From: Streptomyces sp. NBC_01451
GTDB lineage: Bacteria > Actinomycetota > Actinomycetes > Streptomycetales > Streptomycetaceae
Assembly (NCBI RefSeq): GCF_036227485.1
Contig: NZ_CP109479.1
Span: forward strand, 1,984,001 to 2,048,000
Reading direction: 5' to 3'
Length of the DNA: 64,000 nt
Shown here: positions 1-64,000 of the stretch, in pieces
How positions within the stretch are numbered: the first letter of the stretch is position 1
Layout: the number at the start of each line of letters is the position of its first letter
Translations under genes and position numbers: made by a program
Notes under the pieces: generated by a model
What the model was told of the DNA's origin: nothing
Database searches by the model: none
The model's input: only the letters and a program-made list of their open reading frames with translations

Positions 1-449
1 CCGGCGAACCAGCGGGCGACCCCGTCCCGGCCCTGCTCGACCAGGGCCCGCAGCGCGGGTTTCAACGCGCGTTCGATGGCCAGGTCGGCACCCGCGGCGT
101 CCCGGACCGCGAGCCAGGTGGCCCACTCCTCGGCGAACAGGGCCGGCGAGCGGTCCTTGTGCAGGCGTTCGATCACGGACCACAGGGTGTGCACGGGTGC
201 CCCGGACGGTGAACCGGCGAGCCGGTCGGCGAGTTCGGCACGCAACGACGGCAACAGGTCGCCGCGGAGCGAGACATAGCCGTACCCGCGTCGCTCCACG
301 AGGTTCCCGAACCACAGGTCGACCTCGGCGGACACGTCGAGCAGGGGAGCCACCGTGATCCGCACCGCGCGCATCAGATCGGGCTCGATACGGCTCGCGA
401 CGCTCAGCAGAACGGCGAGTTCATGACCCTGCCGGGCCGGGGGGCTCAT
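1..449 (-). CDS. Conserved hypothetical protein, N-terminal part (possible third component of a MoxR-vWA system); runs off left edge
   Basis: The reading frame starts at ATG 449-447, overlaps the stop (446-448) of a 16-codon ORF that itself overlaps the end of the vWA gene, and stays open to base 1, so only about 149 residues are visible. The N-terminus begins MSPPARQGHELAVLLSVASR; it is rich in Leu/Arg/Glu, has no signal peptide or membrane segment and no recognised catalytic motif. It is the last visible gene of the MoxR-vWA run. In published MoxR-vWA ternary conflict systems a third protein (VMAP) follows the vWA gene, so that role is inferred from position only. The C-terminus, where an effector domain would be expected, lies outside the window. 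Confidence 0.6.
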   Translation of the reverse strand, partial: MSPPARQGHELAVLLSVASRIEPDLMRAVRITVAPLLDVSAEVDLWFGNLVERRGYGYVSLRGDLLPSLRAELADRLAGSPSGAPVHTLWSVIERLHKDRSPALFAEEWATWLAVRDAAGADLAIERALKPALRALVEQGRDGVARWFA

Positions 450-492
450 CGGGAACCGGCCCGGACCGGCGCCCGGACCCGGGCGGGGAGCC

Positions 493-1476
493 TCATCGCG
501 CCCCCCTGACAACCCGTCCCACAGTGGTCCCCCGGTCCCAGACCACCACCCGCATCAGGGACTGCCACCACGACGGCCAGAGCCGTTCGGGAAGCGGCAC
601 CAGAGCCACCGTGTCGCAGCCGTGCTGTCTGATCCGGAGCAGGATCTCCCGCCATTCGCGTTCGGTGCTGCGATGCGGGTCGAACACCGGGCCGACCTTG
701 CCGAGGCCGGAGAGGATCAGTACCCGGGTGCCGTGCTGGGGCGGCCGGTAGGGCCGCCAGGTGCCGCGTGGGCCGGCGCCGACGCCTCGCGACGGGCAGT
801 CGGCGAAGCGCAGTACTCGTGTCCCGGCGACACCGACCAGACTGCGGACCTGGTCGATGACGTCCTCGACGTCCCGGGCGAAGGGTTCCGTCGAGGCGGA
901 GATGTCGGCGAGGATCTGCACTCCGTAGCGCAGGGTGGGCAGGGGACGGCGCGGGATCTCGTCGAGCGGCAGTCCGCGGGCCAGGTGGTCGGCGGCCCGT
1001 TCGACGTCGAGGTCGCCCTCGGACGTGACGCGGGCGAGAGCCGCGTGGAGCACGGCCGCGGTCGAGCGGGGTGCGAGGAGCGGCAGGTGCGGGGGCGCGG
1101 CGGCTTCGGCCATGGGGGTGGACCGGGGAGCGGGCAGCGGGTCGACGGCCCACCCGGTGCGGCGCGGTGGCCGGTGGCCGACGGGGACGAGCAGGGTGGA
1201 CTCCTCGTCGGCGCGCGCGGGCCTGGCGGCGTCGGGTGGTTCGGCGTACGACCGCGGGTCCCCGCCGTCGGTGGGGCCGCTCCCGCCCGGCGCGGGAGCC
1301 GGCTGCGGCAGGACCACCACGTCCGTCGGCGGTTCGGCGGGCGGTGCGGGTCCGGTGCCCGGGCCGAGGCCGAGGAGGGCGGCCACGCGTTCCCAGCCGG
1401 CCCTGTCGGTCATGCCGAGAGTCGTGGCGGCGCGGGCCACATCGCCGAGCCAGATCTCGCGCGGCAGCGGCCTCAC
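493..1476 (-). CDS. von Willebrand factor A (vWA) domain protein of a MoxR-vWA system
   Basis: 327 aa from GTG 1476, which overlaps the stop of the MoxR gene (GTGA), so the two are translationally coupled. The N-terminal 130 residues are low-complexity, Pro/Ala-rich. The C-terminal half holds a vWA fold: a beta strand followed by D191-I-S193-A-S195-T, a metal-ion-dependent adhesion site (DxSxS), and later the strand VLILSGLG. vWA proteins paired with MoxR AAA ATPases usually act as adaptors or chaperone-like partners that couple ATP hydrolysis to remodelling of a target. A longer upstream start at 1530 would overlap the ATPase by 58 bases and lacks a ribosome binding site. Cytoplasmic; partner inferred to be the ATPase directly upstream. 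Confidence 0.75.
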   Translation of the reverse strand: MRPLPREIWLGDVARAATTLGMTDRAGWERVAALLGLGPGTGPAPPAEPPTDVVVLPQPAPAPGGSGPTDGGDPRSYAEPPDAARPARADEESTLLVPVGHRPPRRTGWAVDPLPAPRSTPMAEAAAPPHLPLLAPRSTAAVLHAALARVTSEGDLDVERAADHLARGLPLDEIPRRPLPTLRYGVQILADISASTEPFARDVEDVIDQVRSLVGVAGTRVLRFADCPSRGVGAGPRGTWRPYRPPQHGTRVLILSGLGKVGPVFDPHRSTEREWREILLRIRQHGCDTVALVPLPERLWPSWWQSLMRVVVWDRGTTVGRVVRGAR

Positions 1477-2471
1477 CACTCGTCCCCCGCGATCTGCTGG
1501 CGCTTGATGAGGACGCAGTTCTTCAGCCACTCCCAGCGTTCGCTGCCGAGGCCGATGCCCAGGGTGAGGCAGGCGCGCAGCGCGTCCAGGAACTCGGCGG
1601 TGCTGGGTTCGCGCAGCCCGATGGTCATCGCCTGTTCCCGTACCTTGCCCAGTTCCACGGCGAGCGCCTCGGCCAGCCGCAGTTCACCGTCACCGGCGCT
1701 CCCGGGCCAGGTCTTCATGTGCTCCTGGGCGATCCGGACCAGACTCGGCACGTCGTGATCGGGAAGTGTCTCCACGACGCACCGCCGGAGAAAGGCCTGC
1801 GGAAGCTCCCGCTCGTCGTTGGTCGTGATGACGACGAGATGCCGGGAGAAGCGCGGGTCGACCTCTCCGGTGGGCCGCTCCAGCCTCACCTCGGTGCCGG
1901 TCTCCATGACGGTGAACCGGTGCGAACCCAGCGGCACCAGAAGGCTGTTGGGTACGTCGGGATCGGCCTTGTCGATCTCGTCGATGAGGACGACGGCGTG
2001 ATCGGGACTCCGGCCGGCGTTGACGTCGGCGGCCGGGTCCAGACACTCGGTCCCGGCCACCCCCTGTCCGGCCGGCCGCCCCCGCCGTCGCGCGGACTGG
2101 GGCGCCAAGGCCCACCACAGCACGCCGGGTTCGACGTACGAGGCGTCGTCGAGACCGACGGCCCCCTGCCGGTGTGCCTGCGCGTCGGCGAGCCGGCGGA
2201 CACTGTCGTAGCGCCACAACAGTTCGGTGGACCGGGTGGCGTAGGTGATGACGTGGTCGTAGTAGCGCCAGCCGCGCTGTCGGGCGATGAAGGGCGCCAG
2301 GGACGACTTGCCGGACCCCGGTCGGCCGCGCAGGAGCAATGGCCGTCCGGTGGCCAGGGCCACCATCACCGCCTCGTCGATGCGCGGGGACATCACGTAG
2401 ATCTCGCCGTCCCCCCGGTCCGGGCTGAGGAAGGCTCCCTCCGGGCTCCGGTGCTCCGCCATCGGGCTCAT
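1473..2471 (-). CDS. MoxR-type AAA+ ATPase (module A)
   Basis: 332 aa. Walker A is GRPGSGKSS (about residues 49-57), Walker B is VVLIDEIDKAD (about 160-170), and VVITTNDERELP followed by AFLRRC gives sensor 1 and the arginine-finger region, as in MoxR ATPases. ATG 2471 overlaps the stop of the TIR gene (ATGA); a second in-frame ATG at 2462 sits better relative to the GGGGGAGGGG stretch, so the start may be nine bases later. Residues 120-155 are an Arg/Gly-rich insertion not expected in the core fold. The next gene encodes a vWA protein, the standard MoxR partner, and a second MoxR gene lies at 13359-14432, so the system is present twice in this array. Confidence 0.85.
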   Translation of the reverse strand: MSPMAEHRSPEGAFLSPDRGDGEIYVMSPRIDEAVMVALATGRPLLLRGRPGSGKSSLAPFIARQRGWRYYDHVITYATRSTELLWRYDSVRRLADAQAHRQGAVGLDDASYVEPGVLWWALAPQSARRRGRPAGQGVAGTECLDPAADVNAGRSPDHAVVLIDEIDKADPDVPNSLLVPLGSHRFTVMETGTEVRLERPTGEVDPRFSRHLVVITTNDERELPQAFLRRCVVETLPDHDVPSLVRIAQEHMKTWPGSAGDGELRLAEALAVELGKVREQAMTIGLREPSTAEFLDALRACLTLGIGLGSERWEWLKNCVLIKRQQIAGDEW

Positions 2472-3784
2472 CCCCTCCCCCGGGACCGCCCCGGCCTGCC
2501 GTCGTCGCCGTCCCTGCCGTGCCCCCAGTCGTTCAGCATCCCGGAGGCGACCCTGATCGCGATGCGCTCGTCGTCGGCCCCGAACGGCGGCACCAGCAGC
2601 AGGGCGTCCGCGAGCCGTCCGGGTCTGGGGTCGTCGTCCGTCAGTTCGTCCTGCGGAATCAGAAGGACGTGCAGCCAGGGAATCTGACCGTGCAGCCAGT
2701 CGACGACGCGCTCCGCCTCGTCCAGGGAACAGTGTTCGGCGAAGATCACGACGTAGGTGTCGCAGTTCGGCAACTGCGGGGCGCTCGACAGCGGTTCCCG
2801 GTCGGTCATCCCGAACCGGGCCCTGATGGTCCGCTCGCACCGGTAGCGGAGCTCCTCCTCCGGGTCCTCCTCGCCCGGGGGCGGCGCGTTCACGACGATG
2901 GGCCAGTAGCGGCTGTAGTCCATGCAGAAGGCCCGGCCCAGGTAGTACTCCCCGGTGTCCGGGTTGCGCACGCTGAGGACGACCGTGCGGGGCCCGGAAC
3001 CGTTGTCCTCCGGCAGCACGTGCCGGGCGGAGGTGGCGTCGATCCAGACCGGCAGCACCAGATGGACGAGCTGGTCGAGAGCCGTGCTGTCCATGTGCCG
3101 GGCGACCTCCCCGATGGCGTTGCGCAGTGCCACGGCGTCGTGCGTGTGGAGCATCTGCGCGGCGAGGAAGCCGCAGCTGACATCCGTGACCGGAGCCCCG
3201 GCCAGATGCCGGTCGTGCATCCCGAGGGCACGTCCCATCCGCGCGAGCCGGCTCATCGTACGTACCTGGCTCAGCTGCGCGGTGATGTCCTCGGCCCAGC
3301 GCTGCACGGGGTCGTCGTCCTCGGGCATGGCCGGCAGCGGCGGGAACGCCCGGACGATGACCGCCGCGGCCTCGGCCGGGTCCGGCGGCTCCTTCTCGGC
3401 GTCGCCCGCCCCGGTCCGCTGCACGAGCTGAAGGGACATCAGATCCTCGAACCCGGCTCCGTCCAGGTCCTCGGGGGTCACGTCGCCGACGGGAGCGGGA
3501 AGGACGAAGAACGACCTGTTGAAGTGGTGCCGCCACATCAGGATGTCGACTTCCCGGTGCACCCAGAACGACCCGAGCGCCGAACGGTTGAGCAGGACCA
3601 CAGCGGCCCGGCACTCCAGCAGCCACTCGTACAGCCGCGGATGCCATTTCTCCCCGGCCGGAAGTCCGTCGGTGTCGACCAGGACGTCGTATCCGCGCTC
3701 ACGCAGCCCGTGTACGACCTGTGAGCGCACCGCCGTGGCGTAGGAGTCACCGCGCGTGCTGTGGCTGATGAACACCTTGTTCAA
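2468..3784 (-). CDS. TIR domain protein (TIR-like component of the FxSxx-type locus)
   Basis: 438 aa from a TTG start with a G-rich ribosome binding site; GTG at 3775 is an alternative. The first ~130 residues are a TIR domain: FISHS at residues 5-9, AVVLLNRSAL, then SFWVHRE with Glu78, the position of the catalytic Glu in NAD-cleaving TIR domains. The remaining ~300 residues have no recognised catalytic motif; they include a conserved-looking block around DTYVVIFAEHC. No membrane segment. The gene lies 46 bases after the module A radical SAM gene and overlaps the MoxR gene. TIR proteins in such operons are candidates for effectors or signal adaptors; NADase activity is inference. It may correspond to the TIR-like protein FxsC of FxSxx systems, which I cannot verify. 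Confidence 0.8.
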   Translation of the reverse strand: MNKVFISHSTRGDSYATAVRSQVVHGLRERGYDVLVDTDGLPAGEKWHPRLYEWLLECRAAVVLLNRSALGSFWVHREVDILMWRHHFNRSFFVLPAPVGDVTPEDLDGAGFEDLMSLQLVQRTGAGDAEKEPPDPAEAAAVIVRAFPPLPAMPEDDDPVQRWAEDITAQLSQVRTMSRLARMGRALGMHDRHLAGAPVTDVSCGFLAAQMLHTHDAVALRNAIGEVARHMDSTALDQLVHLVLPVWIDATSARHVLPEDNGSGPRTVVLSVRNPDTGEYYLGRAFCMDYSRYWPIVVNAPPPGEEDPEEELRYRCERTIRARFGMTDREPLSSAPQLPNCDTYVVIFAEHCSLDEAERVVDWLHGQIPWLHVLLIPQDELTDDDPRPGRLADALLLVPPFGADDERIAIRVASGMLNDWGHGRDGDDGRPGRSRGRG

Positions 3785-3830
3785 TCCCCCGCCCCCAGTC
3801 CCCCAGTTCTAAGGGGATTCTGACGGCGAC

Positions 3831-5048
3831 TCAGCGCTCCCGCAATCGTGCGTCACCGACGGCCGCGCTGAGCCGCCCGGCGATGTGCCTGATCAGATGG
3901 TCCAGGTCCTGGCAGTAGACGGACGGATTCAGGAATCCGGAGTCGGCCCGGAACCGGTGGGCGTAGTTTCCGCCCCCGCACACCTCAACAAGCGGACAGT
4001 CCCTGCACGTTGACGAGAGCGCGGCGAGGCCGAGCTGCCGCGCGGCGATGCCGGGATGGTCGAGCGCCAGGTCGAAGGGGTGCCGAAAGACGTCGAATCC
4101 GGTGACGGGAGCGCCCGCGTACGTGGTCTTGAGCGAGTCGACCTGCTCGATCGCCCCGTCGGTGTCGACGACAACCGCGACCACGGGCGACGTCCCGACC
4201 GCCTCTGTGGCACTGGGCAGCCCCATGAGCAGCCCGATGATCTCGGTGAACAGCCGAATGGCCGTACGCACCCGCCCGGCGTCGAACCACTGGTCGAAGA
4301 CGGTGGCCAGCCAGCGGCCGTAGAGCGCGGGGTCACCGGCGCCGGACGGCGGCGCGGTCCAGTTGGCGTGCGGCAGCAGCAGGTCGAGGCTCGGCGGCGC
4401 GAACGTCAGCAGCGACTCGTACACCTCGACGGCGTCCGTCGAGGGGTCGATGGTGCAGAGAATTCCGGCATACGAGTCCGGGTGCCTCCGGAGGATGCGT
4501 AACCCGCGGGTGGCGGCGGGCCAGGCGGGACGCCCCCGGCGGTCCACACGGCCCTTGTTGTGCCGGGCCAGCCCGCCGTCGAGACTGACCCCGATCCTGA
4601 TACCCGCGTCGGCGAGTTCGCGGACGACCGCGTCGGTGAGCAGGGTCCCGTTCGTCTGCATGGTGACATGCACCCGGCACGACTCACCGGCCCGTTCGGC
4701 CACGGCCCGTCGCACCGCGGCGACGTACCGGACGAGAAGTCCGGTTCCGGACAGCAAAGGTTCTCCGCCGTGCAGATTGACATGCACGTCGTGCAGTTGA
4801 TGAGCCTCGGCATGCTCGCCGATGCGCCGGGCTGCGGCGTCCATGACCCTCGCCGGCACGGCACGCGGACGCTCGCGCCAGCTCTGGTCGGGGCCCTCGT
4901 AGACGTAGCAGTAGGTGCAGGCGAGGTTGCAGCGGCTGTGGACCTTCAGCACGAACTGCTGGAAGGGGGTGGGGACGGCGCCGACGGCAAGCCTGACCGC
5001 CTGGACGTCCAGCCCCTGGACGGGCCACACGGCCGGTGCCGCTGTCAC
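3831..5048 (-). CDS. FxsB-family cyclophane-forming radical SAM/SPASM peptide maturase (module A)
   Basis: 405 aa from GTG 5048, which overlaps the stop of the precursor gene (GTGA). The radical SAM cluster motif is C40-N-L-A-C44-T-Y-C47, followed by HGGEPLLSG and CxxCP...VCGGGNYAHRF, the SPASM-like auxiliary cluster region typical of FxsB enzymes. FxsB-type enzymes join an aromatic side chain to the beta carbon of a residue two positions on, forming a three-residue cyclophane. Coupling to the 76-aa precursor makes that peptide the likely substrate. About 59% of residues appear to match the second maturase at 8418-9734 by eye, so the two are paralogues. An upstream extension to 5357 exists but would bury the whole precursor gene and is not credible. 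Confidence 0.9.
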   Translation of the reverse strand: MTAAPAVWPVQGLDVQAVRLAVGAVPTPFQQFVLKVHSRCNLACTYCYVYEGPDQSWRERPRAVPARVMDAAARRIGEHAEAHQLHDVHVNLHGGEPLLSGTGLLVRYVAAVRRAVAERAGESCRVHVTMQTNGTLLTDAVVRELADAGIRIGVSLDGGLARHNKGRVDRRGRPAWPAATRGLRILRRHPDSYAGILCTIDPSTDAVEVYESLLTFAPPSLDLLLPHANWTAPPSGAGDPALYGRWLATVFDQWFDAGRVRTAIRLFTEIIGLLMGLPSATEAVGTSPVVAVVVDTDGAIEQVDSLKTTYAGAPVTGFDVFRHPFDLALDHPGIAARQLGLAALSSTCRDCPLVEVCGGGNYAHRFRADSGFLNPSVYCQDLDHLIRHIAGRLSAAVGDARLRER

Positions 5049-5275
5049 CGGATCAGGGACGGCCGCTCGACCGGGACGTAGGGCGCGTCCTCGTAGAACG
5101 CGCCGCGCGCCGGGGAGCCGACCCGCCACAGAAGAGTCCCGGCCACCTCGGCCAGGACGGGATACTCGGTATCCGCAGCCAAGATGGCCAGATCCAGACC
5201 GTCGAAATCCGGCAACGACTGGTTGGTTCGAAACGAGGCGCTCGGAGAAGACGCCACGCCCTGAGGAACAGGCAA
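5045..5275 (-). CDS. RiPP precursor peptide A with [FY]YED[AS]P core (FxsA-like leader)
   Basis: 76 aa from TTG 5275 behind a clear GGAGAAGG ribosome binding site; the stop overlaps the start of the radical SAM gene. The leader (about residues 21-51) has LPDFDGLDLAIL...YPVLAEV...LLWR, the L-x-D...L...PVL..V...L..R pattern of FxSxx-COOH peptides. There is no terminal FxSxx. Instead residues 60-65 read F-Y-E-D-A-P (bases 5081-5098), followed by an 11-residue tail beginning YVPVE. Y61-E-D63 fits an aromatic-x-Asp cyclophane site. Precursor B ends with the near-identical Y-Y-E-D-S-P, which supports this as the modified core. The substrate role is inferred from position, leader and the shared motif. 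Confidence 0.8.
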   Translation of the reverse strand: MPVPQGVASSPSASFRTNQSLPDFDGLDLAILAADTEYPVLAEVAGTLLWRVGSPARGAFYEDAPYVPVERPSLIR

Positions 5276-5319
5276 GCCTTCTCCAGGTTAGATGGAAAAT
5301 CGCGCGTGTGACGGGCGTG

Positions 5320-5348
5320 ACCCTAGCAGCCTGTCGACGGTGTGTCAC
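5320..5348 (-). promoter_or_regulatory. Candidate sigma-70-type promoter for precursor A operon
   Basis: On the minus strand GTGACA (5348-5343), a 17-base spacer and TAGGGT (5325-5320) match the TTGACA / TAGRRT consensus of the main Streptomyces sigma factor. It lies in the 98-base gap between the FxsT stop and the precursor TTG start, giving a leader of about 37 bases before the start. It would let module A be transcribed separately from module B. Sequence match only. Confidence 0.5.
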
Positions 5349-5373
5349 ATGACGCACCGGTAACGTGAATCGG

Positions 5374-8343
5374 TCATGTCGGCTGCGGTTCGAAGTCCCA
5401 GTAGGGGCGGTCCCGGCGGCTCACCGCCTTGGTATGGGGATGGCCGGAACCGTACTTCTCCGTGAGGGCGTGCAGGGCCTCCTGTTCCAGCCTCGCCGCC
5501 TCGTCACCCCGTCGCAGCGATCGCAGATCAGCGGAGAGCGCGGCCTTGCAGGACAAGCTCAGAGGGTGGTTCTCGCCGAGGACCGCTGTGGCCCGTTCCA
5601 GGGTCGCGGCGCTGAGCTGCGCGGCACCTTCCTCGTCTCCGGCGTAGTTGCGGGCGCCGGAGAGGTTGAGGGCGCAGCCGAGGGACCACGGGTGGTCGGC
5701 GCCGACCCCTGCGGCCATCCCGCTCCAGGCGGTCTCGGCGATCCTCAGGGCTTCCTCGCGCTCACCGTACTTCCACAGGACGAGGCCGATATTGCCTGTT
5801 GTACCGATCGAGAAGGGGTGCTCGGGCCCGACCAGGTCGTGGTAGCCGTTGGCCACCACGTCGGCCAGTTTTCGCGCCTCGTGCAGATCTCCGTGTTCGC
5901 GCAGGAAGGTGGCGTAGTCGGCCTGGGCGTGCAGGGTGTCGGGGTCGCGCGAGCCGCGCTTGCGGAGGCTGCGTTCCACGACGCGCAGCATGGAGCGCTT
6001 GGCGTTGTCCAGGTCCCCGCCCCGGCGAAGGCACAGTGCCAGGTTGTGCTCGGCGAGGAGGGTGTTCGGGTGCCATTGGCCCACGCCCTCGGAGAACAGC
6101 CGGTGGTTGCGCCGCTGCCGGGACGTGGCCTCGGCGTGGTCGCCGAGGAGGCGGAGGGTCCAGGCGTAGTAGAGCCCTGAGATCAGCGTCTTGCGGTGGG
6201 ACTCGCCCAGTTCCTTCTGGCGCGCGTCAAGGATCTTCCGGTGCAGTGCGGACGCCTGCCGGTACTGGCCCAGCAGCACCAGCGACAGAGCGAGGTTGGA
6301 CTTCTCCTGGAAGTCCTTCTGGGGGTCGACGCTGTCGATCTGCGCGGCTGCTTCGAAGAGCTGATGTGCCTCCCGGTATCGGCCCAGGACGTTCAGGGTG
6401 CCGCCCAACCCGTTCTTCGCGCGGAGCAGTTCGGGATCGTCGGCCGTCCTGACCTCGGCCAGCCGGTCCACGACGGCGCGCCCCACGGCCTCGGCCTCGT
6501 TGAGACGTCCGACGCGACGCAGCATGTTGGCGTGCTGGTGGGTCAGCTGGAGCATGTCGGGGTCGTCCGGTGCCAGACGGCTCCGCCAGCGGGCCAGGGT
6601 CTGTTCGCAGAGCGCGAGTCCGTCCCGGCCCTCCTCACGTGATTTCAGGTACTCGACGCAGTTCAGGACCAGTCTGCGCACTACCGGCCTGGTGCTGTCG
6701 AGCGCCCCGGAGGTCTCCAACTGTGCGAGCAGATCGGCGTATCTGGGCCATTGCTCGGCGTTGCCGGGATCCCGCGGGTCGGCACCGGCCAGCACCTCGC
6801 AGGCCACGAAGGACATCGTCTCCCGACGCTCCTCCGGCAGGGTGCTGGTCAGGAAGCTGTGGTACAGCCGGTGCATGGTCGCGCCTCCCACTAGGGGTTC
6901 GCCCTCCGACGAACTCTCGTAGGCGAGTTGTACCGCAGTGGACTCCGACAACCGCTGCAGCGCGGAGTACCAGCGGATCGGGTCGGCCGCGAGAGAGGCG
7001 AGATGGCTGGGCAGGTGGGACGGGTGGGCGGTCTGGATGAGGTGCACCGGAATGGCGTCCGGCGAGAACAACGCGAACAGGCGGAGCAGCTCGGAAGCCT
7101 CCGGGTAGTTCGCCTCCAGGGTGTTGAGCGTGATCGACCAGCTGGTCTGGAACCCCATGGGGTAGTCGTCCGAGATACGGATGCCGATCTGGTTGGCCCC
7201 GCCCTTGCTGATCAGTTCGATGTAGTCCTTGGCGGGCATCCTGTTCGCGTCCAGCCAGGCGGCCGTCTGGGCCAGCAGCAGCGGCAGGTCCTGCACGGCG
7301 TCCGCGAGCCTGTCGGCGTCGTGCTCGGTCAGGCGGGGGGCGCGGCGGCGGACGTACGCGATCGACTCCTCCCGGATGAACGGCAGGATGGGGATCTCCG
7401 AGAGGCGGCCCGAGGTGGCCCAGTCCTGGGTCAGTGTCGTCACCAGAACATGGCCGTTGCCCTCCGGCAGCAGATCCTCGACCTGTGCCATGTCGTCCGC
7501 GCTGTCGAAGATCACCAGCCAGCGTCCGTGCGGTTTCCCGGTGCGCAGCGCCTCGTGCACGGCGCGGATCCGCTCACCCGGTTCCGAGCCCACCCACAGC
7601 TGCATCCGGGGTGCCAGATCGGCGAACTGTTCGCGGGCGGTGGCGCGGAACCCGGCGTTGACCCACCAGACGACGTCGTAGTTGTTTCCGAACCTGTGTG
7701 CGTACTCGATCGCGATCTGGCTCTTGCCCACGCCCGAGATTCCGCGCAGCGCGACTCTGGAAACGCCGTCCCCGTCCCGGTTCAGCCGGGAGTGCAGTTC
7801 GTCGAGCGCCCAGTCACGACCGGTGAAACGAAGGTTCCGCCGGGGGATGTTGACCACGGCCGGCGGATCGTTGGGGAATCGCGGGGCTGGGCCACCGCCC
7901 AGCGGCGTCTCCACGGCCGGCAGTCCCAGCCGGACGAGAATGCGCCGCCTGGCCTCACCGGAGTCCAGGTCCCGCAGGTCGACGGGGAGCAGGCGCTCGC
8001 CGCCGGGCGGGATGGCACGGGTGGCCACACTGACCGCGGCGAACCGGTCCTCGTTCTCCGGGACCACCTCGCGAAGGGCGGTGATCCACTCCTCGTCGCT
8101 GCGCGGCCCCAGGTTGAAGTACCAGTCGTCCAGAACGAGCAGAATCCGCCCGGGCGCGTCCAGCAGACTGCGCAGCGCCCGGGTCAGCGACACACTGACG
8201 GGCGGGTCCCAGCGCAACAGTGTCGTCCGATGGCCCAACTGCTCCAGCTGGTGCGCGATCCAGGTGGCCCACGGCCGGTTGAACCCCGCGTAGCTGATGA
8301 CGTAATGGCCATGGGACCCGGCTCCCCCGGCCCGGTCCGCCAT
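5374..8343 (-). CDS. fxsT: FxSxx-COOH system TPR protein (FxsT type): TIR-like, NB-ARC/STAND NTPase, TPR
   Basis: 989 aa from ATG 8343, chosen because TTGGGAGACG lies 7-9 bases upstream; GTG 8379 has no ribosome binding site. Domain order: TIR/SEFIR-like domain from about residue 12 (HYVISYAGFNRPWATWIA), a STAND NTPase with Walker A GISGVGKSQ near residue 220 and Walker B-like WLVIFDSADD near 285, then an all-helical TPR region over the last ~400 residues with repeats such as EAEAVGRAVVDRLAEVR and EEALRIAETAWSGMA. This architecture is that of the TPR protein linked to FxsB maturases. STAND proteins are ATP-driven sensors; the TPR arm would recognise a ligand, possibly the modified peptide (inference). 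It follows the module B maturase by 74 bases. Confidence 0.85.
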   Translation of the reverse strand: MADRAGGAGSHGHYVISYAGFNRPWATWIAHQLEQLGHRTTLLRWDPPVSVSLTRALRSLLDAPGRILLVLDDWYFNLGPRSDEEWITALREVVPENEDRFAAVSVATRAIPPGGERLLPVDLRDLDSGEARRRILVRLGLPAVETPLGGGPAPRFPNDPPAVVNIPRRNLRFTGRDWALDELHSRLNRDGDGVSRVALRGISGVGKSQIAIEYAHRFGNNYDVVWWVNAGFRATAREQFADLAPRMQLWVGSEPGERIRAVHEALRTGKPHGRWLVIFDSADDMAQVEDLLPEGNGHVLVTTLTQDWATSGRLSEIPILPFIREESIAYVRRRAPRLTEHDADRLADAVQDLPLLLAQTAAWLDANRMPAKDYIELISKGGANQIGIRISDDYPMGFQTSWSITLNTLEANYPEASELLRLFALFSPDAIPVHLIQTAHPSHLPSHLASLAADPIRWYSALQRLSESTAVQLAYESSSEGEPLVGGATMHRLYHSFLTSTLPEERRETMSFVACEVLAGADPRDPGNAEQWPRYADLLAQLETSGALDSTRPVVRRLVLNCVEYLKSREEGRDGLALCEQTLARWRSRLAPDDPDMLQLTHQHANMLRRVGRLNEAEAVGRAVVDRLAEVRTADDPELLRAKNGLGGTLNVLGRYREAHQLFEAAAQIDSVDPQKDFQEKSNLALSLVLLGQYRQASALHRKILDARQKELGESHRKTLISGLYYAWTLRLLGDHAEATSRQRRNHRLFSEGVGQWHPNTLLAEHNLALCLRRGGDLDNAKRSMLRVVERSLRKRGSRDPDTLHAQADYATFLREHGDLHEARKLADVVANGYHDLVGPEHPFSIGTTGNIGLVLWKYGEREEALRIAETAWSGMAAGVGADHPWSLGCALNLSGARNYAGDEEGAAQLSAATLERATAVLGENHPLSLSCKAALSADLRSLRRGDEAARLEQEALHALTEKYGSGHPHTKAVSRRDRPYWDFEPQPT

Positions 8344-8417
8344 GAGATCGTCTCCCAACTCTGTGCCGTCCGGCCGCACCCGGAACCAGGCACGGTCATC
8401 TGGTCGGCTCGTCGCCG

Positions 8418-9734
8418 CTAGTCAGGCATTGCCATGGGAGGCAGCGCCGAAACGGCCGGAACAGGACGTTCGCCTCCGATCGCCGGCCCCAGTGCCGCCG
8501 CGACATGCCGGATCAGCCGCTCCAGGTCATGGCAGTACACCGATGGATGCCTGAAACCACTTCCTTCACGATAGCGATGGGCATAATTTCCGCCACCGCA
8601 GACAGCTATGACGGGACAGGTCCGACAGGTGACCCCCAGGGCCGCTACGCCGATCTGCCGAGCTGCCACGCCCGGATGGTCCAGCGACTCGTCGAAGGTG
8701 TTGCGGAAGACGTCCAGTCCAGTGACCACAGCCCCCTCGTATGTTTGCTTGAGGGAATCCAATTGCTCGATCTGCCCGTCGGTCTCCACCACGATCGCCG
8801 CCGTCGGCGACAGCCCGACGGCCTCCAGCGCGCTGGGCAGCCCCAGCAGCAGGGCGATGATCTCGGAGAAGATGCGGATCCGTGGCGGCGGGCCCTCGCC
8901 CGAGCGGCTGCCCCACCACAGGTCGAAGGCCGCGGCCAGCCAGTCCCCGTAGGGGGTGGCGCCCCGGCTGCCGGTCCGGGCCGTCTCGGGAGCGCGCACC
9001 GGCAGTCCCGGTGGCGGGTTCGACCAGTTGCCGTGCGGCAGCAGCAGGTCGAGCACCGGGGGCCGCAGGGCGGCGAGGGAGCGGTAGACCTCCCCCGGGT
9101 CGGCCGTGACGTCGATCGTGCAGAGCAGTCCGGCGTACGACTGGGGGTGGCGGGCGAGCAGGCGCGCCGCCCGCAGGGCCCGGCGCCAGGACGGGCGCCC
9201 CGCATGGTCCACCCGGCGTCTGTTGAACGCGGGGGTGCCCCCGTCGAGGCTCAGGCCGACCCGGATGCCCTCCTGGGCCAGCAGGGCCAGGGCCCGTTCG
9301 GTGAGCAGGGTGCCGTTCGACTGCACGGTCGCCCGCAGTGCGCAGTCGGCCGGCAGGGCGGCCCGGACCGTGCGGACGTAGTCCACCAGGACGCCGGGGC
9401 CCGACAGCAGTGGCTCACCCCCGTGCAGAGCGACTCGGACCTCGCCCAGTCCGTGGGTGCGCGCGTGTTCGGCGATCCGGTGGGCCGTCTGTCGCATGAC
9501 GGCGGCGGACACCTTGGGCGGATGGTCGCGCCAGGAGCCGTCCTCACCATGGTAGATGTAGCAGTACGTGCAGGTCAGGTTGCATCTGCTGTGCACCTTG
9601 AGGGTGAACTGACGCATCGGCACCGAACGCAGACCGGTACGGCGCAGTGCCTGGACGTCCAGCACCGACAGGGGCCACGGAGCGAGGAACCCGCCCAGGG
9701 CGGAATGGCTCTGTTCGCACGAAACAGGGAACAT
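8418..9734 (-). CDS. FxsB-family cyclophane-forming radical SAM/SPASM peptide maturase (module B)
   Basis: 438 aa; ATG 9734 is preceded by GGGGAGG at a good distance. The radical SAM motif is C51-N-L-T-C55-T-Y-C58 after LKVHSR, then HGGEPLLSG, and near the C-terminus CRTCPVIAVCGGGNYAHRYREGSGFRHPSVYCHD, split here as the CxxC, CGGGNYAHRY and YCHD elements of FxsB-type SPASM domains. It closely resembles the module A enzyme along its whole length, with an extra ~20-residue insertion around residues 230-250. Its own precursor lies 59 bases upstream. Whether the two enzymes are specific or interchangeable cannot be read from sequence; the shared substrate core suggests cross-processing is possible. 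Confidence 0.9.
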   Translation of the reverse strand: MFPVSCEQSHSALGGFLAPWPLSVLDVQALRRTGLRSVPMRQFTLKVHSRCNLTCTYCYIYHGEDGSWRDHPPKVSAAVMRQTAHRIAEHARTHGLGEVRVALHGGEPLLSGPGVLVDYVRTVRAALPADCALRATVQSNGTLLTERALALLAQEGIRVGLSLDGGTPAFNRRRVDHAGRPSWRRALRAARLLARHPQSYAGLLCTIDVTADPGEVYRSLAALRPPVLDLLLPHGNWSNPPPGLPVRAPETARTGSRGATPYGDWLAAAFDLWWGSRSGEGPPPRIRIFSEIIALLLGLPSALEAVGLSPTAAIVVETDGQIEQLDSLKQTYEGAVVTGLDVFRNTFDESLDHPGVAARQIGVAALGVTCRTCPVIAVCGGGNYAHRYREGSGFRHPSVYCHDLERLIRHVAAALGPAIGGERPVPAVSALPPMAMPD

Positions 9735-9793
9735 CGCACCACCTCCCCAGGGCAGCGCACGCTCGTCCGACGCGGCCGGGAATCAGCCCCGCG

Positions 9794-10033
9794 TCAGGGC
9801 GAGTCCTCGTAGTACGCCACGGGCGACTCGGTTGCGCGGGACCTCGGCTCCAGTTCCGCGAGAACGGCGTTCAACGCGGGACAACTGCCCGCCCTCGGCA
9901 GTTCCCCCCACATGACGCCCCGGAGATCCTGAAGTGGTTCATCCCACGCGGTCGGCTCATCGGTCGCAGGACTCAACACGCTGTGCTCCTCCCCGGCACG
10001 TCGGCCATCGGGAATTACCCGTGCGGGGAACAC
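9794..10033 (-). CDS. RiPP precursor peptide B ending in YYEDSP
   Basis: 79 aa from GTG 10033, the only start between the upstream gene's stop (10087) and the conserved part, preceded by AGAAGAAAGG about 7 bases away. The leader has L-Q-D-L-R-G...L...CPALNAVLAELEPR, which aligns with precursor A (LxDxxG...L......P.L..V...L..R). The protein ends Y74-Y-E-D-S-P79 (bases 9797-9814) directly before the stop. The codons for YED and P match precursor A almost base for base. The frame can be extended upstream to 10198, but that part lies inside the preceding gene. Candidate substrate of the maturase immediately downstream. Confidence 0.75.
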   Translation of the reverse strand: MFPARVIPDGRRAGEEHSVLSPATDEPTAWDEPLQDLRGVMWGELPRAGSCPALNAVLAELEPRSRATESPVAYYEDSP

Positions 10034-10086
10034 ACGGAAACCTTTCTTCTGCCCTCCTGCCCAGCTTGGCCGAAAGAACGATCGAA

Positions 10087-13000
10087 TCAGGCCGAACCAT
10101 TGCCGCCCGCGCGGGCCGTCAGCGCCCGCATCCGCCCGAGGGTCGCGAGGCCCTCCGGGTGCCGCGCGTCCCCGCCCATGGCCTGCCAGTCGGCCCATGC
10201 GGCCCGGTACGCGTCGAGGGCGTGGGCCGGGCCCGCCGTGCGTTCCAGGACCGTGCCGCGCCGGTGCAGGGCGCGGGCGCGGACGAGGAGTTCACCGGCC
10301 GCCTCGGCGGCGGTCGCGGCTCGCCGGTAGGACTCGGCGGCGCGGTCCTCGTACTCGGTCGTGGCGCTCGGCGGGCGGGCCAGGACAAGCAGCGCGTCGC
10401 CACGTGCCAGCCAGGCCAGCGCCTCCGTGCGGGTGTCCCGCCCGTTCTGGGCGCCCCTGGCCGCGCGGGCCAGGATCCACTCGGCCTCGTGGAGGTCGGT
10501 GAGCGAGCCGCCCGACTCGTGGTGACGGATCAGGGCCCGGCCGAACAGGAGCCCGCGAGCCGGCAGCCGTGGGTCGCTGGCGGGGGTCTGGGCGAGGGCG
10601 GCCCGCAGGGTGCGTACGGCTTCCGTGGCCACCTCCACGTGTCCGTCGTGGGCCGCCCTGCTGAGCAGTGCGCTGCCACGCGCCGCGAGCAGTTCCGGGC
10701 GGCGCGGGTCGTCGGTGCTCAACTGCGCCTGCGCGCGGGCGAAGCAGGCATCCGCGGTGTCGAGTTCGGCAGGTTCGGCGGTGCGCGTCCAGCGGGCGGT
10801 GTGCGCCTCGGCCAGCCGCCACAGGGCGCGCAGCCTCAACTCGCCCGTGTTCGCCTCTGTTCCGGCCGCCCGCAGCGCCTCTTCCAGCGCCGCGACGACC
10901 TTCTCGGCCCCCGGGTCGCCCGCCACCACCCCTCTGGCCTCCGCAAGTTCCAGCCACGCCCGGCAGACGACCCCCCGCGCCTCCCCCGCCCGCTCCGCCG
11001 GCCCCGCCGCCGACTCGAAGTCCGCCGCGGCCTGTACGGCGAGGGCCCGCGCCTCGTCGGCCGAGTCGCGCTCGCGCGCGTTGGCGCACAGTTCCATCAG
11101 CAGGCCGCCACGGGCCAGCAACGCCGAGCCGGGGAGAGGGTGTTCGCCCGGCCAGCCCTCCAGCAGGGCGTCGAGCCGCACCTGGGCCCCGTACAGCAGC
11201 CGTCGGTCGCCGAGGAGCCGGTAGCGGGCGCGGACCACCTCGACGACGCAGAGCAGTACGTCGAGCAGGGGGTGCGGCTCGGAGCGCACCAGGGCGTACG
11301 CGCGCTCCAGGCTCTCGGCGGCCTCGGCCAGTGCACGGGTCCTCGTCCCGTCGTCGGGCTCGGTGGTGGCCCTCGCCCGGAGCACCTTGCCGAGGACGAG
11401 ATGCGCGTGGGCCGGCGGCGCACCCGCGGGGTCCGCCGCCGCGCGGACGGTCTCCTCCGCCTCTCGCAGGACCGCTCGATCCCGGTGGATGTCCCAGAGG
11501 CAGAGCAGGCATTCGGCGAGGAGGGCCGCCGTCTCCGCGGAGGGCTCCGTCGAGCGGACCATGCGTACGGCGTCCCAGAGGTCGCGGATGCCGCCCAGCC
11601 GTTCGTAGCGGGCGAGGCGGCTACGGGCCAGCCGGAGGGCCAGTGATTGCGAGTGCGGCGGGTCGACGGCGGGGTTCGCGGTGCCGTCGACCTCTCTCGG
11701 CTGGAATCTGCGCAGCACTCTGCGGGGTACGTCGGCGAAGGGCTGCGGGACCGGCCGCCCGGATGTCTCCTCGGTCCCGTCCGTCCGTGCACCGGCCCGG
11801 ACCGCCGTCCCCGACAAGTGGCCGATCACCACCGCCGGGAAGTTCTGGGCCCGCCCTCCCCACACCCGTTCCAGATAGCGCGAGCACTGCTCCAGCACCG
11901 CGAGCGCCTCGTCCAGGGCCAGTCCGTTCAGCAGCAAGTCCCTTACCCCCGGGGCGAATTCGTACCAGGGGCCGGGACCGTCGTTCTCGTCCGCCACCTC
12001 CACCAGCAGGTCGCTCAGCAGCACCTCGGCCAGTTCGACCGGGCCGGTCCCGGGCAGCAGGGCGCGCTGGACCAGCTGCATCACGGGGTAGGACAGCGGC
12101 GCCGCCGAGAGCCAGACCGCGAGGCGGCGGGCGGCGGGAGAGGCGGCGGCGCGGAAGTCCTCGACCAGTTGGTCCGGGGTGCGGTCGGGGCGGCGGCCGG
12201 GGGCCGTCCCGCTGTCCGTGGGCCCGACCATGGCCACTGAGGCCGCCGACGCGCCCCCTGGTCGTTCCGCAAGCAAACGTGCCCAGGCGCCCAGCGCGGC
12301 GGGGGTCGGCGGCAGCACGGGGACCGGTGACGCCCCGCCGTCCCCGGGATCCGGGTCACGGAACGGCCGGAAGCCTGGCATCCCGCCGGGGCTCGCGGCG
12401 CGCCGCAGGGTGCCGGCCTCGGTGGGCAGCAGGGTCCGCGGCCACAGACGCGTGGGCAGCGGCTGTACGACGGCCAGCGGGCCCGCGCTCAGCCGCCGGT
12501 GGAGCAGCCGCTGGGCGGCGCCGTGTCGCCACAGCGGGCCCGAGCAGTCGCTGAGCAGCAGGGTGACGGTCCGGCCGCTCGGGTCGCGCAGGCCGTCCGC
12601 CGGGGCGAGCCATTCGCTTCCGCCCGCCCGGCACAGCACGCCGACTCCGCCGTCGGGGTGCGGGCGAAGCCGGTGGACGGTCACCGAACGAAAGGCGCCG
12701 GACTGTTCGCAGGCGAGGCGCAGCTCCTCCAGGGTGCGCGCCCAGGCGCCCATCGACGGTGAGTCGTCCACGAGCAGTTGCATCCGGGCCTGTCGGCGCC
12801 CGTCGGTCCGGAAGACCGGCAGGGCACAGTCCGCGACAGCACTCGCCTGGGCCGTGCGGGACTCGTCGAGCACGTCGTCGTCGCGGGGCCGTGGCGGTCC
12901 GGCCGGCGGCAGCAGGCCCTGGAGGGGGCGCAGGGCGTGCCCCAGGGACAGCAGGTCCGGGAAGGCCGGCGCCCTCGGTACGAGGATCTCGGCGCCCGCC

Positions 13001-13362
13001 GCGTCGCAGACCGGCTCCGCCCGCTGTTCCCGCTGCCCCCGCTGTTCCCGCAGCGCCTGCTGATTCCGCAGCTCCTGCTGCTCCTGCTGTTTCCGCTGTT
13101 CCCGGACCACCGCGAGGAGTTGCGGGGGCCTCGGACGGTCCGGCGGGTCCGGCGGGAGGGCGTCCTCTCCGGACCGTGGGCCGTCCACGGTCTCGGTGCC
13201 GGGACCTCTCCCCGCACCGGTCTCCGCGTCGGCCATCCGCCCGGCCAGCCAGAGCGCGTCGGCGAGTTCGGTGGCGCCCGGCCGGGCGCCCGCCACCGCG
13301 AGGCGCCGGATCAGCGTGCCCAGGGGGTCCGACCGGTCCGCGGACCCCGCGTCCTCGCTCAC
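10087..13362 (-). CDS. SAV_2336-type vWA and TPR protein (module B)
   Basis: 1091 aa from GTG 13362, overlapping the MoxR stop (GTGA). An N-terminal block (DPLGTLIRRLAVAG...ELADALWLAGRMA) matches the SAV_2336 N-terminal domain. A Gln/Arg/Glu-rich coiled stretch follows (about residues 75-115). A vWA domain then carries LLVDDSPSMG, a DxSxS metal site, and LLLSDCSGPLW. The second half is helical repeat of TPR type (for example EAETVRAAADPAG, LVLGKVLRARA, EAAADFESAAG). The MoxR ATPase immediately upstream is the expected partner. The peptide gene begins 53 bases after its stop, which ties the vWA/MoxR pair to the RiPP genes. No membrane or signal segment. Confidence 0.8.
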   Translation of the reverse strand: MSEDAGSADRSDPLGTLIRRLAVAGARPGATELADALWLAGRMADAETGAGRGPGTETVDGPRSGEDALPPDPPDRPRPPQLLAVVREQRKQQEQQELRNQQALREQRGQREQRAEPVCDAAGAEILVPRAPAFPDLLSLGHALRPLQGLLPPAGPPRPRDDDVLDESRTAQASAVADCALPVFRTDGRRQARMQLLVDDSPSMGAWARTLEELRLACEQSGAFRSVTVHRLRPHPDGGVGVLCRAGGSEWLAPADGLRDPSGRTVTLLLSDCSGPLWRHGAAQRLLHRRLSAGPLAVVQPLPTRLWPRTLLPTEAGTLRRAASPGGMPGFRPFRDPDPGDGGASPVPVLPPTPAALGAWARLLAERPGGASAASVAMVGPTDSGTAPGRRPDRTPDQLVEDFRAAASPAARRLAVWLSAAPLSYPVMQLVQRALLPGTGPVELAEVLLSDLLVEVADENDGPGPWYEFAPGVRDLLLNGLALDEALAVLEQCSRYLERVWGGRAQNFPAVVIGHLSGTAVRAGARTDGTEETSGRPVPQPFADVPRRVLRRFQPREVDGTANPAVDPPHSQSLALRLARSRLARYERLGGIRDLWDAVRMVRSTEPSAETAALLAECLLCLWDIHRDRAVLREAEETVRAAADPAGAPPAHAHLVLGKVLRARATTEPDDGTRTRALAEAAESLERAYALVRSEPHPLLDVLLCVVEVVRARYRLLGDRRLLYGAQVRLDALLEGWPGEHPLPGSALLARGGLLMELCANARERDSADEARALAVQAAADFESAAGPAERAGEARGVVCRAWLELAEARGVVAGDPGAEKVVAALEEALRAAGTEANTGELRLRALWRLAEAHTARWTRTAEPAELDTADACFARAQAQLSTDDPRRPELLAARGSALLSRAAHDGHVEVATEAVRTLRAALAQTPASDPRLPARGLLFGRALIRHHESGGSLTDLHEAEWILARAARGAQNGRDTRTEALAWLARGDALLVLARPPSATTEYEDRAAESYRRAATAAEAAGELLVRARALHRRGTVLERTAGPAHALDAYRAAWADWQAMGGDARHPEGLATLGRMRALTARAGGNGSA

Positions 13363-14432
13363 CTCGGCGGCCGGTTCAGTGGCCGCATGAGCTGTTCGGC
13401 CAGGTGGGCGCGGGTGCCCGGTTCCTCGTCCTGGGCGTGGCGGGTGAGGTAGACGGCGTTGAGGAGCTGGTCGGCCGCCCGTTGTTCGCCCGGTCTGCGT
13501 TCGAGGAACCGGGCGATGACGTCGGCATGCTGCTCGGCCGCGTCCTCGCCGAAGTGGGCGCGGACCATGGCGGCGAGCCGGTCCTCGTCCGGCGGTTCCA
13601 GATGGAGATGGACGCAACGCCTCAACAGCGGTACCGGGAAGTCGCGTTCACCGTTGCTGGTGAGGACGATGAAGGGGAAGGCGCGGCAGCGGATCCGGCC
13701 TTCGTCGACCTCCACGGAGCGCCCGTCGTGGTCACGGACCCGTACGGACGGGTGGTGTTCGGCGATCCGCTCCAGCTCGGGGATGCCGAACTCGCCTTCC
13801 TCCAGGACCCCGAGGAGGTCGTTGGGCAGGTCGATGTCGCTCTTGTCGAGCTCGTCCACCAGGAGCACCCGGGGGCGTTCCGTGGGGAGCAACGCGGTTC
13901 CGAGCGGGCCCAGTCGGAGGTAGCGGCCGATGCCCTGGGCGAGCAGGTCCGTCTCGTCCGGCGGCTGCCGGCCGGGCCTCCGCGACCCGGCCGGGCTCTC
14001 CGTGCCCTCCGGTCGCCCGCGCGGGCGCGTGATCTGGAGGTCCTGAAGGCGGCCCAGGGCGTCGTATCTGTAGAGGCCGTCGGTGAGTTGGGTGCGGCTG
14101 ACGATGGGCCAGCGAAGTACCCGGCCCAGGCCCAGTTCGTGTGCCACGGCGTGGGCGAGCGTGCTCTTGCCGCTGCCCGGTTCGCCGGTGACGAGCAGCG
14201 GGCGGCGCAGATACAACGCCGCGTTGACCAGCTCCAGTTCGGCCGGGGTGGGCCGGTAGTGCTCGGCGAAGGCACGGCTCCGGCCGAGCCGTCGGGCGGA
14301 GACCTCGTCGACGGGCGCCGGCGGGGGGATCGGCGGGCCGCCGTCGAAGCGGCGCCAGGGGGGCGGGTCCGGGAGCCGGTCCACGCCGTCGTGCGGTTGT
14401 CCCGTGCCTCGGTAGATCAGCCACTCGTTCAC
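13359..14432 (-). CDS. MoxR-type AAA+ ATPase (module B)
   Basis: 357 aa from GTG 14432, chosen because GAGGAG lies six bases upstream; a longer frame to 14573 has no such signal. Walker A GEPGSGKST (about residues 83-91), Walker B VLLVDELDKSD (about 186-196), sensor 1 IVLTSNGERDFP and then LLRRCVH complete a MoxR-type ATPase. Residues 130-150 are an Arg/Pro-rich insertion, as in the module A paralogue. It is the first gene of the long minus-strand run, coupled to the vWA-TPR gene. MoxR ATPases use ATP hydrolysis to remodel partner complexes; the target here is unknown. Confidence 0.85.
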   Translation of the reverse strand: MNEWLIYRGTGQPHDGVDRLPDPPPWRRFDGGPPIPPPAPVDEVSARRLGRSRAFAEHYRPTPAELELVNAALYLRRPLLVTGEPGSGKSTLAHAVAHELGLGRVLRWPIVSRTQLTDGLYRYDALGRLQDLQITRPRGRPEGTESPAGSRRPGRQPPDETDLLAQGIGRYLRLGPLGTALLPTERPRVLLVDELDKSDIDLPNDLLGVLEEGEFGIPELERIAEHHPSVRVRDHDGRSVEVDEGRIRCRAFPFIVLTSNGERDFPVPLLRRCVHLHLEPPDEDRLAAMVRAHFGEDAAEQHADVIARFLERRPGEQRAADQLLNAVYLTRHAQDEEPGTRAHLAEQLMRPLNRPPR

Positions 14433-14850
14433 GTCACGCTCCTCGGTGCAGGACGGGCGGGGCTGCCTGATCACCGGGGAAAGAGACGGGTGGGGCGGAG
14501 TACGACGGGTTGGCGAACACCAGGGCACGAAAGGGAACCGGAGGTCCCATTTCCCCTTCCAATCCCCCTCCACACCGGCAATCCTTCTGACACTACCCAG
14601 GACCGACCGAGGAGGATCACCCGCGCGCGGCAGACCCCGTACCGGCTCGTCGACCCTGGTTCCACATGGTTGCTCACTTGACTACCAGGCGTCACATCCG
14701 ATTGGCTCCGCCCCAGCGAAAGTCGGACAGTCGGTGCACGTCACCGGACGATCGCGCAGATTCCGCCGTACCCACACCCCACTTGCCCCCCTCCCCTTCC
14801 TGTCCCATGCCCCTCTCCTCCTCGGCCGCGCAGCGAGGTGCCGCACTTCC
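14433..14850. other. Divergent intergenic region between MoxR-B and sugar-binding lipoprotein genes
   Basis: About 420 bases without a credible gene. It should hold the promoters of the minus-strand conflict/RiPP array and of the plus-strand lipoprotein gene. TTGACT occurs near 14678 but no well-spaced -10 partner is obvious on either strand. The frames open through it have no ribosome binding site and no protein-like composition. Confidence 0.4.
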
Positions 14851-15870
14851 ATGAACACACCCCCCGCTTTTCCCGGTTCAGCACCATCGGCCCGTGTCAA
14901 GGCCGTTGTCGCCGGCATGGCCGCCGTCTGTCTTCTCGCGGTCGGCTGCTCCGGCTCCGGCTCCGACGGTTCGGACTCCGGCCAGGGCTCGGCCGGCGCC
15001 GGCACCGCACGGCTCAGGGTCGTCCTGATCACCCACGGAGCGAAGGGCGACACCTTCTGGGAGCGGGTGCAGAAGGGCGCGCGGGCCGCCGCCGCCAAGG
15101 ACAACATCGAGCTGACGTACGCGAGTGATCCCGATGCCGCCGCCCAGGCCGATCTGGTGCGCGACGCGGTCAGGGACAAGGTCGACGGGATCGCCGTGAC
15201 CCTCGCCAAGCCCGACGCGATGAAGAGCGCGGTCGCGCAGGCGAAGGCGGCGGGAATACCCGTGGTCGGCCTCAACTCCGGTATCGACGCCTGGCGTTCG
15301 GCGGGCCTGCTGGAGTTCTTCGGCCAGGACGAGAGCACCGCGGGCCGAGCGATCGGCGACAAGCTGGACGCGCTCAAGGCCAAGCACGCGCTCTGCGTCA
15401 TCCACGAGCAGGGCAACGTCGGCCTGGAGGCGCGCTGCGCCGGTGTGAAGAAGACGTTCACCGGACAGACCGAGAACCTGTACGTGAACGGCACCGACCT
15501 GGACGCGGTGACCGAGGTCGTCGCGACCCGGCTGACCCAGGACTCGAGCATCGACGAAGTCGTCACACTGGGCGCGCAGTTCGCGCTCTCGGCGGTGAAG
15601 TCGGTGGACCAGGCGAACAGCCGGGCGAAGATCGCCACCTTCGACCTCGACAACGACATCGTCGGTGCCATCAAGAGCGGTGCCGTGCAGTTCGCCGTGG
15701 ACCAGCAGCCGTACCTACAAGGCTATCTCGCCGTCGACTCGCTCTGGCTGTACAAAACGAACGGCAACTTCAGCGGCGGCGGATCGGCTCCCGTGCTCAC
15801 CGGGCCGGCCTTCGTCACCAGGCAGAACATCGCCGACATCGCCAGGTTCGCGGCGAACGGCACCCGCTGA
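14851..15870 (+). CDS. Sugar ABC transporter substrate-binding lipoprotein (Peripla_BP_4 type)
   Basis: 339 aa from ATG 14851 with GAGGTG upstream. The signal peptide ends in lipobox LAVGC, so the protein is a membrane-anchored lipoprotein. The mature part has the ribose/xylose-binding fold: VVLITHGAKGDTFWERVQKG, DGIAVTLAKPDAMK, AAGIPVVGLNSG and a final QPYLQGYLAVDSLWLY. Such proteins deliver sugars, or related small molecules such as autoinducers, to an ABC permease. No permease or ATPase gene is adjacent, so this is an orphan binding protein. Next, on the same strand, is the conservon sensor kinase gene 272 bases on; a sensory role is possible but speculative. Confidence 0.85.
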   Translation: MNTPPAFPGSAPSARVKAVVAGMAAVCLLAVGCSGSGSDGSDSGQGSAGAGTARLRVVLITHGAKGDTFWERVQKGARAAAAKDNIELTYASDPDAAAQADLVRDAVRDKVDGIAVTLAKPDAMKSAVAQAKAAGIPVVGLNSGIDAWRSAGLLEFFGQDESTAGRAIGDKLDALKAKHALCVIHEQGNVGLEARCAGVKKTFTGQTENLYVNGTDLDAVTEVVATRLTQDSSIDEVVTLGAQFALSAVKSVDQANSRAKIATFDLDNDIVGAIKSGAVQFAVDQQPYLQGYLAVDSLWLYKTNGNFSGGGSAPVLTGPAFVTRQNIADIARFAANGTR

Positions 15871-16142
15871 GCGTCACCCCGTACCGCCTCCCGTCCCTCT
15901 TCGGCCCCCTGCCGCGGACATTCCGTATCCCGTTCCGGCGCGCTCCCGAATCCCCCGGCACCACCACCGTCGTACAACGGCTGCACCAAGCTTTGGGGGC
16001 TCACGGTGCGTACGCTCACTTGTACGGATAGCATCCTGCGGACCTACGCGTGTTCCGCCACCTGTTCCGTTTCCGCTGTCATCCACCGCCTGTCACATGC
16101 CAGTTGTCACCCCCGCCCACCGCTGATCGCCCTAGGACGACG

Positions 16143-18590
16143 ATGCCTCCACGCAAAGGTGCCCGGCGCCGTCTCGGCTCCATACGTCTCTCGCTGATCC
16201 TGCTCGCACTGGTTCCCAGCGTCATCCTCGCCGCGATGTGGGGTGTGACGACGATTCAGATGTTCTCGGAGGGCCTGCGGCTGCGGGACCAGACGGAACT
16301 CAGCAGGGCGACCGGTGCCATGGGCACCGACGCCACGCTCGCACTGCAGAAGGAACGCACCCTGTCGGCCGTGTGGCTGGCCTCGCCCAGGGGCGACCGC
16401 GAGGCCCTGGACGAGCAGCGCAAGGTGACCGACGCGGCGGTCGCGAAACTGGTCGGCCAGTCGAAGGCCATCCAGGAGGCCCCCGACCGCATCGGGGACC
16501 GGATGTACTCGGTCATCGCGGCGACGGGCAGCCTGGAGTACTACCGCGGCCAGGTCGACCATCTCACCGACATCTCGGCCCAGCAGGTGCTGGACCAGTA
16601 CTCGTCGATGATCGGCAACCAGATCCACTCCTTCCAGGCGCTCTCCCAGGTCGACGACGGCGACCTCACCTCGCAGGCCGGCCCGCTCATCACTCTGGAG
16701 AACGCGGCCGAACTGGTCGCCCAGGAGGACTCGCAGCTGATGCTGGCCTGGCCCACGGGGCACTTCGACCAGAACGAGTGGGAGTTGTACGTCCGGCTGG
16801 TCAGCGCCCGGCGCTGGGTCGTCGAGGACCAGCTGATCCAGTCCCTGACCGGCTCGGCGAAGGCCCGCACCGAGGCGATTCTCCGGGGTTCCGCCTGGCG
16901 GACCCTGACCTCCATCGAGGACCAGGTGCTCGCGTCGGGCACACCCGGCGGCGGCGCCGAACGGAAGATCACCCTGCCGGACAGGCAGAAGCAGTGGATC
17001 GCGGCGATGGACGAACTGAGCGTCCAGTACGGCTCGCTCATCCATGACGAGACCCAGGGGCTGCTCAGCCGCAGCCACGACGAGGCACGGTCGCTCCTGT
17101 TCAAGGCCGCCAACCTGAGCGTCGGCGGCCTCGGCGGACTGCTGCTGTGCATCGCCCTGTCCTGGCGCATCACCCGGTCCCTGTCCCGTCGGCTGCGCGG
17201 GCTGCGCATGGCCACCCTGGGCCTGGCCGAGGAGCGGCTGCCGGACGTGCTCGCACGGCTCAACCGGGGCGAGAAGGTCGACGTCGAGTCGGCCACCCCG
17301 CCGCTGGACTACGGCCACGACGAACTCGGCCAGGTGGCACACGCGTTCAACGCGGCCCAGCGGACCGCCGTGCACACCGCGGTCGAACTCGCCGACACCC
17401 GGCGCGGCTTCCAGAAGGTCATCCTGGGCATCGCCCGGCAGAGCCAGAACCTGGTCAACCTCCAGCTCACCAAGCTGGACGCGCTGGAACGCGCCCACCA
17501 GGACCCGGAGATCCTCAAGGGCCTGTACGAACTGGACTCCACGGCAAGCCAGTTGCGCCGCTACGAGGAGAACCTCGTCATCATCAGCGGTGAGCGGCCC
17601 GGCCGCAGCTGGACCGAGCCGGTCGCGCTGATCGACATCCTGCGCAGCGCCGTCGGCGAGGTCGCCGAGTACCAGCGGGTGGAGGTGCAGACCGAGGAGG
17701 ACGTGTACCTCGCCCCGCCCGCGGTGGCCGACGTCATCCATCTGCTGGCCGAGCTGATCGACAACGCGACCGCCTACTCCCCCGCGCCCAGCCCGGTGGG
17801 CGTACGGGCCGCGATGGTCGCCAAGGGACTGGCCATCGAGGTCGAGGACCGCGGACTCGGCATGTCCGAGGAGGACTACGCGTCCTTCAACGAACACCTC
17901 TCCAAGGCCCCGCAGTTCGACGTGGTGGCGCTCGCCGACGACCTGCGGCTCGGCATGTTCGTGATCGCGCGTCTCGCCGTGCGGCACGGCATCCAGGTCA
18001 CGCTGCGCTCCTCGCCGTACGGCGGTACGACAGCGATCGTACTGATCCCGCACGATGTCGTCGTACGGGAACTCACCGCGCCGGACACGGACTCCTCGTT
18101 CACGGAGTCGGCGTCCGCCGGGGTGCCCGGCCCGGTCGCCGCGGAGCGCCCGGCCCACGAGCGGATCCGGGAACCGCAGCCCGCCGCGGCCCGCGCCCGG
18201 ACCGCCGACGCCGGTCCCGCTCCCCGGCCGGCCGCCCTCGTCGGGGCGGACCGGGGCGCCGGCCAGGGCGGTGAGCAGAGGTCCGAGCGGGGCGGTGGCG
18301 CCGGCAAGGGCGGGCTCACCCCGCTGCCGCGCCGGGTGCCGCAGACCAGTCTGGCCGCCGAGCTGCTGGACGACACCGGACCCGACGGCACGTCCGACGA
18401 CGCGCTCGACGAGTTCTCGCCGGAGCGCGCGGCCTCCTCGCTCTCCGGTTTCCAGCGAGGCACCCTCCAGGCCCGTGACGACGACGAAGAGCAGTACGAC
18501 GATGGGAAGGACGACGCGCCTCGGGAACCTGACGCACCGCTCCCCGCCGCAGGCACTCCGGTCACCTCGACTCCGCCCGCAGACCGCTGA
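16143..18590 (+). CDS. cvnA: Conservon sensor histidine kinase CvnA (nitrate/nitrite-sensor-like)
   Basis: 815 aa from ATG 16143 (AGGACGACG upstream). Order: membrane segment at about 17-40, an extracellular helical NIT-like sensor domain (about 45-310), second membrane segment near 320-340 (LGGLLLCIALSW), HAMP-like linker, dimerisation region, HATPase domain with N box ELIDNATAYSP and G box EDRGLGMSEED, and a disordered Pro/Ala/acidic tail of ~170 residues. In related kinases the dimerisation helix reads LDH; here it reads L-D465-S466-T-A-S-Q-L-R-R, so the usual phospho-acceptor His appears to be Ser. It heads the cvnABCD operon, whose products form a membrane-associated, eukaryote-GPCR-like signalling complex. 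Confidence 0.9.
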   Translation: MPPRKGARRRLGSIRLSLILLALVPSVILAAMWGVTTIQMFSEGLRLRDQTELSRATGAMGTDATLALQKERTLSAVWLASPRGDREALDEQRKVTDAAVAKLVGQSKAIQEAPDRIGDRMYSVIAATGSLEYYRGQVDHLTDISAQQVLDQYSSMIGNQIHSFQALSQVDDGDLTSQAGPLITLENAAELVAQEDSQLMLAWPTGHFDQNEWELYVRLVSARRWVVEDQLIQSLTGSAKARTEAILRGSAWRTLTSIEDQVLASGTPGGGAERKITLPDRQKQWIAAMDELSVQYGSLIHDETQGLLSRSHDEARSLLFKAANLSVGGLGGLLLCIALSWRITRSLSRRLRGLRMATLGLAEERLPDVLARLNRGEKVDVESATPPLDYGHDELGQVAHAFNAAQRTAVHTAVELADTRRGFQKVILGIARQSQNLVNLQLTKLDALERAHQDPEILKGLYELDSTASQLRRYEENLVIISGERPGRSWTEPVALIDILRSAVGEVAEYQRVEVQTEEDVYLAPPAVADVIHLLAELIDNATAYSPAPSPVGVRAAMVAKGLAIEVEDRGLGMSEEDYASFNEHLSKAPQFDVVALADDLRLGMFVIARLAVRHGIQVTLRSSPYGGTTAIVLIPHDVVVRELTAPDTDSSFTESASAGVPGPVAAERPAHERIREPQPAAARARTADAGPAPRPAALVGADRGAGQGGEQRSERGGGAGKGGLTPLPRRVPQTSLAAELLDDTGPDGTSDDALDEFSPERAASSLSGFQRGTLQARDDDEEQYDDGKDDAPREPDAPLPAAGTPVTSTPPADR

Positions 18591-18604
18591 TGAAGGACAG
18601 AGAA

Positions 18605-19030
18605 ATGACACGCCCCACCCCCGCCACGCACACCGAGCTCGACCAGTTGCTCACCGGACTCGTGGACCGGGTAGCCGAGGTCAACCACGCCGTCGTGCTT
18701 TCCGAGGACGGACTCGTCGTCAGCAGATCCACGGCGTTCCTGCGTGACGACGCCGAGCGGCTCGCGGCGACCGCGTCCGGGCTGATGAGCCTCAGCAAGG
18801 GCGTCAGCATGGACTTCCGGGGCGGCCCGGTGCGCCAGGCGCTGATCGAGATGCGCAACGGGTACCTCATCCTCACCGCGGCCGGCCCGGGCGCCCACCT
18901 CGCGGTGCTGACCAGCCAGGGCGCGGACGTCGGCGTGGTGGCGTACCAGATGAACATGCTGGTGAAGAAGATCGGTGAGCACCTCAGCGCGGCGCCGCGT
19001 GCCGGGGTCGTCGGCGCGGCCGGCGAGTGA
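18605..19030 (+). CDS. cvnB: Conservon roadblock/LC7 protein CvnB
   Basis: 141 aa from ATG 18605, chosen because AAGGA lies seven bases upstream; ATG 18590 overlapping the CvnA stop is also in frame. The protein is a single roadblock/LC7 domain: ELDQLLTGLVDRVAEVNHAVVLSEDGLVVS, later GYLILTAAGPGAHLAVLTSQGADVG and a C-terminal helix with NMLVKKIGEHL. Roadblock proteins act as scaffolds or GTPase-activating partners of small GTPases, here CvnD. Cytoplasmic, no signal peptide. The order kinase, roadblock, DUF742, GTPase is the defining conservon layout. Confidence 0.92.
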   Translation: MTRPTPATHTELDQLLTGLVDRVAEVNHAVVLSEDGLVVSRSTAFLRDDAERLAATASGLMSLSKGVSMDFRGGPVRQALIEMRNGYLILTAAGPGAHLAVLTSQGADVGVVAYQMNMLVKKIGEHLSAAPRAGVVGAAGE

Positions 19031-19031
19031 G

Positions 19032-19388
19032 GTGAACGGAAGCGACGCGGCCGGCCGTCTGGTACGGCCGTTCACGCTCACCGGCGGGCGGACCCGGCCC
19101 AGCCGCGCCGACTTCACACTGATCACGTCGGTGACGGCGGTGGAGCCGCAGCCGGACGGGGGCAAACGGCCGCAGCCCGAGCACGCCCGGATCCTTCGGC
19201 TGTGCGCACGCCCCGTCGTGGTGGCGGAGCTCGCGGCACATCTGGACCTCCCGGTCAGTGTGGTCGTCATCATGCTGTGCGACCTGCTGGAGGCCGGCCG
19301 GATCACCGCCCGGTCCCCGCGCCAGATCTCGCGCACCACGGACATGGACCTGCTCCAGAAAGTGAGGGACGGCCTTGGCCGGCTCTGA
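19032..19388 (+). CDS. cvnC: Conservon DUF742 protein CvnC
   Basis: 118 aa from GTG 19032, one base after the CvnB stop. DUF742 features: RLVRPFTLTGGRTRPS at the start, DFTLITSVTAVE, then a winged-helix-like region ARPVVVAELAAHLDLPVSVVVIMLCDLLEAGRI. The family has a helix-turn-helix-like C-terminal half but DNA binding has not been its accepted role; it works with the other conservon proteins at the membrane. Its 3' end overlaps cvnD by 14 bases, so translation is coupled. Confidence 0.92.
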   Translation: MNGSDAAGRLVRPFTLTGGRTRPSRADFTLITSVTAVEPQPDGGKRPQPEHARILRLCARPVVVAELAAHLDLPVSVVVIMLCDLLEAGRITARSPRQISRTTDMDLLQKVRDGLGRL

Positions 19389-19980
19389 CCAGACCGTGAA
19401 CGGGACATCGGCGCCCGACACGGTCAAGATCCTCATCGCGGGCGGCTTCGGCGTCGGCAAGACGACGCTGGTCGGCTCGGTCAGCGAGATCGTGCCCCTG
19501 CGCACCGAGGAACCGCTCACCGCGGCCGGCCTCGGCATCGACGACCTCGACGGCATCGAGCAGAAGAAGGCCACCACCGTGGCCCTCGACTTCGGCCGCA
19601 TCACCCTCAGCCGGGAACTGATCCTGTACCTCTTCGGTACGCCGGGTCAGCAGCGGTTCTGGTTCATGTGGAACGACCTGGCGATCGGCGCGCTGGGGGC
19701 CGTGGTCCTCATCGACGTGCGCCGGCCGGAGTCGAGTTTCGCGGCGATCGACTTCTTCGAGCGCCGGGACATCCCGTTCGTCGTCGGGGTGAACGGCTTC
19801 CACGGGGAGCATCCGTACGAGCCGGACGAGATCCGGGAGGCGCTGGCGCTGCCGGAGCACACGCCGGTCCTGCTGTGCGACGCGCGGGACCGGGAGTCGT
19901 GCCGGGACGTGCTGATAGCCCTGATCGACCGGCTGATAGCGACGGCGGCCTCGGGCGGCGGAAGCGCGCACACGGCCTGA
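19375..19980 (+). CDS. cvnD: Conservon small GTPase CvnD (ATP/GTP-binding protein)
   Basis: 201 aa from TTG 19375, inside the end of cvnC. GTPase motifs: P-loop GGFGVGKTT, switch region EQKKATTVALDFG, G3 variant LFGTPGQQRFWFMW, and VVGVNGFHG where Ras-like proteins have NKxD. This is the MglA/CvnD-type small GTPase family. It should cycle between GTP and GDP states under control of the roadblock protein CvnB and pass the sensor kinase signal on. Lack of a lipidation motif fits peripheral association with the membrane complex. It ends the conservon; no cytochrome P450 (CvnE/F) follows. Confidence 0.93.
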   Translation: MAGSDQTVNGTSAPDTVKILIAGGFGVGKTTLVGSVSEIVPLRTEEPLTAAGLGIDDLDGIEQKKATTVALDFGRITLSRELILYLFGTPGQQRFWFMWNDLAIGALGAVVLIDVRRPESSFAAIDFFERRDIPFVVGVNGFHGEHPYEPDEIREALALPEHTPVLLCDARDRESCRDVLIALIDRLIATAASGGGSAHTA

Positions 19981-20095
19981 TATCACGTGTCAGCACGACC
20001 CGGTATCACGTGTCAGTGCGGTTGGGCACGACGTGCCGGTGCGGTCCGGCAGGACGTGGCGGTGCGGTCCGGCAGCGCCTGCCGGTGCGACTCTG
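19981..20095. repeat. Five degenerate tandem repeats of about 23 bp after cvnD
   Basis: Directly after the cvnD stop come units at 19981-20003, 20004-20025, 20026-20049, 20050-20072 and 20073-20095 (23, 22, 24, 23, 23 bp). The first two share TATCACGTGTCAG; the later ones share GGTGCGGTCCGG. The units drift gradually, as in a decaying minisatellite. No coding capacity is evident. Role unknown. Confidence 0.7.
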
Positions 20096-20120
20096 TGGGC
20101 AACCTGTGAGTCCGCTGATT

Positions 20121-20153
20121 CTCATTCGTCGCTCAGAGTCGCCTCAGGGTCGC
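20121..20153 (+). promoter_or_regulatory. Three 11-bp phased direct repeats upstream of the glycosyltransferase operon
   Basis: Three adjacent 11-mers all begin CTCA: 20121-20131, 20132-20142 (CTCAGAGTCGC) and 20143-20153 (CTCAGGGTCGC); the last two differ at one base. Eleven-base direct repeats on one DNA face are the usual binding pattern of OmpR/PhoB-family response regulators. They lie 28-60 bases before the GT2 start codon. The regulator is not in the window. Confidence 0.55.
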
Positions 20154-20181
20154 CCCAGATACGGCCCCGATCGTCACTTGC

Positions 20182-21021
20182 ATGAACGAAACGAACGCGA
20201 GGGGCGTCCGGCAGCGTTCGGTCGAGATCGTGGTGCCGGTGTACAACGAGGCGCACGTACTCGCCGACAGCATCGGCCGTCTCCACGCCTACCTCGAAGC
20301 CTCCTTCCCGTTCCCGTTCCGGATCACGGTCGCGGACAACGCCAGCACTGATGCCACCTGGCAGGCGGCGACCGATCTGACGCTCCGCCTCCCCCATGTC
20401 CACGCCGTCCATCTGGACGCCAAGGGCCGGGGCCGCGCCCTGAAGCACGTGTGGAGCCGCTCGACGGCCGACGTGGTCGCCTACATGGACGTCGACCTGT
20501 CCACGGGCCTCGCGGGTTTCCTCCCGCTCGTGGCTCCCCTTCTCTCCGGCCACAGCGACGTGGCCATCGGCAGCCGGCTGCACCGCCAGTCCGACGTGGT
20601 GCGCGGCCCGAAGCGCGAGTTCATCTCCCGCTCGTACAACGCCCTGCTGAAGCTCGGCCTCGCGGCCCGCTTCTCGGACGCCCAGTGCGGTTTCAAGGCG
20701 GTCCGCACCGACGTCTTCCGGGCCCTCGCCCCGCACATCGAGGACAACTCCTGGTTCTTCGACACCGAGTTGCTGGTCCTGGCCCAGCGCAACCGCCTGC
20801 GCATCCACGAAGTACCGGTCGACTGGGTCGACGACCCCGACAGCCGGGTCGACATCGTCCGCACCGCCCTGGACGACCTCAGGGGCATGCGCCGGATGCT
20901 GCGCGCCGGGCTCACCGGCCGCTCCCGGATCGCCGTCCCGCAGCGCATGCCCGTATCGAGTCCGATCGGCGCACCTCAGCACATCAGCAGCCCCGCCCCC
21001 AGCTTGGAGTACGCGTCATGA
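20182..21021 (+). CDS. Family 2 glycosyltransferase (dolichyl/polyprenyl-phosphate sugar synthase type)
   Basis: 279 aa from ATG 20182. GT-A fold motifs: VEIVVPVYNEAHVLADS at the N-terminus, VADNASTDATW, a DxD-type metal/nucleotide-sugar site in YMDVDLSTG, GPKREFISRSYNALLK, and SDAQCGFKAVRTDVF, all as in dolichyl-phosphate glucose/mannose synthases. No C-terminal membrane pair is present. It probably transfers a sugar from a nucleotide donor to polyprenyl phosphate, supplying the lipid-linked donor to the membrane transferase encoded next (ATGA overlap at 21018). Likely controlled by the 11-bp repeats upstream. Confidence 0.88.
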   Translation: MNETNARGVRQRSVEIVVPVYNEAHVLADSIGRLHAYLEASFPFPFRITVADNASTDATWQAATDLTLRLPHVHAVHLDAKGRGRALKHVWSRSTADVVAYMDVDLSTGLAGFLPLVAPLLSGHSDVAIGSRLHRQSDVVRGPKREFISRSYNALLKLGLAARFSDAQCGFKAVRTDVFRALAPHIEDNSWFFDTELLVLAQRNRLRIHEVPVDWVDDPDSRVDIVRTALDDLRGMRRMLRAGLTGRSRIAVPQRMPVSSPIGAPQHISSPAPSLEYAS

Positions 21022-23189
21022 CGACCCTCGCCCCGCCGCCGACCCGCGACAGCGCGCCCCATCACAGCCATCGGGCCGAACCTCCGGCCTCCGACGGCGG
21101 TCTCGCGGGCCGCGCCCGGCGTCTGTTCACCGGCGCCCCCGAAGACCCGCGCTGGACCCGCCCCACTCTCTGGGGCATCCTCCTGCTGGCCACGGCGCTC
21201 TACGCCTGGAACCTCTCCTCCATCACCGGCAACACCTTCTACGACGCCGCCGTGTACAGCGGCACGAAGAGCTGGAAGGCGTTCTTCTTCGGCGCGCTGG
21301 ACTCGGGCAGCTTCATCACCGTCGACAAACCCCCCTTCGCCCTCTGGGTGATGGGCCTGTCGGCCCGCGTGTTCGGTTACGGCACCTGGCAGTTGATGCT
21401 GCCCATGGTCGCGGTGGGCACGGGCTCGGTCGCGTTGCTGCACCGCATGGTGAAGCGTGACTTCGGTCCCGTCGCGGCGACGATCGCGGCCCTCGCGCTC
21501 ACCCTGACGCCCATCACGGTGGCGATCACCCGGGACACCAACCCGGACCCGATCCTGGTCTTCCTGATGCTGCTGGGCGCGGCGGCCCTGCTGAAGGCCG
21601 TGCGCACCGGACGGCTGATGCCGCTGGTGTGGTCAGCGGTCGCGATCGGCTTCGCGTTCAACACCAAGATGATGCAGGCGTACGTCGTCCTGCCGGTCTT
21701 CTTCCTGGTCTACCTCTGGGCGGCGAACGCCGGTCTGGGCAGGCGCGTCCGGAACCTGGCCGTGGCCACCATGGCACTGGTCGTCTCCTCCGCCTGGTGG
21801 ATGGTGGTCGTCGACCTGATCCCGGCCTCCTCCCGCCCCTACATCGGCGGTTCGACCGACAACACGGTGTGGGACCTGGTCATCGGCTACAACGGCTTCG
21901 GCCGTATCTTCGGGGCGAGTTCGTCGGTGGGCTCGCAGGGCAACGGCGCGAGCTTCGGCGGCGAGGCGGGCCTCTACCGGATGTTCAACGAGATCATGGG
22001 CGGCCAGATCTCCTGGCTGATCCCGTTCGCTCTGATCGCCCTGGTCGCGGGCCTCGTCCTGCGCGGCCGGGCCCCCCGTACGGACGCCAAGCGGGCGGCG
22101 CTGATGCTGTGGGGCGGCTGGTTCGTCCTGCACTACCTGACCTTCGCCCTCGCCGAGGGCACCTTCCACCCGTACTACGTCACGGCGATGGCCCCCGGTA
22201 TCGCGGCCCTGGCGGGCGCCGGCGGCGTCATGCTCTACCGCGCCTTCCGTGAGGGCTCGGCGGCCAAGTGGGCGTGGGTCCTCCCCCTCGCTGTGGCGGC
22301 GAGCGCCGTCTGGGCGGTCGTCCTGCTCCAGCGCGTCTCGGGCTCCGGCACGCTGTACACGGTCGCGGAGATCGTGGTGGCGGTGGCGGGCACCGTCTCG
22401 GTCCTCGGCCTGCTGACCGGCCGGTTCATGAAGCGCCGACGCCTGCTGGGCATCGCGGCCCTGGCCGCGGTCGTCGCCCTCCTGGCGGGCCCGGCGGCCT
22501 ACTCCGTCTCGGCGGCCACCAGCTCCACCAACGGCACGAACCCGACGGCCGGGCCCAGCACGGGCGGCGGAATGGGAGGCGGCATGGGAGGCGGCGGCGG
22601 CGCTCCGCAGGGCTCCACGGGGACGACCGGCAGCAGCGGTACGAGCAACAGCGGCGGCCAGTCCATGGGGCAGCCCCCGTCCGGCAACACCTCGTCCTCC
22701 AGCGGGAGTTCGTCGGAGGCGGCGGCCGAGTCGGGCACGCGTCCGAGCGGCGACGGCGGAGGCACCGGTGGCGGTGGCGGGATGGGCGGCGGCACCCAGG
22801 TGTCGTCCGACATGATCACGTACCTCAAGAAGCACCAGGACGGGGCGACCTGGCTGCTGGCGGTGGCCACCGACCAGACGGCGTCCTCGATCATCCTGGA
22901 GTCGGGCCAGCCCGTGATCTCCATGGGCGGCTGGTCGGGCAGCGACAACGCGATGACCCTGGCCAAGCTCAAGAGCCTCGTGAAATCAGGGAAGTTGCAC
23001 TACATCATCGTGAGCAGCGACACCGGCCAGGGAACCGACTCGGAGATCGCAACCTGGGTGAAGGAACACGGCACGGCGGTCAACTCCTCGGAGTACAGCT
23101 CCAGTTCGTCGACCACGTCCACGTCCACCTCGACCTCGACGTCGACCAGCAGCGGTCTGTACCGTCTGGACGCCTCCGACGTCAGCTGA
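21018..23189 (+). CDS. GT39/ArnT-like membrane glycosyltransferase with Gly/Ser-rich linker and extracellular domain
   Basis: 723 aa; ATG 21018 overlaps the GT2 stop. About twelve membrane segments follow a short N-terminal tail. The PMT/ArnT-type first loop contains NTFYDAAVYSGTKSWKAFFFGALD and a catalytic Asp region near VDKPPFALW. A low-complexity Gly/Met/Ser/Thr linker (about residues 515-595) leads to a soluble outer domain (YLKKHQDGATWLLAVATDQTASSI) typical of mycobacterial/Streptomyces family members. It ends in a Ser/Thr-rich run. It likely moves a sugar from polyprenyl phosphate onto an exported acceptor such as a glycan or protein. Donor and acceptor are unknown. Confidence 0.88.
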   Translation: MTTLAPPPTRDSAPHHSHRAEPPASDGGLAGRARRLFTGAPEDPRWTRPTLWGILLLATALYAWNLSSITGNTFYDAAVYSGTKSWKAFFFGALDSGSFITVDKPPFALWVMGLSARVFGYGTWQLMLPMVAVGTGSVALLHRMVKRDFGPVAATIAALALTLTPITVAITRDTNPDPILVFLMLLGAAALLKAVRTGRLMPLVWSAVAIGFAFNTKMMQAYVVLPVFFLVYLWAANAGLGRRVRNLAVATMALVVSSAWWMVVVDLIPASSRPYIGGSTDNTVWDLVIGYNGFGRIFGASSSVGSQGNGASFGGEAGLYRMFNEIMGGQISWLIPFALIALVAGLVLRGRAPRTDAKRAALMLWGGWFVLHYLTFALAEGTFHPYYVTAMAPGIAALAGAGGVMLYRAFREGSAAKWAWVLPLAVAASAVWAVVLLQRVSGSGTLYTVAEIVVAVAGTVSVLGLLTGRFMKRRRLLGIAALAAVVALLAGPAAYSVSAATSSTNGTNPTAGPSTGGGMGGGMGGGGGAPQGSTGTTGSSGTSNSGGQSMGQPPSGNTSSSSGSSSEAAAESGTRPSGDGGGTGGGGGMGGGTQVSSDMITYLKKHQDGATWLLAVATDQTASSIILESGQPVISMGGWSGSDNAMTLAKLKSLVKSGKLHYIIVSSDTGQGTDSEIATWVKEHGTAVNSSEYSSSSSTTSTSTSTSTSTSSGLYRLDASDVS

Positions 23190-23210
23190 CGACCCCTCGC
23201 ACATCCCCAC

Positions 23211-23245
23211 GGGCGGGCCACCGGAACTCCTCCGGCGGCCCGCCC
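23211..23245. terminator. Bidirectional terminator hairpin between convergent genes
   Basis: Inverted repeat with 15-base arms (23211-23225 and 23231-23245), one mismatch, five-base loop, in the gap between the GT39 gene and the minus-strand small gene. Very G+C-rich with no U tract, as is usual for Streptomyces. Confidence 0.75.
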
Positions 23246-23275
23246 GCCTACGTGTGCCGGGAGCATGGTGTCAGC

Positions 23276-23500
23276 TCACAGGCAGTACCGGACCAGCCAC
23301 TCGTCCTCGTTGTACGCGCCCGTCGCCGGGTCAGGCACCGACGCCGGCTGCGCCGCCACCATGTCCTCCACGCGGATCCGCTCCGGCAGCTGCCCGAAGC
23401 GGGCGTGGCGCACCGCCTCCGCGGATTCCGGGGCCCGCTCTTCAGCCGTCGCTTCGATCGTGGCTGCGTTCGCGGCTTCGGTCTTCGCTTCGTACGTCAT
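23276..23500 (-). CDS. Small conserved actinobacterial protein
   Basis: 74 aa from ATG 23500 with GGGGA upstream. The N-terminal half is Ala/Glu-rich (TEAANAATIEATAEERAP); the C-terminal half is more conserved-looking: RHARFGQLPERIRVEDMVAAQ and the ending YNEDEWLVRYCL. No signal peptide, membrane segment or known motif. I recognise the pattern as a recurring Streptomyces hypothetical protein but know no function. It faces the GT39 gene across a strong terminator, so it is a separate transcript. Confidence 0.7.
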   Translation of the reverse strand: MTYEAKTEAANAATIEATAEERAPESAEAVRHARFGQLPERIRVEDMVAAQPASVPDPATGAYNEDEWLVRYCL

Positions 23501-23732
23501 CTCAATCCCCGTTCGCTTGAGCCGACCACTCCTCCAGCGTACGTGAGCGTCGGCTGTTCAAGGCCGGCCGTCAACGGGCCCGAGAGGAGCTCGGCAGGGG
23601 CGGGTGCACGGGCCGGGCGCGTGCACCGGCCGCCGCGGACAGCCCTCGCGCACACGCACCCCGGCCGCCGCTCAAGGCCGCCTCCCGGCCGCCGCACCGA
23701 CCTCGAAAGTTACGCCGGGATTGCGCGAACCC

Positions 23733-23789
23733 TTGACGCGCACCCTCCGACTGCGTAGATATGACTGCGCAGTCATGACAGCGCAGTCA
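23733..23789 (+). promoter_or_regulatory. Candidate promoter overlapped by two 14-bp operator-like palindromes (lacI-type locus)
   Basis: TTGACG (23733-23738), a 17-base spacer and TAGATA (23756-23761) form a plausible promoter. Immediately after come TGACTGCGCAGTCA (23762-23775), a perfect 14-base palindrome, and TGACAGCGCAGTCA (23776-23789), one mismatch, back to back. Repressor binding here would cover the -10/+1 region. LacI autoregulation is the obvious candidate because the gene starts 88 bases on. Confidence 0.55.
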
Positions 23790-23877
23790 GAAAACTGGCG
23801 AGCGCGGTTCCACGTCATGTCCACGGCGGCCGGCGTCACCCTCCGGCTACCGTGGGCACCGGCCACCGGGAGTCACC

Positions 23878-24933
23878 GTGACACGACAGACAGGACGGGG
23901 TGCGACCTCGTCGACACCGCGCAGTGTCGACGTGGCACGCCTCGCGGGGGTCTCGCAGAAGACCGTGTCCAGGGTCTTCAACAGCGAGCCGTACGTCTCC
24001 GAGGACGTACGCCGCCGCGTTCTCCAGGCCGCCGAGGACCTCGGCTACCGGATGAACAACGCCGCCCGCGCACTCGCCTCCGGGCGGACGAGATCCATCG
24101 GCGTGGTGACGCTGGGCACCGCCCTGTACGGGCCCGCGTCGCTGCTCATGGGCATCGAGCGCGCAGTCCGGGACACCGGATACGCCCTGCGGGTCGTCAA
24201 CACGATGGAGGGCGACCCCTCGGGCGTCGCCGGCGCCGTCGGCTCGCTCCTCGAACAAGGGGTGGACGGCATCGTCGTCTCCGAGCCGATCGACGAAGGC
24301 CAGGGCGGGGGTGCGGGCCTGGCGGAACTGTCCGTCGACGTGCCGGTCCTGGTCATCGGCGCGCCGTCCCCCTTCGCCACCTCCCGCCCGGTCACCTCGG
24401 GCGGCGGTGCGGACCTGCTGACCCGGGCCGCCACCCAACACCTGCTGGATCTCGGCCATGTGACGGTCCATCACCTCTCCGGGCCGCCACGCTGGTTCGC
24501 GGCCAGGGACCGGCTCACCGCCTGGCGGGCCGCCCTCGCCGCCCATGGCGCGCCCGAGCCGCCCGTCGTCGTGGGCGACTGGTCGGCCGCCTCCGGATAC
24601 GCGGCGGGCCGTCAACTGGCCGCCGACCCCTCGGTGACCGCCGTGTTCGCCGCCAACGACGACATGGCCATCGGGCTCATCCGGGCCCTGACGGAGGCCG
24701 GCCGGCGCGTGCCGGACGACGTCAGTGTGGTCGGCTTCGACGACATCCCGGTCGCCGCGTACATCACCCCGCCGCTCACCACAGTGCGGCAGCCGTTCGA
24801 CGCGGTGGCGCAGGAAGGCCTCAAACGGCTCCTGCACGCCATCGAGAACCCGGACGCGGAGCCCCTGCCGCCGAGCGACCCACCGGTCGACCTCGTCGTA
24901 CGGTCCTCCACCGCACCCCCGCCCCACCGGTAG
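23878..24933 (+). CDS. LacI-family transcriptional regulator of the galactoside operon
   Basis: 351 aa from GTG 23878. The N-terminal helix-turn-helix is VDVARLAGVSQKTVSRVFNS (about residues 17-36), followed by the hinge YRMNNAARALASGRT and a periplasmic-binding-protein-like effector domain ending VVGFDDIPVAAYITPPLTTVRQP, the LacI signature. It is on the same strand and 95 bases upstream of a sugar-binding lipoprotein, two permeases and a GH42 beta-galactosidase, so it most likely represses that set in the absence of a galactoside or galactose-containing inducer. The double palindrome at 23762-23789 is a candidate operator. Confidence 0.93.
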   Translation: MTRQTGRGATSSTPRSVDVARLAGVSQKTVSRVFNSEPYVSEDVRRRVLQAAEDLGYRMNNAARALASGRTRSIGVVTLGTALYGPASLLMGIERAVRDTGYALRVVNTMEGDPSGVAGAVGSLLEQGVDGIVVSEPIDEGQGGGAGLAELSVDVPVLVIGAPSPFATSRPVTSGGGADLLTRAATQHLLDLGHVTVHHLSGPPRWFAARDRLTAWRAALAAHGAPEPPVVVGDWSAASGYAAGRQLAADPSVTAVFAANDDMAIGLIRALTEAGRRVPDDVSVVGFDDIPVAAYITPPLTTVRQPFDAVAQEGLKRLLHAIENPDAEPLPPSDPPVDLVVRSSTAPPPHR

Positions 24934-25028
24934 CCGCACCGATCAGAGGCCGGTCAGCCCCACCTGCGGCCCCCTCCCCCGTATCGCCTCCTTCTCTCCA
25001 CTCCCTTTCGCCCCGGCCGGAGTTCACC

Positions 25029-26417
25029 ATGCCCAGAAACAACGTCTCCTCCTCTGCCATCAGCCGTCGCCTCCTCCTCACCGCGGCCGGCGCCGCCTCG
25101 CTCGGGGCGGCTCTCACCGCCTGCGGCGGGGGCGGGTCCGACAGCGGCTCGTCCTCGTCGAAGCCGGTCAGCCAGGCCGACATCGACAAGGCGATGAAGA
25201 CCCCGACCGAGCTGACCTTCTGGACGTGGGTCCCGGAGATCGCCCAGGAGATCGCCCTCTTCGAGAAGAAGTACCCGGCGATCAAGGTCAAGGCCGTCAA
25301 CGCCGGTCAGGGCACCCCGCAGTACACCAAGCTGCGCACCGCCCTCAAGGCCGGCAGTGGCGCCCCCGACATGGTGCAGATCGAGTTCCAGGCCATCCCG
25401 ACCTTCACGATCACCGACAGCCTGCTGGACCTGCGGCCGTACGGCGCCTCCGCCCTCAAGTCCCAGTTCGTCGACTGGACGTGGAGCCAGGTCAGCGGCA
25501 GCGACGGCGAGGTGTGGGCGGTCCCGCAGGACACCGGCCCGATGGGCATGCTGTACCGGCAGGACATCTTCGACAAGCACGGCATCGAAGTGCCCAAGAC
25601 CTGGGACGAGTTCGCCGAGGCCGCGCGCAAACTGCACAAGGCCGACCCGGAGGTCTATCTGACCAACCTCGCCGCGAACCAGGTGGCCGCCTGGCACGGG
25701 CTGCTGTGGCAGGCGGGCGCCAAGCCCTACGTCACCTCCGGCAAGAGCGACATCGCCATCAGCGTCGACGACGCGGTCTCCAAGAAGCTCGGCGCGTTCT
25801 GGGGCGGGCTCGCGCAGGAGGGTGTCATCGGCGTCGAGCCGGACTTCACGGACTCCTGGTACGCGGCGCTCAACAAGGGCAAGTACGCCACCTGGCTCGT
25901 CGGCGCCTGGGGCCCGGCCTTCCTCTCCGGCTCGGCCAAGGACACCGCGGGCAAGTGGCGGGCGGCGCCGATGCCGCAGTGGGACGCCGCCAAGCCGAGT
26001 GCGGGCAACTGGGGCGGCTCGACGACCGCCGTGATCCGGTCCACCAAGAATCCCATCGCCGCCGCCGAGTTCGCCAAGTTCCTCAACAGCGACCCGGAGA
26101 GCGCGAAGATGTTCGCGACGAAGCAGTTCTTCTTCCCGGCCACCAAGGCGCTGCTCGCGGACGCGAGTTTCAGCGGCGCCACCCCCGCCTTCTACGGCGG
26201 CCAGAAGGTCAACCAGGTCTTCGCCGACGTCAGCGCCCAGGTCGATCCCGCCTTCCAGTGGCCGCCGTTCCTCGACCAGGTGGCCACCGACTGGACGGAG
26301 ACCGTCGGCCGCTCGCTGGCCCGCAAGACCGACACGGTCACCGCGCTCGGGGGCTGGCAGACGCGGATCACCACGTTCGCCAAGAGCCAGGGCTTCACCG
26401 TGAAGGCGGCTCCCTGA
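25029..26417 (+). CDS. Sugar ABC transporter extracellular solute-binding lipoprotein (family 1)
   Basis: 462 aa from ATG 25029 with GGAG seven bases upstream. The N-terminus carries twin-arginine-like SRRLLLT and a lipobox LTAC, then a Gly/Ser linker. The body matches family 1 solute-binding proteins: LTFWTWVPEIAQEIALFEKKYP, GTPQYTKLRTALKAGSGAPDMVQIEF, DTGPMGMLYRQDIFDKHG, and NWGGSTTAVIRSTKNPIAAAEF. It binds an oligosaccharide outside the cell and hands it to the two permeases encoded next. The downstream GH42 enzyme suggests a beta-galactoside or galacto-oligosaccharide. Confidence 0.92.
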   Translation: MPRNNVSSSAISRRLLLTAAGAASLGAALTACGGGGSDSGSSSSKPVSQADIDKAMKTPTELTFWTWVPEIAQEIALFEKKYPAIKVKAVNAGQGTPQYTKLRTALKAGSGAPDMVQIEFQAIPTFTITDSLLDLRPYGASALKSQFVDWTWSQVSGSDGEVWAVPQDTGPMGMLYRQDIFDKHGIEVPKTWDEFAEAARKLHKADPEVYLTNLAANQVAAWHGLLWQAGAKPYVTSGKSDIAISVDDAVSKKLGAFWGGLAQEGVIGVEPDFTDSWYAALNKGKYATWLVGAWGPAFLSGSAKDTAGKWRAAPMPQWDAAKPSAGNWGGSTTAVIRSTKNPIAAAEFAKFLNSDPESAKMFATKQFFFPATKALLADASFSGATPAFYGGQKVNQVFADVSAQVDPAFQWPPFLDQVATDWTETVGRSLARKTDTVTALGGWQTRITTFAKSQGFTVKAAP

Positions 26418-26418
26418 C

Positions 26419-27300
26419 ATGCCCAGGCTTCTCGCACGGCCCCGGTCGGCGGGCCCGCTGTTCATCGCCCCCTTCATGGTCCTGTTCCTCCTCCTCTTCC
26501 TCGCCCCGCTGGGCTACGCGGCCTATCTGAGCCTGTTCCAGGAGAAGTTGGTCGGCGGCACGTCGTTCGTCGGCCTGGAGAACTACCTCACCGCCGTGAA
26601 GGACCCGCAGCTCCGTGAGGGTGTCGTCCGGGTCGCGACGTTCTTCGTGATCCAGGTCCCGGTGATGCTGCTGCTCGCCCTGCTCTTCGCGCTCGCCCTG
26701 GACAGCGGCCTGTTGCGGCTGTCCCGGGTGATCCGGCTGGGCATCTTCGTGCCGTACGCCGTCCCGAGCGTGGTCGCCACCCTCATGTGGGGCTACCTCT
26801 ACGGCCCGGACTTCGGCCCGTTCGCCCAGCTCAGCGACAAACTGAGCCTGCCCGCCCCGCACTTCCTCACCGACAGCTGGATGCTCGGCAGTCTGGCGAA
26901 CATCGTGACCTGGGAGTTCGTCGGCTACAACATGATCATCCTGTACGCGGCCCTGCGGACCATTCCGCAGGACCTGTACGAGGCCGCCGCACTGGACGGA
27001 GCGGGCGCCTGGCGGATCGCCTGGTCCATCAAACTCCCGGCGCTGCGGCCCGCGTTGACGCTCACGCTGCTCTTCTCGGTGATCGGCAGCTTCCAGCTCT
27101 TCAACGAGCCCAACCTGCTGATGAAGATCGTCCCGGACGTCATCGACAGCGCGTACACCGCCAACCTCTACGCCTACACGCTCGCCTTCACCAGCCAGCA
27201 GATCAACTACGCGGCGGCCGTGTCCTTCCTCCTCGGCCTGCTCATCGTGATCATCTCGTACGCCTTCCTGCTCACCGCGAACCGCAGGAGGCCCGCGTGA
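26419..27300 (+). CDS. Sugar ABC transporter permease 1 (MalF/UgpA type)
   Basis: 293 aa, starting one base after the binding-protein stop. Six membrane segments are visible, starting with GPLFIAPFMVLFLLLFLAPLGYA. The cytoplasmic EAA loop reads EAAALDGAGAWRIAWSIKLPALRP, the contact point for the ATPase. Pairs with the next gene to form the membrane channel. No ATP-binding subunit is encoded nearby; in Streptomyces many such importers share the ATPase MsiK, which is the likely partner (inference from family knowledge). Confidence 0.93.
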   Translation: MPRLLARPRSAGPLFIAPFMVLFLLLFLAPLGYAAYLSLFQEKLVGGTSFVGLENYLTAVKDPQLREGVVRVATFFVIQVPVMLLLALLFALALDSGLLRLSRVIRLGIFVPYAVPSVVATLMWGYLYGPDFGPFAQLSDKLSLPAPHFLTDSWMLGSLANIVTWEFVGYNMIILYAALRTIPQDLYEAAALDGAGAWRIAWSIKLPALRPALTLTLLFSVIGSFQLFNEPNLLMKIVPDVIDSAYTANLYAYTLAFTSQQINYAAAVSFLLGLLIVIISYAFLLTANRRRPA

Positions 27301-28235
27301 CCACCACAACTCCCCCCGCCACCGCCGTGGTTCGTACGACGGACCAGGTATCCAAGGCGCCGAAGGAGCGGCGCGGGCGACAGGCCGGCCGTCGCAGCAC
27401 ACCCCTGACGATCGCCATGCTGGCGGCGCTCGCCTACTTCCTCCTCCCCCTCCTCTGGCTGCTGATCGCCTCCACCAAGAGCACCCGGGACCTGATCAAC
27501 AGCTTCGGCCTGTGGTTCTCCGACACCCCGCAACTGCTGACGAACATCCGCGACACCTTCACCCAGGACGACGGCGTCTTCCTGCACTGGCTGCTCAACA
27601 CCCTGCTGTACGCCGGGGTCAGCGCCGTCGGCGCCGCGGTCCTGGCCGCCGCCGCTGGGTACGGGTTCGCCAAGTTCCGGTTCCGCGGGAACGGTGCCGC
27701 CTTCAACCTCGTACTCGGCGCCGTCATGGTGCCGGCGACCGCCCTGGCCATTCCGACGTACCTGCTGTTCGCCAAGGTGGGGCTGGTGAACACGCCGTGG
27801 GCGATCATCCTGCCCTCGCTGGTGAGTCCCTTCGGGCTCTATCTCATGCGGGTGTACGCGCAGGACGCCGTGCCCGACAGCATCCTCGAAGCCGCCCGGA
27901 TGGACGGGGCCGGCGAGTTCCGGATCTTCTTCCAGATCGTGCTGCGGCTGCTGGCGCCGGGCCTGGTGACGGTGCTGCTGTTCACGCTCGTGGCGACCTG
28001 GAACAACTACTTCCTGCCGCTGATCATGCTCAACGACCCGGACCTGTACCCGATCACGGTCGGGCTCTCCTCCTGGGCCGCCCAGGCACAGAACGGCGGG
28101 GCGGGTGCCAGCAGCGACATGCTCGCGCTCGTCGTGACCGGGTCGATGATCTCGGTGGTCCCGCTCGTCGTGGCCTTCGTGCTGCTCCAGCGGTACTGGC
28201 AGAGCGGCCTGGCCACCGGCGGGGTCAAGCAGTAA
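27297..28235 (+). CDS. Sugar ABC transporter permease 2 (MalG/UgpE type)
   Basis: 312 aa from GTG 27297, overlapping the previous stop and preceded by AGGAGG. A basic cytoplasmic N-terminus (about 35 residues) is followed by six membrane segments. The EAA loop reads LEAARMDGAGEFRIFFQIVLRLLAPG. Typical second permease of a carbohydrate importer; forms a heterodimer with the upstream permease. The GH42 gene follows after 58 bases behind its own GGAGG, most likely on the same transcript. Confidence 0.93.
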   Translation: MTTTTPPATAVVRTTDQVSKAPKERRGRQAGRRSTPLTIAMLAALAYFLLPLLWLLIASTKSTRDLINSFGLWFSDTPQLLTNIRDTFTQDDGVFLHWLLNTLLYAGVSAVGAAVLAAAAGYGFAKFRFRGNGAAFNLVLGAVMVPATALAIPTYLLFAKVGLVNTPWAIILPSLVSPFGLYLMRVYAQDAVPDSILEAARMDGAGEFRIFFQIVLRLLAPGLVTVLLFTLVATWNNYFLPLIMLNDPDLYPITVGLSSWAAQAQNGGAGASSDMLALVVTGSMISVVPLVVAFVLLQRYWQSGLATGGVKQ

Positions 28236-28293
28236 CTCCCCGCCCGGCCATAGCGGTTACCCAACTCCCCTTCCCCCACTGGAGGTTGACTTC

Positions 28294-30435
28294 ATGGCGG
28301 TTCTGCCCGCCCGCGTCCTCTTCGGCGCCGCGTACTACCACGAGTACCAGCCCGCCCATGGACCCGAGTACCGTCCCGGCGAACAGCTCAAGACCGACCT
28401 CGATCTGATGGCCGACGCCCGGTTCACCGTGATCCGGGTCGGCGAGTCGGTCTGGTCGACCTGGGAGCCCGAGAACGGGAGCTTCGATCTCGACTGGCTG
28501 GAGCCGGTGCTCGACGGCACCCATGAGCGCGGTATCGCCGTGGTCCTCGGCACCCCGACGTACGCCGTGCCGCCGTGGCTGGCCCGCCAGTACCCGGAGA
28601 TCACCGGCGAGCGGGCCACCGGGCAGCGCATCGGCTGGGGTGCCCGGCAGGAGGTCGACTTCACGCACCCCGCGTTCCGGTTCCACGCCGAACGGGTGAT
28701 CCGGAAGATCGTCGCACGGTACGCCGGACACCCTGCGGTCATCGGTTTCCAGGTCGACAACGAACCCGGAAACGAACTCCTGCACAACCGGGGCGTGTTC
28801 GAGCGCTTCGTCGACCATCTCCGGGCGAAGTACGGGGACATCGAGACCCTGAACCGCGAATGGGGCCTCGTCTACTGGTCGCACCGCCTCTCCACCTGGG
28901 CCGACCTGTGGACCCCGGACGGCAACGTCCAGCCCCAATACGACGTCGCCTGGCGGGAGTTCCAGGCCCGCCAGGTCACCGAGTTCATCGGCTGGCAGGC
29001 GGACATCGTCCGCGAGTACGCGAACCCCGACCAGTTCGTCACCACCTGCATCTCGTACACCCGCCCGGCGGTGGAGGACGACGAGCTGACCGACCGGCTC
29101 GACATCGCGTCGGGCAACCCCTACTACGACATGCAGGACAGCCTCGCGCTCCCGGACCGCACGCCGGACGCGCACGCGCAGCGCTGGAAGACCACGGGCG
29201 TCTGGGCCCTCTACCAGACCGCCGACTGGATGTTCTCCTCGAAGCAGGCGCCGTTCCTGGTCACCGAGACCAACGCCTCCTCCATCGGCTTCGCGTGGGA
29301 CAACCGCCCCGCCTACGACGGCCAGTGGCGCCAGGCCGCCTGGGCGCTGGTCGGGCGCGGGGCCAGGATGATCGAGTACTGGCACTGGCACACCCTGCAC
29401 TTCGGCGCCGAGACGTACTGGGGCGGCGTCCTTCCGCACAGCGGCCGGCCCGGCCGCACCTACGCCGAACTGGCGAAGCTGGGCGCCGAGTTGGACGCGG
29501 CGGGCCCGCTGGTCGCCGATCTCGAACCGGACGCCGACATCACGATGGTCTACTCGACGCCCAGCAAGTGGCTGATGCAGAAGTATCCGCCGCTCGCGAC
29601 GGGCGACGGCGGCCCGGACGACACCGCCTACCACCGGATCTTCGACCCGTTCTACCGGGGCGCCTTCGACGCGGGCCGCCAGGTCCGGATCGTCCACGCC
29701 CGACAGCTCCACGACCCGCGCGGAGAACGGGAGGGTCTGTCCCCCGAGGAGGCGGTGCGCCGGCACCCGGTCCTGGTCGTCCCGGCGCTGTACGTCGTCG
29801 ACGACACGACCCTCGACTGGTTCGCCGCGTACGCCCACGCGGGTGGCCACCTGGTCCTCGGCCCGCGCACGGCGTACGCCGACCAAGAGGCGCGGGCCCG
29901 CAACGAGCTCGCCCCCGGGCGCCTGGTGGACGCGGCGGGCGTCAGCTACGACGAGTTCAGCAACCTGACCACAGGGATCCCGGTCCGTGCCGTGCCCGGC
30001 GGTCCGCTCCGACTTCCGGACGGGGCAACGGCGTTGCACTGGGCCGACGGTCTCACCGTCACCGACGCCGAGCCGCTGGTCACGTACGACCACCCGCACT
30101 TCGGCCGCTGGCCGGCGGTCACCACCCGCCGTCACGGCGCGGGCCGGGTGACGTACGTCGGGACGGTGCCGGGCCGCGACCTCGCCCGCGAGCTGGCCGT
30201 CTGGCTGGCCCCCACCACCCGCAGCGTCTGGGGGGACCTCCCGGCCTCGGTCACGGCGACCACCGGTACGGCCGGGGACGGGCGGCGCGTGCACATCGTC
30301 CACAACTGGAGCTGGGAGCCCGCGCGCGTCACGGCCCCGGCCGACCTGACCGACGTACTGAACGGCAGCCCGGTCCCCACGGGCACCGAACTGGACCTCG
30401 GCGCCTGGGACGTACGGGTGTTCAGCGTCGACTGA
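28294..30435 (+). CDS. GH42 beta-galactosidase
   Basis: 713 aa from ATG 28294 with GGAGG upstream. No signal peptide, so it acts in the cytoplasm on imported sugar. The catalytic TIM barrel shows the GH42 acid/base in QVDNEPGNE (Glu157) and the nucleophile in LVTETNAS (Glu325), plus the trimerisation domain (VLVVPALYVVDD...GGHLVLGPRT) and a C-terminal beta domain ending WDVRVFSVD. Length is normal for bacterial GH42 enzymes. It would hydrolyse terminal beta-galactosyl residues of the oligosaccharide taken up by the importer encoded upstream. Expression probably depends on the LacI protein at the head of the cluster. Confidence 0.93.
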   Translation: MAVLPARVLFGAAYYHEYQPAHGPEYRPGEQLKTDLDLMADARFTVIRVGESVWSTWEPENGSFDLDWLEPVLDGTHERGIAVVLGTPTYAVPPWLARQYPEITGERATGQRIGWGARQEVDFTHPAFRFHAERVIRKIVARYAGHPAVIGFQVDNEPGNELLHNRGVFERFVDHLRAKYGDIETLNREWGLVYWSHRLSTWADLWTPDGNVQPQYDVAWREFQARQVTEFIGWQADIVREYANPDQFVTTCISYTRPAVEDDELTDRLDIASGNPYYDMQDSLALPDRTPDAHAQRWKTTGVWALYQTADWMFSSKQAPFLVTETNASSIGFAWDNRPAYDGQWRQAAWALVGRGARMIEYWHWHTLHFGAETYWGGVLPHSGRPGRTYAELAKLGAELDAAGPLVADLEPDADITMVYSTPSKWLMQKYPPLATGDGGPDDTAYHRIFDPFYRGAFDAGRQVRIVHARQLHDPRGEREGLSPEEAVRRHPVLVVPALYVVDDTTLDWFAAYAHAGGHLVLGPRTAYADQEARARNELAPGRLVDAAGVSYDEFSNLTTGIPVRAVPGGPLRLPDGATALHWADGLTVTDAEPLVTYDHPHFGRWPAVTTRRHGAGRVTYVGTVPGRDLARELAVWLAPTTRSVWGDLPASVTATTGTAGDGRRVHIVHNWSWEPARVTAPADLTDVLNGSPVPTGTELDLGAWDVRVFSVD

Positions 30436-30443
30436 CGGCCGGG

Positions 30444-30483
30444 CCGGGGGCTGTTGGCGTGGCGCGATGCCAACAGCCCCCGG
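30444..30483. terminator. Bidirectional terminator between GH42 and SDR genes
   Basis: Perfect 15-base inverted repeat (arms 30444-30458 and 30469-30483) with a ten-base loop, nine bases after the GH42 stop and 13 bases from the convergent SDR stop. Confidence 0.85.
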
Positions 30484-30495
30484 CACGCGACGCGT

Positions 30496-31254
30496 TCAGA
30501 GCAGTGAGTAGCCGCCGTCGACCGTGATCGTCGTGCCGGTGACATAGGCCGAGGACTCGGAGGCCAGGAACAGATAGATGCCGGGCAGATCGTCGGGCGT
30601 GCCCCAGCGCCCCAGCGCCGTGTGCTCGACGATCCCGCTGTCCCGTTCCGAGCTGCGCCGCCAGTGCGCGCCGAGCCCGGTGTCGAACCAGCCGAGGGCC
30701 ACCGTGTTGACGGTGATCCCGCGCGGCCCGAGTTCCTGCGCCAACGCCCCCACCAGGGACTGCACGCCGCTCTTCGACGCCGAGTACGCGGCGAGACCGC
30801 CCTTGGGCCGGTCGCCCAGCACGGAACCGGTGACGATGATCCGCCCTCCGGCGCCCATCACCGCGGCGGCGGCCCGCGCCCCGAGGAACGTGCCGGTCAG
30901 GTTGACGTCGATGACCTGACGCCAGGCGTCGGGGCTGGTGTCGGTCACCGTCGCGACCCCCGGCGAGACCCCGGCGTTGCAGATCCAGGCGTCCACACCG
31001 CCGAACCGCTCGACCATGCCCTCGGCGACGGACGCGTTGAAGGCCTCGTTGCGCACATCACCGGCGCACACCAGGGGGTCGCCGTGGAGCGTCCCGGCGA
31101 CCTCCTTGAGCGCGTCCTCGGAGCGCGCCACCAGGCCCAGCCGCGCCCCCGCGGAGTCGAAGGCCTGGGCGAGAACACGCCCCAGGCCGCGCCCGGCCCC
31201 GGTGATCACCACACGTCGCCCGGCGGCCTCGGGGTTTCCGGCGGTTGTCGGCAT
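30496..31254 (-). CDS. SDR-family oxidoreductase
   Basis: 252 aa from ATG 31254 with GGAGGG upstream. Classical short-chain dehydrogenase: nucleotide-binding TGAGRGLG near residue 20, DVRNEAFN, CNAGVSPG, active-site Ser in VTGSVLGD, and catalytic YSASK. The ending YVTGTTITVDGGYSLL is typical. It reduces or oxidises an alcohol/ketone with NAD(P). It sits downstream of a TetR gene, with an operator-like palindrome (31271-31288) just before its ribosome binding site, and the neighbouring cyclase-family gene carries a related site; together they look like a small catabolic set for an unknown carbonyl or lactone compound. Confidence 0.9.
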   Translation of the reverse strand: MPTTAGNPEAAGRRVVITGAGRGLGRVLAQAFDSAGARLGLVARSEDALKEVAGTLHGDPLVCAGDVRNEAFNASVAEGMVERFGGVDAWICNAGVSPGVATVTDTSPDAWRQVIDVNLTGTFLGARAAAAVMGAGGRIIVTGSVLGDRPKGGLAAYSASKSGVQSLVGALAQELGPRGITVNTVALGWFDTGLGAHWRRSSERDSGIVEHTALGRWGTPDDLPGIYLFLASESSAYVTGTTITVDGGYSLL

Positions 31255-31270
31255 TCGGCCCTCCATCAAA

Positions 31271-31288
31271 GTATCGACCGGTCGGTAC
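31271..31288. promoter_or_regulatory. TetR operator-like palindrome A, before SDR
   Basis: GTATCGACCGGTCGGTAC is an 18-base palindrome with one mismatched pair, centred 25 bases before the SDR start. Read on the minus strand it begins GTACCGACCG, the same 10-mer found in site C and, with one change, in site B. Candidate binding site of the adjacent TetR protein. Confidence 0.6.
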
Positions 31289-31333
31289 ATTTCTGGGAGC
31301 GTAGCGCACACCCCGGAGGAACAGAACAGGAAC

Positions 31334-32053
31334 CTACGCCTCGGACCCGGCGTCGACCTCGGACTTCTCGCCTCGCAGCTCCTGGAGGACGGACCGCCCC
31401 CGCTCCAGCTCGTCCTCCTCGCGCGCCCGGTCGACGGGTTCGGCCAGGATGCCGTTGAAGAAGATGTCGCAGTAGAAGGCGGAGAGCTCCTCGACCCGCA
31501 TGTCCCGATGACCGGCAAGCCACTGGTACGTGTAGTTGTGCAGGTTCAGGAACGCGAGCGTCGCCAGCTCCAAGTCCTCCCGCGGGCGCCCCTGGAGCTG
31601 TCCCCGGCGGTGCCCGTCGGCGAGTACGTCGCGGATGCGCGACTCGAAACGGTGCCGCTTCTTACGGAACAACTCGCGGTATTCGCCCTGGAGTTGGCGG
31701 TACTCGTGCAGGAACACCCAGACGTGGTCGTGCCTGTTGACGATCTGCCAGAGCAGGGACTCCGACAGCAGTCGCAGCCGGGTCTGGAAACTCAGGTCGA
31801 GTTCGACGATCGCGGCGGCTTCTCTCAGCAGCGGATCCATGACGCGGTCGTGGATCTCGGCGAGGAGCGCGTCCTTCGAGCCGATGTAGTAGTACAGGGC
31901 GCCCCGGGCCAGTCCGGCCGCCTCCCCGATGTCCGCCACACCGGTACCGGTGTACCCGTTCTTCGAGAACAGCTCGACGGCGATGTCCACCACGCTCTCA
32001 CGCATGCGGTAGTAGCGCTCGGTCTTGCCGCGCTCCTTGCGAGTGGCCGGCAT
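31334..32053 (-). CDS. TetR/AcrR-family transcriptional regulator
   Basis: 239 aa from ATG 32053 (GAAGGA upstream); the frame extends to 32137 but without a start signal. The HTH is in the first 60 residues: IAVELFSKNGYTGTGVADIGEAAGLARGALYYYIGSKDALL, shown here as the usual TetR helix 2/3 and YYYIGSKDAL pattern. The C-terminal ligand domain is all-helical (LLWQIVNRHDHVWVFLHEYRQL). It resembles KstR2/FadR-like regulators with TetR_C_24-type domains only loosely. Its probable targets are the SDR gene, the cyclase gene and the truncated reductase gene, each preceded by a GTACCGAYCG site. Confidence 0.92.
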   Translation of the reverse strand: MPATRKERGKTERYYRMRESVVDIAVELFSKNGYTGTGVADIGEAAGLARGALYYYIGSKDALLAEIHDRVMDPLLREAAAIVELDLSFQTRLRLLSESLLWQIVNRHDHVWVFLHEYRQLQGEYRELFRKKRHRFESRIRDVLADGHRRGQLQGRPREDLELATLAFLNLHNYTYQWLAGHRDMRVEELSAFYCDIFFNGILAEPVDRAREEDELERGRSVLQELRGEKSEVDAGSEA

Positions 32054-32137
32054 CTCACCAAATCCTTCGCAACCCGGTACATCGTCACGGGAGCCACAAC
32101 TGGCGTCCCGGAATTGCCTGTAGCACCGCGTGACCAT

Positions 32138-32154
32138 ACACGATCAATACGTGT
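32138..32154. promoter_or_regulatory. Possible autoregulatory inverted repeat before tetR
   Basis: ACACG (32138-32142) and CGTGT (32150-32154) form an interrupted palindrome about 85-100 bases upstream of the TetR start. It differs from the GTACCGAYCG sites, so binding by the same protein is uncertain. Confidence 0.25.
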
Positions 32155-32185
32155 CCTTCGCCGGGGAGGCGGCGGCGAAGTGCCA

Positions 32186-32228
32186 GTTCGGTGCGGGTCG
32201 GGGGCAGGATTCCCGACCCGCACCGAAC
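32186..32228 (-). terminator. Terminator hairpin after the cyclase-family gene
   Basis: Perfect 17-base inverted repeat (32186-32202 and 32212-32228), nine-base loop, 24 bases past the stop of the minus-strand cyclase gene. It separates that transcript from tetR. Confidence 0.8.
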
Positions 32229-32252
32229 GGCGCTCGATGCCGACCGCGTCCG

Positions 32253-33302
32253 TCAGACGGTGGCGATCGGTGTGAGGGGGCTGCCTTGTGTTCCTGGGAG
32301 GTTGAGTGGGGGTGCGGTGAGGAGGAAGCGGCTGCGGTTGTGTTGGCGCAGCCAGGTGGCGAGTTTGTCGAGGTACCAGAGTTCGCCTAGGGGGATGCCC
32401 AGTTTGAAGAGGCAGAGGTGGTGGATGGGCAGGAGGGAGTGGGGGCCGGTCTCGTTGCCGACGCCCACTCCCTCGACGGCGTAGTTGTCCGCGACGAGAC
32501 CCGCGAGTTGGGAGTCGGTGATCCATTGGAGGATCGCGGGGTCGTGGGCGTCGAGGTAGGCGGCGGTCCGGTGGATGGCGACGGGGTCGGGGTTCTTGTT
32601 CCAGGCGAGGATCTGGGTGGCGAAGCCGGTGTGGAGCAGGACGATGTCGCCGGGTTCGACGGTGACGTTGTCGGCGTCCATGATCTCGCGCAGTTGCTGG
32701 TGGTTGACGGCCTGGTAGCCGGTGCCGAGGTGGTGGGCGATGTCGATGAGGACGCCGCGTCCCTGGACGCCGTGCTGGGCCATGTGTTCGAGGCCGAGGT
32801 GGCGGGCGAAGCCGAGGCTGCCGCTGCCGTCGCCCTTGGCGTCGTCCTGGGGTCCGACGAGGTCGGTGCCGGCGCGGTAGCCGTTGTAGTAGACGGCCTC
32901 GGCGACGCCGTCGGCGTCGGCGTCGAACTCGGCGCCCTGGTGGGCGAGGGCGTCCCACTGGGTGGAGTACTGGAGCCAGAGGGTGACCACGTCGTCGGAC
33001 CACACGTCGATGAGGTCGGGGGAGAAGTGTTCGCTGGCCCTGATGTTGTAGAAGACGTCCTGGTTGTGCTGGAGGTCCTCGGTGGGGCGCAGGATCGGCG
33101 GGTAGCGGCGCTGGTTCATGGCCGTGCCGCCGGGATAGTCGAGGGGCAGGCTCAGGCTGAAGGCGATGCCGTGCTCGACCTCGCGCACGCCCTGGAGGAC
33201 CTTCTCCCGGGTGAGCAGGTTGATCCGGCCCAGCTCGTCGTCCTCGCCCCAGTCGCCCCAGGTCGAACCCGGCGGACGCTGCTTCCAACGCTTCGTCGTC
33301 AT
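32253..33302 (-). CDS. Cyclase-family hydrolase (kynurenine formamidase-like, PF04199)
   Basis: 349 aa from ATG 33302 with GGAG five bases upstream. The metal site of the family (HxGTHxDxxxH) is represented by STQWDALAHQG at about residues 110-122, plus HHLGTGYQAV and VEPGDIVLLHTGF downstream. Larger than bacterial KynB (about 210 aa) and similar in size to the ~330-350 aa cyclase-family hydrolases of degradation clusters. It probably opens an amide or lactone ring using a divalent metal; substrate unknown. Operator-like site B lies 64-76 bases upstream of the start, linking it to the TetR/SDR set. Confidence 0.88.
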   Translation of the reverse strand: MTTKRWKQRPPGSTWGDWGEDDELGRINLLTREKVLQGVREVEHGIAFSLSLPLDYPGGTAMNQRRYPPILRPTEDLQHNQDVFYNIRASEHFSPDLIDVWSDDVVTLWLQYSTQWDALAHQGAEFDADADGVAEAVYYNGYRAGTDLVGPQDDAKGDGSGSLGFARHLGLEHMAQHGVQGRGVLIDIAHHLGTGYQAVNHQQLREIMDADNVTVEPGDIVLLHTGFATQILAWNKNPDPVAIHRTAAYLDAHDPAILQWITDSQLAGLVADNYAVEGVGVGNETGPHSLLPIHHLCLFKLGIPLGELWYLDKLATWLRQHNRSRFLLTAPPLNLPGTQGSPLTPIATV

Positions 33303-33365
33303 GGTCACTCCGCTTCCTGGCGCCAGTCCTCGTCGACGGCCTGCCACCTGCATGTCATGTATCGT

Positions 33366-33378
33366 GTACCGATCGGTC
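33366..33378. promoter_or_regulatory. TetR operator-like site B, before cyclase gene
   Basis: GTACCGATCGGTC contains the perfect 10-base palindrome ACCGATCGGT (33368-33377). It matches sites A and C at all but one base of GTACCGACCG and lies in the promoter region of the cyclase gene. Confidence 0.55.
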
Positions 33379-33528
33379 AATGAAACATCTGGGGCACGTT
33401 CGCCCGGGCCGCCCCGGACCCGCATCCATCAATCAGCCGACAGCCCCCGCAGCTTCGGCGCGGGCACGGGAGGCGGCTCCACCCGGCCGTGCGGGTGGGG
33501 GCGGGCAGAACTCGACGGCGAGCGCCGC

Positions 33529-33828
33529 TCACTCCTCGACGCGGATCACGAACTCCGCATCCAGCGCAGCCAGCTGCTCCCGCGTCCGCAGCTCAGCCCT
33601 GCCCGGCTCCCACACCCCCGACAGCGCCTGCTTCGACAACGGCGGCCGGTCGTACGGCACATGCCGCTCATCACCCACCACCGTCACCCCACCCACAAAA
33701 CCCCGACGCCGCAACGCCTCTACTGTCGACAAACCCGCCGCCGAGGCACCCACCACGAGCACCCACCCAGGCAGCCGACCAGTAGTCCGACCAGCGCTTT
33801 TGCCCTGAGTGTCACCCTCGCTGCTCAT
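33529..33828 (-). pseudogene. Truncated FAD-dependent ferredoxin reductase (N-terminal fragment)
   Basis: 99 aa from ATG 33828, preceded by CAGGAG. The sequence is a clear N-terminal Rossmann domain of a RubB/ThcD-type NAD(P)H:ferredoxin reductase: VLVVGASAAGLSTVEALRRRG, then VPYDRPPLSKQAL. The family is about 400 aa; this frame ends after ~95 matching residues and the 150 bases up to the cyclase promoter contain nothing resembling the missing NAD and C-terminal domains. The start signals and an upstream operator-like site look intact. Most likely an internal/3' deletion left a fragment. A functional 99-aa product is possible but unlikely. Confidence 0.75.
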
Positions 33829-33876
33829 GCACGACTCCTGATCACAGCTCCATTGCGGCCCTCTTCACGAAAGTTA

Positions 33877-33893
33877 GACCAAACGGTCGGTAC
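33877..33893. promoter_or_regulatory. TetR operator-like site C, before truncated reductase
   Basis: On the minus strand GTACCGACCGTTTGGTC shares its first ten bases exactly with site A and forms a partial palindrome (GACC...GGTC). It lies 49-65 bases upstream of the reductase fragment start, where a repressor would act. Confidence 0.55.
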
Positions 33894-34066
33894 AACGCAA
33901 CAGGCAGGACGTGACGCCGCGAACGCGCAGCGCGGCGGACGGTGTGCGGATGGTGTAGCGGGCTACACCATCCATTCGGGAGAAGGGTCCCTCGTGGCGG
34001 CGATCAGGTGACGGGATCGTAGTCGGCAGAGATCAGAACCCATCCGTTCCCGCCGAAGGAATGTCC

Positions 34067-34468
34067 GTGAAGACGCTGCTCGCCGCCGTGAAGTCGTTCA
34101 TCACCAATCTGCTGCTGTGGTCGTTCTTCCTGGGCGGTCTCGCCGCGAGCACCGCGTCCGGCGCCGTCCTCGACGGCACGGAGAAGGACGTGGCCACCTA
34201 CGCCGGCATCGCCGTCGCACTGCTGGCGGGCTCCCGCATCGCCAGGAAGCCGAAGATCAAGGCGTTCCTGGCGAGGCCGTCCACGCTCTGGTTCCTGTTC
34301 CTGTTCAACGGCGGTGTGGCCGCGTTCTGCTACTTCACCATGGACGGCGTGAAGGGGATCGCGACCGCCGTCGGTATGGGCCTGGTCTCCCTCGGCGCGG
34401 CGGGCGGCCTCGTCTCCGCCCGCAAGGAGCGGACGTCGCCCGCGCTCGTACAGCAGCCCTGGGCCTGA
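34067..34468 (+). CDS. Small membrane protein of unknown function
   Basis: 133 aa from GTG 34067; GAAGGA lies six bases before GTG, whereas ATG 34061 directly abuts it. Four hydrophobic segments are visible (ITNLLLWSFFLGGLAAS, YAGIAVALLAGS, LWFLFLFNGGVAAFCYF, AVGMGLVSLGAAGGLV), with short charged loops (RIARKPKIKAFLARP). No family is recognised. A small lipoprotein gene follows 56 bases later on the same strand and may be co-transcribed. Confidence 0.75.
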   Translation: MKTLLAAVKSFITNLLLWSFFLGGLAASTASGAVLDGTEKDVATYAGIAVALLAGSRIARKPKIKAFLARPSTLWFLFLFNGGVAAFCYFTMDGVKGIATAVGMGLVSLGAAGGLVSARKERTSPALVQQPWA

Positions 34469-34524
34469 CCTTCCGAGCACCGAAGACCTCATCAACCCAT
34501 GAACGAAGTGAAGGGACCCTTTCC

Positions 34525-34929
34525 ATGCGCTCGAACCGCCGTCGTGGCCGTCGCACCGCCACCGTCGCCACCGCCGTCGCCGCCGTCACCCTGACCGCCG
34601 GACTCCTGACCGGCTGCGAGGACATCGACAACTCCCTCGGCTGCCTCAGCAACGCCGACTCGATCTCGGACAGCATCAGGGCGATCCACGAGGCCGGCTG
34701 GGACGCGGTGCAGGACCCGTCGAAGACCGACGACTCCATCGACACCATCGACAAGAACCTGGACAAGATCAACAAGGAGACGGACGACAGCAAGGTCGAC
34801 AAGGCGGTCGACGACCTGGACAAGGCGATAGACGACTACAACAAGTCGATCCTGAACGGCGACACGAGCCCGGACTCCAGCAGGATCGACGCGGCTGCCG
34901 ACCGCCTGAAGGACGTCTGCACCTCGTAG
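34525..34929 (+). CDS. Small secreted lipoprotein, acidic and helical
   Basis: 134 aa from ATG 34525 with AAGGGA upstream. Basic N-terminus (RSNRRRGRRTATVA), hydrophobic core and lipobox LLTGC give an N-terminally acylated protein. The mature part is rich in Asp, Lys and Ile with a near-heptad pattern (DDSIDTIDKNLDKINKETDDSKVDKAVDDL), suggesting an extended coiled coil, and ends in a short Cys-containing tail. Function unknown. A very strong terminator follows directly. Confidence 0.82.
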   Translation: MRSNRRRGRRTATVATAVAAVTLTAGLLTGCEDIDNSLGCLSNADSISDSIRAIHEAGWDAVQDPSKTDDSIDTIDKNLDKINKETDDSKVDKAVDDLDKAIDDYNKSILNGDTSPDSSRIDAAADRLKDVCTS

Positions 34930-34940
34930 GGAAACACCGA

Positions 34941-34983
34941 GGGGGCCTGCCTGTCGTACGACGCGTACGACAGGCAGGCCCCC
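34941..34983. terminator. Bidirectional terminator, perfect 20-bp stem
   Basis: Arms 34941-34960 and 34964-34983 are perfectly complementary with a three-base loop, starting 11 bases after the lipoprotein stop and ending 42 bases before the convergent msrB stop. Confidence 0.9.
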
Positions 34984-35025
34984 TTCAGCCGTTCCGGCTT
35001 CCTCAGCCGGCGGCGCTTCCGGTCC

Positions 35026-35433
35026 TCAGTTCTCGTCGGGCGTCAGCCGCAACGAGATGCTGTTGATGCAGTACCGCTGATCGGTCGGGGTCGCATACCC
35101 CTCCCCCTCGAACACGTGCCCGAGGTGCGACCCGCACCGGGAGCACCGCACCTCGGTCCGTACCATCCCGAGCGAGCGGTCCGCGATCAGTTCCACCGCG
35201 TCGGAGTCCTTCGGGTCGAAGAAGGACGGCCAGCCGCAGTGCGACTCGAACTTCGTGTCCGAGGTGAAGAGTTCGGCGCCGCAGGCCCGGCAGGAGTAGA
35301 CGCCCTTCGTCTTGGTGCCCGTGTACTCACCCACGAAGGCGGGTTCCGTGCCGGCCTGCCGCAGGACCTTGTACTCGGCCGGAGTCAGCTCCGCGCGCCA
35401 CTGCTCGTCCGGCTTTTCGACGTCGTACGACAT
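35026..35433 (-). CDS. msrB: Peptide-methionine (R)-S-oxide reductase MsrB
   Basis: 135 aa, the usual MsrB length. Zinc-binding pairs CRAC and CSRC, the ESHCGWPSF motif with active-site neighbours, GHVFEGEG, and the catalytic Cys in RYCINSISL are all present. It reduces methionine-R-sulfoxide in proteins, repairing oxidative damage, with thioredoxin as reductant. Cytoplasmic (no signal). It lies 57 bases downstream of murC on the same strand and may share its transcript; the strong hairpin at 34941-34983 ends it. Confidence 0.97.
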   Translation of the reverse strand: MSYDVEKPDEQWRAELTPAEYKVLRQAGTEPAFVGEYTGTKTKGVYSCRACGAELFTSDTKFESHCGWPSFFDPKDSDAVELIADRSLGMVRTEVRCSRCGSHLGHVFEGEGYATPTDQRYCINSISLRLTPDEN

Positions 35434-35490
35434 GAAGCTCAGCCCCTTACTGCGAAAGTCACCGCGAAAGTCACTGCGGAACCGCGAACG

Positions 35491-36879
35491 TCACCGTGCC
35501 AGACGGTCCAGGATCCGCGGGCCCAGGTCCGTGACATCACCCGCGCCCATGGTGAGAACGAGATCACCGGGCTTCGCCATTCCCGCGACGGTCTCCGGCA
35601 CCTCGGCCTTGTCCGGCACGGCCGTCACGTCGGCGCCCGCGGCCCGCGCGGCGTCGATGATCAGCGCGCTGGTCACGCCGGGGACCGGGTCCTCGCGGGC
35701 CGGGTAGATGTCGAGGACCACCGACGCGTCGGCGAGCGCCAGCGCCTGGCCCATCTCCGTGCCCAGCTCCTGGGTACGGGAGAAGAGGTGCGGCTGGAAG
35801 ACCACCAGGATGCGGGCATCGCCGACCGCCGCCCGCATCGCCTCCAGGTCCGCCGTCATCTCGGTGGGGTGGTGCGCGTACGAGTCGATGACCTGGACGC
35901 CGGCCGCCTCCCCCTTCAGCTGGAGCCGTCGCCTCACTCCCGTGTACGCGGCCAGGGCGGGGGCCAGCTCGGCGGCGGGCACGCCCAGCGCGACGCCCGC
36001 GGCCAGTGCGGCCACCGCGTTGTGCGCGTAGTGCCGGCCGGGCACCGAGACCGTGAAGGTGAGCCGGTCCCCGTCCAGCTCGACGGTCACCTCGCTCTTC
36101 AGCCCCTGGGGTACGACGGACAGCACGCGTACGTCCGCGTCCGCCGACTCCCCGTACGTCACCACCCGCACGGAGTCCGGCAGACGTCGCGTCAGCTCGC
36201 GGGCGCCGTCGTGGTCGGCGGAGATCACGAGCGTGCCGCCGGGCACGATCCGGCCCGCGAACGTCTCGAAGGACTCGTAGATCTCTTCCATGGAGGCGTA
36301 GTTGGCGTGGTGGTCGAGTTCGACGTTGAGGACGATCGCGACCTCGGGCGCGTACTTGTGGAAGCTGCGGTCCGATTCGTCCGCCTCGGCCACGAAGATG
36401 TCTCCGTCGCCGTGCAGGGCGTTCGAGCCGGGCGCGTCCAGGTCGCCGCCGATCGCGTACGACGGGTTCAGCCCCAGCTCGCTCAGCGACACCGCCAGCA
36501 TGGACGTCGTGGTCGTCTTGCCGTGGGTGCCCGCGACCGCGATCGGCCGCAGGCCGTCCATCAGCCGGGCGAGCGCGTCCGAACGGTGGACCACCGGGAT
36601 TCCCAGTTCCGCCGCCCGCGCCAGCTCCGGGTTGTCCGCGCGGATCGCGGAGGAGACCACGACACAGGTGGCGTCGTCGGCGAGGTGCCCGGCCGCGTGC
36701 CCGATGTGCACGGTCGCCCCCAGCGCCCGCAGGGCCGCGGCGGTCTCCGACTCCTTGGCGTCGCTGCCGGCCACGACGGCCCCGCGCTGCGCCAGGATCT
36801 TCGCGATCCCCGACATCCCGGCGCCGCCGATGCCGATGAAGTGCGGTCGGTCCATGGCGGTAGGAAGGCCGGGTGCCAT
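35491..36879 (-). CDS. murC: UDP-N-acetylmuramate--L-alanine ligase MurC
   Basis: 462 aa from ATG 36879 (GGGGAG eight bases upstream). MurC features: N-terminal Rossmann FIGIGGAGMSGIA, ATP loop AGTHGKTTTTSML, EADESD, NVELDHHANY, VIDSYAHHPTEM and FQPHLFSRT. It adds L-alanine to UDP-MurNAc with ATP, the first step of peptidoglycan stem-peptide synthesis. It stands away from the dcw cluster, as is normal in Streptomyces. Frames extending upstream to 37029 run into a dispersed repeat and have no start signal. Confidence 0.97.
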   Translation of the reverse strand: MAPGLPTAMDRPHFIGIGGAGMSGIAKILAQRGAVVAGSDAKESETAAALRALGATVHIGHAAGHLADDATCVVVSSAIRADNPELARAAELGIPVVHRSDALARLMDGLRPIAVAGTHGKTTTTSMLAVSLSELGLNPSYAIGGDLDAPGSNALHGDGDIFVAEADESDRSFHKYAPEVAIVLNVELDHHANYASMEEIYESFETFAGRIVPGGTLVISADHDGARELTRRLPDSVRVVTYGESADADVRVLSVVPQGLKSEVTVELDGDRLTFTVSVPGRHYAHNAVAALAAGVALGVPAAELAPALAAYTGVRRRLQLKGEAAGVQVIDSYAHHPTEMTADLEAMRAAVGDARILVVFQPHLFSRTQELGTEMGQALALADASVVLDIYPAREDPVPGVTSALIIDAARAAGADVTAVPDKAEVPETVAGMAKPGDLVLTMGAGDVTDLGPRILDRLAR

Positions 36880-36973
36880 GTGCTGTTCTCCCCAAGATCC
36901 GGTACAGAAGTCGAGCCCCCAGCCTATTCCCTGCCAAGGGGGCGCCTCATGGCCGACGCTCGGCTCATCGGCC

Positions 36974-37050
36974 CAGGGGCGCGGGGCTGGACGGATGTGC
37001 GGCTCCGCCGCGTGGGCGCGACCGGCCACAGCGGCCCCGCAGCCGCCGGC
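36974..37050. repeat. Dispersed Streptomyces intergenic repeat (long form)
   Basis: The stretch CAGGGGCGCGGGGCTGG ... TGCGGCTCCGCCGCGTGGG ... GCGCGACCGGCCACAGCGG ... CCCGCAGCCG matches, from memory, a repeat found at many sites in Streptomyces genomes. A shorter relative sits at 61305-61353. It contains the small hairpin GCGGCtccGCCGC. It fills the gap upstream of murC and after the stop of the next gene. Confidence 0.65.
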
Positions 37051-37065
37051 CCGGCCCCTACGGCG

Positions 37066-37539
37066 TCACGCCTTGCTGTGCGAGAACAACTTGAGCACCG
37101 GCACCCCCACCTTGTGCCGGGCCCGCGAAGCCCAGTCCCGGTGGAAGAACTCCTCCACGTAGTGGGGATCGGTGAGCACGATGACCTCGTCCGCCCCGAT
37201 CTCGTCCACCAGCCCCCGCAGCGCGTCGAGCGGATGGTCCTCGACGATCCGCCCCTCCGCCTCGTGCCCGGACCCGCGCAGCGCCGTCAGCGACACCTCA
37301 AGTGCCCGCTCCCCCAGCACCGCCGCGTCCTCGCCCTCCGGGGTCTCCCGCTCGTGCGCCGCCTCGTCGAGCTCGCCCAGCGCGATGTCGTCGATGGCCC
37401 GCAACAGCCGGTCTGCCTGGTCGCCACGGGGCTGGAGCAGGACGTGGAAGGCCACGTCCTCGTCGCCGTGCAAGGTGGTGACGAACTCCACGTCGGCGGA
37501 CGTCAGGGCCTTCTCGATCATCAGTACGCTTGTGAACAC
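37066..37539 (-). CDS. Conserved actinobacterial protein, UspA-like Rossmann fold suspected
   Basis: 157 aa from GTG 37539 (GGAGAAGGG upstream). It begins MFTSVLMIEKALTSADVEFV, has an acidic middle with EGEDAAVLGERALEVSL, then EDHPLDALRGLVDEIGADEVIVLTDPHYVEEF and FHRDWASRARHKVGVPVLKLF. The alternation of strands and the DEVIVLTDPH...VPVLKLF end resemble a nucleotide-binding universal-stress-like fold; that assignment is inference. Recurrent next to murC in Streptomyces as far as I recall. No catalytic motif identified. Confidence 0.75.
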   Translation of the reverse strand: MFTSVLMIEKALTSADVEFVTTLHGDEDVAFHVLLQPRGDQADRLLRAIDDIALGELDEAAHERETPEGEDAAVLGERALEVSLTALRGSGHEAEGRIVEDHPLDALRGLVDEIGADEVIVLTDPHYVEEFFHRDWASRARHKVGVPVLKLFSHSKA

Positions 37540-37595
37540 GACAGGCGCCCTTCTCCTCCGTGGGCCGTTCGTAGGCCCCTGCTGAAACCATCCTG

Positions 37596-37613
37596 CCCCG
37601 TGATCGCACGGGG
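37596..37613 (-). terminator. Possible weak terminator after the RibD-like gene
   Basis: CCCCGTG (37596-37602), four-base loop, CACGGGG (37607-37613): a perfect seven-base stem 83 bases past the stop of the minus-strand reductase gene and before the next gene's ribosome binding site. Confidence 0.35.
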
Positions 37614-37695
37614 ACTGCGAAATTTAGTGTGCCCACCGAAAGCCAAACGGAACGGCAGGTTCCGGATCGTGTCGGGACGAGCGGCACCCCGTGCG

Positions 37696-38520
37696 TCAGG
37701 AGCGGCGATAACGGCTGAACAGGAAGCCGGCGTCCTCCAGCAAGGACACCAGTTCGAAGCGACGGGGAACCGGCATCGCGGGCCCGCCCGAGATCCGCTG
37801 GGCGTCCCCCACGGTGAGCATCGGGGAGACCGTCAGACACAGCTCGTCGAGCACTCCGGCCGCCACCAGCTGCCCGAGCAGACGCGGCCCTCCCTCGGCC
37901 AGCAGCCGGGTGTGCCCGAGGCCGGCGAGGGCCCGCACGGCACGTGCCGGGTCCACGCCCATGCCGTCACCCGCGACGACCACCCGGGCGCCCGCCTTCT
38001 CGGCCGCCGCGACCCGGTCGGGCGCGGCAGCGGCACCCGTGAGGATCAGGGTGGGGACCAGGGGCGAGGTGAACAGCGGGAGCGAGTAGTCCAGCTCCAG
38101 GCTCGCGCTGACGATCGCGATCGCCGCCGCCTCCGCCTGCCCGGCCGCCGCCCGGGCCGCGGCGAACTCCGCACGCGCGCGTGCCGGACGGTAACCCTCC
38201 TGGCGTACCGTTTCCGCACCAACCAGGACCACGTCCGCCAGCGCCCTCAGGGTGCCGAAGATCCGCATGTCGGAGGCGGACGAGATGGGCTGGGAACGGC
38301 CGTCGTGCTGGGCTGCGCCGTCGAGTGTGGACACCATGTTGGCGCGCAGCCAGGCCTCCCGGCGCCCGTCCGTCGGCCCGGGGTAGGCGTAGGCGGCGGC
38401 CAGCTCCTCCAGGCTCCACTCGCGGTCGGCCACTCCGGCACCGGGCGAACCACCGCCGTCCGCGGCCCCTCCCGGGGCTTCGGCCACTGTCTCTTCGGTC
38501 ACAGGGAACAGACGTCGCAT
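37696..38520 (-). CDS. Pyrimidine reductase family protein (RibD C-terminal/DHFR-like)
   Basis: 274 aa from ATG 38520. RibD_C features: WLRANMVSTLDGAAQHDGRS (substrate loop), LRALADVVLVGAETVRQEGY, a central Rossmann-like part, and LLAEGGPRLLGQLVAAGVLDELCLTVSP. This family includes the NADPH-dependent riboflavin-pathway reductase and related dihydrofolate-reductase-like enzymes. The deaminase half of bifunctional RibD is absent and no rib genes are near, so the true substrate is uncertain. It is transcribed divergently from zapE with a gap of only 37 bases. Confidence 0.88.
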   Translation of the reverse strand: MRRLFPVTEETVAEAPGGAADGGGSPGAGVADREWSLEELAAAYAYPGPTDGRREAWLRANMVSTLDGAAQHDGRSQPISSASDMRIFGTLRALADVVLVGAETVRQEGYRPARARAEFAAARAAAGQAEAAAIAIVSASLELDYSLPLFTSPLVPTLILTGAAAAPDRVAAAEKAGARVVVAGDGMGVDPARAVRALAGLGHTRLLAEGGPRLLGQLVAAGVLDELCLTVSPMLTVGDAQRISGGPAMPVPRRFELVSLLEDAGFLFSRYRRS

Positions 38521-38557
38521 GCCAGGCAGTCTGGCACGGCCCTTAGCATGGTGAACC

Positions 38558-39661
38558 GTGCCTACCATCCCCGCGTCCCCCGGTTTCGGTCCGATAGCCG
38601 ACACGGCCCCGCTGTCCCTGTGCGTCCGCGAGCCGCATGTCCCCGCGGACCGGCTGGTCGCCGAGATGGTGCCGCCGCCCCGGTTCGACTCGGTGCGCTT
38701 CGACACGTACCTCCCGGACCCGAACCAGCCCAGCCAGACCGAGGCCGTGCGGGTCCTCGACGGGTTCGCGGGCGGGCTCGGCGGGGCGCACGCCGTGGGG
38801 GGCGGCAGACGGGGGTTCTTCGGGTTCGGGAAGGTCAGGGCGTCCAAGGTGCCGACCGGTCCCCGCGGCGTCTACCTCGACGGCGGTTACGGCGTCGGCA
38901 AGACCCACCTCCTCGCCTCCCTCTGGCACGCCACCCCGGCCGAGCCCGCGCTCAAGGCCTTCGGCACCTTCGTGGAGCTGACGAACCTGGTCGGCGCCCT
39001 CGGCTTCCAGAAGACCGTCCAGACCCTGTCCGGCCACCGGCTGCTCTGCATCGACGAGTTCGAGCTGGACGACCCGGGCGACACCGTCCTCGTCTCGACC
39101 CTGCTCGGCAAGCTGGTCGACGCGGGCGTCGCCCTCGCCGCCACCTCGAACACCCTGCCGGGCAAGCTCGGTGAGGGCCGGTTCGCGTCGGCCGACTTCC
39201 TGCGCGAGATCCAGGGCCTGTCCGCCCACTTCCACGCGCTGCGCATCGACGGCGAGGACTACCGCCACCGGGGGCTGCCCCAGGCGCCGGTGCCGTACTC
39301 CGAGGAGCAGGTGACCAAGGCCGCGTACGCCAACGAGGACACGTCGCTCGACGACTTCCCGCAGCTCCTCGACCACCTCGCCCGCGTGCACCCCAGCCGG
39401 TACGGCGCCCTCACCGACGGTCTGAAGGCCGTGTGCCTCACCGATGTGCGGCCGGTTCCGGACCAGTCGACGGCGCTGCGGCTCGTGGTGCTCGCCGACC
39501 GGCTGTACGACCGCGAGGTGCCGGTGCTCGCCTCCGGGCTGCCCTTCGACCAGTTGTTCAGCGAGGAGATGCTGAACGGCGGCTACCGCAAGAAGTACTT
39601 CCGCGCGATCTCCCGCCTGACCTCGCTGGCCCGCGACGCCAAGGGCCTCGTGGAGCCCTGA
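38558..39661 (+). CDS. zapE: Cell division protein ZapE (AFG1-like AAA ATPase)
   Basis: 367 aa from GTG 38558. Walker A GGYGVGKTHLLAS, Walker B LLCIDEFELDD, sensor AATSNTLP, and the AFG1/ZapE-specific FDTYLPDPNQPSQ, FADFLREIQ-like and YRKKYFRAISRL blocks. A Gly/Arg-rich insertion (about residues 68-90) precedes the P-loop. In E. coli ZapE is a peripheral ATPase that modulates the FtsZ ring; the actinobacterial role is inferred by homology. Cytoplasmic. Confidence 0.93.
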   Translation: MPTIPASPGFGPIADTAPLSLCVREPHVPADRLVAEMVPPPRFDSVRFDTYLPDPNQPSQTEAVRVLDGFAGGLGGAHAVGGGRRGFFGFGKVRASKVPTGPRGVYLDGGYGVGKTHLLASLWHATPAEPALKAFGTFVELTNLVGALGFQKTVQTLSGHRLLCIDEFELDDPGDTVLVSTLLGKLVDAGVALAATSNTLPGKLGEGRFASADFLREIQGLSAHFHALRIDGEDYRHRGLPQAPVPYSEEQVTKAAYANEDTSLDDFPQLLDHLARVHPSRYGALTDGLKAVCLTDVRPVPDQSTALRLVVLADRLYDREVPVLASGLPFDQLFSEEMLNGGYRKKYFRAISRLTSLARDAKGLVEP

Positions 39662-39732
39662 TGAGGCCCTGACCCGCTGACCATATGAACTACCGCAGGT
39701 CAAGGATCAGTTCGCGTCACCCCACCCGCGCT

Positions 39733-39756
39733 TTTCAGGCTCTCTTCAGCCTGAAA
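39733..39756 (+). terminator. Hairpin after zapE
   Basis: TTTCAGGCT (39733-39741), six-base loop, AGCCTGAAA (39748-39756): perfect nine-base stem 71 bases after the zapE stop. Confidence 0.5.
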
Positions 39757-39762
39757 CGCTAG

Positions 39763-39794
39763 GTTAACCCTGCAAACAACTTTGCAGGGTTAAC
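39763..39794. promoter_or_regulatory. Perfect 14-bp inverted repeat upstream of the carbonic anhydrase operon
   Basis: GTTAACCCTGCAAA (39763-39776), loop CAAC, TTTGCAGGGTTAAC (39781-39794). It is unusually A+T-rich for the window and ends 71 bases before the secreted-protein start. It could be an operator for a dimeric repressor or an mRNA stem-loop; a second terminator is less likely because a stem already lies seven bases upstream. Confidence 0.5.
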
Positions 39795-39865
39795 GTGTTT
39801 CTTGACCCGCGGTTGACCAACAGTTGACGCGTGCAAGAGATCGCGAATCGCCTGGAGGGGGGCGC

Positions 39866-40264
39866 ATGTTCCGAGGTGCAACGGCCCGGACCGTGATCTC
39901 GCTCCTCGCCGCCGCCCTGCTGGCGCTCCAGTTCTTCGCTCCCACGGCGTCCTTCGCTTCCGCGCACACAGCCCGTCATGCCGAGGCCAAGACCGAGCCC
40001 AGAAACAAACCCAGGGTGGCAGCCCAGCGCGACGAGTACGTCACCTGTGGTGATGGCGGCCGTCATCACGACCCGGGCCTGCCGCTGCGCACCCGCGACC
40101 GGCATCGCATCGCCGATTCGGGTCCCCAGGTGCCCGAGCGCCCGCTCCTCGCAGTGGACCCCACGGCTCCGCACGAACCGCGGACGCGCGTCACGGCCCG
40201 TCATCAGGCGCCCAGATCACTGACCGCGCACACCCCGGCCGCGCTCCAAGTGTTCCGCTGCTGA
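39866..40264 (+). CDS. Small secreted His-rich protein of unknown function
   Basis: 132 aa from ATG 39866 behind GGAGGGG. A signal peptide (TVISLLAAALLALQFFAPTASFASA) is followed by a hydrophilic chain rich in His, Arg and Pro, with CGDGGRHHDPG in the middle and a final Cys (QVFRC at the C-terminus). About ten His residues and two Cys could bind metal, but no family is recognised. The carbonic anhydrase gene follows 89 bases downstream on the same strand, so a link to zinc or bicarbonate handling is conceivable. Confidence 0.75.
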   Translation: MFRGATARTVISLLAAALLALQFFAPTASFASAHTARHAEAKTEPRNKPRVAAQRDEYVTCGDGGRHHDPGLPLRTRDRHRIADSGPQVPERPLLAVDPTAPHEPRTRVTARHQAPRSLTAHTPAALQVFRC

Positions 40265-40353
40265 CAGCAGGAACGTCCCCCCACGCCTGTCACCACGTCC
40301 GACTGTCATGTACGTCCGACGCGCCGTCGAGGCGCGCCAGGAGGAGTCACCAC

Positions 40354-40944
40354 ATGCAGCCCCTCATCGACAACGCCCGCACCTTCGGCCGGCGCCCCGA
40401 GAAGTTCGCCAAGCTCGCCGAAGGCCAGTCCCCCCAGGTCCTGTTCATCACCTGCTCCGATTCGAGGGTCGTCCCGGCCCTGATCACAGGTGCCGGGCCC
40501 GGCGAGCTCTTCGAGCTGCGCACCGCGGGCAACATCGTCCCCCCGTATGCCTCCGCCCGCCCCACCGGCGAGGCCGCCACCATCGAGTACGCCGTGGAGG
40601 TCCTCGGCGTCAGCGACATCGTCGTCTGCGGCCACTCGCACTGCGGTGCCGTCGGCGCCCTGGTGCGCGGCGACGACCTCACCGCCGTACCCGCCGTACG
40701 CGACTGGCTCGCGCACGCCGCCGGCGAACCCGACACCGCGACCCCGTCCGACACCGGCGACCCGACGGTCGCCTCCGCCGTCCAGAACCACGTCCTGGCA
40801 CAGCTGTTGCGGCTGCGCTCCTACCCGTGCGTGGAGCAACGCCTGGCCAGGGGTCAACTGCGGTTGCGCGGCTGGTACTACGAGGTGCACACCGGGTCCG
40901 TACGCGAGCACCGCGCCGCCACCGACGCGTTCGAAGCACTGTGA
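40354..40944 (+). CDS. Beta-class carbonic anhydrase
   Basis: 196 aa from ATG 40354 with AGGAGGAG upstream. Zinc ligands and active site: CSDSRV (Cys plus Asp-Arg dyad) and HSHCGA, with RTAGNIVPPY and VLGVSDIVVCGH between. It interconverts CO2 and bicarbonate in the cytoplasm. The SulP transporter gene starts eight bases after the stop, a common pairing in which the anhydrase uses or supplies bicarbonate carried by the transporter. Confidence 0.95.
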   Translation: MQPLIDNARTFGRRPEKFAKLAEGQSPQVLFITCSDSRVVPALITGAGPGELFELRTAGNIVPPYASARPTGEAATIEYAVEVLGVSDIVVCGHSHCGAVGALVRGDDLTAVPAVRDWLAHAAGEPDTATPSDTGDPTVASAVQNHVLAQLLRLRSYPCVEQRLARGQLRLRGWYYEVHTGSVREHRAATDAFEAL

Positions 40945-40952
40945 GGGCCGCC

Positions 40953-42422
40953 ATGTCCATACGTACCAAGGTCCCTCATCTGCGGCAGGACTTCGCCGCC
41001 TCGCTCGTCGTGTTCCTGGTCGCCCTGCCGCTGTGCGTGGGCGTCGCCGTCGCGTCCGGTGTGCCGGCCGAACTCGGCCTGGTCACCGGCATCGTGGGCG
41101 GCATCGTCACCGGACTCCTGCCGGGCAGCAGCCTCCAGGTGTCCGGGCCCGCCGCCGGCCTCACCGTCCTGGTCTTCGAGGCCGTACGGGAGCACGGGCT
41201 GCCCGCGCTCGGGGTGATCGTGCTCGCCGCCGGGCTGCTCCAGCTCGCCATGGGCGCCCTGAAACTGGGGCGCTGGTTCCGGGCCATCTCGGTGTCCGTC
41301 GTCGAGGGCATGCTGGCCGGAATCGGGCTCGTGATCATCGCCGGGCAGCTGTACGCGGCGGCCGGACTGAAGGCGCCGGCCGCCGGGCTCGACAAGATCA
41401 CCGGGCTGCCCGAGGCCGCCGCGAAGGCCGTGGGGAGCACCAGCGCACTGGCCTCGCTGGCGGTCGGCGCGGGCACGATAGCCGTGATCGTGCTGTGGCA
41501 ACGGCTGCCCAGGAAGGTGCGGGCGGTGCCCGGCGCGCTCGCGGCGGTGGTCCTGGCGACCGTCGTCACCCTGGTGTTCAGCCTGCCGGTGGCGACCGTC
41601 GAGGTGAAGGGCCTGCTGGACGCCGTCCAGCTGCCCGGGCTCGGCGCCCTCGGTGAACTGGCGAGCCCGAGCGTGATCGGCACGGTCGTGGCGTTCACGC
41701 TGATCGCGTCCGCCGAGAGCCTGTTCAGCGCCGCCGCCGTGGACCGGCTGCACGACGGTCCGCGTACCCAGTACGACAAGGAGCTGATGGCGCAGGGCGC
41801 CGGCAACACCGTGTGCGGGCTGCTGGGCGCGCTGCCGATGACCGCGGTGATCGTGCGCAGCTCGGCCAACGTCCAGGCGGGGGCGCGGACGAAGGCGTCC
41901 CGGGTACTGCACGGCGTATGGCTGCTGCTGTTCGCGGCGCTGCTGCCCGGCGCGCTGGCGCTCATCCCGCTGCCCGCACTGGCCGGCATCCTCGTCCACG
42001 CCGGCTGGAAGCTCATACCGCTGCGCGGGGTCGTCTCGCTCTGGCGCGAGCACCGGGGTGAGGCGCTGATCCTGGTCGTCACAGCCCTGGCGATCGTGTC
42101 CGTGAACATGTTCGAGGGCGTGCTGATCGGTCTCGCCCTGTCGGTGGGCAAGACCGCCTGGGAGGCCTCGCACCTCAAGCTGGAGATCATCGACAAGGGT
42201 GCCGGTCCCGTCCAGGCTTATCTGTCGGGCAACGCGACCTTCCTGCGGCTGCCGAAGATCCTCGACAGTCTGGAGGCGCTGCCCCAGGACCGGCCGATAG
42301 AGCTGGACCTGTCGGGTCTGCACCACCTGGACCACGCCTGCCGCACGGCCCTGGAGAGCTGGGCGGAGCGGCACAGCGCGGCCGGGACGGAACCGGTCAG
42401 GATGATGACGCCGACGCCGTAG
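40953..42422 (+). CDS. SulP-family anion transporter (bicarbonate/sulfate type)
   Basis: 489 aa from ATG 40953 (GAGGG upstream). Ten or more membrane segments; SulP features include DFAASLVVFLVALPLCVGVAVASGVP at the start, LQVSGPAAGLTVLVFEAV, a conserved AESLFSAAAVDRLHDG loop and NVQAGARTKASRVLHG. A shortened STAS-like domain forms the C-terminus (AYLSGNATFLRLPKI...IELDLSGLHHLDHACRTALESW). Clustering with carbonic anhydrase suggests bicarbonate as substrate; sulfate cannot be excluded. Confidence 0.92.
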   Translation: MSIRTKVPHLRQDFAASLVVFLVALPLCVGVAVASGVPAELGLVTGIVGGIVTGLLPGSSLQVSGPAAGLTVLVFEAVREHGLPALGVIVLAAGLLQLAMGALKLGRWFRAISVSVVEGMLAGIGLVIIAGQLYAAAGLKAPAAGLDKITGLPEAAAKAVGSTSALASLAVGAGTIAVIVLWQRLPRKVRAVPGALAAVVLATVVTLVFSLPVATVEVKGLLDAVQLPGLGALGELASPSVIGTVVAFTLIASAESLFSAAAVDRLHDGPRTQYDKELMAQGAGNTVCGLLGALPMTAVIVRSSANVQAGARTKASRVLHGVWLLLFAALLPGALALIPLPALAGILVHAGWKLIPLRGVVSLWREHRGEALILVVTALAIVSVNMFEGVLIGLALSVGKTAWEASHLKLEIIDKGAGPVQAYLSGNATFLRLPKILDSLEALPQDRPIELDLSGLHHLDHACRTALESWAERHSAAGTEPVRMMTPTP

Positions 42423-42457
42423 CCGCAGCGCCCACCGTGGGTCTCACCCACGAGGCC

Positions 42458-42494
42458 GCCCGGTCCGGGGCTCGACCCGAGCCCCGGACCGGGC
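42458..42494 (+). terminator. Strong terminator after the SulP gene
   Basis: Perfect 17-base inverted repeat (arms 42458-42474 and 42478-42494), three-base loop, 36 bases after the SulP stop. Confidence 0.85.
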
Positions 42495-42849
42495 ATGTCG
42501 CTTGTCAGGGGTGCCGATCGGCACGTACGGGACGGCTGCGAGAGGTCGTCGTCGTGCTTGAGGAACCACTGACCGCGGGCATCGCCGCCGACGTGGTGTC
42601 CGAGCAGGCCGCCGCACTCCGACTCCGGCTGCTCCAGACGATGGTGGCGGTCGCCGCCGAGAAGAACTCGACGCCCGCCCTGCCCCTCGCGGGGAACTGC
42701 TCCGCTTCCTGGAACGGGCGCAGGTCCAGCCGCCGCGGCCGGGCGGGCCACCCGGATGAGGCTCGCTACGCGCGTGGTTCCCGAGGCCCGTACGGCGTGA
42801 TACACACGGCAAGGTCACAGTCCTGTCCGCCAGCAGGAAGGTTGCCCCC
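42495..42849. other. Intergenic region upstream of phoX, no supported gene
   Basis: 355 bases. A plus-strand stretch around 42540-42680 reads like coding sequence (VVVLEEPLTAGIAADVVSEQ and on) but has no start or ribosome binding site, and the frame runs straight through the phoX start region. It may be a gene remnant. The last ~60 bases should contain the phoX promoter; GATACA at 42798 is a weak -10 candidate. Confidence 0.35.
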
Positions 42850-44286
42850 ATGTCCGCCTTCGGTACGCCCGAACTCGACGGCCCCTCAACCGGCGCTCAG
42901 CCCACGGCAGTCGACGACACCTCCGCATCCCGACGCCAGGTCCTCGCCCGCACCGGCGCCCTGGGAGCCGGTATCGCCTTCACCGGAGCCCTCTCCGAAC
43001 TCTTCGCCGGTACCGCCGCCGCCCAGGAACTGGGCCACTCCGGCTACGGCCCGCTGATCCCCGACCCGAAGGGCCTGCTCGACCTGCCGAAAGGTTTCCG
43101 CTATCGGGTCCTGTCCCGTGAGGGCGACCCCCTGCGCTCCGGTGAGGGCCCGGTCCCCTCCAACCACGACGGCATGGCGGCCTTCGCCGGCCGGCACGGC
43201 CGCGTCCACCTGGTCCGCAACCACGAGAACCGCGTCACCGCCAGAACCCAGGTCCCGACGGTCAAGGGCCTCACCTACGACCCCATGGGCAAGGGCGGCT
43301 GTACGTCCCTCACCCTCGACCGGGACGGAGACGTCCTCACGGAACGGGTCGCCATCGCCGGTACGGCCGTCAACTGCGCGGGCGGGCCCACGCCTTGGGG
43401 CACCTGGCTGACCTGCGAGGAGACCGAGGACAAGGCCGGCACCAACGGCTACACCAAGGACCACGGCTTCATCTTCGAGGTCGACGGGGCCGACCCGCAC
43501 CGCACCGGCGCCGTCCCGCTCACCGCGATGGGTCGCTTCCAGCACGAGGCGATCGCCGTCGACCCGAGGACCGGCATCGTCTACGAGACGGAGGACGCCT
43601 TCCTGCGCCCCTTCGGCCTCTTCTACCGTTTCCTGCCCAAGAGGCCGCTGGGCGGGGTGGGTTCACTGCGCGCGGGCGGCCGGCTCCAGGCGATGCGCGT
43701 GCCGGGCGTACCCGACCTCTCCTCGGTCCAGGAACCGGGTGCCCGCTTCGACGGCGTCGAGTGGGTGGACGTACCCGATCCGCTGGCCGCCGAGACCCCC
43801 GTCCGGCTCCAGGACTTCGGGCCGAAGGGCATCACGCACGCGCAGAAACTGGAGGGCTGCTACTGGGGCGGGCGGTGCGTCTACTTCGTGTCGTCGTTCG
43901 CCCACGCGAGCGAGGGCTCGGCGGCGACCCACTTCGGCCAGATCTGGCGCTACGACCCCGCCGCACGCCACCTCACCCTCGTCGTCGTCTTCGGCCCGGA
44001 CACGGACATCCAGCTGCCCGGCGAGTCACCGGACAACATCTGCCTCGCCCCGAGCGGCGGCCTGATGGTGTGCGAGGACGGGAACGGCGCCCAGCACGTG
44101 TACGGCGTGACACGCCGGGGCGAGGTGTACGCGATGGCCCGCAACGCCCAGAACATCGGCACCCCGGACGCCCCCGAGTGGGGCGAGTTCGCGGGCGTCA
44201 CCTTCTCTCCGGACGGCCGGACGATGTACGTCAACTGCTACACGCCCGGGACGACGTTCGCAGTACGGGGCCCGTGGAAGCGGTAA
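42850..44286 (+). CDS. PhoX-family alkaline phosphatase (DUF839), Tat-exported
   Basis: 478 aa from ATG 42850 with AGGAAGG upstream. The N-terminus has a twin-arginine signal, SRRQVLARTGALGAG, and export through Tat fits a metal-loaded enzyme. PhoX features: FRYRVLSREGDPL, VHLVRNHENR, TPWGTWLTCEET with the catalytic Glu region, GRFQHEAIAVDPRTGIVYETEDA, and SPDNICLAPSGGLMVCEDG. PhoX enzymes use Ca/Fe and release phosphate from organic esters outside the cell; they are usually PhoP-controlled, but I do not see a convincing PHO box. Confidence 0.9.
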   Translation: MSAFGTPELDGPSTGAQPTAVDDTSASRRQVLARTGALGAGIAFTGALSELFAGTAAAQELGHSGYGPLIPDPKGLLDLPKGFRYRVLSREGDPLRSGEGPVPSNHDGMAAFAGRHGRVHLVRNHENRVTARTQVPTVKGLTYDPMGKGGCTSLTLDRDGDVLTERVAIAGTAVNCAGGPTPWGTWLTCEETEDKAGTNGYTKDHGFIFEVDGADPHRTGAVPLTAMGRFQHEAIAVDPRTGIVYETEDAFLRPFGLFYRFLPKRPLGGVGSLRAGGRLQAMRVPGVPDLSSVQEPGARFDGVEWVDVPDPLAAETPVRLQDFGPKGITHAQKLEGCYWGGRCVYFVSSFAHASEGSAATHFGQIWRYDPAARHLTLVVVFGPDTDIQLPGESPDNICLAPSGGLMVCEDGNGAQHVYGVTRRGEVYAMARNAQNIGTPDAPEWGEFAGVTFSPDGRTMYVNCYTPGTTFAVRGPWKR

Positions 44287-44336
44287 CGGGCGCCCCTTGA
44301 ACCAGGACATGGCGGGCAGGCTCTAACCTGTCCGCC

Positions 44337-45788
44337 ATGAACGCATCGGGGGACCTGGTGGACGGGCGGTTCGAGCTGCTGGAGCGGCTCGGCAGTGGCG
44401 GAATGGGCACGGTGTGGCGGGCCCGCGACTCCGTGCTGCACCGCGAGGTCGCGCTGAAGGCGGTACGGCCGGACGCGGCGGCGACCGACGCCGTACGGGA
44501 GCGGGTGATGCGCGAGGCCCGGGCGCTCGCCCGGCTCAGCCACCCGCACGTGGTCACCGTCCACCAGATCATCGACGACGACCCGCATCCCTGGATCGTC
44601 ATGGAGCTGGTGCCCGGCGTCTCGCTCGACAAGCGCCTGGAATCCGGCCCGCTGACCCCGGCGGAGGCGGCACGGATCGGCGGCCAGGTACTGGACGCGC
44701 TGCGCGCGGCGCACGCGGCGGGCGTCCAGCACCGGGACGTGAAACCGGCGAACATCCTGCTGCGGCCGGACGGGAGCGCGGTGCTCACCGACTTCGGGAT
44801 CGCGGCACTCCAGGGCGCGACGGCCCTGACGATGACCGGCGAACTCGTCGGCTCCCCCGAGTACATCGCCCCGGAACGCATCCGCGGCCCCTCCGACGAC
44901 CCGGCCTCCGACCTGTGGTCCCTGGGGGTCGTCCTGTACGTGTGTGTGGAGGGCGTGAACCCCCTGCGCCGCGAGACCTCGCTCGCGACACTGGCCGCGG
45001 TCCTGGAGTCCGAGGTCCCGCCGCCCTCCCGCTCCGGCCCGCTGACCCCCGTACTCGAAGCGCTGCTCGACCGGGATCCGGCGGCACGACCCGACACGGG
45101 CCGGCTGGCGGCGATGCTGGAGCGGGTGGCGGCGGGCGGGACGGCGAGGTCGGTTCAGCGGACGCTGACGGCGCCCCGGTCCATGGGCCACGGACCGGAG
45201 TCCGGGGGGACGCCACCGCGCTCCGCGACCGTGGCGGGCGGCGCGGACCGGCGCGAGTCGGGAGAGCGGATCCCGTCGCCGCCGAAGCGCCGCAAGCGGC
45301 TCGCCGTGTCCGCCGTACTCGCGGTCCTCGTCGCGGCAGCGGCCGTCCTCCTCACGCCGCGCCTCCTCGACGGGAACGGAACGGGCGGCGACTCGGACCC
45401 GGACCCGTCGGCAAGTACGGGAACCTCGCCCAACACCTCGACCGCCTCGCCCGTCCCGGCGGGCCGCTGGATCGCCCAGCTGCACTCCGAGCCGGTCGAC
45501 TCCGGGACCGCCGCCCGGGACGCACGGCTCGCCAAGATCAGGGAGACGGTGCCGGAGGCGGTGTTCGTGCGCAGCGACGAGTACGCGTCCCTGCGGCCGG
45601 GCTACTGGGTCATCTACGCCCCCGGCCCGTTCGCCGACGGCCGTGCCGCGCTGGCCTTCTGCGGCGAACGCGGCCTGACGACACCGAGCACCTGTCTGGG
45701 CCGCTATCTGAGCGACGACGCCGACGACTTCGACGACCAGTGCCGCCCGCCCGCCGCCAACCCCACCGGGCGCTGCACCCGGCCGTAG
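44337..45788 (+). CDS. Membrane-anchored serine/threonine protein kinase
   Basis: 483 aa from ATG 44337. Kinase motifs: GSGGMGTVWRA (Gly loop), VALKAV (Lys), HRDVKPANILL (catalytic loop), TDFGIAAL (DFG) and GSPEYIAPE (activation loop). The kinase domain (about 10-265) is followed by a juxtamembrane Ser/Pro/Arg-rich linker, one membrane segment (LAVSAVLAVLVAAAAVLLTP, about 321-340) and an outer domain with four Cys resembling a SPOR-like fold (RWIAQLHSEPVDSGT...LRPGYWVIYAPGPF). Typical actinobacterial eukaryote-like kinase (Pkn type) with an extracellular sensor; ligand unknown. Confidence 0.93.
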   Translation: MNASGDLVDGRFELLERLGSGGMGTVWRARDSVLHREVALKAVRPDAAATDAVRERVMREARALARLSHPHVVTVHQIIDDDPHPWIVMELVPGVSLDKRLESGPLTPAEAARIGGQVLDALRAAHAAGVQHRDVKPANILLRPDGSAVLTDFGIAALQGATALTMTGELVGSPEYIAPERIRGPSDDPASDLWSLGVVLYVCVEGVNPLRRETSLATLAAVLESEVPPPSRSGPLTPVLEALLDRDPAARPDTGRLAAMLERVAAGGTARSVQRTLTAPRSMGHGPESGGTPPRSATVAGGADRRESGERIPSPPKRRKRLAVSAVLAVLVAAAAVLLTPRLLDGNGTGGDSDPDPSASTGTSPNTSTASPVPAGRWIAQLHSEPVDSGTAARDARLAKIRETVPEAVFVRSDEYASLRPGYWVIYAPGPFADGRAALAFCGERGLTTPSTCLGRYLSDDADDFDDQCRPPAANPTGRCTRP

Positions 45789-45908
45789 CCCGGCGGGCGG
45801 CGCGCCCGGGGATCCGGTCCCGGCGGGTCGCGGCCAGGCGGGTGACATCAGCGCGGCTCACCCTCGCGGCGACCCACCGGGCAACCCGGACATTTCTACC
45901 TTCGTACG

Positions 45909-46781
45909 ATGATCAGTCTCGTACGACGAGTCGCCACCGTCTGTGTTCTCGGCGCCGCCCTCACCACCCTCGCCGCCTGCGGCACCGGCCCGGTCCCGCA
46001 ACGGGCCGAGCGGCAGCCTTCCGCGCTCCCGTCCGTCGCCCCCTCCCGGCCGCCGACCCTCGCCCCCGGGCCCGCCGGCCTGACCCCCGTCTTCCGGAAC
46101 GGCCCGCGCACCCCGGACAAGGCCGTCGCCCTCACCTTCGACGCCGACATGACCGCCGGGCAGGGCGACCGGGCGGGGCGGGGCGAGCGGTTCGACAATC
46201 CCGGGCTGATCGCCTCGCTGCGGACACTCAAGGTGCCGGCGACCGTGTTCATGACGGGCCGGTGGGCCGAGGAGTACCCGGTCCAGGCCCGCTCCATCGG
46301 ACGGGACCCCCTCTTCGAGATCGGCAACCACTCGTACAGCCACTACGCCTTCACCGAGGACTGTTACGGGCTGCCGACGATCGCGGGCGACGGCTCCGGC
46401 TCCGAGGAGCGGATGCGTGCCGACGTCGAGCGGGCCTTCAGCGCCTTCCGGGCCGCCGGGGTGCCCGGGGCGATGCCGTACTTCCGCTTCCCCGGCGGGT
46501 GTCACGACCGGCGGGCGCTGCGTGCCCTGAGCACGGCAGGGGTCACCGCCGTGCAGTGGGACGTCGTCAGCGGGGACGCCTTCGCGACGGACGCCGACGC
46601 CGTGGCCAGGGAGGTGCTGGACCGTGTACAGCCCGGGTCGGTCGTCGTCATGCACTGCACGCGCAGTGCCGCCCCGGCGACCGAACGGGCCGTCCGCACC
46701 ATCGTGCCCGCGCTGCGCGGGCGCGGCTTCCGGTTCGTGAAGGTGTCCGAGCTGATCGGGGCCACGAGCGGCCGACGGTGA
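45909..46781 (+). CDS. Secreted polysaccharide deacetylase lipoprotein (NodB homology)
   Basis: 290 aa from ATG 45909. Signal peptide with lipobox LAAC. A short Pro-rich linker leads to the NodB domain: VALTFDADMT (catalytic Asp pair), EIGNHSYSH (metal-binding His pair), PYFRFPGGCHD, VQWDVVSGDAF and SVVVMHC. These metal-dependent enzymes remove acetyl groups from chitin, peptidoglycan or other N-acetylated glycans. The change from TFDDG to TFDAD is an atypical first motif, so activity is likely but not certain. Stands alone between the kinase and a small zinc-ribbon gene. Confidence 0.9.
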   Translation: MISLVRRVATVCVLGAALTTLAACGTGPVPQRAERQPSALPSVAPSRPPTLAPGPAGLTPVFRNGPRTPDKAVALTFDADMTAGQGDRAGRGERFDNPGLIASLRTLKVPATVFMTGRWAEEYPVQARSIGRDPLFEIGNHSYSHYAFTEDCYGLPTIAGDGSGSEERMRADVERAFSAFRAAGVPGAMPYFRFPGGCHDRRALRALSTAGVTAVQWDVVSGDAFATDADAVAREVLDRVQPGSVVVMHCTRSAAPATERAVRTIVPALRGRGFRFVKVSELIGATSGRR

Positions 46782-46809
46782 CCGGCGACGACCGGCTTAC
46801 GCTGGTGAC

Positions 46810-46977
46810 ATGAGCGACGAGCACGAGCACGGGCACGAGGGCGAAGCCGGTGGACCGCCGTACGCGGAGTGCGTGCTGTGCCGGGAGCCGACCGAGTACC
46901 CGAGGTCGCGGAAGGGCGTCACACTCTGCCCCGTATGTGAATGGCAGGAGGCTCAGCGCAACGCCTGTTCAGGGTGA
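46810..46977 (+). CDS. Small zinc-ribbon protein
   Basis: 55 aa, ATG 46810 to TGA 46977. The N-terminus is acidic and His-rich (SDEHEHGHEGEAGG). Two CxxC knuckles, CVLC and CPVC, 20 residues apart (ECVLCREPTEYP...GVTLCPVCEWQEAQ) form a treble-clef/zinc-ribbon pattern. Codon bias matches its neighbours (strong third-position G/C). It starts 28 bases after the deacetylase stop and overlaps the 3' end of the convergent ABC permease gene by nine bases. Function unknown; such mini-ribbons often bind nucleic acid or a partner protein. Confidence 0.7.
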   Translation: MSDEHEHGHEGEAGGPPYAECVLCREPTEYPRSRKGVTLCPVCEWQEAQRNACSG

Positions 46978-47640
46978 GCGGCGCGAGGTGAGCGCGCAGG
47001 CCGCGGCGATCGCCGCCACCGTGACCAGGGCCGCCGCGGCCAGTGGCAGCAGGGGCACCGGGATCGTGCCCGAGCGCGAGCCGGTCACCAGGGACGTGAT
47101 CGCCGACCTGGCCGGGGAGCCCGTCACCACCATCGCCACCAGCGCGGCGAGCATCATCGCGGGCACCGCCCGGCCGGGCGAGCGCAGCAGCGGCCAGGTC
47201 GTGAGCGCGCCGACGGCCGTGCCGAGCAGGGCGCACACCAGGGCGGCGAGCAGCCCGGCTCCACCGGCCGGGAGCGGCTCCACCCGGATCCGGTGATCGG
47301 CGCTCGCCGGGTCGCTGATCAGGGTCACCACGACGGTCGCGGTCGTCCCGAGCGCCACGGCGGCGGCCAGTGCCACCAGGAGACAGGCCAGGTGTGCCCG
47401 TCCGGGGCCGACGGCCGCCGCCACGGCGGCGCGGGCGGCGGGGGGCTCGTTGCCCGCGCAGATCCGCACCAGCCAGGCGGCCACCGGCAGGACGGCCGCC
47501 GCGGCGTACCCGAGCGAGTCGAGCACCGGCTGGCCGCCCTGCACCCCGACGCCCAGGAACACGGCGTACAGGATGAACGGCGGCAGCCAGCGCTGCGAAC
47601 GCACGAGCAGGGCTGCCTGGTAGCGCAGGAGGGCGGTCAT
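46969..47640 (-). CDS. ABC transporter permease-like membrane protein
   Basis: 223 aa from ATG 47640, overlapping the ATPase stop (ATGA). About six membrane segments: WLPPFILYAVFLGVGVQ, SLGYAAAAVLPVAAWLVRI, HLACLLVALAAAVALGTTATVVV, LAALVCALLGTAVG, AVPAMMLAALVAMVV and a final LLPLAAAALVTVAAIAAACAL. It resembles ABC-2 type exporter permeases in topology. It works with the ATPase encoded immediately upstream; substrate unknown. Confidence 0.82.
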   Translation of the reverse strand: MTALLRYQAALLVRSQRWLPPFILYAVFLGVGVQGGQPVLDSLGYAAAAVLPVAAWLVRICAGNEPPAARAAVAAAVGPGRAHLACLLVALAAAVALGTTATVVVTLISDPASADHRIRVEPLPAGGAGLLAALVCALLGTAVGALTTWPLLRSPGRAVPAMMLAALVAMVVTGSPARSAITSLVTGSRSGTIPVPLLPLAAAALVTVAAIAAACALTSRRSP

Positions 47641-48578
47641 CGGCGGCTTTCGTCGGTGGCGGGCGGGGCGGACACGGCGGTGCCGGCGGGCTTGCCGGTC
47701 GTGCGCGAGGCTCCGGGGGTTCCGGACGCTTCCGCCGCCACGCTCACCACGTGCCAGGGCGGGCGGGCCGTGAGCAGGGCGCGGAGCACGACGTCCGAGT
47801 GGGTCCCGGGGACGGTGAGCCGGTGGCCGCCCGGCGTCGCGGCCTCCGTGCTCGACGTCGTCCACCTCAGCGCCTCGGCCGGGGGCCGCGCGCCCGGCGG
47901 CCCCTGTGCCTCGACGACCAGGTGCGGACCGGTGGCCTCCGGTGAACCGGCTTGTGCCGTACGGAGGTCGAGGCCGCCCTCGATCACGGTGTACGTCGCG
48001 TCGGGCGCCCCAGCCAGGCGGCCCGGGTCGTGGTCGACGAACACCACCGAGGCGCCGGACGCGGTGAGTTCGGCGACGACCCGCTCCAACTCGCCCCGGG
48101 CCGCGGTGTCGAGGCCCGTCCACGCCTCGTCGAGGACGAGCAGCTCGGGGTCGGCGAGGAGTGCCTGCGCGACCGCGACCTTCTGGCTGCTGCCCTTCGA
48201 CAGCTCCGCCATGGGCGTCCGGGCGTACGCTGCGGCGCCGAGCCGCTCCAGCCACTCCTCGGCGGCGCGGGCGGCGGTCGTACGGTCCAGTCCGTGCACG
48301 GCGCCGAGATGCGTGAGGTAGCCGTGCGCGGTGAAGGGGAGCGCCGCCGGGAAGCGTTCGGGGACGTACGCGGTGCGCGGGCGGCCGGTGCGGGTGCCCT
48401 CCGTGGGGGTGTCGATGCCGGCGAGCACGCGCAGGAGGGTGGACTTGCCGGTGCCGTTGGCGCCCTCGATGCGGGTGAGCGTGCCTGGGGTGAGGGTCAG
48501 GTCGACGCCTCTCAGGACCCAGGGGCCGCGTATGCCGTAGCGGCGGCCCACGCCGTCCAGTCGAAGCTCACTCTGCAT
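47637..48578 (-). CDS. ABC transporter ATP-binding protein
   Basis: 313 aa from ATG 48578. Walker A GANGTGKST, signature LSKGSSQKVAVAQAL (LSGGQ variant), Walker B LLVLDEAWTGLD, H-loop FVDHDP. The ABC domain occupies the first ~210 residues; an extra C-terminal ~100-residue Ala/Pro/Thr-rich domain is unusual and may regulate or contact the permease. Forms an exporter-type pair with the next gene. Divergent from the peptidyl-tRNA hydrolase gene with a 57-base gap. Confidence 0.88.
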   Translation of the reverse strand: MQSELRLDGVGRRYGIRGPWVLRGVDLTLTPGTLTRIEGANGTGKSTLLRVLAGIDTPTEGTRTGRPRTAYVPERFPAALPFTAHGYLTHLGAVHGLDRTTAARAAEEWLERLGAAAYARTPMAELSKGSSQKVAVAQALLADPELLVLDEAWTGLDTAARGELERVVAELTASGASVVFVDHDPGRLAGAPDATYTVIEGGLDLRTAQAGSPEATGPHLVVEAQGPPGARPPAEALRWTTSSTEAATPGGHRLTVPGTHSDVVLRALLTARPPWHVVSVAAEASGTPGASRTTGKPAGTAVSAPPATDESRR

Positions 48579-48635
48579 GCGGCCCCCGTCCTCTCCCCCG
48601 GAAGAACCGATCTTCCGCCTGGCAGACTGAAGGAC

Positions 48636-49376
48636 GTGACCAATGACCCGGCCGTTCCCGGCGACAGCCCTTTCCGTTCCGAGCCCTCACCGCGTGACGA
48701 GGCCCCCCAGTTCGTCCTCCCCCTCGTCGCGCGGATCGAGAAGGCCGAGCCGCCCGCTCGTACGGACGCGTTGGAGACCGCCGCCCGGGCCGTTCTGGTG
48801 ATCCTCGGGGACGAGCGGTCGGCCGGGGACGGGGAGTGGGCGGAGGCCGTGCGGGACTGGCAGGACGCCCGGATCCGCAAGGTCGTGCGGCGGGCACGGG
48901 GTGCCGAGTGGCGGCGGGCCGAGGCACTGCCCGGCATCACGGTCACCGGCAAGTCGGCCGAGGTACGGGTCTTCCCGCCCGTACCGCTGGACGGCTGGCC
49001 CAAGGACCTGGCGCGGCTCCAGGTCTCCGGGACCGACCTGGAGGATCCGCAGCCGCCGCCCGGCCCCGACCCGGCGGTGCCCGTCCTCTGGCTGAACCCG
49101 GAGCTGGAGATGTCGGCGGGCAAGGCGATGGCCCAGACGGGACACGGCGCCCAGCTGGCGTGGTGGGAGCTGTCGGACGAGGCCCGCGCGGCCTGGCGCG
49201 ACGCGGGCTTCCCGCTCGCCGTCCGCACGGCGGAGCCGGACCGATGGCGCGAACTGATCTCCAGCGGGCTCCCGTTGGTCCGGGATGCCGGTTTCACGGA
49301 GATCGCACCCGGTTCGGCCACGGTGGTGGCGGACCATCGCCCCCTGGGCCGCACAGGGTTCAAACATCTTCGTTGA
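48636..49376 (+). CDS. Peptidyl-tRNA hydrolase, Pth2-type, with N-terminal extension
   Basis: 246 aa from GTG 48636; GAAGGA precedes it closely. The C-terminal half has the Pth2 signature NPELEMSAGKAMAQTGHGAQLAWW with the conserved Lys, Gln and His, then TEIAPGSATVVADHRPL. Pth2 enzymes free tRNA from stalled peptidyl-tRNA; archaeal and eukaryotic forms are about 120 aa. Here another ~130 residues precede the catalytic domain and contain a related-looking strand/helix pattern (PQFVLPLVARIEKAEPPARTDALETAARA). This long form appears typical of actinomycetes. Cytoplasmic. Confidence 0.85.
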   Translation: MTNDPAVPGDSPFRSEPSPRDEAPQFVLPLVARIEKAEPPARTDALETAARAVLVILGDERSAGDGEWAEAVRDWQDARIRKVVRRARGAEWRRAEALPGITVTGKSAEVRVFPPVPLDGWPKDLARLQVSGTDLEDPQPPPGPDPAVPVLWLNPELEMSAGKAMAQTGHGAQLAWWELSDEARAAWRDAGFPLAVRTAEPDRWRELISSGLPLVRDAGFTEIAPGSATVVADHRPLGRTGFKHLR

Positions 49377-49427
49377 ACATCCCCGGGCTGCCGCCCGTAC
49401 CTTCTGGCGCTGGCCATGTACCACATG

Positions 49428-49464
49428 CCCAACGACCAGTTGGTTTCCCCGGGAGGCTCCTTTG
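49428..49464 (+). promoter_or_regulatory. Conserved leader element 1 upstream of DUF4142 gene
   Basis: CCAAC-gacca-GTTGG (49429-49443), then TTTCCCCGGGAGGCTCC and the TTG start. The same arrangement recurs at 50154-50192 ahead of the second paralogue with compensating changes in the stem flank. It holds the ribosome binding site GGGAGG. Confidence 0.5.
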
Positions 49465-50070
49465 CCGCGCTTCAACCACTCCGCCCTCGTCATCGCGGCC
49501 CTGACCACGACCATCGCCGCGCTCTCGTTCCCGGTGTGGTCCTACGCCGACCGCTCCGGCACCGGAGTGGCGAACACGGCCGCCGGCACGGTGAACACCC
49601 AGTGGGGGCCGCTGACCGCCTCGGACCGCAGCCTGATCGTGCGCGTGCGGCTGGCCGGGCTGTGGGAAGCGCCCGCCGGGGAGAAGGCGATGGACAAGTC
49701 CAGCAGCGCCACCGTCAAGGCGGCGGCGGACCACCTGCTGGTGGGCCACAGCGACCTGGACGAGCGGGTGCGGAAGGTCGCCGCCCAGCTCAATGTCGAG
49801 CTGCCCAACCAGCCGAACGAGGCGCAGCAGGGCTTCCTGGCCCAGATGGACGCCGCCCAGGGCAAGGAGTTCGACCGGGTCTGGGCGAGCCTCCTGCGGA
49901 AGGCACACGGCACGATCTTCCCGGACATCGCGACGATCCGGAACCAGACCCAGAACTCGCTGGTGCGTCAACTGGCGACGGACACCAACCAGACCGTGCT
50001 CGACCACATCACGATGCTGGAGAAGACCGGAGCGGTCGACTTCGACGCCATCGCCAACGGCACGATCTGA
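49462..50070 (+). CDS. DUF4142 protein, membrane-anchored or secreted (paralogue 1)
   Basis: 202 aa from TTG 49462 with GGAGG five bases upstream. One N-terminal hydrophobic segment ([21 protein letters not shown]) is a signal anchor or signal peptide. The DUF4142 four-helix domain follows: [67 protein letters not shown] and [18 protein letters not shown]. The domain resembles DUF305/ferritin-like bundles but lacks the metal His set. Function is unknown. Paralogues lie at 50190 and 52814; a gene duplication is evident. Confidence 0.85.
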
Positions 50071-50153
50071 CTCGTGTACACGTGACAACGGCCCGGGCCC
50101 GCTCGGCGTCCTGGCCACTCCTCACGTACGTCCCTCACCAGCCACGTATCAGT

Positions 50154-50192
50154 CCCCAACGACCGGTTGGGTTCCCCCGGGAGGCTCCCTTG
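50154..50192 (+). promoter_or_regulatory. Conserved leader element 2 upstream of DUF4142 paralogue 2
   Basis: CCCAAC-gaccg-GTTGGG (50155-50171) followed by TTCCCCCGGGAGGCTCCC and the TTG start. Nearly identical to element 1 over about 38 bases, although the flanking intergenic sequence is unrelated. Confidence 0.5.
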
Positions 50193-50987
50193 CCCCGCTT
50201 GAACGGCACGTTCCTCGTCGGCCTCGCCATCGCAGGCACCGTCGGCGCGCTCGCGTACCCCGTGTTCTACTCGTACCCGCACCGCAACGACGCCACGACG
50301 GCCGCCGCGATCACCGGGGACACGGTGAACACCCAGTGGGGACCGCTGACCGCCTTGGACCGCGAACTCATCGTGCGCGTCCGGCTGGCCGGGCTGTGGG
50401 AACTGCCCGCGGGACAGCAGGCGATGACGAAGTCGAGCAATCCCGCCGTCAAGGAGGCGGCCCAGCACCTGATCACGGGCCACAACGACCTCGACAAGCG
50501 GGCACGGAGCGTCTCCCAGCAGCTCGGTGTCCCGATCCCCAACCAGCCGAACGAACAGCAGCAGGGCTTCCTGGACCAGATGACGGCGGCCTCGCCCGCG
50601 GACTACGACGAGGTCTGGGCGAACCTCCTGCGGCAGGCGCACGGCAACATCCTCCCGGTCATCGCGACGGTGCGGAACCAGACCCGCAACACTCTCGTGC
50701 GTCAACTGGCCTCGGACACCAACCAGACCGTGCTCGACCACATCACGATCCTGGAGAAGACCGGCAAGATCGACTTCCAGAAGATCGCCGAGAAGGCCGC
50801 CGGGCCCAGCGCCAGTCCGACCGGTCCGCCGCCGCCGTCCCCCGGAGTGGTGCCGCCCATCGCGCCCGCCGTGGAGCCGACCGGCAACCCCGTGTTGTCC
50901 TCCAAGCCGTCGCCGCCGGCACCCGGCACGATCAACACCAACCGGCCGGAGGCTCCGGACCCCAACAAGCTCGCCCAGGGCCAGTAG
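50190..50987 (+). CDS. DUF4142 protein with Pro-rich tail (paralogue 2)
   Basis: 265 aa from TTG 50190 with GGGAGG upstream. N-terminal hydrophobic anchor ([19 protein letters not shown]), then the same helical domain as the neighbour: [58 protein letters not shown] and [20 protein letters not shown] low-complexity Pro/Ser/Ala tail of ~70 residues follows, suited to spanning the cell wall. Closest relative is the upstream gene. Cell-surface location is inferred from the anchor and tail. Confidence 0.85.
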
Positions 50988-51109
50988 GCGGACGGGAACG
51001 GACGGGCGCAAGCTCAAATGTTGCTCTGAAGGTCGCCCGGGAGGGGTTCGACCCCCGGAACCCGGGCCATCACTCCGTGGACCGGGAAGGTCGGAGAAGG
51101 GGACGGACC

Positions 51110-52489
51110 ATGAAGCGACCGGGACGGCTGGGTACGGGCATCGGGTGGCGGCCGGAGATCGCGGACGCCGTGGAGGCCATGCCGGGCATCGACTGGGTCG
51201 AGGCCGTGGCCGAGAACCTCTGCCCGGGGCATCTCCCCGAGTCGCTGCTGCGGCTGCGCGAGCGCGGCGTGACCGTCGTCCCGCACGGTGTCTCCCTGGG
51301 TCTCGGCGGCGCCGACCGGCCGTCCGAGGACCGGCTCACCGCGCTCGCCGAGCGGGCCGAGGCACTGGGCTCGCCCCTGGTCACCGAGCACATCGCGTTC
51401 GTCCGGGCCGGCGGTCCGCTGACCGCGTCCCCGCTGCTGGAGGCCGGGCACCTGCTGCCCGTGCCCCGCACCCGGGACGCGCTCGACGTGCTGTGCGAGA
51501 ACGTCCGCATCGCACAGGCGGCGCTGCCCGTACCGCTCGCCGTGGAGAACATCGCCGCGCTCCTGGCCTGGCCCGGCGAGGAACTCACGGAGGGCCAGTT
51601 CCTGTACGAACTGGCGGACCGGACCGGCGTACGCCTCCTCATCGATGTGGCCAACCTCCACACGAACCACGTCAACCGGGGCGAGGACCCGGCGAAGGCC
51701 CTGGCCGACCTGCCCGTCGAGGCCATCGCGTACGTCCATGTCGCGGGCGGCTTCGAACGGGACGGCGTCTGGCACGACAGCCACGCCCACCCGGTCCCGC
51801 CCCAGGTCCTCGACATCCTCACGGACCTCGCCTCCCGGGTCACCCCGCCCGGCGTCCTGCTGGAGCGGGACGACAACTTCCCCGAGGCGGGCGAGCTGGA
51901 ACGGGAACTGGACGCGATCCGCGGGGCGCTGGAAGCGGCTGCGCCCTCGGGGTCGGCCACCTCGAAGACGGCCCCTTCGGCGACGACAGCCGCGCCCGTA
52001 GCCGAGGAAGAGGACAAGGGCGAAGGCGAGAGCGGGAGCGAGGCCGACCAGGCATCCGACTACGCCCCCGCCCGTCAGCGCCTCGCCCTCGCGCAGGCCG
52101 CGCTGCTCTCCGCGCTCGTCGCGGGGACGCCCGCGCCGGAGGGGTTCGACCGGGTGCGGCTCGGGGTGCAGTCGCGGGCGCTCGGGGCGAAGCGGGCCGA
52201 CGTCGTGGCGAAGATCGCGCCGGAACTGCCCGAGATCCTCGGGGCGGGATACCGGCCCGCCTTCCTCTCGTACGCGCACGGGCACCCCATGTCCGACGGT
52301 TACCGGCACGACGCGCTGGACTTCGCCGCGCATCTGCTGCTCGGCGGACAGCCCGGGACCCCGGAGAACGCGGAGAGCCGGCGGCGACTGCGCGAGTGGT
52401 GGCTCGACCGCTCGGGTCCGGCCCCGCGCTCCCGGCGCCCCACGGCCCGGCTGGCCCGGGCCACCCGCCGCGTACTCCTGCGCCGCTGA
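51110..52489 (+). CDS. DUF692 (MNIO, multinuclear non-heme iron) protein fused to a C-terminal helical domain
   Basis: 459 aa from ATG 51110 with GGAGAAGGGG upstream. The N-terminal ~280 residues are a DUF692 TIM barrel: [57 protein letters not shown], and YVHVAGG...WHDSHAHPV, i.e. the His/Glu/Asp/Asn metal ligands of the MbnB/TglH family. An acidic low-complexity linker (about 295-325) leads to a ~130-residue helical domain ([15 protein letters not shown]...[25 protein letters not shown]) that I associate with SCO6045-type proteins. MNIO enzymes oxidise Cys or Asp side chains of peptides; the substrate here is not evident. Confidence 0.87.
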
Positions 52490-52813
52490 CGCGCGGGGGC
52501 ACGGGGAGCACCGAGCGACGAACGTCACTACCCCCGAGTACACCGTCCCACCCCCCGTCGCCGGACGGGCACCTCCACCTCAACCCGCGCAAACTGTGCG
52601 GCGGTTAACAGGGCCACCCATTACACGACACTTCTCCGTCCGGTTCATTGGGATTTGGCAAGGTATGCACAGTCCTCGCGCTCCCCCATCGGGCGTCCGT
52701 CCTCTCCCCCGGGGCCGTCTCCTCCCGTACCGCAGCCGACGTAGGGCCCGCAGTACGATGCGAACTCCGTGCCCGAAGCGCATTAGCGTGCGGTGCCGCA
52801 AGCAGGAGGCACC
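52490..52813. other. Intergenic region upstream of DUF4142 paralogue 3
   Basis: 324 bases, poorer in G+C around 52600-52670 (GGTTCATTGGGATTTGGCAAGG), as expected for a promoter. No coding frame with a start signal and no strong hairpin seen. The last 13 bases hold the GGAGG ribosome binding site. Confidence 0.4.
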
Positions 52814-53599
52814 ATGCGATCCATCCAACGTCCCGGACTCGGCGGTACCGGGCTCCTCGTCGCGGGTCTGGCGGCGACCCTCGTGGCACTGATCTTCCCG
52901 GTGTGGTCGTACACGGACCGCTCCGGAACCGGTGTGGACGTACTCAACGCGCAGACCGTGTCGACACGGTTCGGTCCGCTGTCCGCGCTCGACCGCGACT
53001 TCCTCACCAAGGTCCGGCTGGCCGGACTGTGGGAGCTGCCCGCCGGTCAGCAGGCCCAGGAACGCGGCACCACCGAGGCCGTACGGATCGCGGGCCGGCA
53101 TCTGATCGAGGGGCACACGTTCCTGGACGAGCGGGTTCGGGACGTGGCCTCGCGGCTCAGCTTCGAACTGCCCAACCAGCCGAGCGAGCAGCAGCGCGAG
53201 TGGCTCGGCACCATGGACGCGGCCCAGGGCGAGGACTTCGACCGTGAGTTCGCCAACCTGCTGCGGATGGCGCACGGCAAGGTGTTCTCCGTCGTCGCGC
53301 AGGTCCGCGCGAGCACCCGCAACTCCCTGGTCCGCACCCTCGCCGACGACGCCAACAGGACCGTCCTCGACCACATCCAGGTCCTGGAGGCCACGGGATA
53401 CGTCGACTTCGACGCCCTCGCCCAGGACATGGCCGCCGCGAGCACCCCGCCGCTCACCAACTCCCCGGCCCCGCCCGGCCCGACGACCGCCCCCGCGTCC
53501 GCCGTACCGGTGACACCCTCGCCGGCCGCGACCTATCCCCTGCCGCCTCCGGCGACGAGCCCGCCACCGAGCCCGACGGAGCCCGCCGAGACGACCTGA
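52814..53599 (+). CDS. DUF4142 protein with Pro/Thr-rich tail (paralogue 3)
   Basis: 261 aa from ATG 52814 with GGAGG upstream. Hydrophobic N-terminal segment (TGLLVAGLAATLVALIFPVWSY) then the DUF4142 domain: [88 protein letters not shown], and a ~55-residue Pro/Ser/Thr/Ala tail. More diverged than the first two copies and without their leader element. Lies between the DUF692 gene and a TIGR04222 gene, all on one strand, suggesting a functional set at the cell surface. Confidence 0.85.
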   Translation: MRSIQRPGLGGTGLLVAGLAATLVALIFPVWSYTDRSGTGVDVLNAQTVSTRFGPLSALDRDFLTKVRLAGLWELPAGQQAQERGTTEAVRIAGRHLIEGHTFLDERVRDVASRLSFELPNQPSEQQREWLGTMDAAQGEDFDREFANLLRMAHGKVFSVVAQVRASTRNSLVRTLADDANRTVLDHIQVLEATGYVDFDALAQDMAAASTPPLTNSPAPPGPTTAPASAVPVTPSPAATYPLPPPATSPPPSPTEPAETT

Positions 53600-53703
53600 C
53601 CCGGCCCGAACCGGCCACGGCCCATACGTCACGTACCGGCCATACCTCGTCCATATCCTGAAAGCCCATGGCGTTCCAGGCACCCTTCGCATAGAACAAC
53701 GGC

Positions 53704-54492
53704 ATGTTCTGGTCCTTCCTCCTGCTGCTGGCCTGGATCGCCGCCGGTACGGCATGCATCCGGCTGTGCCTGGCGGCCGTCCACGCGGCTGCCGTCGATC
53801 CGGACGCCGGCCCCGGCGGACGCGGACGCGAACTGACCCTGTACGAGGCCGCGTTCCTGTCCGGCGGACCGGCGCGGGTCGCCGATCTCACGCTGGTGTC
53901 GATGGCCCGCCAACGGCGGCTGCTGCTCGCCCACACCGGCTGGGCGACCGTCGTGGACCCGAGCGGGCGCGACGAGATGGAACGGTCGGTGATAGGCGCC
54001 ATCGGGCCGGAGGGCCAGTCGCGCATCGCTCCGGTGCGGACGGCCGCGGCCGGCACGGAAGCCGTACGGAGGCTCGCGGACCGGCTCGTCGCGGCGGGCC
54101 TGGCCGTGCCCGACGGCGCCCGGCGCGGAATCGCGTTCGCGGTCCGTCAGGTACGGGCCGCCGCGCTGGCCGTCGTCGCGCTGGGCGCGGTGGCCCTGCT
54201 GGTGCCGGGGCGGGGTGCCGTACCGCGCGACCTGGTCGCCCTCTGGTTCGCGCTCCCCCTCGTCCTCACCCTGAGCTGCCTCGCCATCGCCCGGATCGAG
54301 GTCCACCCGTACTCGCGCTGGGCGTCACCGGCCGGACAGCGGCTGCTCACCGCCCTGACCCGGCGGACCAGGACCGCCGATCCTCAGGACGCCGGCGACG
54401 AACGCACGTACCTCACCTCCGTCGCCGTACTCGGGGTCCGCGCGGTCGACGAGCCCGATCTGCGCGCCGCCTTCGCGCACCGGGAGCCGTAG
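53704..54492 (+). CDS. TIGR04222-domain membrane protein
   Basis: 262 aa from ATG 53704. N-terminal membrane segment (WSFLLLLAWIAAGTACIRLCLA), the family motif LTLYEAAFLSGGPARVADLTLVSMARQRRLLLA, a cytoplasmic stretch, then two more membrane segments (ALAVVALGAVALLVP and LVALWFALPLVLTLSCLAIA) and a soluble tail. Many family members end in a Cys/Gly-rich repeat; this one ends AAFAHREP without Cys. TIGR04222 genes often neighbour DUF692 genes in Streptomyces, as here. Molecular function unknown. Confidence 0.82.
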   Translation: MFWSFLLLLAWIAAGTACIRLCLAAVHAAAVDPDAGPGGRGRELTLYEAAFLSGGPARVADLTLVSMARQRRLLLAHTGWATVVDPSGRDEMERSVIGAIGPEGQSRIAPVRTAAAGTEAVRRLADRLVAAGLAVPDGARRGIAFAVRQVRAAALAVVALGAVALLVPGRGAVPRDLVALWFALPLVLTLSCLAIARIEVHPYSRWASPAGQRLLTALTRRTRTADPQDAGDERTYLTSVAVLGVRAVDEPDLRAAFAHREP

Positions 54493-54640
54493 GGCCTGCC
54501 CGGCCGTGACCGGGGACCCCGGCGCCCCGGGGGTGTGCGGGGGCGCATAGGAGTGCTCGCGGCGACACCGGGCGGGCGGTGCTTGCCTTCGCCGACCGGC
54601 GCCCGAAACATCCCTTCTGTTGCCACCGAAGGGATACGCG

Positions 54641-56269
54641 ATGCGAGCTGCCGCCCTCTACTCTGCTGCCGGGTCCTTGCTGCTGACCACTCTGGCCGCC
54701 GCCCCTGCGGACAGTGCCCCGGGCGGGGCCGGCCTGCCGGGAGGCCCCGGCTCGGCCGAGTTCCGGGGTTCCGTGCTGGCCGCCGCGCGCGCCGGGGCGG
54801 CCGGTATCAGCTTCGGCAAGTGCCCGGAGGAGGAGGAACTGCCGGACAGTCTGCGCTGCGGCACCGTCACCGTGCCGCTGGACTACGCGCACCCCGACGG
54901 CAAGCAGATCAAGCTCACGGTCAGCCGGGCCGAGGCGACGGGCAAGAACCCGCGCGACCCCGAGCACAGGGTGGAACGCCAGGGCGCCCTCGTCTACAAC
55001 CCGGGCGGCCCCGGCGCGTCCGGCATGTTCTTCCCGATGATCGGCGTCATCCCGGAGTGGAAGCGCATCGCGGGCGCGTACGACCTGGTCGGATACGCCC
55101 CGCGCGGGGTGGGCCGGTCGGCGCCGCTGTCCTGCAAGGACCCGAAGCGGTTCTTCAAGGGACCCACGCAGGCCCCGGCGCACCCTTCCGAGTCGTACAA
55201 GATGGAGCGCGTCGCCGAGGCGAAGGCGTACGCACACGGGTGCGCCGAGCGCTCGGGGGACGCGCTGCGCCACTACAACTCCCTCAACAACGCCCGTGAC
55301 CTGGACGTTCTGCGCGCCGCGCTCGGCGAGGACCGGCTGACGTTCATGGGCGCCTCGTACGGCACGTACTTCGGGGCGCTGTACGCCACGCTGTTCCCCT
55401 CGCACGTGCGGCGGATGGTGTTCGACTCGGCGGTGAACCCGGACCCGGCCGGGATCTGGTACCGCAACAACCTCGACCAGTCGGCCGCGTTCGAGAACCG
55501 CTGGGCGGACTTCCGGGCCTGGGTCGCCCGGCACGACGACGTGTACGGACTGGGCGCCACGCCCGAGGCCGTGCTGCGGAGTTACGACAGGGCGGCGGCC
55601 GAGCTCGCCGCCGAGCCGGCCGGCGGGAAGGTGGGGCCGGGGCAGTTGCAGGGCGCGTTTCTGCAGGCCGGGTACTACGACGACTACTGGCCGCACCGCG
55701 CACACGCGCTGTCCGCCTACCTGAAGGGTGATCCGCAGCCGCTGATCGACCAGGCGGCGCCGGTGACGGAGGCTGCCGTCGAGGCGGAGAACGGCAACGC
55801 GGTCTACACGGCCGTCGAGTGCAACGACGCGCCCTGGCCGACGAGTTGGCGGGTCTGGGACCGCGACAACACGCGGCTCGCGCGCACGGCGCCCTTCGAG
55901 ACCTGGGACAACGCGTGGATGAACCTGCCGTGCGCCTACTGGCCGGCGCCCCGTCAGACGCCCCTCGACGTGCGGACCGGGCCGGGTGAACTGCCGCCGG
56001 TGCTGATCCTGGCGGCCGAACGGGACGCGGCGACACCGTACGCGGGCGCCCTCGAACTGCGGCGCCGGCTGTCCGGCTCGGCCCTGGTGACCGAACGGGG
56101 CGCGGGCACGCACGGCATCGCGGGCGGCCCGAACCCATGCGTGAACGCCCACCTGGACGCGTATCTGCTGACGGGCCGCCTGCCGGGGCGGAACGCGGAG
56201 TGCGCCCCGCACGCCGAGCCGCGGCCCGCGGCCCCGGGCGGCCGTTCCGGCCGGCCACAGGCGGCCTGA
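54641..56269 (+). CDS. Secreted alpha/beta hydrolase, TAP-like tripeptidyl-aminopeptidase type
   Basis: 542 aa from ATG 54641 (AAGGGA upstream). Signal peptide ending around AAAPADSA. Alpha/beta hydrolase features: oxyanion region LVYNPGGPGASG, DLVGYAPRGVGRS, nucleophile elbow GASYGTY, acid ILAAERDAATPY and GAGTHGI with the catalytic His; the C-terminal region is the TAP-like domain with Cys pairs. Resembles the Streptomyces SlpD/SlpE and tripeptidyl aminopeptidases that release short peptides from protein N-termini outside the cell. Specificity is inferred from family only. The last 20 residues are Pro/Gly-rich. Confidence 0.9.
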   Translation: MRAAALYSAAGSLLLTTLAAAPADSAPGGAGLPGGPGSAEFRGSVLAAARAGAAGISFGKCPEEEELPDSLRCGTVTVPLDYAHPDGKQIKLTVSRAEATGKNPRDPEHRVERQGALVYNPGGPGASGMFFPMIGVIPEWKRIAGAYDLVGYAPRGVGRSAPLSCKDPKRFFKGPTQAPAHPSESYKMERVAEAKAYAHGCAERSGDALRHYNSLNNARDLDVLRAALGEDRLTFMGASYGTYFGALYATLFPSHVRRMVFDSAVNPDPAGIWYRNNLDQSAAFENRWADFRAWVARHDDVYGLGATPEAVLRSYDRAAAELAAEPAGGKVGPGQLQGAFLQAGYYDDYWPHRAHALSAYLKGDPQPLIDQAAPVTEAAVEAENGNAVYTAVECNDAPWPTSWRVWDRDNTRLARTAPFETWDNAWMNLPCAYWPAPRQTPLDVRTGPGELPPVLILAAERDAATPYAGALELRRRLSGSALVTERGAGTHGIAGGPNPCVNAHLDAYLLTGRLPGRNAECAPHAEPRPAAPGGRSGRPQAA

Positions 56270-56279
56270 GGCAGCGGCA

Positions 56280-56326
56280 GCCGTCAGGCGGGACCGGCGA
56301 TCAGCTCGCCGGTCCCGCCTGACGGC
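56280..56326. terminator. Bidirectional terminator between hydrolase and hemQ
   Basis: Perfect 20-base inverted repeat (arms 56280-56299 and 56307-56326), seven-base loop, directly between two convergent genes. Confidence 0.9.
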
Positions 56327-56371
56327 GTCCCGGACCCCGGCGACCCGCGGAGCGCCGCCCCGGTCGGGTGA

Positions 56372-57103
56372 TCAGGCAAGCCCTTCGACCAGTTCGGCAA
56401 CCGACTTGCGGCGGCCCGTGTAGAAGGGGACCTCCTCGCGGACGTGCATACGGGCCTCGGAGGCGCGGAGGTGGCGCATGAGGTCGACGATGCGGTACAG
56501 CTCGTCGGCCTCGAAGGCCAGCAGCCACTCGTAGTCGCCGAGGGAGAACGAGGCGACCGTGTTGGCGCGCACGTCCGGGTAGCCGCGGGCCATCTTGCCG
56601 TGGTCGGCGAGCATCCGGCGACGGTCCTCGTCGGGCAGCAGGTACCAGTCGTACGAGCGCACGAACGGGTAGACGCTGATGTAGTTCCGGGGCGTCTCGT
56701 CGGCCAGGAACGCGGGGATGTGCGAGCGGTTGAACTCGGCGGGGCGGTGCAGCGCCATGTTCGACCACACCGGCTCCAGCGCGCGGCCCAGCCTGGTGCG
56801 GCGGAAGAGGTTGTACGCCTCCTGGAGCTGGTCGGCCGTCTCGGCGTGCCACCAGATCATCAGGTCGGCGTCGGCGCGCAGCCCCGAGACGTCGTACGTG
56901 CCGCGGACGGTCACGTCCTTCGCGGCGAGCTGGTCGAAGAGCTCCTGGACCTCGTCGGCGAAGCCCGTGCGGTCCTCGGGCAGGACGTCCTTCAGCTTGA
57001 AGACGGACCACAGGGTGTAGCGGATGACCTCGTTGAGGTCCTTGGCCAGCTTGCCCTTGTTGGGGATGCGGGCCGCGTCGGTGGTGGGGGCGTCGTCACT
57101 CAT
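56372..57103 (-). CDS. hemQ: Coproheme decarboxylase HemQ/ChdC (chlorite dismutase-like)
   Basis: 243 aa from ATG 57103 with GGGAG upstream. Family features: [67 protein letters not shown] with the catalytic Tyr (YPF) and proximal His (DHGK), [18 protein letters not shown] and [12 protein letters not shown]. It turns Fe-coproporphyrin III into heme b in the coproporphyrin-dependent pathway used by Gram-positive bacteria. Lies four bases after hemY; the operon is translationally near-coupled. Confidence 0.96.
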
Positions 57104-57107
57104 GTGC

Positions 57108-58583
57108 CTATTCTCCCGCTCCGCCGGGCGCGTTTCGCACCGGGTCGGCCTCAGGCGGCTCCGACGGTCCGGGCGGCTGAAGCGGTCCGAGCGTGTCCAC
57201 GGCCGCGTACGCGCTCGCGATGCAGGCGGGGATGCCGACCCCGTCGTACGCCGCGCCGCACACGGCCAGGCCCGGGAGCTTGGCGATGTGTTCGCGGACG
57301 CGGTCCACACGCGCGTGGTGGCCGACGGGGTACTGGGGCAGGCCGTCGTCCCAGCGGGTGACGCGGCTCTCGACGGGCGCCGCCGTCAGCCCGGTCGCCT
57401 CCTTGAGGTCGTGGCGTGAGACCTCGACCATGTCGGCGTCGGGGCGCTGGAGGATCTGCGTCTCGGCGTACCGCCCCACGGAGGTGCGCAGGACGAAGAG
57501 GTCCGGGTTCTCCTCGGCGATCCAGCCCCACTTCTGGGAGGCGAACGTCGACGCCTTGATGGTGCGTCCGTCGACGGGCGGGACGAGGAAGCCGCTGCCC
57601 TCGGGGAGGCTGACGTCGGCGCGGCGGTAGGCCAGGGTGATCAGGGCCATCGACGCGTACTCCACGCCGGCGAGTTCGGCGGCGGCGGCCGGTGCCTCGG
57701 CGCGCAGCAGTCCGGCGGCCACCGGGGTCGGTACGGCGACGACGACCCCGTCGGCGTCGAGCACCCGGTCCCCGGCGACGACCCGCCACGCCGCCGCTGT
57801 CCCGGCCGCCCGGCGCAGTTCGGTCACCGGTGCCCCGGTGACGATCTCGCCGCCCCGCGCACGCACCGACTCCGCGACGGCGAGCGGCAGTCGGCCCACA
57901 CCGCCCTGGACGCCCATGAAGACCGGCCCGCCCTGCTGGGGAGCGGCGGCCATCCGGGCCTGGATGCCGCGGACCCCCTCCGTCAGGGAGGCGTGCTTCT
58001 TGGCGACCTCGAAGAGCTGGGGTACGGCCGAGCGCATCGAGATGCGGTACGCGTCGCCCGCGTACACCCCGCCCAGCAGCGGTTCCACCAGCCGGTCGAC
58101 GACCTCGCGGCCGAGGCGCTCGGCGACGTACTCCCCCACCGCGACGTCGTCCCCGATCTCCGTGCGCGGGAGGTCGGCGTCACGCCCGATACGGGCAAGA
58201 CCCTCGTCCGAGAGGACACCGGCCAGGGCCGAGGCATTGCCGGGAACGCCCATGACGTGCCCCTTGGGAAACGGGCGGAGCGCGCCCCGGGTCCAGATCG
58301 AGGCCGTCGAGGTGGCGGGCGGCTGAAGCTGGTCGTCGAGGCCCACCTCGCGGGCGAGCGCGACCGCTTCGGGTCTGCGGGCGAGCATCGACTCGGCACC
58401 GAGATCGACCCGCGCGCCCGCGATCTCGCCGGGCAGCAGCTTGCCGCCGACGCGGTCGGACGCTTCCAGGACCGTGACCCGCGCGCCCCGGTCCAGCAGC
58501 CGGTGGGCGGCGGCCAGACCCGCGATCCCGCCCCCGATGACGACGACATGCCCGGCACCCGCGCGGGCCTCCACTGCGCTCAT
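57108..58583 (-). CDS. hemY: Coproporphyrinogen III oxidase HemY/CgoX (protoporphyrinogen oxidase family)
   Basis: 491 aa from ATG 58583 with AAGG seven bases upstream. FAD-binding [30 protein letters not shown] and later [44 protein letters not shown], and a C-terminal [21 protein letters not shown] are those of oxygen-dependent porphyrinogen oxidases. In actinobacteria this enzyme oxidises coproporphyrinogen III to coproporphyrin III, one step before HemQ (with ferrochelatase between). hemE, the preceding pathway step, is 5 kb away at 62673. Confidence 0.95.
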
Positions 58584-58732
58584 GCCACCACCTTGCCAGA
58601 CCCCGCTGACACTCCCGTCGGCGCACTCCGGCCCCCGGTGTCCGGCACGAGTCCCGACCGTGACCTCATCGGGACCGTAGGGGGCCAACGTCCCGGCCCC
58701 TTCGGGCGTCGAAGGAGCGTCGGTCGTACACC

Positions 58733-58772
58733 ACGACGTTCCACGACGTCCCAAGACGGTCCAGGACCGTCC
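58733..58772. repeat. Four tandem 10-bp degenerate repeats between hemY and DUF4349 gene
   Basis: Units ACGACGTTCC (58733), ACGACGTCCC (58743), AAGACGGTCC (58753), AGGACCGTCC (58763), with a partial fifth after. Exactly one helical turn per unit, in a divergent promoter region 28-68 bases before the lipoprotein start; consistent with a cooperative regulator site. Confidence 0.5.
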
Positions 58773-58800
58773 AATGACAGCCCTCGGGGGGATCCGCACG

Positions 58801-59784
58801 ATGAACACCCTGCGCACAACCCATGCACGTCCTGTTCAGGCCCTGGCGGGCCTCCTCCTCGCCGCGGCCCTCGCGCTCACCGGATGCAGCGGCATGGGCG
58901 CCGACTCCGGCACGACCAGCGACTCGAAGGGCGGTGCGGACAAGGCCGACTCGGGCGCCCTGCAGGAAGAGGCCGGGTCCGAGGGCAAGCCGGGCGCCCA
59001 GGCCAGTGCGGCGCCCCAGGCGGCCGTCGGCCCGCACATCATCCGTACCGTGTCCGTCTCCGTGCAGGTCAAGGACGTGTCGAAGGCCCTGACCAAGGTC
59101 CGCACCGTCACCGCGAACGCGGGCGGTTTCGTCGGCAGCGAGACGACGACCCTGGACGAGGAGGAAGGAGGCGAGAACACCGACGTCGTCCTGCGGGTGC
59201 CCGTCGCCGAGTACGAGAAGGTCCTCAAGGACCTGGAGGGCACCGGCAAGCTCCTGCACCGGGAGGCCGAGGCGAAGGACGTCACCGAGCAGGTCGTCGA
59301 CGTGGAGAGCCGCATCATCACGCAGCGCGCCAGCGTGAACCGCATCCGTGAGCTGATGGACAAGGCCACCAAGCTCTCCGACGTGGTCACCCTGGAGGGC
59401 GAGTTGAGCCGCCGTCAGGCCGACCTGGAGTCGCTGCTCGCCCGCCAGTCCTCCCTGAAGGACCGCACCTCCCTGGCCACGATCAACCTCTCCCTGTCCG
59501 AGACCCCGCCCAAGGAGTCCGACGAGAACGACGACCCGGGCGTCCTGGACGCTCTCGCGGGCGGCTGGCACGCGTTCGTGTCGATGCTGCGCTGGATCGT
59601 GGTGGCCATCGCCGCGGTGCTGCCGTTCGCGGCTGTGGCGGCCCTGCTGGTGTTCGCCTGGCTGCGCTTCGCCCGGCCCCGCCGGGAGCACCACCGCGCT
59701 CCGGTGACAGCCGCGGGCCCGGCACCGACGACGTCCCTGCCGACGGCTCCTCCGATGCCGTCGAAGGGCCCGGACGAGGACTGA
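58801..59784 (+). CDS. DUF4349 lipoprotein
   Basis: 327 aa from ATG 58801 (GGGGGGAT upstream); ATG-like codon 58774 is a weaker choice. Lipobox LTGC ends the signal peptide, followed by a Ser/Gly/Asp-rich linker. The DUF4349 domain has IIRTVSVSVQVKDVSKALTKVRTVTANAGGFVGSE, a coiled-coil centre (DVESRIITQRASVNRIRELMDKATKLSDVVTLEGELSRRQADLESL) and a strand pair (TINLSLSET). One membrane segment (WIVVAIAAVLPFAAVAALLVFAW) near the C-terminus precedes a short Pro-rich tail. Surface-anchored; function not established. Confidence 0.87.
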   Translation: MNTLRTTHARPVQALAGLLLAAALALTGCSGMGADSGTTSDSKGGADKADSGALQEEAGSEGKPGAQASAAPQAAVGPHIIRTVSVSVQVKDVSKALTKVRTVTANAGGFVGSETTTLDEEEGGENTDVVLRVPVAEYEKVLKDLEGTGKLLHREAEAKDVTEQVVDVESRIITQRASVNRIRELMDKATKLSDVVTLEGELSRRQADLESLLARQSSLKDRTSLATINLSLSETPPKESDENDDPGVLDALAGGWHAFVSMLRWIVVAIAAVLPFAAVAALLVFAWLRFARPRREHHRAPVTAAGPAPTTSLPTAPPMPSKGPDED

Positions 59785-59850
59785 CCAGGATCGATCGGCC
59801 CCGCCCGGATCCGACTGCGTCGAAACGCGGGGCCCCCGTAGCGTGTTCGC

Positions 59851-61284
59851 ATGAGCATGAGTGATGGCGACGGCAACGGCGACGGCCGTACGAGTGGCAC
59901 GAAGCGTGTGACCGAGCGTCTGGTGGTGATCGGCGGCGACGCGGCGGGCATGTCCGCCGCGTCGCAGGCACGCCGGCTCCGGAAACCCGGCGAACTGGAG
60001 ATCGTGGCGTTCGAACGCGGCAACTTCACCTCCTACTCGGCGTGCGGCATCCCCTACTGGGTGAGCGGCGACGTCCCGGACCGGGACATGCTGATCGCCC
60101 GCTCGGCCGAGGAGCACCGGGCCCGCGACATCGACCTGCGCATGCGTACGGAGGTCACGGAGATCGACGTGCCGGGCGGCCGGGTGCGCGCCCGTGACCT
60201 GGAAACGGGCGCCGAGTCATGGACGTCGTACGACAAACTGGTGATCGCCACGGGCGCCCGCCCGATCCGTCCCTCACTGCCGGGTGTCGACGCACCCGGG
60301 GTGCACGGCGTACAGACCCTGGACGACGGCCAGGCGCTCCTGGACACCCTGGCCACCACGAAGGGCCGCCGCGCGGTAGTGGTCGGCGCGGGTTACATCG
60401 GCGTGGAGATGGCCGAGGCGCTCATCAAGCGCGGCTACGAGGTGACGGTCGTCAACCGCAGCAGGGAGCCGATGTCCACGCTCGACCCGGACATGGGCCG
60501 CCTGGTGCACGAGGCGATGGAGGGTCTGGGCATCACCATGGTCAACGACGCCGAGGTCACCAAGGTGCTCACCGGCGACGACGGCCCGGTCCGCGCGGTC
60601 GCCACGGAGGACGCCGAGTACCCGGCGGACGTGGTGGTGCTCGGTATCGGCGTCCGCCCCGAGACGACGCTCGCACGGGCGGCGGGACTCCCCGTGGGCG
60701 ACCACGGCGGCCTCCTCACCGACCTGGCGATGCGGGTGCGCGGGCACGAGAACATCTGGGCGGGCGGCGACTGTGTCGAGGTCCTGGACCTCGTCTCCGG
60801 CCAGGAACGGCACATCCCCCTCGGCACGCACGCCAACAAGCACGGCCAGGTCATCGGCGCGAACGCGGGCGGCGGCTACGCCACCTTCCCCGGCGTGGTC
60901 GGCACCGCCGTGAGCAAGGTCTGCGACCTGGAGATCGCCCGCACCGGCCTGCTGGAGAAGGACGCGCGCCGGGCGGGTCTCCGGTTCGTGTCGGTCACCA
61001 TCGAGTCGACGAACAGCGCGGGCTACTACCCCGGCGCAGCCGTGATGACGGTGAAGATGCTCGCCGAACACCGCACGGGCCGACTCCTCGGCGTCCAGAT
61101 CGTCGGCCGCGAGGGCGCGGCGAAGCGGGTGGACATCGCCGCGGTGGCCCTCACGGCAGCCATGACGGTCGAACAGATGACAGCCCTGGACCTCGGCTAC
61201 GCGCCCCCGTTCTCCCCGGTCTGGGACCCCGTACTGGTAGCGGCCAGGAAAGCGACCGCAGCGGTACGCGCGGGCACTTCTTAA
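59851..61284 (+). CDS. FAD-dependent pyridine nucleotide-disulfide oxidoreductase (CoA-disulfide reductase/Nox-like)
   Basis: 477 aa from ATG 59851 (ATG 59857 also possible); no clear ribosome binding site, and TAGCGT lies ten bases upstream, so the message may be leaderless. FAD site VVIGGDAAGMSAASQARR, single redox Cys in SYSACGIPYW, NAD site VVVGAGYIGVEMAEAL, second FAD contact IWAGGDCVEV, and a C-terminal dimer domain (KRVDIAAVALTAAMTVEQM...LDLGYAPPFSPVWDP). The single Cys groups it with CoA-disulfide reductases and NADH oxidases rather than two-Cys disulfide reductases. Likely redox maintenance. Confidence 0.9.
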   Translation: MSMSDGDGNGDGRTSGTKRVTERLVVIGGDAAGMSAASQARRLRKPGELEIVAFERGNFTSYSACGIPYWVSGDVPDRDMLIARSAEEHRARDIDLRMRTEVTEIDVPGGRVRARDLETGAESWTSYDKLVIATGARPIRPSLPGVDAPGVHGVQTLDDGQALLDTLATTKGRRAVVVGAGYIGVEMAEALIKRGYEVTVVNRSREPMSTLDPDMGRLVHEAMEGLGITMVNDAEVTKVLTGDDGPVRAVATEDAEYPADVVVLGIGVRPETTLARAAGLPVGDHGGLLTDLAMRVRGHENIWAGGDCVEVLDLVSGQERHIPLGTHANKHGQVIGANAGGGYATFPGVVGTAVSKVCDLEIARTGLLEKDARRAGLRFVSVTIESTNSAGYYPGAAVMTVKMLAEHRTGRLLGVQIVGREGAAKRVDIAAVALTAAMTVEQMTALDLGYAPPFSPVWDPVLVAARKATAAVRAGTS

Positions 61285-61304
61285 CAGGGGAGCAGGCCAC
61301 TCAC

Positions 61305-61353
61305 CCAGGGGCGCGGGGAACCGCGCGACAAGCCACAGCGGGCCCGCACCCGG
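61305..61353. repeat. Dispersed Streptomyces intergenic repeat (short form)
   Basis: CCAGGGGCGCGGGGAACCGC, GCGACAAGCCACAGCGGGCC and CGCACCCG follow one another here; this is a shorter relative of the repeat at 36974-37050 and of a repeat I recall as common in Streptomyces intergenic regions. It lies between two convergent genes. Confidence 0.65.
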
Positions 61354-61378
61354 CGACGCACAGCACCCCTAGGGCGCG

Positions 61379-61711
61379 CTACGCGGTCCCGTTGATCCGA
61401 TCAATGGCCTGCCGGGCCTGCTCCCCCGGCGGCCGGGACGGCAACGCCGACACGGACGCCGACGTCGAGACCGCCGGGGGCTGCTGTGCCTGGGCCGGCT
61501 TCGCGTGGGCGCCCAGCCCACTGGACCGCAGCCGATGGCTCACCGCCTCGTCGAGCGACACCGGCCGCTGCATCTGCGTGGCCAGCCGCCCCGCCTCCTG
61601 GCCGAGCCGGGCCACGTCCTCCCATGGCAGGTGGACCACCAGCGCGAGTTCGGCCTCGCCGTTCGGCAGAGCCTGCACCGACTGCATCGGAGGAGTAACT
61701 CGGTCGTTCAT
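61379..61711 (-). CDS. Small conserved hypothetical protein
   Basis: 110 aa from ATG 61711 with GAGGAA upstream; longer frames to 61939 overlap the rhomboid gene. The first ~60 residues look conserved (QSVQALPNGEAELALVVHLPWEDVARLGQEAGRLATQMQRPVSLDEAVSHRLR), with a beta strand then helices, followed by an Ala/Pro/Gln-rich tail ending IDRINGTA. No known family recognised. Possibly a small antitoxin- or partner-like fold, but there is no supporting neighbour. Divergent from the rhomboid gene. Confidence 0.7.
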   Translation of the reverse strand: MNDRVTPPMQSVQALPNGEAELALVVHLPWEDVARLGQEAGRLATQMQRPVSLDEAVSHRLRSSGLGAHAKPAQAQQPPAVSTSASVSALPSRPPGEQARQAIDRINGTA

Positions 61712-61835
61712 CGCCTGTTCCTCACGTCGTCCCCGCGGTGCGCCTTCGTCGCGCCGCGGACGTTGAGGACAGATACGGGCACACGGACAGCCGCGTTCAC
61801 CGATTCGCGAGACGCATCGCGGGCAGTACTTCCTT

Positions 61836-62654
61836 GTGGTCATCCCCGTCCATGACGTGAACCCCGCGAGTCGTACCCCCTGGGTCACGTACGCGCTGAT
61901 CGCCGCCAACGTCCTCGTGTTCCTCTCCATGCCCGGCACAGCGGGCTCGGTGACCGGCGAGAGCGGCCTGGCACAGTTGTGCCACCTCCAGGCCTTCCTG
62001 GACCAGTACGCCGCCGTGCCACAGGAGTTGATCCACCATCAGCTGCCGCGCCTGGTGCCGACGGGCGACGTCGGCATCGGCACCGGAGGGCCGGGCTGTG
62101 TGATCGGCCCACCGGGCTACGACAAGTCGCCCGCGCTCTCCGTGTTCACCGCGATGTTCCTGCACGGCGGCTGGCTGCATCTGCTGGGCAACATGCTGTT
62201 CCTGCTGATCTTCGGCAACAACATCGAGGACCGCCTGGGACATGTGCGGTATCTGCTCTTCTACGTCGCCTGCGGCTACGCGGCGTCGTACGGCTTCGCG
62301 CTCCTCAACGCCGACTCGGGCGACCCCCTGATCGGCGCCTCCGGAGCCATCGCCGGTGTCCTGGGCGCCTATCTGGTGCTGTTCCCGAAGGCCAGGGTGT
62401 GGGTCCTGGTGCCCTTCCTGGTCTTCCTGCCGCTGCGGCTGCCCGCCTGGCTGGTGCTGGGCTTCTGGTTCGCGCTGCAGGCGGTGTACTCGTCCGGCGA
62501 GGGCGTCACCGAGGCCGGCACCGTGGCGTACGCGGCCCACGTCGTCGGCTTCCTCGCGGGCATGTTCCTCGCCTGGCCGCTCAGGGCCGGCACCCCGCCG
62601 CCGCCGGAGCCGGGCCGCCTGCTGTGGGGCAGGCAGGCACGGCACACGTGGTGA
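61836..62654 (+). CDS. Rhomboid-family intramembrane serine protease
   Basis: 272 aa from GTG 61836. Six membrane segments; the L1 loop and TM2 motif TAMFLHGGWLHLLGNMLFLLIFG, the active-site GASGAIAGVLGAYLVLFP with catalytic Ser, and AAHVVGFLAGMFLAWPL with catalytic His are all present. Rhomboids cut single-pass membrane proteins within the bilayer. The C-terminal tail is Pro/Arg-rich and cytoplasmic. It converges with hemE (19-base gap); substrate unknown. Confidence 0.92.
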   Translation: MVIPVHDVNPASRTPWVTYALIAANVLVFLSMPGTAGSVTGESGLAQLCHLQAFLDQYAAVPQELIHHQLPRLVPTGDVGIGTGGPGCVIGPPGYDKSPALSVFTAMFLHGGWLHLLGNMLFLLIFGNNIEDRLGHVRYLLFYVACGYAASYGFALLNADSGDPLIGASGAIAGVLGAYLVLFPKARVWVLVPFLVFLPLRLPAWLVLGFWFALQAVYSSGEGVTEAGTVAYAAHVVGFLAGMFLAWPLRAGTPPPPEPGRLLWGRQARHTW

Positions 62655-62672
62655 CGGTCGCCGACTCGCTAC

Positions 62673-63767
62673 TCAGCGGGCGGTGTTCGTGTGGACGTAC
62701 TCCACGAGGCGGGTCAGGGCGTCCGGGGGCGTGTTCGGCATGACGCCGTGGCCGAGGTTGAAGATGTGGCCCTCCAGACCCTTCGCGGAGTCGAGGACCT
62801 CGCGGGTCTTGGCCTCGACGGCCTCCGTGGAGGCGAACAGGACCGTCGGGTCGAGGTTGCCCTGGAGCGCCTTGCCGGGACCGATGCGACGGGCGGCCTC
62901 GTCGAGCGGGACGCGCCAGTCGACGCCCATGACGTCCACGCCGGCCTCGCTCATGGGGGCGAGGAGCTCGCCGGTGCCGACGCCGAAGTGGATGCGCGGC
63001 ACGCCGTATCCCTCGACGGCCTTGAAGACCTTCCGGGAGGCGGGGAGCACCGAGCGGCGGTAGTCGGCCGGGGCGAGGGCGCCGGCCCACGAGTCGAACA
63101 GCTGGACGGCGCCGGCGCCGGCCTCGATCTGGACCTTCAGGAAGGCCGCCGTGATGTCGGCGAGGCGGTCGAGGAGGTCCGCCCAGAGCTGCGGGTCGCC
63201 GTACATGATCGCCTTGGCGTTCTCGTACGTCCGGGACGGGCCGCCCTCGACGAGGTAGCTCGCCAGGGTGAAGGGCGCGCCGGCGAAGCCGATGAGCGGG
63301 GTGGCGCCGAGTTCGCGGGTGAGCAGGCCGATGGCCTCGGTGACGTACGGGACGTCCTCGGGGGTGAGGTCGCGGAGCTGGGCGAGGTCGGCGCGGGTGC
63401 GGATCGGCTTCTCGACGACCGGCCCGACGCCGGGCTTGATGTCGAGGTCGACACCGATGGCCTTGAGCGGGACGACGATGTCGCTGAAGTAGATCGCCGC
63501 GTCCACGTCGTGCCGGCGCACCGGCTGGAGCGTGATCTCGGTGACCAGCTCGGGTCGGGTGCAGGACTCCAGCATGGGGATGCCCTCGCGGACCTTGCGG
63601 TACTCGGGCAGAGAACGCCCGGCCTGGCGCATGAACCACACGGGCGTGTGCGGCACGGGCTCGCGTCTGCACGCCTTCAGGAAGGGGGAATCCTGCACGG
63701 CGTCGTTCTTGACGGCGCCGGACGTCGCTGTCGGCTGCTGGCCCGCGGGGCTCTGGTTCGCGCTCAC
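62673..63767 (-). CDS. hemE: Uroporphyrinogen decarboxylase HemE
   Basis: 364 aa from GTG 63767. Signature [106 protein letters not shown] and [16 protein letters not shown] cover the full family, about 10-20 residues longer than E. coli HemE at the N-terminus. It converts uroporphyrinogen III to coproporphyrinogen III, feeding HemY and HemQ encoded 4-6 kb away. Divergent from the DUF3000 gene at the right edge. Confidence 0.97.
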
Positions 63768-63896
63768 GACCAGAAGTCTCGCACGCTCCGCCGACAGTCC
63801 CGCGAACAGCCCTGCCGACGGCTCTCACCGGACTGTGGCCCGTCCCACGGGTGTCCCTCCCCGCAAGGAGGCCCGGTTCCCCTTAATCTTCCCCGC

Positions 63897-64000
63897 ATGG
63901 CTGCGGCTCAGGGACGACTGTCGGACGGCACTGGCGGAATGGACGACGCGAAGGAGGGGGACCGGGACGCGATGGATGCTGCTCCGTTGCCCTTCCGGGC
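63897..64000 (+). CDS. DUF3000-family protein, N-terminal part; runs off right edge
   Basis: Open from ATG 63897 to the window end (34 residues visible): MAAAQGRLSDGTGGMDDAKE then a short acidic stretch and DAAPLPFR. From memory this start is characteristic of the DUF3000 protein encoded next to hemE in Streptomyces. No ribosome binding site is apparent; a TAATCT-like -10 lies about ten bases before ATG, suggesting a leaderless message. The DUF3000 domain itself lies beyond the window, so the assignment rests on N-terminus and position. Confidence 0.6.
   Translation, partial: MAAAQGRLSDGTGGMDDAKEGDRDAMDAAPLPFR

Follow-up and report, generated by a model that had tools for sequence, protein, structure and literature searches.

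Among the closest described relatives of the locus analyzed here are the conflict systems predicted by Kaur et al. (2020; PMC7159879). In the part of that article considered here, FxSxx, RxD, acidic and FtsH-type peptides together with a metallopeptidase are named as core; the conflict-system role is the prediction published there for the FxSxx relatives. For the chemistry, the nearest precedent is YxdB, which, as summarized in a portion of a review (PMC11002830), is reported to form a bond between Tyr C3 and Asp Cbeta. The peptide class itself is already known, with an NCBI model (NF041709) and Tyr-x-Asp crosslinking in print.

The window, that is, the entire stretch of 64,000 nucleotides from Streptomyces sp. 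NBC_01451 that was analyzed, contains two short genes, each of which probably encodes the precursor of a YxD-tail triceptide within a module of the TIR-NB-ARC conflict type; the crosslink is predicted via homology and the literature, and the role via genomic context. Both belong to a run of ten adjoining genes (493-14573, gaps of -259 to +107 bases):

13359..14573, minus strand: MoxR-like AAA ATPase of module A, start uncertain (AAA domains; syntenic homologues)
10087..13617, minus strand: SAV_2336-type protein of module A, probable vWA component, start uncertain (NF041121, 401.8 bits; DDSPS motif; no Pfam match)
9794..9979, minus strand: preA2, putative YxD-tail RiPP precursor, 61 aa from GTG (NF041709, 45.7 bits; start by homologue alignment)
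8418..9734, minus strand: FxsB2, radical SAM/SPASM maturase (TIGR04269, 422.7 bits; ChlB 9gm3)
5374..8379, minus strand: TIR-NB-ARC-TPR protein, in NCBIfam terms an FxSxx-COOH system TPR protein (NF040586, 773.4 bits; TIR_2, 63.4 bits; TPR_12, 114.7 bits; NB-ARC, 25.1 bits)
5045..5275, minus strand: preA1, putative YxD-tail RiPP precursor (open reading frames; NF041709, 48.4 bits; counterparts in loci L087 and L045)
3831..5048, minus strand: FxsB1, radical SAM/SPASM maturase, GTG start (TIGR04269, 439 bits; CxxxCxxC and SPASM-type cysteines kept)
2468..3784, minus strand: stand-alone TIR-domain protein, 438 aa (TIR_2, 41.8 bits)
1473..2471, minus strand: MoxR-like AAA ATPase of module B, start located (AAA_5, 51.7 bits)
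493..1530, minus strand: probable vWA protein of module B (open reading frame with DISAS, a DxSxS motif; syntenic homologues; no family match)

Module A thus comprises the MoxR-like and SAV_2336-type genes, preA2, FxsB2 and the TIR-NB-ARC-TPR gene, and module B comprises preA1, FxsB1, the TIR, MoxR-like and vWA-like genes and, just outside the window, a second NB-ARC-TPR homologue. The two modules are joined in a single run.

Both peptides are encoded on the minus strand, and the plus-strand translations contain no such motif. The preA1 frame runs from TTG 5275 to the stop at 5045 (76 aa), ends in ...AFYEDAPYVPVERPSLIR, and consists of the leader LPDFDGLDLAILAADTEYPVLAEVAGTLLWR, the core AFYEDAP and a tail YVPVERPSLIR. 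Its start is uncertain, as entries of two lengths exist in the protein database, one of 76 aa and one of 45 aa that begins further downstream. At the other end, preA1 and FxsB1 share 4 bases, the stop of the former overlapping the GTG start of the latter. The second peptide had been placed at 9794-10033 in the sequence-only reading. The gene is indeed present, with 54 bases of that span lying before the probable start, GTG 9979, which is preceded by GGAGGAG and aligns with the start of a 57-aa homologue (P0049) from Streptomyces sp. GQFP. preA2 ends in ...VAYYEDSP and is separated from FxsB2 by 59 bases. The shared leader pattern (LxDxxG...P.L..V...L..R), the common YED core and the absence of an FxSxx terminus (the tails being FYEDAP... 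and YYEDSP), all claimed in that reading, were borne out in both peptides. Likewise, each peptide adjoins its own FxsB-family gene, both enzymes scoring above the TIGR04269 cut-off of 370.

The sole NCBIfam match of each peptide was NF041709, the "YxD-tail cyclophane-containing RiPP peptide" model, which aligned with leader and Tyr-x-Asp tail to its last position (47 of 47) in both cases. The scores of 48.4 bits (E 6.8e-13) for preA1 and 45.7 bits (E 4.7e-12) for preA2 are both below the cut-off of 55, so that the two appear to be close relatives below the curated line, rather than certified members. The same model matched 30 of 30 diverse relatives (hand-picked from 63), and NCBI uses its name for many of 91 relatives; the FxSxx-COOH model TIGR04268 matched neither window peptide, but did match 4 of the 30. 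These matches, along with the conserved aromatic-x-[D/N] described below, support the earlier assignment of both peptides to the FxsB precursor family, in a branch of it that lacks FxSxx, and the search for homologues with a conserved YED, on which that assignment hinged, was successful. The possibility that YED peptides have no homologues can thus be dismissed.

The relationships were analyzed in a locus set consisting of the best 77 loci of at least 593 pattern matches and 20 further stretches, selected either for their YxD score or because they hold the remaining FxsB loci of the same genome as the window; the set leans towards close relatives in Streptomyces. From 107 maturase frames, a tree of 102 was obtained after omission of the truncated L096 and four duplicates (L098, L130 twice, L145); two of the 102 had no precursor and five precursors were repeats, leaving 95. 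CxxxCxxC and CxxCx5C were kept in all 102 maturases, including the two in the window, and the nearest solved sequence to FxsB2 was the radical SAM domain of ChlB (9gm3, E 1.1e-70). The maturases of YxD precursors form one clade (68 rows, support 100/97), at the base of which FxsB1 and FxsB2 split. The two modules are hence old paralogues. The independence of the two copies asserted previously did not hold, given that the maturases share a single YxD ancestor; the single clade rules out independent invention, and the basal split together with 58% maturase identity rules out a recent duplication. For the other two FxsB genes of the genome (L052 and L053), precursors were found neither by profile nor by eye.

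Core residues were first counted by the pattern aromatic-x-[DNSQ], and a motif-free alignment, for which the two-unit precursors L043 and L047 were trimmed to their last unit, gave the same numbers at positions i and i+2. In this alignment, aromatic-x-[D/N] occurs at one register in 63/63 YxD-clade precursors, which rules out a chance match of the motif. The second aromatic is Tyr in 48, Phe in 8 and His in 7, and the residue at +2 is Asp in 60 and Asn in 3. The residue before the ring aromatic varies (Y in 44, F in 9, H in 3, A and D in 2 each, V, Q and S once each). Because the homologues conserve the second aromatic and the Asp, and the first aromatic varies, the ring is assigned to the former two. 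Screening the maturases for residues that could determine the Tyr/Phe/His preference yielded no position able to bear a conclusion, with 1-2 independent pairs only. Gly is absent from residue 334 in all seven rows with His cores, and in five of those with Tyr or Phe cores as well.

The ring chemistry of the window peptides is predicted by transfer from YxdB (WP_226048651.1). With its LxD... motif, followed by HPVL..V...L..R or a variant of it, the leader would offer the tail to the FxsB enzyme encoded alongside. This enzyme would form a C-C bond from the second aromatic (Tyr, at ring carbon C3 according to the prediction) to Cbeta of the Asp at +2, with loss of 2 H, to yield a three-residue Tyr-Glu-Asp cyclophane. 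The Tyr-Glu-Asp ring proposed before is supported by homology, with the refinement that solely the second aromatic of FYED and YYED would take part. A link from the first aromatic (the F or Y before the Tyr) to the Glu, instead of Tyr-Asp, is hardly credible: although 56 of 63 precursors have an aromatic residue first (Y44, F9, H3), indicating some constraint, the other seven have A, D, V, Q or S there, whereas the second position and its +2 residue conform throughout, and in the 32 relatives of the Phe-x-[N/S/Q] type the Phe is in register with the second aromatic, not the first. That one module has decayed and a single peptide is modified is similarly improbable, albeit slightly less so. The precursors evolve fast, with dN/dS values against L087 of 0.64 and 0.37 (from 46 and 56 codons only), but the maturases show low values (0.14 and 0.13) and are intact open frames with all cluster cysteines, and in all 8 tandem loci FY[ED]D is conserved in the precursor of module B, three of these loci having identical tails. 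Tyr-Asp crosslinking of both peptides remains the preferred reading.

The gene neighbourhood is also conserved. Among the 58 module A rows of the YxD clade, a SAV_2336 homologue is located within 2.5 kb upstream in 56. The 3.5 kb downstream contain an NB-ARC-TPR homologue, again in 56 rows, and a MoxR-like gene lies within 8 kb upstream in 48. The SAV_2336 protein of the window matches NF041121 and has a DxSxS motif, yet has no Pfam vWA or TPR match. W-V-x-x-E is invariant in 16/16 aligned stand-alone TIR proteins; the window sequence had no PDB match at E 0.1, and a profile matched 11 chains, mostly TIR domains (best E 0.0013). PADLOC, run on seven of the ten genes (all except FxsB2 and the peptides), gave generic-domain matches only, the best being a viperin model for FxsB1 (46.0 bits). 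An HExxH gene is present downstream in 0/62 scorable YxD-clade precursor loci versus 28/28 scorable Phe-x-[N/S] loci, counted by the motif within a 2.6 kb limit, for which one YxD and four other loci had no room; presence or absence maps to one change on the maturase tree. No HE..H string was found within 2.6 kb downstream in the 68 YxD rows (two with shorter flanks), nor, in the window, in minus-strand frames of at least 100 aa ending below 15000. A looser scan did pick up HE..H strings elsewhere in several YxD loci, in different frames or positions, but all of them lay outside the 2.6 kb that follow a YxD-clade maturase. Because no HExxH enzyme lies beside the peptides, hydroxylation or cleavage of that kind would not be expected; a gene for release of the core was not found in the gene run.

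Judged from this context, the peptides probably act as an internal signal or trigger for these TIR-NB-ARC conflict systems. Export is common among characterized RiPPs, and the product could instead be an exported signal or antibiotic, with the NB-ARC and TIR genes conferring immunity or being incidental neighbours. Two YxD loci (L039 and L163) that have no SAV_2336 or NB-ARC homologues in the 20-21 kb examined fit this alternative, but for none of the ten genes does a match to a transporter or peptidase pass a curated cut-off, and the NB-ARC-TPR homologue follows module A almost invariably, so that export seems rather unlikely. In extension of the internal role, we tentatively propose, as a possibility only somewhat stronger than export, that the YxD clade arose once from within the FxSxx conflict systems, and that a core change from Phe-x-[N/S] to aromatic-x-Asp-x-Pro coincided with loss of the HExxH gene; the unhydroxylated cyclophane might then serve the TIR-NB-ARC-TPR protein encoded next to it as an intracellular ligand or safety catch, and the tandem pair might maintain two separately recognized peptide-receptor channels in one operon.

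The motif itself is no discovery; the setting, two distantly related YxD peptides in tandem in an immunity-like island, is moderately interesting. The succession of a crosslinked-peptide gene and a TIR-NB-ARC-TPR homologue makes a role of cyclophanes in bacterial NLR-like systems testable, the tandem loci offer a natural test of cross-talk between two maturases and two receptors, and the core type, which goes together with presence or absence of the HExxH gene, allows a prediction of the products that undergo further oxidation. Compared with the NF041709 peptides and the Yxd triceptide of YxdB, the window has the same leader, Tyr-x-Asp tail and adjoining FxsB-type maturase, but its peptides score below the cut-off and occur as tandem copies, each with its own maturase. 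The FxSxx-COOH (FxsA-FxsB) systems (TIGR04268, TIGR04269) share maturase family, leader and gene order with the window, the differences being a Tyr-x-Asp-x-Pro tail instead of Phe-x-Ser-x-x-COOH and the missing HExxH gene. VMAP had no Pfam match in the TIR, vWA-like, SAV_2336 or MoxR1 proteins (the filters drop most hits above E 0.1). Relative to the MoxR-vWA peptide-processing systems, as far as they are covered by the part of Kaur et al. (2020; PMC7159879) considered here, YxD is not in the peptide list, and the HExxH (MPTase) gene and, in those four proteins, VMAP were not found in the gene run, whereas the order MoxR, vWA, peptide, radical SAM-SPASM, TIR-AP-ATPase-TPR recurs in the window and its relatives if SAV_2336 is taken as the vWA component.

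In agreement with the sequence-only reading of two short peptides, each adjoining its own FxsB gene, both predicted precursors are encoded by minus-strand open reading frames of the window, next to the radical SAM/SPASM maturases FxsB1 and FxsB2. The preA1 stop and the GTG start of FxsB1 overlap by 4 bases, and preA2 lies 59 bases upstream of FxsB2; GTG 9979 is the best predicted start for preA2 because it is in line with the GQFP homologue. Ten genes on one strand, from 14573 to 493, form module A (MoxR-like, SAV_2336-type, preA2, FxsB2, TIR-NB-ARC-TPR) followed by module B (preA1, FxsB1, TIR, MoxR-like, vWA-like), with intergenic gaps from −259 to +107 bases, the −259 depending on uncertain starts. 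A DxSxS motif is present in both probable vWA proteins of the window, neither of which matched Pfam. As a second NB-ARC-TPR homologue comes after the vWA-like gene, just outside the window, module B probably extends past the edge. The source genome has four FxsB-family genes above the cut-off.

5045-5275, minus strand: preA1
9794-9979, minus strand: preA2
L164:16592-19999, just below window position 1, minus strand: second NB-ARC-TPR homologue, scoring 952 bits against the TIR-NB-ARC-TPR protein of the window

The sole NCBIfam match of preA1 and of preA2, in both cases below its cut-off of 55 bits, is NF041709 (YxD-tail cyclophane-containing RiPP peptide, 47 positions). This model also matches all 30 relatives picked by hand for diversity, four of which are matched by the FxSxx-COOH model as well. 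A protein search gave 91 relatives; many of those from public genomes, including preA2's counterpart in GQFP, are already annotated under the YxD-tail name. For the maturase YxdB, a C3(Tyr)-Cβ(Asp) linkage is given in a review citing Sugiyama et al. 2022 (PMC11002830). Thus, the peptide class and its predicted ring are already known, and the window peptides are new examples of it. Within the genus, 71 of 199 genomes have an NF041709 match, 10 of them above the cut-off; across the phylum, 16 of 396 do, none of them above it. Many weak matches are confined to the leader, and in the phylum sample the tail (position 47) is reached only by matches within the own genus. FxsB exceeds its own cut-off in 124 of the 199 genomes.

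We compared 98 loci: the window, 20 selected stretches and the best 77 loci among the matches listed. Profile search placed a precursor upstream of 105 of 107 maturase frames in these loci; the two frames for which it found none are the two other FxsB genes of the source genome. Across 63 different YxD-clade precursors among the loci compared, the second aromatic is Tyr (48), Phe (8) or His (7), and the residue two positions later is Asp (60) or Asn (3), while the first motif position can also be A, D, V, Q or S. The same columns of the 32 other precursors hold Phe, then Asn (16), Ser (15) or Gln (1), and a motif-free alignment agrees with the pattern-based counts. These columns favour Tyr-Glu-Asp as the predicted ring, as previously proposed. 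His replaces the ring Tyr in seven precursors with YHEDSP (L088, L089, L094, L043, L090, L113, L122), a natural His-x-Asp variant that deserves testing. Two precursors (L150:9798-9899 and L158:3010-3144 onwards) have a double tail motif, YFSDAP with YFADAP or YFADTP, and perhaps form two rings per peptide. In L043 and L047, one frame comprises two leader-core units.

Whether YxD-type peptides near FxsB form their own family had been asked; in a tree of 102 maturases from the loci compared, theirs form a single clade of 68 (100/97), three with YFEN/YFDN types, and the Phe-x-N/S/Q types fall outside. The first split separates ten module B maturases, with FxsB1, from 58 of module A, with FxsB2 (100/95 each). 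Eight of the ten have a module A maturase in tandem (exceptions L048 and L105). Among the loci compared, the full TIR, MoxR-like and vWA-like run occurs in tandem only in the window, in L087 and in L045, a locus also sampled as L130; the DNA examined at the other five tandems gave no match to these genes.

Among the loci compared, an HExxH frame follows the maturase at 28 of 28 scorable Phe-type precursor loci versus 0 of 62 scorable ones in the YxD clade, a difference that maps to a single change on the maturase tree. A further step of the HExxH type should be absent from the predicted YxD products. In Streptomyces smaragdinus RB5, a module (L105:5055-6534) with an HExxH frame and no FxsB match lies beside the YxD module B; it includes a short frame with the sequence GYAQPDDDDKEDK, similar to the acidic peptides described by Kaur et al.

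Among the loci compared, 56 of 58 module A maturases have a SAV_2336 homologue close upstream and 56 an NB-ARC-TPR homologue close downstream; L039 and L163 have neither close by. In the stand-alone TIR protein, W-V-x-x-E is kept in all 16 aligned sequences, and its Glu, which may be the NADase catalytic residue, aligns with a Glu in two solved bacterial TIR domains. Judged by eye, the pattern is not conserved in the TIR portion of the NB-ARC protein. The C-terminal part of the stand-alone protein (window:2468-3784), about 300 residues, has no assigned domain.

The YxD branch, which is linked to NB-ARC genes and lacks the HExxH frame, is worth pursuing together with its tandem pairs. We found no account of this pairing in the open-licence papers searched; work by Phan and Morinaka from 2022, reportedly on actinobacterial triceptide maturases, may partly cover it. 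The gene order of module A is given for FxSxx peptides in the relevant section of Kaur et al. 2020 (PMC7159879), where the peptide is proposed to act as a toxin or signal that amplifies a conflict system; that section names four peptide motif types, YxD not among them. In module B, the stand-alone TIR protein occupies the place of VMAP in the ternary systems, before MoxR and vWA.
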